The notes under the pieces are model-generated. The model did not search any database. It saw only the letters and a program-made list of their open reading frames with translations, and was not told the origin of the DNA. Below, piece after piece: positions 1 through 30,259 of a stretch of 30,259 nucleotides of DNA (its first letter is position 1; each line of letters starts with the position of its first letter). The translations under genes were made by a program, and so were the position numbers. The DNA comes from Paraglomus occultum (lineage: Eukaryota; Glomeromycota; Glomeromycetes; Paraglomerales; Paraglomeraceae), in contig CAJVPJ010000295.1 in assembly GCA_910592205.1 (NCBI GenBank), forward strand, positions 1 to 30,259, given 5' to 3'.

Positions 1-75
1 GCCGACCCAAATCAAATTGCGATTTGGGTTGACCCTATTCCGAATTGGGTCAGATTTCGATTTGGGTCAGAACAT
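1..75. repeat. Short GACCCAAAT / ATTTGGGTC repeat cluster
   Basis: The first 75 bases repeat the words GATTTGGGT and TTGGGTCAG and include a perfect inverted repeat, ACCCAAATC - 7 nt - GATTTGGGT. No reading frame is open here. This is low-complexity repeat DNA abutting the endobacterium-like segment that starts just after it, and it may continue beyond the window. Confidence 0.6.
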
Positions 76-111
76 TAATATAAGTATATTAAAAATAAAT
101 AAAAAAAAATC

Positions 112-1202
112 GTGGTAAATATTATAGAAAAACAACAAGAAAATAAAGAATTATTAAACGAAATAGAATTATTAAAACAACAATTAGAAGATAAAGATTG
201 AGAACTCAATGATTATAAAAATACAGAAGTAAGTGAACAAGAAGAAGCAGAATTTAAACAAAAAGCAACTGAAAGAATTCACCAAATGTTGGTAGAGATG
301 AGGAACAGGTTTTCTCACTGTAGCAAAAACATTGAACAAGATAAGAGAATTAATTAGCAAACCATTAAGAAAACAGTTTATGAATATTTGTTTTCAACAC
401 AGTTTTATGCATGACTATAATTGGAAAAAAAGAAGAATTTGGAAAAAGTTGTAGAGAGAATTGTAATAGACCATTTTGAAAGCACCGAGTTAGCTACAGA
501 CTTGTTAAAAGATTGAAAAAAATGAAATAAAAAAATCTCATATTTTTGTTCGAATAAAAGAAGGAGGTGAAATCTTGGTAAGTATAAGGATATAATTTTT
601 AAAGATATTATTGGTAGTAAGAATAAAAAAATTAAAGAGTTGGAAGCAAAGTAGAAGAATTAGAAGAAAAAGTAGAAGGTTTGGAAGATAATTTAGAAAT
701 GGAACGTGAAGAAGCTGAGAAAGCATTGAATACAGCCATGAAGTGGAGAGAACGCCAAATGAAAGAAGTAAAAATCAATCAATGTTTCGAGAGAGAAGTG
801 TTTTTAAAAAAAATAGAAGTTTTAGAAAATAACATTAATTGATTAAGAAATAAAAAACAAGTTGTCAAAAAATATGAGAATAAAGAAATCCAATCTCTTA
901 CTGAAAGTGAATTAATTTCTTGATCTTTCAGTTCTCGTTTAGAAAGAGAACTAGCAAACTAGAAAAAGAGTTAATGACTACTAAAGAGGAATTAAACATT
1001 AAAAGAGAGAAAGTTGCTAAATTTCATAAAAAGTCAAAGGAGTGAAGTAAAAGCAAAAGAAAGAGTTGCTGGATAAGATTAAAAAACAGGAAGCAGAAAT
1101 TATTAAATTAACCCAAGAAAACCAAGACTTAAAAATGGTCAAGTTGCTCAAGTAGAAGTTAAGGAGCCTAGGAAATGACCTTGATTGAAATTAAGAAAAT
1201 AA
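112..1202 (+). pseudogene. Broken coiled-coil coding region using TGA as Trp (mollicute-like insert)
   Basis: Under the standard code nothing is open here. With TGA read as Trp, long Lys/Glu/Leu/Asn-rich coiled-coil frames appear: 121-354 (frame 1), 421-651 (frame 1), 651-959 (frame 3), 959-1042 (frame 2) and 1134-1202. Well-supported in-frame TGAs are at 199, 514, 523, 840, 921, 1176 and 1182, against one TGG (744). Examples are LLKDWKKWNKK around 505-534 and EPRKWPWLKLRK followed by TAA at 1200. Frames are interrupted by TAG (355, 652, 960), TAA (418) and small shifts, so the copy is decayed or the assembly has indels. Known: mycoplasmas and the mycoplasma-related endobacteria of Glomeromycotina use TGA for Trp. 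Inferred: a nuclear insertion of endobacterial DNA, a mis-joined endobacterial read, or mitochondrial DNA (same codon change). The protein family is not recognised. There are no membrane segments and no introns. Confidence 0.6.
561..577 (+). promoter_or_regulatory. Shine-Dalgarno-like AAGGAGGTGA before a TTG
   Basis: AAGGAGGTGA at 561-570 is complementary to the bacterial 16S anti-SD tail and is followed 4 nt later by TTG (575-577). Just upstream, one frame ends with a TAA inside GAATAAAAG, so this may be the junction of two tandem bacterial genes. The reading frame after the TTG closes quickly, while the coiled-coil frame resumes one base off, consistent with an indel. Such a site has no role in a fungal nuclear gene. 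Confidence 0.4.
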
Positions 1203-3365
1203 TTGTTCTTTTTTTAGAATGCTTCTAATGGTGCTGTAATTTTTGGGTTTCATGGTGGATTTAATGTAAATTAGTTTCATATACTTTATTTTTATATATA
1301 GGGACAGTCCTATATTAATCCTGTTATGGTTTATATTCATCACATTCTGGTATGTAAAGGGAACATTAAAATTAACAAGTCCATAAGCTATGGATGAGCA
1401 CCATTATTACTTTTCAAAACGTCATCAGTTGCACTGGTCAATTTTACAGCCACATCTCTCATTTATGTCACATAATAAAATGTTCACTTTGTCTGGTTTT
1501 GTTGCAGCATGCCCCATTTACTAATTAATTTTCAAAAACTCTAGATATAGTGGATTTTTGAGAATTTTTTGCTAATAGATTTTTTTTGATACACTACTTA
1601 ATTCTAATACAAAATTGCCATTGAAAAATTTTTTTGTTGTATGTCGATTGAAATCTATGTCAGTTCCGTTCCAATTTGTGCCGTGCGGATTAAATTCACT
1701 CGAGCGGATCGGAACAGGAACGACAAATTTGTAATGTCCGTTTGTTTCCATCCCCACCACACGCACATTTTATTAATAAGTGTAAAAAAAATAAAAAGTT
1801 GTATTGCGCAAAATGGTCCTAATGGCTTTCGGAAATATATCCCGTCAAATGACCCAAAATTTCTTACTAAAGACCCCAAAATAAAAACCGTTCAAATACC
1901 GTCGATAATATTTGTACTGCTACCAAACGTTACCATACGCTACCATAATTCTTTAAGCTCACATCGCTCTATGACTTTTCACTCACAACTATGCCCCAGT
2001 CTCACCTATTCACTAAGAGGACATCAAAGTTCCGGAACTACTATTATTAAGCTTAGAATAAATATTTGCTCAGACCACGTATAGAAAGCAGTCGTATAAA
2101 CTAAAAATCCCAAATGTGATTAATAAGAATGACTTATGTTATTATCTTACAAATAAATTTATAATTGAAAAATGGGGTGACACTTAATTTGGTAATAGCA
2201 GGCTTTACATAAAACACATATGTTGTTATATTGACTTACAGAAGTGATCAACTCTGAATGTCTTCTAGTATGGTAAAATTGTTAGTTTGTGAGTTTGATG
2301 ATAAACTGGAATAAGCAATCATAGTAAGACCGGGCGGGCGTAGGCAAGTCAAAGCGTAAGGTCAGCGTAAGGTCAGCGTGAGCTTAAAGACTAAGACGTT
2401 ATGTTATTCTATTAAAAATAGCAAAAGTGTAATGCTTGGTAACGATACAAATACAACTTGTTCTTTATCGTGGTATTTGAGACGGTTTTTGTTTTAGGGA
2501 CCTTGACAAGAAATTTTGGGGACATTTACATATACCAATATTAATATACATTTCTGTACACTTGAAGTCTTAAAAACAACGAAACGGGGAACGTTCTTAA
2601 TTTTCCCTGATTGATACAATTGGGGGACGGAATATGGCTACAGATTCCATTCCGAATAGACCAATAGTAAGACAATAATCAGTGTAGAGCTGGGATGTTG
2701 AGCAATTGATTCAGGAGGTTACGTTTTGGTGTTATAGTGATCTGATCATATGATGTTTATTTGCATACCGTATAGGAAGGAATAGTATTGTGACCGGTTA
2801 CAAGACCATATTATTAATACAATTCGTAAAAAAGATTCGAGGCAATTTTGTATTGGCAGATGTATCATAGAAATCGACGGTAACAATAAAATGGTGCCGT
2901 TCGGAAATCAGACAATAATATACACAATATCGTAAAAATCTTGATTTAAGTATGAGCGCATTGAACGTGAAGACAAGTTCGTTCGAAATAAGTATAAGTT
3001 TCAATTGAGACAAGACTTTTTTTGGATCTGAAGTAAAAAATTAATAACGAGTCATCTTTTATTTTACTAATTACTAATTCCATCATACTCTTTTTTATTA
3101 CTAAGTATTCCCAATTGAGCCTTTATTTATTAATATTAAGGACTTCTTTTAAAACTGATGGATATAACCCCCTTTTATTATTTTTATTTCCATGTCTTAT
3201 AGACCAGGCATGTAAAATTCGACCATTAAAAAGAGATTCGATTTTATAGAGGATTCCTAATGCACCTGCCTCTGCTAGTAAAGTCATTGTTTCTGGCGAG
3301 AGATTATAATTATAATAATACTTGGGTATAATAATAGTCATCAATTTCTGTAATTATCATATTGA
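1203..3365. other. Non-genic AT-rich stretch with short repeats
   Basis: No convincing gene is seen. 1478-1516 is one arm of a 39-bp repeat whose inverted copy is at 30111-30149. 2353-2380 has two and a half tandem copies of an 11-bp unit, AGCGTAAGGTC. Two minus-strand frames (1572-1766, containing FVVPVPIRS, and 3123-3344, containing LSPETMTLLAEAGALG) have protein-like composition, but I recognise no family and they may be transposon remnants. Confidence 0.5.
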
Positions 3366-3467
3366 GGTATGGTGCGCCAGAGTCGTCAAAAGTCTGTGTT
3401 TGAAATACTGATTTTCTGTATTATATTTAAAGCAGATTCTGAAAAATGCGGAATTTCAGTACTTTTC
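3366..3467 (+). repeat. Left copy of a ~100-bp inverted repeat pair
   Basis: This stretch matches the reverse complement of 6631-6753. Shared words include GCCAGAGTCGTCAAAAGTCT, GATTTTCTGTATT and TGAAAAATGCGG. The two copies bracket the HECT-ligase remnant and the first Tc1-like element, so they could be the termini or long repeats of a larger degenerate mobile element. The copies differ by several indels. Confidence 0.75.
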
Positions 3468-3599
3468 ATCCAATCATTTCGTAGCACAAAAATATACATT
3501 TATGGAAAACTAAACGCCAAATGACGTACACTTTTCGACATTTCAGTCTGTTATTTATTTAAGAAACGGTATAACGAGGACGGTTATTTAGATTGGGAA

Positions 3600-3900
3600 C
3601 AAGTGAATGACTGAAAGCATGATGGAAAGGTAATAGAGCGATTGAAAGTAGAAAAACGAAAAAGTGAGAATTGAAATAGTGAGCGATTGAAAGAGTGCAA
3701 GTAATTACAAGAGGAGTGAATGAGAGCGGGAGGGTGAGTTTGAAAGTGATCGAAAGAAAGAGAAGCGCAATAGCTAGAGAAAAGAATAATTAAACAAAGG
3801 TGTGAGCAATGGGAAGAGAATTGAACAGTGAAGGGAAAGTGATTCGGAGAATGGTTGGGAGAATGATTGTGAGAATGGTTGGGGAAGGTGATCGGGAAGA
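3600..3900 (+). repeat. Purine-rich degenerate minisatellite
   Basis: This G/A-rich stretch has recurring words: GAGCGATTGAAAG at about 3637 and 3681, and GAGAATGGTTGGG, nearly repeated, around 3845-3885. It precedes the HECT remnant. The open frame on the opposite strand (Ser/Phe/Pro-rich) is a by-product of this repeat. Confidence 0.45.
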
Positions 3901-4014
3901 GGTTGGGGTATCAGCGATACGGTCCAGACTTTTTGGGACCAAGCACGACGGTGGAGTTGTCGCAGATTAGGCAGGATCTTTGACGATAGGACAATCAGTA
4001 GGCGATCGGTAGTA

Positions 4015-5012
4015 GGAAGCTCGCCATATCCAGAAAGGTTCGGAAAACTATTAGGATGGACAATCATGCACGAACTTCCTGGACCAATGTGGCTTGCGCC
4101 ATACGTATTGGACTATCTGTTCGGTGTCGAAAGTGATGAAGAGAAGGAGGTTGTCGGCAAATGGACCTGATTGATTTCCATGAGTTCACAGATGTGAAAT
4201 TTTGAACTGGCTGAATGAGGTGGCTGATCATTTCCTAAAAGACATTATTCCAGCAAGCCTATTGGCCTATGCAGAGGAAATTGACATTACTCGTAGTCAG
4301 TTGGGGGAGTTTGAGTGAATTTAGACGCTTAGTAATAACGCATGAACTGTACGCGTGTCGATCTGGTAGTCTGGAGAAATTACGTCTTGGTTCTGATTGT
4401 GTGCGCGATTGGATATCAGTTCCGGGGATGGATGTCAACTTGGATGGAGAATCATTGTGTGAGGTTTGTATTTACTCGATCAATTGATTCTTTATCGGAG
4501 ATTTCAATATTCTAATTACTATTTCTTAATGTAGTTGCTAAAACCTCGGTTAAATGATATCAAAGGCGATTGATTATACGCCAATCAGTTAACGCGCGAG
4601 AGATTTGTGGCCATGTTCGACTGGAGAAATGTGGAGCGAAACTTGAGCGCAGTAACAAGAAACTGAGGTGATGTTGTCTCTTGGTTGCGTGAATTTATAC
4701 AAGAGATGGAGACTGAGGAAGAACGGTCTGACATCCTAAAATTTATCACTGGTTCCCGCGTTGCAGCCTTCGATAGGAGCATCAGGGTAAGTAATACATT
4801 AAGTGCAATAAATTATTATTTAGAGTTTAGCATTAACAATATTAACGATGCTTTGTCAATCCATACGCGACCTTCCTCACCCATATAATAGATATGCGGG
4901 CTCCTACACATGCACCTCAACTCTGGAAATTTGTAGTAGCTACCGTAACGATGACAAAGAAAACTTTTTCACAGAGTTGAGGAGGAATGCGGTGAAGGGT
5001 TTAATGAAATAG
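4015..5012 (+). pseudogene. HECT-type E3 ubiquitin ligase, decayed
   Basis: HECT ligases take ubiquitin onto a C-lobe cysteine and pass it to substrates. Fragments in order: N-lobe-like FGKLLGWTIMHELPGP (4015-4170, ends in TGA), DIIPASLLAYAEEIDITR (4202-4318), a segment ending at a donor at 4464, an exon 4535-4786 containing DILKFITGS, and a last exon 4824-5012 with YAGSYTCTSTLEI. The TGC at 4911-4913 is the expected catalytic Cys and lies 33 codons before the stop, the usual spacing. Introns 4464-4534 (GT..AG) and 4787-4823 (GTAAGT..AG) are both phase 0. Lesions: in-frame TGAs at 4571 and 4664 inside an otherwise open exon, a TGA at 4316, and frame changes between fragments. The two exon TGAs could be former CGA (Arg) codons. 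The N-terminal part before 4015 cannot be followed. I am fairly sure of the family, and the gene looks dead. Confidence 0.72.
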
Positions 5013-5292
5013 GGATCCGGCAGCGAGAGACATCATTGGAGGTTATTAATGATTAATGTACATTATGTTATTGAATTAATTACTAGGGGTTTACATATTT
5101 GGTCTCTATTTTAAAAGCCTTGTTTTCGTAAACTGTGTCCCGTACTTATACCCTCAACGAAACAATTTCAAACATATATTTGATTTCGATGAATCTGTTT
5201 TACCGATATCCATGTAAAGGTAAAAACATCAAAGTATTTTTTGATAAATTAATCGAGAATGTATCAATCAATAAGTTTTGATATACTGAATT

Positions 5293-6603
5293 CAGTTAAT
5301 ATAAAGTATCGGTCACCCTAACTTTATTAATTGCTCAAAAGTGTACATAATAATTGGGACTAAAATTTTTATATGTTATAGTCTAACTTGTTATGAATCT
5401 ATATTAATATATGAAATTAATACTTTGTTGGCCAGCCCTTGCTTGCAGTACATGCTTCGACCCTTCTAGGCATACTTTTAATTAAATTCATTAAAACATT
5501 GTTGGGAATTTGGCTCCATTCCTCCTGTAATGCTGTCTCGAGTTCCCTTACATTGTCGAACGGTTTCTAATGCGTCTTTCCGGTTCTGACCATAAATGTT
5601 CAATAGGGTTCAAATCTGGTGATTGGCTTGGCCAATTAGGTAAAGTTCTGATCTTCCTTTCTGCAACCCATTCATTAACATCTTTCGCAGTGTGAATGGA
5701 GACATTGTCATCTTGAAACAAATACCCTTTTTCACCAAAATCTCTTCTAATCAATGGTAATAAATGGGTTTTAAGTATTTGAATATAATCGAATCTGTTA
5801 TTCACTTTTACCAATGGGCCTAAGCCTTTACTAGAAAAACAACCCCACATCATCAAACGTCCACCCCCATATTTAACTGAAGGAGCCATATTTTCTATAT
5901 TAAATCTTGTTCCAGGGGTTCTCGAAACACGACCTGGTCCATCATTCTTGAATATTGTAAAGCGACTTTCTTCACTCCAAATAACAGACTTTCATTTTCC
6001 AATAGACCAATCCTTTCTTTCAATACACCGATTTTCTCTTTGCCGATCAGTAAGTAAAGGCTTGGATGTGGAATGCGAGAAAAAAAATTAATTTCGTGTA
6101 AATTTCTCCTAATAGTTTTAGTAGAAACATCCAGTCCGGTTCTTTCATTAAACAGTTTTTTGAGTCGTTCAGCTGATTTTTTGTTGCTTTGCTTAACAAC
6201 ACTTGCTTATTATTATGCTCAAAATTTAAAAATTTTGGGCGGCTATTGCGTGGTTGGGTTGTGAGACTTTTTCTTTCGAGAAAAATTTTGAATTGTTCTA
6301 GGAAAGCCAAGCGTCTTAGATATGCTCGTTTTTGTAGTGCCACTTTTAAAAAGCCCAACAATTTGGCCGCGTTCAGCTTCAGTTAATATTAAGTCAGACA
6401 TTTTCAAAGTGAAGATTAAAAATTAACTGATTCGGTTTATTATATTGCTTACAGAAGAAATAAATATAAACAACGCGTCAAAAATATATGCGCGTTTTAT
6501 AACAAGTTAGACTATAACATATAAAAATTTTAGTCCCAATTATTATGTACACTTTTGAGCAATTAATAAAGTTAGGGTGACCGATACCTTTGTCCAGATA
6601 GTG
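5293..6603. mobile_element. Tc1/mariner-type element 1 with ~100-bp TIRs
   Basis: Long terminal inverted repeats, about 5293-5394 and 6499-6603, share GTATCGGTCACCCTAAC and continue to CTAACTTGTTAT. The right end reads CACTATCTGGACAAAG on the complement and is flanked by TA (6604-6605). The left terminus has diverged, so its exact first base is uncertain. Length is about 1.3 kb, normal for Tc1. It carries one broken transposase on the minus strand and lies inside the 3366/6631 inverted-repeat pair, only ~28 bp from the right copy, so it probably nested there. Confidence 0.9.
5417..6401 (-). pseudogene. Tc1-like DDE transposase, broken (element 1)
   Basis: This is a cut-and-paste transposase relic. 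It starts at the ATG at 6401 (MSDLILTEAERGQIVGLF, an HTH region), continues through several stops and frame changes, and ends at a TAA at 5417-5419 (GWPTKY). The catalytic core is open at 5548-5889: MMWGCFSSKG, LFQDDNVSIHTA and SPDLNPIEHLW, with 35 residues between the second Asp and the Glu. The first acidic position, usually WSDES, reads WSEES, an Asp-to-Glu change, and an in-frame TGA lies just before it. A further frame change near 5550 restores a C-terminus containing LQEEWSQIP. It is non-functional as it stands. Confidence 0.9.
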
Positions 6604-8322
6604 TAGAATGTATCATTTAATTACCATAAATGAAATGCCGCATTTTTCAAAATCTGTACTTTAAATATTGGTATTTTAAATACAGAAAATCGGTATTAAA
6701 TTACAGAAAATTTGTATTAAAATACAGACTTTTGACGACTCTGGCGTATCATATTAGCGACTTGGATGGACTGGTAAATAATCTCTCCCATTGTATCGGT
6801 ATACTTCGTTACTTTTTTACTTTCCAAAATTTGTGATTAAGGAAAAGCTTTGCCTCCCCCCATCCCCCCCCCCCGTGGTAGAAGGCCCGTTATTTTCTTC
6901 CTCTATCTCTGGCTCGAAATTTCGGACACTCTGGTCGAGAAAGTAGTGCTTCTGATTCGGCTGGCGTGTGATCGATATTTTCTTGGAAATTTTGAGTATC
7001 CATGGTAGGTGCAATAATATCGGACATCTTTTTGTAAATTTATATTATTTGTACGAAAAAAGTTCAAATGAAAATTAATTTCTTACAATAAATAGTGTGA
7101 AACCCTAATTATATTACAGGACAAAAAATCGTACCAAAAAGATAACGCTTGGAATATACGGCATTTTTATCGTTGTGAATATATTCTCAACTGAAGAAAT
7201 TTGTGGGCGAGGTAGTTGTAGGTCCCTCAAAGACCTATCGCCACTCTTTTATGACAGCGTTGCACAGCCTTGACCGCAACGATGCAAGTTTAAAAGTATA
7301 CACAACACAATAAAATTGCCGCCGCACAAGTGTGCCGTATATATGTTAACTACGCAAAATAATTTTGGTCTGCATCATTGGCCGAGAGCCTGCGCTTACA
7401 GTAACGTGCAAAAGTATCCTACCGGTTGTGATTCGGAACGGAATAACCAACGCTTTGAGAATTTCAGTGTATAACAAACCCTGATTATGTGTAAAATTTC
7501 AAATTTTACATCTGAACCGTTAAATCATATAAAAACCGTTGAAGCTTATTAGGGACATAAACTTTAAAAATCCATATCTTCACATGTTTGTAATCGATTT
7601 GTATAAATTTTTTTTGTGTTGTTGGCTAAATTTTATTATGTTTCTTGGAATATTAGTCAAAATTAGGAGGAAACTGTTACTATATTTGGCAATAAGCGTG
7701 TATGATATCATCAATTATCATCATGTCACATAATTATTCCGCAGTAATTTGTTCAACAATCGATATATCGTGCTTCTTTTTAATAAAGCATAACCCAATA
7801 ATGTCCACAAACGAGCTTACCGCATATTCTCGTAAATAACCACCCCCCTTGATTATATGAACAAACTTTAGGGTATCAATTTTACAGTAATAGTAATCAC
7901 AATAGCCAAATTGTGTTAAAACAGTTTATAATTACTTGTCATTATTGAATAAACCGTTAATGAGGAGTATTTTATGCGGTTAATAGTGGTAATCAAAAGA
8001 AAAATTATTCGTGGCGCCCATTGTCTGTGTTTTCCTGTAAAACGACACCATCGTGCAAACAATGTAAATAGTTTGATGCCGAACTTCAAATCTTGCACGT
8101 GCATTGATCATATTTTAAAATATTAAAGCAAAGCTTGCGCTAACTTACAAAAAACGCAAACAGCCGTCCAAAAACGCGGCGGCCGTGTGGCGGGCACCCT
8201 CGCTTCAATTGTTTTAACTGCAGCTGTTTTAAATATTAGCAAAATAGATAATACATAAATCGCGTACACGATCGCGTTTTATAACGAGTTCACATTTCTC
8301 AACCATCATCGCACTGCATATA
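6604..8322. other. Non-genic stretch between the two transposons
   Basis: After the right copy of the inverted repeat (6631-6753), no gene is supported. A 45-codon minus-strand frame starts at 7027 (MSDIIAPTMDTQNFQ) and ends before a run of ten C at about 6868-6877. It could be the 5' end of a lost transposon gene. 7490-7510 is a perfect 10-bp-arm hairpin (TGTAAAATTT, one-base loop). A GC-rich patch occurs at about 8170-8205. Confidence 0.4.
6631..6753 (-). repeat. Right copy of the ~100-bp inverted repeat pair
   Basis: This is the reverse-complement counterpart of 3366-3467. It is slightly longer because the ATTTTCTGTA-type block is partly duplicated inside it (two CAGAAAAT words here, one in the left copy). 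Confidence 0.75.
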
Positions 8323-9586
8323 CAGTGTGTTAAGAAAAAAATTGGCCTCTGCTTTTTTTGCAATAACTTCATAGAAACTGCTTCAAATTTAACATAAAAT
8401 GGCTTGTTTGAAAGCTACAAAGCAAGGTTTTTATTGGTATAAAAACTTATTTTATTAATAATTAATTCGTTCACCATTATTGTCTATTACTTGCTGACAA
8501 CGGTCACGCATTGATGAAATAAGGTTGGTCAAAAATTCATCGGGAATATTTTCCCACTCCTCTACCATATATTGCTGTAGTTCAAAAATATTACTTGGCA
8601 TACGTTTTTCAACACGATATTTAACAATTTCCCACAGATTTTCAATAGGATTAAGGTCTGGACTATTAGAAGGCCATTCCATAACCTCAGGGAAGTTTTC
8701 TTTTAAAAACTCCTTGGCTACCCGGCTTGTATGCTTCGGGTCATTGTCCTGTTGAAATCTCCACCTTCTTCCAAGCATTCTCCTGATTTCTGGACGATGT
8801 TCCTCCAAAATTTGTGTAAAGTCTTGCATCCATGATGCCTGTAAAACAGTGTAAACTGGTTTTGCCCTTGGCATAAAACCCACCCTAGGCGAAAACTTTT
8901 TGGCGATTTTTAGGAAGAGGCCGTATTGGTCTAGGACCTTTATACCAAACTGATATTGTATTTCTGAACAGTTGAAAAGCTGTTTCATCCGAAAATAAGG
9001 TCCTCTCCCATTGATCGTTTAAGTGGTTTGTGGCCCATGCAACTCGATTTGCCTTTTGGTCAGCTGTTAGCATTGGTGTGCCATTTGGAAAGCCACTTTT
9101 ATAACCAAGCTCTCTTAAACGTGTTCCAATTGTTACATGTGATACTTCAGCTCCATCCCCAGAAAGTTTGGTGGCCAAGGTTCGCAAGGATAGGGTATTA
9201 CCTTTACGAATGTATTGCTTAAGCTCACGCAATTTATTGGACTCTATTTTCTTGCGACGTCCATTACCTCGCCTATGCAAAACATTGCCAGTTTTTTTTT
9301 TTTTAATTTTTGAATATTATACTTAATTGTTGAAAGGGAAATGCCAGTAATTTTGTGTCCATTATTCAAAAAATGCATAAGTGTTTGGCGTTGAGAATTA
9401 AGCTTGTTTTCAGTCATCTTTAAAGGACAAAGAATAAAGTTTAAGAGCTCAAAATTGAAATCAAATGCAAATATTAGTATTTGTTTTTGTTTTCAAAAAG
9501 GACCAGACGCGTTTATTTTACTCAATATGGTAAGGACGCGCTTTAAATTTCACATGTCTAGAGGCCATTTTTTTCTTAACACACTG
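8323..9586. mobile_element. Tc1/mariner-type element 2 with TA duplications
   Basis: The element begins CAGTGTGTTAAGAAAAAA at 8323 and ends with the reverse complement of the same sequence at 9586. The ~27-bp terminal repeats differ by one base in the A run. It is flanked by TA at 8321-8322 and 9587-9588, the exact Tc1/mariner target duplication. It is 1264 bp long and holds one transposase gene on the minus strand. It has no long inverted repeats and its transposase differs from element 1, so it is a separate family. Well-preserved ends and only a few coding lesions suggest it is younger than element 1. Confidence 0.95.
8455..9417 (-). pseudogene. Tc1-like DD34E transposase, lightly damaged (element 2)
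   Basis: The transposase spans about 321 codons from the ATG at 9417 (MTENKLNSQRQTLMHFL) to the stop at 8455. The full triad is visible: FSDETAF, WRFQQDNDPKHTS and SPDLNPIENLWEIVK, with exactly 34 residues between the second Asp and the Glu. Three lesions break it: a frame change at a 13-base A/T homopolymer at 9292-9304, a TAG at 8885-8887 in the place of a conserved Trp (VFA-stop-GGF), and a frame change near 8818-8835. The first could be an assembly error. With one substitution and two indels, this copy lost function recently or is a non-autonomous member moved in trans. Confidence 0.92.
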
Positions 9587-9588
9587 TA

Positions 9589-10001
9589 CATTACTACTAC
9601 TACGGAATCTTGATTCACTCATCTCTCAAAAACGTTTGCTGTAACAGACAAAGTGGTAATGGTTAAAACAGTTTCATAATTAACTTCACAAACTGCAAAA
9701 GCTTCTATCAAGAACGCTTTTACAAACACTTTGTTTGAAGTTTATTATAACGACGCAGAGTACTTGCAAAGCTGCCTAAGTTGTAATACATGGCTTAAAG
9801 GCTCTTATTTTATTATGGGAGGATAAGCTAATTCTGTAATTTAATAGATTAAAATGCCCAGTAATAGTGTGGCTTGACTTAATCTCGAATAAATCAATCA
9901 CGTGGTATCTAGCTTTTAAATATTTCGTTCCATGCCCAATTAAGATTAAGCTCTAACAAAATTCCGTTGATATACAAAGCTTTTGTGGACGAAGAGAGAA
10001 A
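9589..10001 (+). other. Upstream region of the ClpP gene
   Basis: This 413-bp AT-rich non-coding stretch lies between transposon 2 and the ClpP start codon. It must contain the ClpP promoter and 5' UTR. I cannot point to a specific TATA box or motif. Confidence 0.4.
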
Positions 10002-11190
10002 ATGACTACATTTATTTCAAGAATTGGTGCTAACATTATTCGTCCACGAGTGGTGGGAAATTTAGCCCAAAATAGCGATAAGCACGTAAATGCGACTTTT
10101 AATTTTCGTGATAAGATTTTTTTAAAATAATCCTTTCCACATGTTGTATAGCGACGCTTATTCAGTCAAAGTAGTCGGGTCCATCCATTGAAATCCTTGA
10201 TTCCGTTTGTTGTTGAACAGACGGTATGAGATATTTTATATATTGTGTCAGTTAATCATTTCTGATAAAATCTTACGCAGCTTGATCAACCCAAAAGGCT
10301 CGTGGAGAGAGATCATATGATATATTCTCAAGGTTGCTCAAAGAACGAATTGTGTGCTTGAATGGAGAAATAGACGACAGTGTTGCGGCTGTGACGACGG
10401 CGCAAATCTTGTTTCTAGAGGCTGAAGATCCTGATAAACCAATACATTTGTACATCAATAGTCCGGGTGGAGAAGTGACGGCTGGAATGGCCATATATGA
10501 TACAGTAAGTGGGGAAAGCAGATAACTGTTGAAACCATACGGTCTTAACCATTGATTCTTTCTTCAGATGCAGGTATGAGCTAGCGTAAAGGAGGAAATG
10601 TTTAGTGGTTTCGTAGACCCTTCTTTTGATTACGCGACGTTCTTTCATAGTACATCCAGTGTCCTGTGTCAACATTGTGCAATGGACAAGCATGTTCCAT
10701 GGGTTCATTGTTATTAGCTGCAGGTAAATGGATTCACATACTATAGATGCTGATTTTTTAAATCAACCGCCTAGCTGAATGACCCACAATGGTAATTGAA
10801 TAATTTCAAGGCGAACCAGGACAGCGATATGCGCTTCCACATTCTCGGATAATGATTCACCAACCAATAGGGGGCACTCACGGTCAAGCAAGCGACATTG
10901 CAATACAAGCTAAAGAGATTTTACGCATTAGAGATCAATTAAATCGGATCTATCAAAAGCATACCAAGAAACATACTCTGGCAGACATTGGTGAGTATGA
11001 ATTAGGAGGTTAATCTCATTGGTTTGTTCACTCACCGACATACGCTGTCTCCCATTCTACAGAAAAAGCAGTTGAACGAGATCATTTTATGAGCGCCGAA
11101 GAAGCGCTTGATTTTGGCTTAGTAGATAAAATATTAGAGAAAAGAAAGACGACCAAGATTGCAGACAAGGTTGATAATAAGCGAGAATGA
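10002..11190 (+). CDS. CLPP: Mitochondrial ATP-dependent Clp protease proteolytic subunit (ClpP)
   Basis: ClpP is the serine peptidase barrel that works with ClpX to degrade matrix proteins. I read seven exons: 10002-10085, 10152-10223, 10298-10504, 10568-10573, 10651-10723, 10811-10990 and 11063-11190, giving 249 aa, near the usual size. The N-terminus is Arg-rich with RRLFSQSSR, as in mitochondrial presequences. The triad is Ser139 ([14 protein letters not shown]), His164 (IMIHQPIGG) and Asp213 ([11 protein letters not shown]), with 25 and 49 residue spacings identical to human CLPP. Exon 4 is only six bases, ATGCAG, and supplies Met-Gln of the conserved IYDTMQYI motif. Introns are 63-87 nt. 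The gene ends 92 bp from the Kae1 stop, tail to tail. Budding yeast lacks ClpP, so its presence suits a mitochondrion of an early-diverging fungus. The exon 3 acceptor (AAAAG) is weak but is the only one that keeps frame. Confidence 0.95.
10568..10573 (+). other. CLPP: Six-nucleotide microexon of ClpP
   Basis: ATGCAG sits between the acceptor TTCTTTCTTCAG and the donor GTATGAG. It encodes exactly the Met-Gln needed between IYDT (exon 3) and YIQCP (exon 5). Without it the product would lack two highly conserved residues of the core. Flanking introns are 63 and 77 nt. Confidence 0.85.
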
Positions 11191-11282
11191 CTAGTTTTGC
11201 GAAGTATTGGTAAAATTTATTTTCCATATAATTTGATACTCAATTTGCATAAATAATCTCGCAGCCGAGTGAAGGCAGATAA

Positions 11283-12797
11283 CTATACTCTCCATTTAAC
11301 AAAAACCTCGTCCGTTCTATATCTAATGTTGAGATTCAAAACTCGGGTTAATGTTTGTTACAAATATTTGGGAAAACCAGGTCCACATCTTTTAATATTA
11401 TACCTTTGAGTACAGGTTGATTCTTCGAGCGGCGTTGTGTATCCTGATCTAAATGCCAGCAACCCAGCATGGGCAATCATAATGCCGTTGTCTATGCAAT
11501 ATCTGGTATTATCAAACGTTAGCCAAGAAACAGCGTTTACATTACAGTCTATACAAGACCTACCTTTCATCGGTTGCAAACACTTTTCCACCTCGTTGTT
11601 CAGCCATCTGAGCCATCATACTCTGTAATCGAAGATTGCATCCGACACCTCCAACAATCAGCACCTCTTTGCTCCCAATATGTGCCATTGCCCGTTCAGT
11701 TGTTTCTACCAACATTGCAAACAATGTCTCCTGAAGAGAAAAGCATAGATCTTCAGGGGTGCATTCATTTCTTGAAAGGAGGTCAGGCGCTATTGATTCT
11801 ATGTAAGATAATATTCCAGAGAACGATACATCCATGCCTTTGACTGTGTATGGTAGCTCTATAAACTTTTCACCACTAAACGGTCAAACCAAAGTGATAT
11901 ACGAGTTAAATACATATAATCCTCTGGAGTACAAAATATATCTATAATGAAATCCTAACCGTTTAGCAAATTGCTCGATATTATACCCCGGGCTAGGATC
12001 GTTCGGAAGATTTAAAACCCTAGCGAAACGATCAAGACAATTACCCACGGCTATATCCAGCGTCTCTCCAAAGATTCTGTAACTATAGACGAGAGGACCA
12101 AGAAAACGCGATATTAACTAAACGTCTCGTCTTGACCAAGCGATAGAAAACCGGATTGTTTCCAAAATACCGCTGCTCGGCATAAGCAATGACTTGAGTG
12201 TTCCCACCGCTAACGTAAAGCACAACAGGATTGTCAGCTCCAGTCACTTGTCGACCCATTTCAATGTCTTACGGAGATGTCTTTACGTGAGATAGGAACG
12301 CGGCCCATTTAGTCACAAAACTCAATATAAGCGTGTATGTATATGTTAAAAACTTACGTCCAACGCAATGGTTAACTCCAACAAGAGGTTTGTTCCATAA
12401 CAAGGACAGCGTTCTCGCCACGACAGCAACAGATATCAATGGCGCACCCATACCTGGTCCTGTTTGATAAATGAATGCGATGAACAATTCGTTTTTTCCC
12501 CCCTATGAATTGATTGTCTGATAACACACCTTTAGTATAGCAGATAACGTCAATGTCTTCGGTTTCTACCCCAGCAACCTTCAGTGCCTCAGTTAGTACA
12601 GGAAGAATATGTTCTCTGTGGTGAGCTGCCGTATCGCGAGGCAAAAAGCCAGTCCCAGGTGGCGTTATATGCGTATGTCTTATGTTTGAGAGTATCTCCA
12701 CCGCACCGGTAGAGACATCATGCGAGATCACACCCACGCCCAGTTTGTTAGCGGAGCCCTCCAACCCAAGTGCAATCAGGACATTATTAGGTTTCAT
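11283..12797 (-). CDS. KAE1: KEOPS complex tRNA N6-threonylcarbamoyladenosine synthase subunit Kae1/OSGEP
   Basis: Kae1 is the catalytic subunit of KEOPS. It transfers threonylcarbamoyl to A37 of ANN-decoding tRNAs in cytosol and nucleus. Seven exons (minus): 12797-12530, 12459-12358, 12267-12171, 12082-11960, 11875-11564, 11502-11404 and 11316-11283, giving 344 aa, the normal size. Visible landmarks: [13 protein letters not shown] at the N-terminus, metal-binding HHREH with His59 and His63, [15 protein letters not shown] (141-148), [11 protein letters not shown], and the Asp of [12 protein letters not shown] (Asp305), the third metal ligand. It lacks a mitochondrial presequence, so it is the cytosolic Kae1 rather than Qri7. 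The last exon is 34 nt and encodes [11 protein letters not shown]. All junctions preserve phase. The gene follows the Bye1-like gene on the same strand with a 280-bp gap. Confidence 0.95.
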
Positions 12798-13077
12798 TAG
12801 TTCGGTCTTTTTTTTTTATTTCTCAATATTCTACTTGTAAGTGAATTAAACAAAATTTTTCTAAGCAAAAAAAATAACAAAATTCCGTCAAATGAAATCG
12901 TAGAATCGATTTGTACAGGAACAACAGCAGCAACAATAACGAAAAGAGTAAAGCATAAAGACAAAAGAATTTACATGCAATTTAACAATGTATCCAACAA
13001 CCATTAAACAGTTCTCAAAAAATAGAACGTACGTAACATTACATTCTATTTCTATACAAATACTAGAATAAATTCCT
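12798..13077 (-). other. Intergenic spacer between the Bye1-like and Kae1 genes
   Basis: This 280-bp AT-rich spacer must hold the 3' end of the Bye1-like gene and the promoter of Kae1. It contains a T run at about 12811-12820. No further gene is seen. Confidence 0.4.
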
Positions 13078-16000
13078 TTAATCCCAGCGTCGGGTATACC
13101 CTCGACGCGCACGTCCACCACGTGATCCACCACTAGATGTTCCAATAACCTCCTTTCTCTCTTTTCTACCAGATTCTTCTCTCTCAACCCATCGTTCACG
13201 ATCTGTCCCATCTCTATCTGCTGCTCTACCTATACCACCACGGCGATTACCACGGTGTGGCAATGCGTTTCTACGTCCATTACCACGCGATGTAAGAGGA
13301 CGACCTCCTCGGCGGGGTGGTGAAAATGTGCGATATCGATCGGAATGCGGAGGCGATACGCTACGCCTATGCTCTCTTTCCCACGTTGGTCTTCTATCAT
13401 CCCAAGGATTTGGCTCACGATCATCAGGCCACATCTGCTGTCGATGCTTTTCTTCCCAAGACACTCTTTCATCGGATCCCCATTGCCTTTGATCTATCTG
13501 ATTCCAGGGTCTTGACTCGCGTGTAGGGGGCATGAATTGATTAAAGGATGGCGGTGGTTGTTGTCCTGGCTGTGACGGAGGTAATGTTTGTTGCAACTGT
13601 CTTTCTGGCGATATCGATGTGGGTGGATGCGGCGCTACGTTTTGTGCGTTCTGTGGAGCATAATATTGATTAAATATAGGTGGCTGCTGATACGATGGCG
13701 GAGTTGTCTGATATGGCTGTGGTTGACTGGCAGATGCTGCTGGTGGGGCAGCTGGGTAGGCACTATTAAATATTGTACCTTGCTGTTGAGGCGCGGGCAA
13801 TGCAATGGGTGGAGTGCCCGACTGTTGGGGAGGTAACGACATTGATGGAGTGCTCTGTTGGAGATTAGGCATTGTTAGAGGTGGTGCGTTTTGTTGCGGC
13901 ATGGGTACTGGGACGGGTTGAGCGTTTGGTTGCTGTGATGTGGGCATTGGCAACGGTATCGATCCCATGTCATAACCGTAGACTATTTTAGAAGTAGGAG
14001 TTTGGGATATGTTCGAAGGTTGGTTGAGATAGGGCTGTACTATTCCATGGGAAACGTCATTTTGGGACGGCCGCCCTGTCCATAGAGAGCCATAAGCTGC
14101 TGTCTCATTGACATTTCGCTGAGATTTCGAATCATCTATGCCGTGACTAGTCGGATAGTTAGAGCTATGCTCACTAATTGGTAAAATGGTTTGGGAGTCC
14201 GTTTTCTCTTTCTTTGCAATCGCAGCACTCAATGATGATTGTGGCTTACGTTTTGAAGATGGGGTCTTAATTATAACTATTACAGCCAACATTATATTTG
14301 TATCCCTTTGTTCCGGCACTTCATCGATTTCCAATATCTGAATAAATTCAGGCGTTTCATCATGCGGCGCAAGTGGCACAAGATACATATCTTTCACAGC
14401 AGCAAATCTATGTCCTACTACTCCAAAACGTTCGCGAGAATGGAAATAATCAAACAAGAGTTCAAACTGTTCCCGAGACTCTGTCCCTTCAATTGGTGAT
14501 ATTTGTATAACTACCACATCTTTTGTCACCGAGCATCCTTGTTGCGATAAATATCGCGATGCATCGTCAATTTTTATTCGTCCTTCGATAAACATGGTTG
14601 GAGTCATAATTTGACTCCAATCACGATTCTGAATTGTTCGTGCCGCGACTAAAGTCGCTTCAGCCTTGAAATCGGCAACAGTGTTGTAAATGACTTGCCC
14701 ACTCCAAACTGGTTTATTGGGTAGAACTTTTCCTGTGGATGGCGAATGGGGTGGAGATGGAGATGCCGTAAACGGGGGGGTGTTCCCAATTGAATCTGTT
14801 GTACTCGGAGACAGTGCCGTCATAGGGGACCCCATGTACGGACTTGGCTCTTCTAATGTGGGCTCTGGAGCCGAAGGATCCCATGCAGCCTCATCAGGTG
14901 ACCTTTTATCAGCGGAAGGAGAATCACTCGCACTAAGTCTTCGTAGCATCTGATCAAGACTACTATTCGTTGTTCTGGGAGAAACCGTATTGTCCTTTGA
15001 GTCTGCTCCGGCAAATGACGACGAACTATCGCCAGTATTAGATCTTTGCGGTAGTCTAGTCCTAAAGGAAGACGAAGTAGGCGATATCAATGACTTGTCA
15101 TCATTTGGCTTTTGGTCGTCTTTGGAATTATCGGGTCCGGGTGATGATGATCTTCCGCCGACAATTATAAATTCTCCTTTATGTGTCTTCTTTATCCTTG
15201 GCTCATGTACTGGGGCCTGCAGGACAGACTTGTTAATGCTTTCTCTTCTTATTTTCTCAGTCATTGATTTTAATTCTGGATTGGCTAGGTCTTCTGATGA
15301 CATATTAACTAATTTTTCTGGAAATATATCACCCCTGACTACTTTCAATCTCAAAGAACTGTTTTTCTTGTCTTTGAGATTAGTATATAGACTTCTAAAC
15401 TTTGATTTGTATGGTTGGTCACATGTCACGGGTATTCCATTGCTGTTCTTTGTGGCAAAATTGTTGAACATAGCAAATTCTATATCCCGTGCCAGTTTCT
15501 CTGCTTTAGCAAGATGCTCTCCATCAGAGCCAGACATATCGTTATTCTTGGTTAGGTCAGCAAATAAGGGAGTAAATATATCAGTGAACTGTTTAATAGA
15601 TAAATTTCGAATACGATCTTTCACTGGGACCGCATTAATCTCAGTATTTGGAGACGGAGCAGACTGTTTTGACATTGTATTCAATTTGAGTTCTGGGACA
15701 GTTGTTGGTTTAATTTCCTGTATGACTGATTGAACAGGTGGAGTAGATTGAATAGATGGAGTAGATTGTGTAGATTGAGCATGTTCAACAGACTCAACAG
15801 ACTCAACAGATAGAGCAAGTGGAAGAGGTTTCGTAGGGGCATTAAGTGGTGTGGATCCTTGTTGTGGCTCCATCTGCCCAGCGATCCGTTTCAACACGTT
15901 ATCGGCATCCATTACTGCACAGTTATCGCTACAGTAAGCATCTTTCTCGCGTGCCTCACCTTGGCACCCTGGATAAAGGCAGTTTTTCTTCTGTTTTGAT

Positions 16001-17472
16001 GAAATGTAAAAAAAGTGATGAACATAAAAATGAATGACGGATCACGGGCTGAAATAACACATTTGCATACTTACTGGACCGTCGATGTCCATCTTGACAA
16101 TGTTGTCACCGCCAATAACGATTGATTCGAAATGCTCGTCCTTCACTGCAGCGTCGAAATTCCCGTCTATCAAAACGAAGAAAGACAATATGGTTTGATG
16201 GATTAGATCTGTGGGTCAATTACGATTACAATACTATATTAAGATATATATATATGAGATGTGGCTCTATCAGCAAACTACAATCTATTCTAGGTTGCCG
16301 GATACAGGATCGGCTAATCTGTTGATAATACATATCCTCGTTGCTGCTTATTTTGCATCCCAATGAACGACTCTTGGGGCGTTGAGAAAAAATTTTCCAT
16401 AATGTACGGATTTTAAACGTACTCTTAACAAAAATGCGTTTTATCAAAACGGTGGTCTTGAAAGGCGCAGCACGAGGTGAATACAGGTAAAGGCTTTTTA
16501 AATCAGTTATGGGATACGCTCAAACTCAGATAGGACAAGTTGATAGACACCCGTTATCATCAACATCAGAGGGGAACGAAGATATTACAAACGGATCATC
16601 AAAACGAGAACAGGAAAAACAAATGAACTGATAGTTGAACAAAACTGCAAAAATACACTGAACAAGAGCCACATCCTTGATAGAAAAAAGAACGACAGAA
16701 ATAATAGTCATACCAGTTGGTATGGCAACTTGATTTAGTGGATTGCAAACTGGACAGTAATATTTCCTTATTTTATCGGCTTTTGCCTTTGTCAACTTCA
16801 CGCACGCTAGATGATACCTAATAGAAATAGGGGGGTGAAGAAAATGATGTCAATATTGACCAATCAACGCCAAAGTATCTAAACGAGTCTCATCACACCC
16901 CGATAAAACTAAGAGTATATGTACCATTCTCTACACTTGTCACATTGAATCATCATTCGATGGTCATCTGGTTTACGGCATAGACAATACACCTCCCCTT
17001 GCCCTTCCCCCTGGTTTTCCCTACTCGCAGGAATTCTCATGTGACTCGTATCAGAGTCCTCGCTCTGTTTTGACTGCGCTGCATTTTCAGCTCGACTAGC
17101 AGATCTTGTCTTGTATGAATGTCCGTGTTTTGAGTGTATATTTTGATTATTAGTATCACTCTTACCAATAAGACGATGATTATTATTACTATGATTATTA
17201 TTACTATTCTCATCAGCCTCCTGTACTGTTATTAGGGCAGGATTGATGACAGACTCTGTACAGTTTGTGTTTATGAACGCTGGTTGCGCTTCGTTAAGAT
17301 CTGCGGGGGCAACTGGAAGCTCTTCATACGCGTCCCAGTTTCCTTGAGTAAGGGGGAGCTGAGATGCGGGTGATGTGTCTTCCCAGATCCCGGGTGTAGC
17401 GGTTAACGTATTATCACTAAAGTTAAAGTCTGGTAAAAAATTCATATCGCTAAAAGAACTACCGTTCTCCAT
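13078..17472 (-). CDS. BYE1: Bye1-like transcription elongation regulator: PHD + TFIIS-like + SPOC
   Basis: Four exons (minus): 17472-16925, 16817-16714, 16166-16075 and 15990-13078, giving 1218 aa. The PHD finger is C4HC3: Cys163, Cys165, Cys177, Cys180, His185, Cys188, Cys204 and Cys207, and it spans the first intron. A small Cys cluster follows at 252-272 (C-x4-C-x10-C-x3-C, ending YCSDNC), like the one after the PHD of Spp1/CFP1. Then a TFIIS-like central domain (about 371-502) and a SPOC domain (about 674-822, starting VWSGQVIYN). The tail is Pro/Gln-rich and then Arg/Gly/Ser-rich (RGGRARRGYTRRWD). The PHD, TFIIS-like and SPOC order defines Bye1/PHF3/DIDO, nuclear factors that bind H3K4me3 and RNA polymerase II. 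Yeast Bye1 is roughly half this length, and the RGG/RS-like tail is extra. The start ATG is the first of the open frame, but an upstream untranslated exon cannot be excluded. Confidence 0.9.
15725..15815 (-). repeat. Coding minisatellite in the Bye1-like gene
   Basis: Short imperfect tandem repeats (AGACTCAAC and related) encode VESVESVE and QSTPSIQSTPPVQS in the linker between the Cys cluster and the TFIIS-like domain. Such Ser/Thr/Pro linker repeats are likely length-variable between strains. Confidence 0.6.
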
Positions 17473-19041
17473 AACATATGACGAACTGAAGCAACTTGAA
17501 GAATGGAGTACAACAGTTGGAACTGCAAAGTAAAAAAATAGACGACAATGACGTCATTGGACAACGAATAGCATGTTAGCAACGTACAAACACGTGACCG
17601 GAACACATAATAAATCCGTTCCAGTTAACCAATGTGATCGATCCTCGGTCGGTACCTCGATCGATGATTCATATTGAATCTTACATCGTAATATTAATTG
17701 CTAATTAATGATAGTAAGTGAATAGGTTATCAACCTTGTATTATCGAGTCGAGATTAATTGATGGATCGTACGTCCCTTTATTATTTATCAGCCGGTAAT
17801 TGCAAACCATTTACTTAACACGAAGAGTCATTGCACTAAAACTCGGATAGTAACTAAGCTTGGTGGTACCCCAGCTGTAAACAGAAAGTCGCTATATTTA
17901 CTGCTATTGCTATTACTATTACGTGATAAACAGATGCGGATTATATCGGCATTCCTTGTAACAAGTTACTTGAAATAAAAAGGTCCATCACTCGTCTCAC
18001 GTATTTTTATTGAATATGAATTTAACAAACTTTACACATATTGCGTTTGTAATTGTATCAAGCTAAGCTTATTTAATTTATGCGGGTACTATCTATATAC
18101 GAATTCTATTCTATTAATATTAATATGGAAAATTGGTTATTTATCCACATTTAAACCACCTTATATTTCGTGTTCTTCGTTTCTCTCATTTGCTATACGT
18201 TGACTTTCTCTCGTTGACATAATGTCCAGCACAAGTTCTTTTCACGATAACAATTTGTATCTAATAATAGAATAGCTCATTATAATAATTAAGTTTTTAT
18301 GCGCATAAATTAATTCACATTTCCCTGGTCTCGGAGTAAACCATTAATTCTTTATTTTAAGAGCGATACATTGAACACACGCTTAGTATACTCCGACCTT
18401 TATATGTAAGCGACTAATCCCATCGATAGAGATGAGAATAAATAAAAATTTAAAATGTCGAGTACATTTCATACTAACAATGTAATACTTTCACCGAACT
18501 GGTGACTATTTAATTAACGCATGGAATTCTGAAATTAAATATGACTTTTCTGGTTGTTTGTGGCTATTAGGAGCGTACCAATTGATACTTTTTTATACTT
18601 TTATGTTGCCCAAATGTAATTTAGAGATGGGGTATTAATATCAATAACAATAAGGTTAAAAAACAACTCTTCGAGTATATCAACAAAACGGGTATATTAT
18701 GTAATATACTGTATACTAATACTGTCTTTTTGCAGCAATCACATCGCATATTTCGTAAAAACTTTGAATATATAATTCCAAGTTAATTTATATACAAAAT
18801 ATTGAATTGTAACAATCGTATATAAATATGTTGTTATTATAATTATGAATTCATTTCCTCTGTGTGGCTGATAAGAGTTTCGTATACATTTGAGTCAGTG
18901 ACGTGTTGACAATTTTCAACTCGAGAGGTAACATTTTTTTATTCTATCGTACCAATTTACATTTTTACATTCAAGTGAGTAATATTATCGACGTTCCCTA
19001 CATTATATGAAGCATTAATTTTGAAAAGTAATCATAATATT
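17473..19041. other. 1.6-kb AT-rich spacer upstream of the Bye1-like gene
   Basis: No open frame of note, RNA gene or transposon end is visible. It lies between the Leo1 stop and the Bye1-like start codon, both genes being on the minus strand, so it holds the Leo1 3' region and the Bye1-like promoter. A short CpG-containing patch (GATCGATCCTCGGTCGGTAC) occurs at about 17637-17656. Confidence 0.4.
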
Positions 19042-20512
19042 TTACTTTTCGTCACCAGCAAAAATCCTTGCCCTCTTCTTCGGTCTTTTAATAACAACTA
19101 CATCGTCCTCGTCTTCATCCTCATCATCCTGTCCCTCTTCTTCTGCACCATTATCAGCCACCCTTTCCATATCTACATCATCATCAACCTCTACACCATC
19201 AAGTTCAGCCATGTTCTCTTCCTCTTCCTCTGTTGCTGCTTCGATCTCTGCTCCAGCATCCGCTTCCTCCTCTTCAACTTCCTCCTCCATCTCCTCCTCC
19301 TCCTCCTCCTCTTCTTCAATTTCCTTCTCAGGTGTAGATGTTACATTATAATCATATTCTTCCCTAGCACCAGTGACCGTCCTTCTCCTGCGGTGTGCCT
19401 CACGACGTCGCTCCCTTTCTTCTTCTTCACGTTCTACTTCTTCATCACTAACAACGAAATCACCCCCATCCTCGTACGAATCATTTCGACTACGATATAT
19501 TGGACGAATATCTTCTTCTAAATAATCATCCTCCCTGGCACGACGAGATTCGTATGCCTTTCGTGAACGACGATAGTCGGCTCGTCGTTGAGCGCGGATT
19601 TGCTCTTTCTCGGCCTAATTACAGTCAGATATGGTTAAAAGTTACGACGATAATATGAGATATTGGGCAAATTACCTTGGCCAGTTCGAGTTTCCGTAAC
19701 TCTGGATCTCTGTCGGTTGCTACCATTCTTGTTTTTATTTGTTTTACATGTCTCGACGCAATTACAGCGGCAATCTTACGATGCGTTGATCCAGTTGTGC
19801 CAAAAGGCTTTACTGTCACCTGATCGGTTAATCGGCCTTGCATCTCCATTATACTTTCGTTGGGATAATTGGTGGAGAGGTATTGGAATTGAGAATGCAA
19901 ACTTGTAATTGACATGTCAAACAGCTCTTCACCAACCAATAGAGACATTGATCCATCTGACCAGCGTACAATTTTGGTATTTGTCTGTTTTTTAATTTCG
20001 TCAGTGGAGCTGTTGCGTATTTCGCGCCATCTTATTGTGTTCTCTCCTGCTAGTTTTATCCCGTCTTTACTCTCCATCTCTTCCTTATCATCATACTCGT
20101 TAGGTACAAAAGGTTTTGTATTGACAGAGAGAAAGTTTGGGACCTTCATCACGTAATATTTATTATCAAGACCAAGCGAGAGTTTCCTTTGATCGAATGC
20201 CACCGTATCATATGTTTCCTCCTCGCCATATTCCCGCACACTTGATGGATCACCAGGCTCAAAAGTGCCAGAGTCTGGTAAATCTTCCAGGTTATTTTGT
20301 TCTTGTCTGTCTGCGGCTTCGCCTTCATCTTCGCTAGTGTCTGTTCCAAACAGTTCAGCGAATTGATTCCTAGTGTCCTCTATTTGTGCGTCGTCGCCCG
20401 AATCGCGTGGCGATGAGGATGCATCCTTAGGAGACACCTCTGTAAGAGCAGAGGCACGAGCACCGGGCAGATCTTCGTCGTTGTCGCTATTAGGTGTAGG
20501 TGTGTCGGCCAT
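19042..20512 (-). CDS. LEO1: RNA polymerase-associated protein Leo1 (Paf1 complex)
   Basis: Leo1 is a subunit of the Paf1 complex, which travels with RNA polymerase II and promotes H2B ubiquitination and H3K4/K36 methylation. Two exons: 20512-19676 and 19614-19042, separated by a 61-nt phase-0 intron, give 469 aa, close to yeast Leo1. An acidic, Ser-rich N-terminus precedes the Leo1 core (about 100-275), containing YYVMKVPNFLSVNTKPF, TIRWRE, IVRWSDGSMSLLVGEELFD and SRHVKQIKTRMV. The second exon encodes a basic helix (RAQRRADYRRSRKAYESRRA) and then a long Glu/Asp tail with a run of about ten Glu, ending in a basic NLS-like KRPKKRAR. The poly-Glu tract is encoded by a GAG/GAA microsatellite (about 19262-19320). 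The gene is divergent from the membrane-protein gene at 22305. Confidence 0.94.
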
Positions 20513-22304
20513 TAAATATTTGAAGAAGAGCCGTTATTATAAAATATTACTGTAGTTTCTGAGTAAAGGACGGTAGTACAGTACATCCGATTATTACCAT
20601 ATTAGTACCATCGGCTTAATAAATTTCGCAAATAGCTATTTTTGTAACGTTTATGACTCCTGGTCAATTTTAACTATTATTTATTTTTGCGAGTACATTT
20701 TCGCAAAAATCGTTAATGAGCATTTCAGATTCAAGGGCAGCATACAAATCCTAATTAGACGCAGGTTCACACAATAAGTGTCGAGATATGAATTTCGAAA
20801 TTTGAATTTCTGTGACCGAAAAACCACAGTATATCTAAACGTAAATGTTGACATCGAATTGAATCTCGCAGTGATAAAGAGATATTTTCAAAGCGTTTAC
20901 TCATTCTTTGTCTTGCATCATAGACGATCGGATACTTACTACCGCTATCGTAGATCACAAGTGTTAAATAAAAATTTCAGATTTCTTTCCGCCATCACCG
21001 ACTCATAATATAGATAGTAGAGTTCTCAATAACAGTACGTAATAAGACCCATATTAAAAGGCAGCTGTTTTACTTCAAAAGCAAAAGCGATAGTTATTTT
21101 CATTACGTATACTAACAATATTTAGTATTAAATATTATCTCTCTTTTTTTTTTCTAAATTATGCAATAGAAAAATTCTACTATGTGTTTTAGCTCACAGA
21201 TTACATATTGCAAATAATTCATTGTGTGCTTTTAATCACTTGTATAACTTTCGTATAACGAATTAGTGATTGATGTAAAAATCTTGTATCGGAATGTTGG
21301 CAACGACATGACGCGATTTTCGTTACAGCTCGAAATTTCAAGTTCATGGTTTCTTCGATACGACGTGGTTTGACTGTATGCAAATTTATACTGTACTCGC
21401 ATAAGCCTAACGCCTTTAACTTCTAATGTATTGTACTTTATCAAACTTTCTTATCTTTAACAAACAATTATATCAAGATGTGTGTTCGCAACAATGTTAC
21501 GCGTTCGAGATCGACTACTGTGAATATTAATATAAGCGTATTACCAGCGAGCCGGTAGAATTTCAAAATTGAACAAGTCCTTCCTTCATCTATATGGGGA
21601 TATTCATCTATATTAATATGAGGATATTTACGCTTAGAATTAACGTTAATTGGTTAAACGTAAATATAAATATAAAGGCTTGCTTTTCTGGTTTAGACTC
21701 GTGTGACCAGAACAAAATGAAGATTTGCGCATATCGATTTTAACAACTTGTTGAAATCTTGAGTGGAGCGCTCCAAATTATGATATACTTGCGCAGACGT
21801 TGATTGGAACACAACCTGGTAAATAAAGAACAAAATTTTTTCCGGACAACTTGCGAAAGTTTCCTTTTCTCTTTGCATACATTAACGTGTTCTCTAAAAA
21901 TATAACAAACTATCAGAGAGCGTCTCACAGAGTCTGCAATTTCCCCCCTTATGCGTCAAACGTTAAAAACTAACTAAAATATTCTCTTGTAATAATTTAG
22001 CTACTGTTAAATGTTTACTCCGTCATATTATGCCTCCTGATTATATTTTTTAATCCCATTAATGATTGATATGCAACCTTATCAGTAATAAACATTTACT
22101 TACGATAGTAACTAGACAAATAATGTGGTTATAATTTTGCGGGAGTTCAATTTCATGTTCCCATACTTTGAAAACGTGAATATGCAGTCGATCTGCAGTC
22201 GTGTGACGTTTGACACGATACTATCAGAAATTCTTAATTACATCTGTTGACTCCTTTACTCTGTTAAAAGAACAAACGCATCGCACCGCCATCTCAAGTT
22301 TCAA
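20513..22304. other. 1.8-kb divergent intergenic region
   Basis: This AT-rich region separates Leo1 (minus) and the membrane protein (plus) and presumably carries both promoters. I see no gene. A short duplicated block, ATATGGGGATATTCATCTAT and ATATGAGGATATTTA, lies at about 21592-21630. Confidence 0.4.
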
Positions 22305-23413
22305 ATGCCCTACACAGTTTTTACACCAAAACGTAAATCATTCCTTCTTACATTGGACAATACAAAGTGGCACTATGCCCATAATTACTATGGCGTGCCA
22401 TCATATACCGACAAACCGTGGCATCGTAAGATCCCTCTTTCTTTACGCACTTCTCCTCCAAAAAGCACGTCTCAAAATCTACACGTGTCACTAGTTGACG
22501 TACTCATAGTGTTGGGTGTCTTTACCGGGCTGTGCTGGCTGTACTGGGGGATAATAAAACTATGTCAGATCTTGGAGGAATGGGAGGAGTGGTTGCAAAC
22601 ACAGGAAGAGTGGGAAGAGGCACAGAGGGCCACTTGTGCTAATCCTGCAATTGGACTCAAAGCCTATGCTCCATCGGAAACGAAGAACAATTGGGTTTGG
22701 GATTATGTTGGTGAGCAGAAGCGATAAATTGTTGGTTGAGGAATTTGGAGATTTCTTTTTCGTTTTCTTTGCAAACTAATGCGTCTTTTATCTGTTCGTT
22801 CATAGTTCGTACAATCATGATACCTTTTGTTCACATGAAATATACGATAACTGGCTGGATTTCTGATGTCTTTGAAGAACTACCTGTATTTGCGTATGGA
22901 TTTGCAGTAGAATTAACCAGTACGTAATGGATAGATTATGAATTGCAGCGTTTTCTGATATTTGAGATGAGCAACAGTAACCGTTTGATTTATATCTCGT
23001 AAATTGTAGAGGCGGTCATATTTATAGCGATTGGATATGTGATATGGGCATACTCTACTCATAAAGTTGAACAGAAGCAACTGGAGGATGAGCTGTACAA
23101 CGAGCTTGTTACAAAACTGAAAGAACAACTAACAAACAACGTATGCGTTTTTTCTGATAACAGTTTCGTGCTTTTGTTATAGTTTGCACTGCATTGATCT
23201 TTATCTAATTTTCATTCCTAATAAACATAGAACGAATTTATCTTGGAACATGAACGGTTGAACTTTTACGCATGCACAAATAACGTTGCCTTTAGCATCA
23301 AACAACGCGTATGGCTTCGTGCCGAGGATCAGTTAACGAGGGAAATATGGTGGGTCGGGAAGAAAACGTATGGTGGTACCGTTGTGCTGTACGATAAGCG
23401 TTTATTTTATTAA
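22305..23413 (+). CDS. Unrecognised two-pass membrane protein with coiled coil
   Basis: I do not recognise a family. Four exons, 22305-22710, 22806-22919, 23010-23140 and 23231-23413, join in phase to 277 aa. The donors are GTGAGC, GTACGT and GTATGC, and the acceptors CATAG, TGTAG and CATAG. The N-terminal ~60 residues are polar and aromatic. A strong membrane segment follows at 61-86 (VDVLIVLGVFTGLCWLYWG), then an acidic Trp-rich helix (EEWEEWLQTQEEWEEAQ, 91-107), a second hydrophobic stretch at about 161-189 (AVIFIAIGYVIWAYS), a charged coiled coil (192-230), and a C-terminal domain with AFSIKQRVWLRAEDQLTR and a Trp-Trp pair. There is no signal peptide. The first methionine is the likely start because the two upstream in-frame options are short. 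Spacing and coding character support a real gene; function is unknown. Confidence 0.75.
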
Positions 23414-24296
23414 GAAAGAAAACAATGACAATGCTGTTTTGATTTCATCTTTGATATTTTTGTTGATAATCTGTCATTCTATGTCACACAAACAAAGTAA
23501 TTGTATATAAAAAATAGATATTTCACTTTCCTAGAGGACAATAAAAAGACTATCATATCAAGAAAGTAAACAATAGCGAACAGTATGTGCTCTGAAAGTG
23601 TTTTTTCCCTCAGCTACGTTCATAATTACTCATTAAATCGCAGAGATTTATATCAAGTGTCCGAATTGACGTCATGTATTGAGATGATTCACAAATACAT
23701 CATAGACTAGCGGTTTTCAAAAATTTTGATTGCATGTATTGACGCTCTTAGTTGTTACTATCACTCGAATTTAATGCTTTCTGTTAAAATAAACACGCTT
23801 CTCCTGCTCTAAATCCAGAGTATTTTTGTGGTACGCTGCCCGTTCAAACAATAATGCACACTCTGTTTTCGGACTCTTGTTTGACGTTAATCGACAGAAC
23901 CGAATCGTGTTAGCCTATAACAAAACACGTCCCTAACTCTGCATGCGTAAATTTATCGTTAATTTATTGCAGCTGTTGCAACATTACCGTTTCTTTTCTA
24001 TGTGACGTTCTACGTAAATGAAAGCCAATTATACATTTTTCATTATCAATAATAGAAAATTAAGCGAGGCATCATTGTTTCCACAATAGATTTATATTGT
24101 CAGCGAGCAATATTATTAAAAAGGGATCTTAGCTTAATTGGCAGGAACTGGATACCATACTATATAAGAACAAAATTTGAGCATTTCGTTCTTTTATTTA
24201 GCAACTTGTACGTTGAACACGTAGTTATTTTCATCTTGCCAACGCCTACGTTTTTATTAGCGTCCGTCGAAAACTTGTATATAACGACCCAAAGCC
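23414..24296. other. Non-genic AT-rich stretch
   Basis: This is the downstream region of the membrane-protein gene up to the MITE. No open frame longer than background and no recognisable RNA. A tRNA-like A-box at about 24130-24141 has no matching B-box (see rejected items). Confidence 0.4.
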
Positions 24297-24298
24297 TA

Positions 24299-24600
24299 CC
24301 GTATTTCTTTGACTAAAGTACCCCGGGTATTTTACTGTTTTTGTATAGTACCCGGGGTACTTCATCAGGGGGGTACTTTGATGGGAGGAGGGTATATGTA
24401 TATCTGTGTAAAGTACCCCCTATTACTATCAAAATTTTGTTTTATATGAGAATATCCGCTTATAATGCCCCGGGTATTTTACGCGATAATATTGATTTTT
24501 CCGACAATAGTACCCGGGTCTTTTACAAAATTAGGCCTCAAAATTGCTGAGGGGTACTTTGCTCGGGGGGGGGGGGGGTACTTTAGTCAAAGAAATACGG
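24299..24600. mobile_element. 302-bp MITE with TA duplication and internal GTACCCCGGGTA motifs
   Basis: The terminal inverted repeats are ~26 bp, CCGTATTTCTTTGACTAAAG followed by TACCCC. They are flanked by TA on both sides (24297-24298 and 24601-24602), as for Tc1/mariner-type MITEs. There is no coding capacity. The inside is built from repeated CCCGGGTATTTTAC-like words at about 24320, 24349, 24468 and 24510, and their complements near GGGGTACTTT. The right arm contains a run of 14 G. Confidence 0.85.
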
Positions 24601-24799
24601 TATATTATGACATATAATTGGTATTCCTGAAACTGTATTGTGCCTTTTCGATTATCAATACGTATCAACTTTTGGTATAGCACAGCCCTTATATGTGTAT
24701 AGCTTCAGTATTTTAATTCTGTGCTGCACCATCTTTAAGTCAAAAAATATTGATTACGTAATACTGCACACTACCGTGAATAAGCACCCCCAAGATTAC

Positions 24800-25660
24800 C
24801 TGAGCGCGCCGTGAGCCTTCAGAGCGGATATCGAACGTTCACAACAAGTAAATCATTTAACGATCAGATCACCACTACAAAGTGTATCCTATTCATCATG
24901 TTCGGTAACGCTCTTCGATTAATTTGCACCCCGCATGCTTTCAAGATTACGATTTACACCTAGTGGGTCCCTTCAGATACACACATACTATGTAACACCC
25001 TCACGACAAACAACCAACAAGTGTGCTTTCAAGATTATACCTAGCGACAGCGTACTTCGGATACGGACCCTCAACAGTTTTACCCAGTAAGAATTCTTAC
25101 CTCGTGGATCTTTTTGCATTGCAAAGCTCGATTCAAAAAACCTACTTGGATAAATATTACCAAGAATGAGTAAACAGTATCATCAAAATCACGGACCCAT
25201 GAAGGAAGACTACATGGTCAAGCGGCACCCATCCGATCTCACAAACCGGATGACCACTTGCGATGGCTTCTCAACAACGTCCCACGTATCCTATTCACCA
25301 CAGCCGCCTGAACGCGCCGTGAGCTCAGACGACCCTTCGGAGCGGATATCGAACGTTCACAAAAGTAAATCATCCATCGATCAGGCACCCAACTACTTTT
25401 CGTGTGATCCTATTCACCAGTTTCAGTAACGGTTTTCGAATAATTGCACTCCGCGTGCCTTCAAAAACTCGATTTACACCTATCGTGGCAGCGTCCCTTC
25501 AGATACACACATACTAAGTAGTCACCCTCACGACAAACAACCTACAAGTGTGGCCACGGAGAGCTATCGAACATCCGGCTTTTACACCTAGTGGCAGCGT
25601 GCCTTCGGATACAGACTCTCAACTAATCTACCCAGTAAGAATTCTTACCTCTAAAACATC
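24800..25660 (+). repeat. Direct duplication, period about 510-550 bp
   Basis: Copy 1 (about 24800-25105) and copy 2 (about 25306-25655) share GCGCCGTGAG, AGCGGATATCGAACGTTCAC, CCCTTCAGATACACACATAC, CCCTCACGACAAACAAC and CCCAGTAAGAATTCTTACCT in the same order. The offset grows from about 512 to 548 bp through indels. Each copy ends with the 14-bp palindrome GTAAGAATTCTTAC. Within each copy a smaller motif, ACACCTAGTGGCAGCGT then CTTCGGATAC, recurs twice. Confidence 0.85.
25166..25429 (+). CDS. Possible small protein inside the duplication (87 codons)
   Basis: The frame starts MSKQYHQNHGPMKEDYMVKR and is Ser/Pro/His-rich and polar, with no membrane segment or known motif. It spans the boundary of the two repeat copies, and the equivalent frame in copy 1 is closed. 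That suggests an old gene fragment or a chance frame rather than a working gene. Confidence 0.2.
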   Translation: MSKQYHQNHGPMKEDYMVKRHPSDLTNRMTTCDGFSTTSHVSYSPQPPERAVSSDDPSERISNVHKSKSSIDQAPNYFSCDPIHQFQ

Positions 25661-25669
25661 CTCGCGTCG

Positions 25670-25990
25670 GTGTGAGTCGTGTCAACGGACTTGTGTATCA
25701 AACTGTTATCGTTCTCGTTCGCGTCTCGTAGGTACGTAATATGGAGTAATGGCAGAGGACTCTCGTTTTTTGATGAAGCGTTCATATCGCATGTGTATAA
25801 TAGGGAGTGGTAGGTTGTATATTGTTTGAAGACAAAGAAGTTGTAGTGAAGCGAGAGAAGCGTCTGGGTATATATATGTATGGACAGTGACGCGTGTTCG
25901 CCTCCTCTTAGATGACATATGTTTGTACCACTTGATAACCATATAAGTATAAATGTAGTTAAGGGGTGTGAGAGTCTGCAGCTGTCAAAC
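25670..25990 (+). repeat. Diverged copy of the 27.3-27.8 kb satellite-like repeat
   Basis: This stretch aligns by eye with 27590-27830. Both contain a GGGTATATATATRTAT-type run, then CACGTGTT or GCGTGTTCG, TTAGATGACA, and a TATAAG/TATAAA block followed by GGGGTGTGA. Minus-strand frames here are by-products of this repeat. Confidence 0.65.
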
Positions 25991-26930
25991 TCAACCATAT
26001 TGTTCAGTATAATATAAAATCTCGTTCTTTACAATAGCGATGATAACACCAATAAGTCTTTTACATCTAATAGAAAAGCATTATAACATAATATCCGCGA
26101 AACATTTCGGGGTAAAAATTATTATCAGTCAGGAGATAATAACGTATTGTCATAATTGGTTACTATAAATAAGAACAAGACAGTAATATTATATACAGGA
26201 GCGCCTAAACTCGATTTGGCAGGAGCCAAAATCTCCAATTAGAGCCCCGACGCCCAGCGCTGCTGGGGCCCAGATCCAGGGGCCTTCCGCGCGAAAATCA
26301 ATACACCTGACCCTCGATTATTCTAGAACTTCGTTGAAATCACGTAAATACCCCCTAACCCCCTGCTCGCCAGGGAGAACTCATTACCTAACCCTTATAT
26401 CTAAAATCAACTTTATTTATACAACTACATCAGCTTCTCATGAAAATACACCGCATTTATAGTCGTCATATAACCACAAAACGCCTTATTAAAAACCCCA
26501 GTTGTCAAGGAAAACTCATGTGGTGTGGCAACCTCAGCCACCAAAAAACATACATACGATCCACTGCAAACTCTGGCTTAGCCTGATTCGTCAGGTTCCA
26601 CACCTAATTCTTAAAAGAAATGTCGCGGCTGATGCTGAAATCACCTGATATCAGATCGCTTCCTCCTCTTTAAATTTGCTTTTAGCTCTTTCGCTCCCAG
26701 CTCTAGACTACACTCCAAGTCCTCTATTTTTATTAAAAGACTATTATAAGTTTACTAATTATAATATAACGTAGGTAATAATAAAAAATTGTACAAATTA
26801 AATTTAAATTAAGATTACTACTTTCACTCTCGAGCAATTTCTGCAGCCGTCTCTTCAGTAATAAACTGCTTCTTTTCTTAACCGTGCCATCGAGAAAAGC
26901 GTTCGCATTATTCGATTGTCTAGATCTTTA
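25991..26930. other. Non-genic stretch with a GC-rich palindromic island
   Basis: Most of this stretch is AT-rich without genes. 26200-26300 is an isolated GC-rich patch with the palindromic core CCCAGCGCTGCTGGG and nearby GGGCCC and GCGCGC-type words, unlike its surroundings. This may be the terminus of a short interspersed element. Confidence 0.4.
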
Positions 26931-26967
26931 AAAAAAAGAGGGGTCAGAACGAATTCCTAGCAAGGGA

Positions 26968-27250
26968 GTGAATGAACGAATCATGTTTGAAAAAACATCG
27001 AGGCTACCCAAAGAACTATACTTAATAAATATGCCACGCAACGCCCAACCGGAACATGCCAAACTATTCATAAAACGAGAGGGAGTTCGTACGATGTCAA
27101 GGGACATGCGGGTCCCAAAGAAACATGCCAAACGTCTTTTAATGGGAGTGAGTTTGTGCGAAATCTGGTTCAACGGGCATGCGGCAATCCAAAAACTATA
27201 CTTCAATTGAATAAACACCCCGGCCCCACCCAAACGAAACATGTCAAACC
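26968..27250 (+). repeat. Irregular repeats of an AACATGCCAAAC word
   Basis: GGAACATGCCAAAC (about 27051), GAAACATGCCAAAC (about 27120) and GAAACATGTCAAAC (about 27236) recur, as do CAAAGAACTATACTT and CAAAAACTATACTT. An 80-codon plus-strand frame (26968-27210, with PEHAKLF and KKHAKRL) mirrors this repetition. It could be a repeated-motif peptide but is more likely non-coding. Confidence 0.4.
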
Positions 27251-27339
27251 ATCCACATGCCTTGTTTTCTTCGTAATGTAGTTATCGCGGTCCGACGCGT
27301 ATTTGAACTTTATTATAAACTGCGCCGTATCGTTAGAAG

Positions 27340-28110
27340 ACGTCGTGTCCGTGAGTTGTAGCAAACTTGTCGTGCATGCATAATAGAGAGTGCGGCAACG
27401 GATCGTTTGTTGTAGTTTAACTTGGTAAATAACGTTTGTTTTTGCGCTTTGGTGAAAGAACGGTTGTCGGACAGCGATAGGTTTGAGTTATCATTATATA
27501 CGAGTAGAAAGTTTTTCATCAGCGAACGGTCGATAAATCGTGTTGTCGTTGTTGGGTTTAAGAGTTCGTTGTTCTAAGAATTTGTTTCGTGTCGTATGCG
27601 CGTATATAGTGTGTCGTTGAATGATTGTTGTTGTATATTATTAAACTTTGCATTTGCGCTTTGATGAGGAAAAGGAAAGAGAGGAGGGTATATATATATA
27701 TATACGTATATGTGTTAACAGACACGTGTTTGCGTATTTGCGTGTTAGATGACAAATAATGACGTTACATCTTTATAAGGTGTTATTATGCAACAAGGGG
27801 TGTGAAAGCATGAGGTATCAGTGGAGTACGTGCAGTAAAAAAGTTTTTTACTCCCACGGATGGGGCAGTGTCGTATCATCGATCGCGTCGTATACATCAT
27901 TATAAGTATAAACGTTATTATCTACGCAGCAAGTGGTGTGAAAAGCATGAATAGATCTCACTCTCACGGGCGGTCTCGTATCATCGATCGCGTCGTATAC
28001 ATCTTATAAATATAAATGGTGTTATCTACGCAGAAATGGGTGTGAAAAGCATGAGGTGTCAGTGGAATACAGCAGTAAAAGTTTTTTACTCCCACGGGCG
28101 GTCAGGAGGT
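27340..28110 (+). repeat. Satellite-like array with TATA-GGTGTGAAAGC modules
   Basis: 27340-27690 holds two diverged copies of a TTTGCGCTTTG-containing unit. 27761-27890, 27891-27995 and 27996-28110 are three imperfect units of about 105-130 bp. Each has ACATC..TTATAA, a Y-rich spacer, ATCTACGCAGCAAG or similar, GGTGTGAAAAGCATGA and CTCCCACGG. Units 1 and 2 both end CGTATCATCGATCGCGTCG. No gene is seen inside. Confidence 0.8.
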
Positions 28111-28824
28111 AGCAATCAATGGGATAATAGTCCGCGGTAGTGACCAGTAAAAAATTTTTTATTAATAAACCACGCGCATGATTTTAATTAAACTGATCTC
28201 TGTGATATGTCGAGCCAATACACCCGGGAGAGTTGGTATACAGGCCTTGAGATTTAACTCTTTTCAATCTACCAACAATGAGTGACGCTTAAACTGTGAT
28301 TTATACTCACGATCTAAATATCGGTCTTGTATACGTTCTGCTAGATTATTATTTTTCCTCGAGATTTATATTAGTGTAATTAGCCTAATATCTTATCGGA
28401 TTGGGAAACTAAACTTGCGCAAAGAAATAGATAATAATTCTGTTACGAAAGACAACTTCTAGGTTAATAACCTGAAGGAACGCCGATCGGAGAATACGTT
28501 TGGCATCTCGATAGTACCAGAGACTACACCGGCGTGATATCTTTTACCTGAATTAATTATCACAAAAAAAATCAAATACGTTTGTTTTAACACGGTTTAT
28601 TAGAATATAAAGAACTATTCTATTACAAAAATTATGAGAGGTACTCAGCTGAAGATGATCTGAAGACAGGATGTCGTTTAGCTATCATCTAAGCTGCTCT
28701 TTTATAATTAAAATGTCTAGAAATTTAGCCACATGAGGAAATATAAGTACTACGTTAAATTAATGCCACATTAAGTAACGCTGTGACACTATTCACTTGA
28801 TTATCTTGTCATTTTTTCTTCCGT
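28111..28824. other. Non-genic stretch
   Basis: No supported gene. Around 28140-28175 a block with GACCAGT and TTATTAATAAACCACGCGC resembles 28996-29030 (GACCACTGG..ATCAATAAACCACGCGT), so it is part of the same repeat neighbourhood. Confidence 0.4.
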
Positions 28825-29007
28825 TTACGTCGCCTGCCTTTTTTTTTTGTCACTGGCGTATTCCGCAGCTACTGCGTTCGTTACAGATTTTGGAACGCCG
28901 CTGCCTTCGTAGATCGCTTGTACCACAGAGCGGAAAATTACATAACTATTATCCATCGGATCTGACAGATAACTTAATGTCGTAATGTCCACGAGGTAGT
29001 GGACCAC
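28825..29007 (-). CDS. Possible terminal exon or small protein (about 60 codons)
   Basis: This minus-strand frame contains DITTLSYLSDPMDNSYVIF and VPKSVTNAVAAEYASD and ends in a basic KKKRQAT before the stop. Its composition looks protein-like, but I recognise no family. An AG just upstream (AAACCAG) could be a splice acceptor, making this a last exon whose upstream part is lost or unseen. The frame overlaps repeat-related sequence at its 5' end. Confidence 0.25.
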   Translation of the reverse strand: MVHYLVDITTLSYLSDPMDNSYVIFRSVVQAIYEGSGVPKSVTNAVAAEYASDKKKRQAT

Positions 29008-29466
29008 TGGTTTATCAATAAACCACGCGTACTATGGTAAAGTTTTGTAGAAATTTCTCGAAGTTTCTGATTTTTTTTTGAAGACAACTTCCTGATTAAT
29101 TGCTTTAATGTTTGGGGAGTTTTTTTTTAATTTACAAATAGTGGTTTTTAATATTCGAACCCAAAACTGACGTAATTTACCCAGGACATACGCGAGAGCG
29201 CGTTTCCAGAACATGCTATTACGTTAAAAAGGCCATATACAGTATTTCCAATGCTGTTACTAAGGTATAGACGAAATCAATAATTTAGTGTTTTGTTAAA
29301 TTCTTCATCATGGTCTTGATGTCGTTCTGAATTAATCATAGCCTTGGTTCTTTGTCAGTGATTTTGATTATCGGTAAATAAAATGTCGTCCAGCAACCCA
29401 AACCGGTGCAAATGTTCGTCTAGCTGTAAGCATTAAACTCTAGTATAAAAATTAATTTGCTTCTAA

Positions 29467-29546
29467 ATGTGGAATCCGTTTGATCCAGCATACATTATTG
29501 GACGCCAAAGTCAGAAAGCCTATTTTTACAAGCTTGCAACCCATCA
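29467..29546 (+). CDS. Possible first exon of an unidentified gene
   Basis: The ATG at 29467 opens MWNPFDPAYIIGRQSQKAYF and runs 26 codons plus two bases to a strong donor, GTAAGTTTTT (29547). The sequence looks protein-coding. If spliced to the AG at about 29741, it reads THQLSLERKSNVPS and stops, a 40-aa peptide. A protein-like stretch, DYPWKENQMYQARSLFQALV, also follows there in a different frame. The gene model is unresolved. Confidence 0.3.
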
Positions 29547-29549
29547 GTA

Positions 29550-30110
29550 AGTTTTTTCTTTCCCTATTTGCTTTGTCCAAATCTAAAAAGTTTTGAGTCA
29601 TTCAGTTTAGCTTGTTGTTCCATAAAGAACGTTTGTGCAATGATCTGATCGTATTGTCTTACTTATATAGAGTAGTCGTCTAAGCAATTCAGGAAAATAC
29701 TGATCTTTGAATTTTCTTAGTCATGCATGGTGTTAACAGACTATCCTTGGAAAGAAAATCAAATGTACCAAGCTAGATCTTTGTTCCAAGCGCTTGTCCA
29801 ATCATTAACATTAAGTAAATTTTTGTCATCATCCCCTGATACCGATCTCAATTTTTTGAGGCAAATCTTTTTATTGGTTAATAAAAGCAAACTTTCCCAA
29901 AATGAGACTCGTTAAGTAGTTTTCTTGGTTGATCTATTGCGACGGAAATTATATTATTATTATCAGATTCCTCGGGAGACCATGCGCTTTTATATCTTTT
30001 GTGATACATTATCATCGTCTTTTATTTTTATAACAAAAAAAATTAATATATTTCCCGGCCGGATGATTTGTTACACTTATGAATTACACCAATAAATACA
30101 CATGTACATA
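29550..30110. other. AT-rich stretch, no confirmed gene
   Basis: Apart from the possible downstream exon near 29742-29816, which would end at a GTAAAT donor, nothing is supported. T- and A-rich low-complexity sequence dominates. Confidence 0.35.
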
Positions 30111-30149
30111 TGGGGCATGCTGCAACAAAACCAGACAAAGTGAACATTT
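30111..30149 (-). repeat. 39-bp repeat, inverted copy of 1478-1516
   Basis: TGGGGCATGCTGCAACAAAA and the following 19 bases (CCAGACAAAGTGAACATTT) are the exact reverse complement of 1478-1516. After one mismatch, ATTATG also matches. Exact identity over 39 bases almost 29 kb apart points to two recent copies of one dispersed repeat. Confidence 0.85.
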
Positions 30150-30259
30150 GATTATGATAAACCAAGAAAAAAACGAAAGCTAGAAACATAAAGCAAATAT
30201 CTGTTTCTTTATAATTCCACGGTTTTTTATAGGGCTTTCAGTAAGAATGACAATAAATT

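Follow-up and report, generated by a model that had tools for sequence, protein, structure and literature searches.

A TGA-bearing repeat at the end of a fungal contig

The window, by which we mean the whole 30,259-nucleotide stretch analysed, is contig C295 of a Paraglomus occultum assembly comprising 32,299,718 bases in 1408 contigs. The contig is fungal, as judged by the genes it carries at 12-20 kb (12375-20512, minus strand), namely a TsaD/OSGEP-like gene, a gene for a TFIIS-M plus SPOC protein and Leo1, which are written in the standard code (stop codons TAA, TAA and TGA, respectively) and lie outside the element described here. Positions 101-1520 hold a decayed copy, with an internal deletion, from a family of elements interspersed through the assembly. 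The initial annotation had taken the stretch 112-1202 for a single decaying insertion of an endobacterial gene; because searching its own assembly with this stretch yields 36 DNA matches, one of them the stretch itself, it is a repeat rather than a unique insertion, and the single-insertion reading is ruled out by the multi-copy family of which the window holds one copy.

Homology to other element copies starts at 101-105, and to the left lies a different, GC-richer repeat (1-100), whose segment 1-90 has 33 matches (itself included), mostly near contig ends and many within a few hundred bases of them; this repeat perhaps causes contig breaks. The leftmost part recognised in the element is the remnant of ORF2 (101-884, plus strand), which by eye encodes a coiled-coil-like protein and whose frames are broken. 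Its DNA matches other copies at 101-204 (L037), 105-190 (L035) and 626-762 (L027), and its protein matches ORF2 of L026 over 621-968; TGG 744 and TGA 840 are conserved Trp codons. A deletion near 885 fuses ORF2 to the second half of ORF3, and so the ORF3 remnant (885-1202, plus strand) lacks the N-terminal half with its Cys array and retains only a coiled coil and a KWPWLKLRK end, with TGA 921, 1043, 1176 and 1182 at Trp columns. The metagenome protein P0026 spans window pieces from two frames. On the minus strand follow the first 17 codons of ORF4 (MKPKNYSTIRSILKKEQ, 1203-1253), cut off by the ORF3 end, a form shared by copies L025, L059 and L034. The right end of the element (1203-1520) has a sharp terminus, ...GGTTTTGTTGCAGCATGCCCCATtTA, beyond which the sequence is unrelated host DNA. 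Of the originally proposed extent, position 112 coincides with the ORF2 start of relatives, which have ATG where the window has GTG; the right boundary at 1202 was too short, the element reaching ~1520. At the other end of the contig lies a second right-end copy (30112-30259, minus strand), consisting of the terminus, an internal deletion and the C-terminal end of ORF4 (KPRKKRKLET) before it runs off the contig.

Beside the element, 1856-2528 has a 74% repeat on contig C1382 and has a short inverted repeat (1853-1908 and 2465-2520), a transposon-like arrangement. Two minus-strand ORFs (8455-9280 and 5548-5889), unrelated to the element, are presumably akin to Tc1/mariner-type transposases, judging by motifs. 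Rfam gave no match in the window at its gathering threshold.

The seven in-frame TGAs singled out by the initial annotation are all present (199, 514 and 523 in frame 1; 840, 921, 1176 and 1182 in frame 3). The KWPWLKLRK end, followed by TAA 1200, and TGG 744 (frame 3) are there too. Contrary to what had been stated, the frames are not otherwise open, since TAA and TAG codons also occur within them (e.g., 355 and 418 in frame 1, 960 and 972 in frame 3), and there are additional TGAs at 412 and 568 (frame 1), 975 (frame 3) and 1043 (frame 2). Relatives support the proposed Trp reading for four of the seven: the intact protein P0026 has Trp opposite TGA 921, 1176 and 1182, and TGA 840 stands opposite a Trp encoded by TGG in L026. 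TGA 199 is contradicted by L037, the sole copy comparable at that site, which has CAA (Gln), and no convincing relative covers 514 and 523. Among the additional codons, TGA 1043 falls in the motif KSKEW, where TGA is found in 11 of 12 copies retrieved by pattern and TGG in the remaining one, and TGA 975 aligns with Met. Chance coiled-coil frames are ruled out by homology, that is, by the metagenome relatives of ORF3 and the aligned Trp columns.

The element in better-preserved copies

Better copies carry a DUF7869 gene, a pair of coiled-coil-like genes, of which one encodes a Cys array, a 76-aa gene and the sharp right terminus. In L027, on contig C1, the order is ORF4 (322-549, minus strand), the DUF7869 gene (ATG near 690, to 2456; 590 aa), ORF2, a frame-shifted ORF3 and, at ~4062, the right terminus; the Trp codons of its DUF7869 gene are four TGA and one TGG, and it contains no other stop. 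In L059 and L055, too, the end of the DUF7869 gene is followed by ORF2, ORF3 and then the right end. No inverted copy of the right terminus was found at the left of L027 or L032, and no terminal inverted repeat came to light.

The L027 ORF matches DUF7869 (Pfam PF25273) with 62.8 bits (curated cut-off 26; E 4.3e-17), a domain for which, to our knowledge, no function is curated and which appeared in none of the papers of the open-access library searched. Its predicted model has an RNase-H-like core with matches to integrase cores, and D312, D391 and D433, invariant across 38 aligned proteins, may form a catalytic triad. The model thereby shares with DDE transposases and integrases (TnsB, Mos1, retroviral integrase) the RNase-H-like core and Asp residues at the expected places, but differs in that the protein has no sequence match in the PDB, and its transposase role is putative; we infer that it moves the element. 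The same domain occurs in proteins of Glomeromycotina, animals and scattered MAGs, from which the element clade differs by TGA-encoded Trp and by ORF2-ORF4. One metagenome protein, P0290, has its DUF7869 interrupted by a leucine-rich-repeat domain (PF12799); such domains are reported near MRE genes in the account given in PMC10507103.

Intact forms of ORF3, of about 190-200 aa (185-216 aa among relatives), combine a conserved Cys array with a charged helical region and a terminal KRWPWLKVKK, and eight Cys (C19, C22, C53, C56, C68, C71, C81 and C83) are invariant in four proteins; Pfam gave only sub-threshold matches for ORF3, to zinc-ribbon and coiled-coil families. ORF4 encodes 76 aa with a basic, EPRKKRKLEE-like tail in L060, L027 and L032, altered in L043; its fold model was too weak to use (pLDDT 55.6). 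NCBIfam had no match for five proteins. L060 carries a further TGA-bearing open stretch to the left of ORF4, with an acidic DDEEEDDD tail, possibly extra cargo. Beside the ORF3 copy of L043 lies a 407-aa ORF without TGA (3188-4408, minus strand), by eye resembling part of a type-B DNA polymerase, which had no Pfam match in the standard reading.

The family is numerous in the assembly, with at least 93 scored matches to DUF7869 (707 first-look candidates), at least 150 to ORF4, the right-end gene (353 candidates), and at least 46 to window 1203-1520 (40 scored of 545 candidates). Among 42 right-end stretches (the window's own included), drawn from loci selected for matching the element, 35 stop at the same place (query 1514-1530) against differing flanks, and fungal genes lie in the same loci. 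Within a few kilobases of copies we found genes for Rax2 and an SH3 protein (L027), PGAP1 (L036), DNA polymerase delta subunit 4 (L033), a 60KD_IMP (Oxa1-type) protein (L051) and a kinase (L038). On C771, two DUF7869 matches with equal scores (608-1150 and 8899-9441), ~8.3 kb apart, mark a duplicated stretch.

Genetic code of the element and selection on its genes

Endobacteria living in such fungi read TGA as Trp. To count codons at Trp columns, 120 metagenome relatives of ORF3 were compared by tblastn with 40 loci and the window, giving 55 non-overlapping stretches; at 102 columns where the relatives have Trp, the fungal copies have 70 TGA, 12 TGG, 2 TAA, no TAG and 18 other codons. Scoring under code 4 favours the pairing of TGA with Trp, and so a control was run in which TGA was scored as a stop: Trp still stood opposite 53 of 78 TGAs, compared with 2 of 48 TAAs, and TAG was paired with Trp in none of the residues listed. 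A control against standard-code DUF7869 relatives (~40% identity), in which 27 TGAs met 5 Trp, 5 Phe and 5 Tyr, was weak but of the same sign. Across the 93 DUF7869 matches, TGA is the sole stop type in 26, TAA in 5 and TAG in none, the totals being 196 TGA, 150 TAA and 76 TAG, with many matches decayed and holding all three.

The TGAs might have arisen from TGG by C-to-T decay, but this is ruled out as their main source because TAG is absent from the 102 Trp columns and TAA accounts for only 2. The host genes on the same contigs follow the standard code: across ten host ORFs, TGG occurs 48 times and internal TGA never, and TGA terminates the Leo1 ORF. To summarize, TGA prevails at conserved Trp positions, where the other stops are nearly absent, and on this codon evidence TGA stands for Trp in the element genes. 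The central proposal of the initial annotation, coding DNA with TGA as Trp within a standard-code fungal genome, is thus borne out by the codon counts and the host ORFs.

Selection was assessed from the differences between copies. For ORF3, six copies gave 15 pairs, of which 11 had a defined dN/dS, ranging from 0.14 to 0.69 with nine at or below 0.37, values to be read with the caveats that silent sites are often saturated and that a frame-shifted tail in L055 raises dN. ORF4, in seven copies (two partial), gave 0.05-0.23 for the 15 defined of 21 pairs; as most copies of ORF4 have no Trp, this selection is silent on which code was used. Since intact copies differ under purifying selection, the ORF3 differences arose mostly where TGA was translated as Trp, unlike in the nucleus.

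Origin of the nuclear copies

A search with the DUF7869 protein returned 519 relatives, many with ~33-43% identity and alignable over nearly the whole length, and the best 120 of these include entries from Ambispora leptoticha, Geosiphon pyriformis, Diversispora eburnea and Gigaspora rosea, together with I3273_02745 of Candidatus Moeniiplasma glomeromycotorum. The latter (52% identity over 56% of the query) is the nearest named code-4 relative among the matches listed, and a search from it added I3273_07265 and entries from Cetraspora, Diversispora epigaea and further Ambispora and Geosiphon. The Moeniiplasma MAG contigs with DUF7869 measure 124,773 and 27,320 bases. In a tree of 50 rows, the assembly's copy groups with fungal entries in a 17-row clade (100/99), whose sister is a 14-row clade (100/99) containing both Moeniiplasma proteins; together they form a 31-row clade (100/97), outside which fall the proteins of Rhizophagus and Gigaspora assumed to follow the standard code. 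The two Moeniiplasma proteins differ from the fungal copies in belonging to the sister clade and in being shorter (329 and 231 aa). I3273_07265 shares 88% identity with an Ambispora entry, reflecting either recent exchange or contamination.

With an ORF3 profile, 412 protein clusters were retrieved at E 0.01 from JGI, ENA, NCBI and Logan assemblies; the best 120 of these lie on contigs of at most 8112 bases, and among them no named bacterium with ORF2-ORF4 was seen. GTDB scans gave no element locus, the Moeniiplasma MAG itself not being part of that collection. A phage or plasmid may yet carry the element, but scanning IMG/VR with A2 and with the DUF7869 protein gave no hit, and tblastn of P0126 came back empty from 50,697 phage and 72,556 plasmid records.

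Taken together, these data make it probable that a code-4 mobile element of endobacteria of the Moeniiplasma type entered fungal nuclei many times. An element with a DDE-type, transposase-like DUF7869 gene and accessory genes would reside in the code-4 endobacteria of these fungi, and copies of it would have inserted into fungal chromosomes again and again; as the host reads TGA as a stop, the element genes would be dead on arrival and then decay, the window holding one such decayed, deleted copy and the tip of a second. Both the endobacterial donor and the many rather than few arrivals are inferred parts of this account. The kinship with Moeniiplasma proposed by the initial annotation holds insofar as the partner protein DUF7869 has relatives there, while the donor itself was not seen: the evidence consists of two annotated MAG proteins, known here from their protein entries, and counting against this donor, the fungal copies are sister to the Moeniiplasma sequences rather than nested inside them. 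MRE assemblies may, moreover, hold fungal contigs and fungal assemblies MRE contigs, as described in PMC11423566 and PMC10507103. Base composition does not single out an endobacterial donor, the L027 element, at 35.7% GC (40% at DUF7869 third positions), being similar to host genes (34-39%) and above the 29-33% given for MRE assemblies in PMC11423566, though the window copy has 27% and L059 30%.

An unlikely alternative that deserves weighing is one or a few ancient transfers followed by amplification in the nucleus, by means of proteins of fungal standard-code DUF7869 relatives. In its favour, Rhizophagus and Gigaspora have standard-code-looking DUF7869 proteins (~40% identity), C771 bears a duplication, and right-end copies with little else are very numerous, as in non-autonomous elements. 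Copies are, however, 40-92% alike in protein, with mostly silent differences and TGA kept as Trp, which is not expected of amplified dead nuclear copies. The selection on ORF3 speaks for many arrivals rather than for multiplication of dead copies, though some nuclear spread may have occurred and could explain part of the right-end copies.

Doubtful, too, is an extension of the endobacterial reading in which the element is an inter-kingdom transposon that sends itself to the host nucleus, aided by its own 76-aa right-end protein. It is suggested by the ORF4 tail (EPRKKRKLEE, APRKKRKLEE, EPRKKRKIEE), which resembles a nuclear localisation signal, and the sharp right end with variable left truncation would be the trace of a T-DNA-like delivery.

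Fungal mitochondria also read TGA as Trp, and so the element might derive from fungal mitochondrial DNA or a mitochondrial plasmid, its copies being nuclear mitochondrial insertions. The GC content of the L027 element, atypical of MRE, would fit this source, which the initial annotation had also named; we judge it quite unlikely, and less likely than endobacterial transfer, since DUF7869 relatives are annotated on the two sizeable Moeniiplasma contigs and no mitochondrial protein is among the DUF7869 matches listed. A COX1 search of the assembly was empty, and no mitochondrial contig was found there for comparison.

That Trp is inserted at these TGAs in the fungus itself, through a suppressor tRNA or read-through, making the element a working nuclear transposon, is very improbable: many right-end genes and some DUF7869 pieces do lack stops other than TGA, but the ten host ORFs have none internally, Leo1 terminates in TGA, and no tRNA was found in the 40 loci or the window. 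Hardly credible is an artefact, in the form of endobacterial contigs or, as the initial annotation had considered, chimeras in the fungal assembly, for although MRE contigs are documented in Glomeromycotina assemblies (PMC10507103, PMC11423566) and both window copies sit at contig ends, other copies sit in contig interiors next to fungal genes (e.g., at 97-101 kb of the 146-kb contig C1), most are decayed by TAA, TAG and frame shifts, unlike live bacterial genes, a DnaA search of the assembly was empty, the same element ends abut differing flanks in 34 of 41 other matching stretches, and relatives occur on Geosiphon contigs of 1,191,207 and 923,699 bases.

The probable endobacterial origin of the element has parallels. 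Wolbachia DNA in insect chromosomes (e.g., Drosophila ananassae) is likewise endosymbiont DNA lodged and multiplied in a host, but consists of large genome pieces in the ordinary code, whereas here a defined mobile element with a variant code occupies hundreds of places. The bacterial genes described in Rhizophagus irregularis share the feature of transfer from bacteria to an AM fungus (PMC5982333), and gene flow between endobacterium and fungus is documented mainly from fungus to bacterium in the accounts of PMC10507103 and PMC5982333. Code-4 mobile DNA in a fungal nucleus was not found described in the open-access library searched.

If a multi-copy element has retained a bacterial code within the chromosomes of a fungus, it would serve as a dated record of flow from bacterium to fungus, readable because its TGA codons cannot have been selected in the nucleus, and would offer a code-based way of counting endosymbiont insertions. 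It also bears on annotation: of the 56 Trp columns that fall inside the spans of 14 annotated fungal DUF7869 proteins, 37 are skipped, compared with 1495 of the 6602 remaining columns (columns are not independent, so the p-value serves as a guide; six metagenome proteins miss none), and gene models in several Glomeromycotina assemblies (relatives in Ambispora, Geosiphon, Diversispora and Gigaspora) tend to omit Trp columns. Finally, the metagenome proteins of this family, including the ORF3 clusters, may be host-nuclear and not bacterial.
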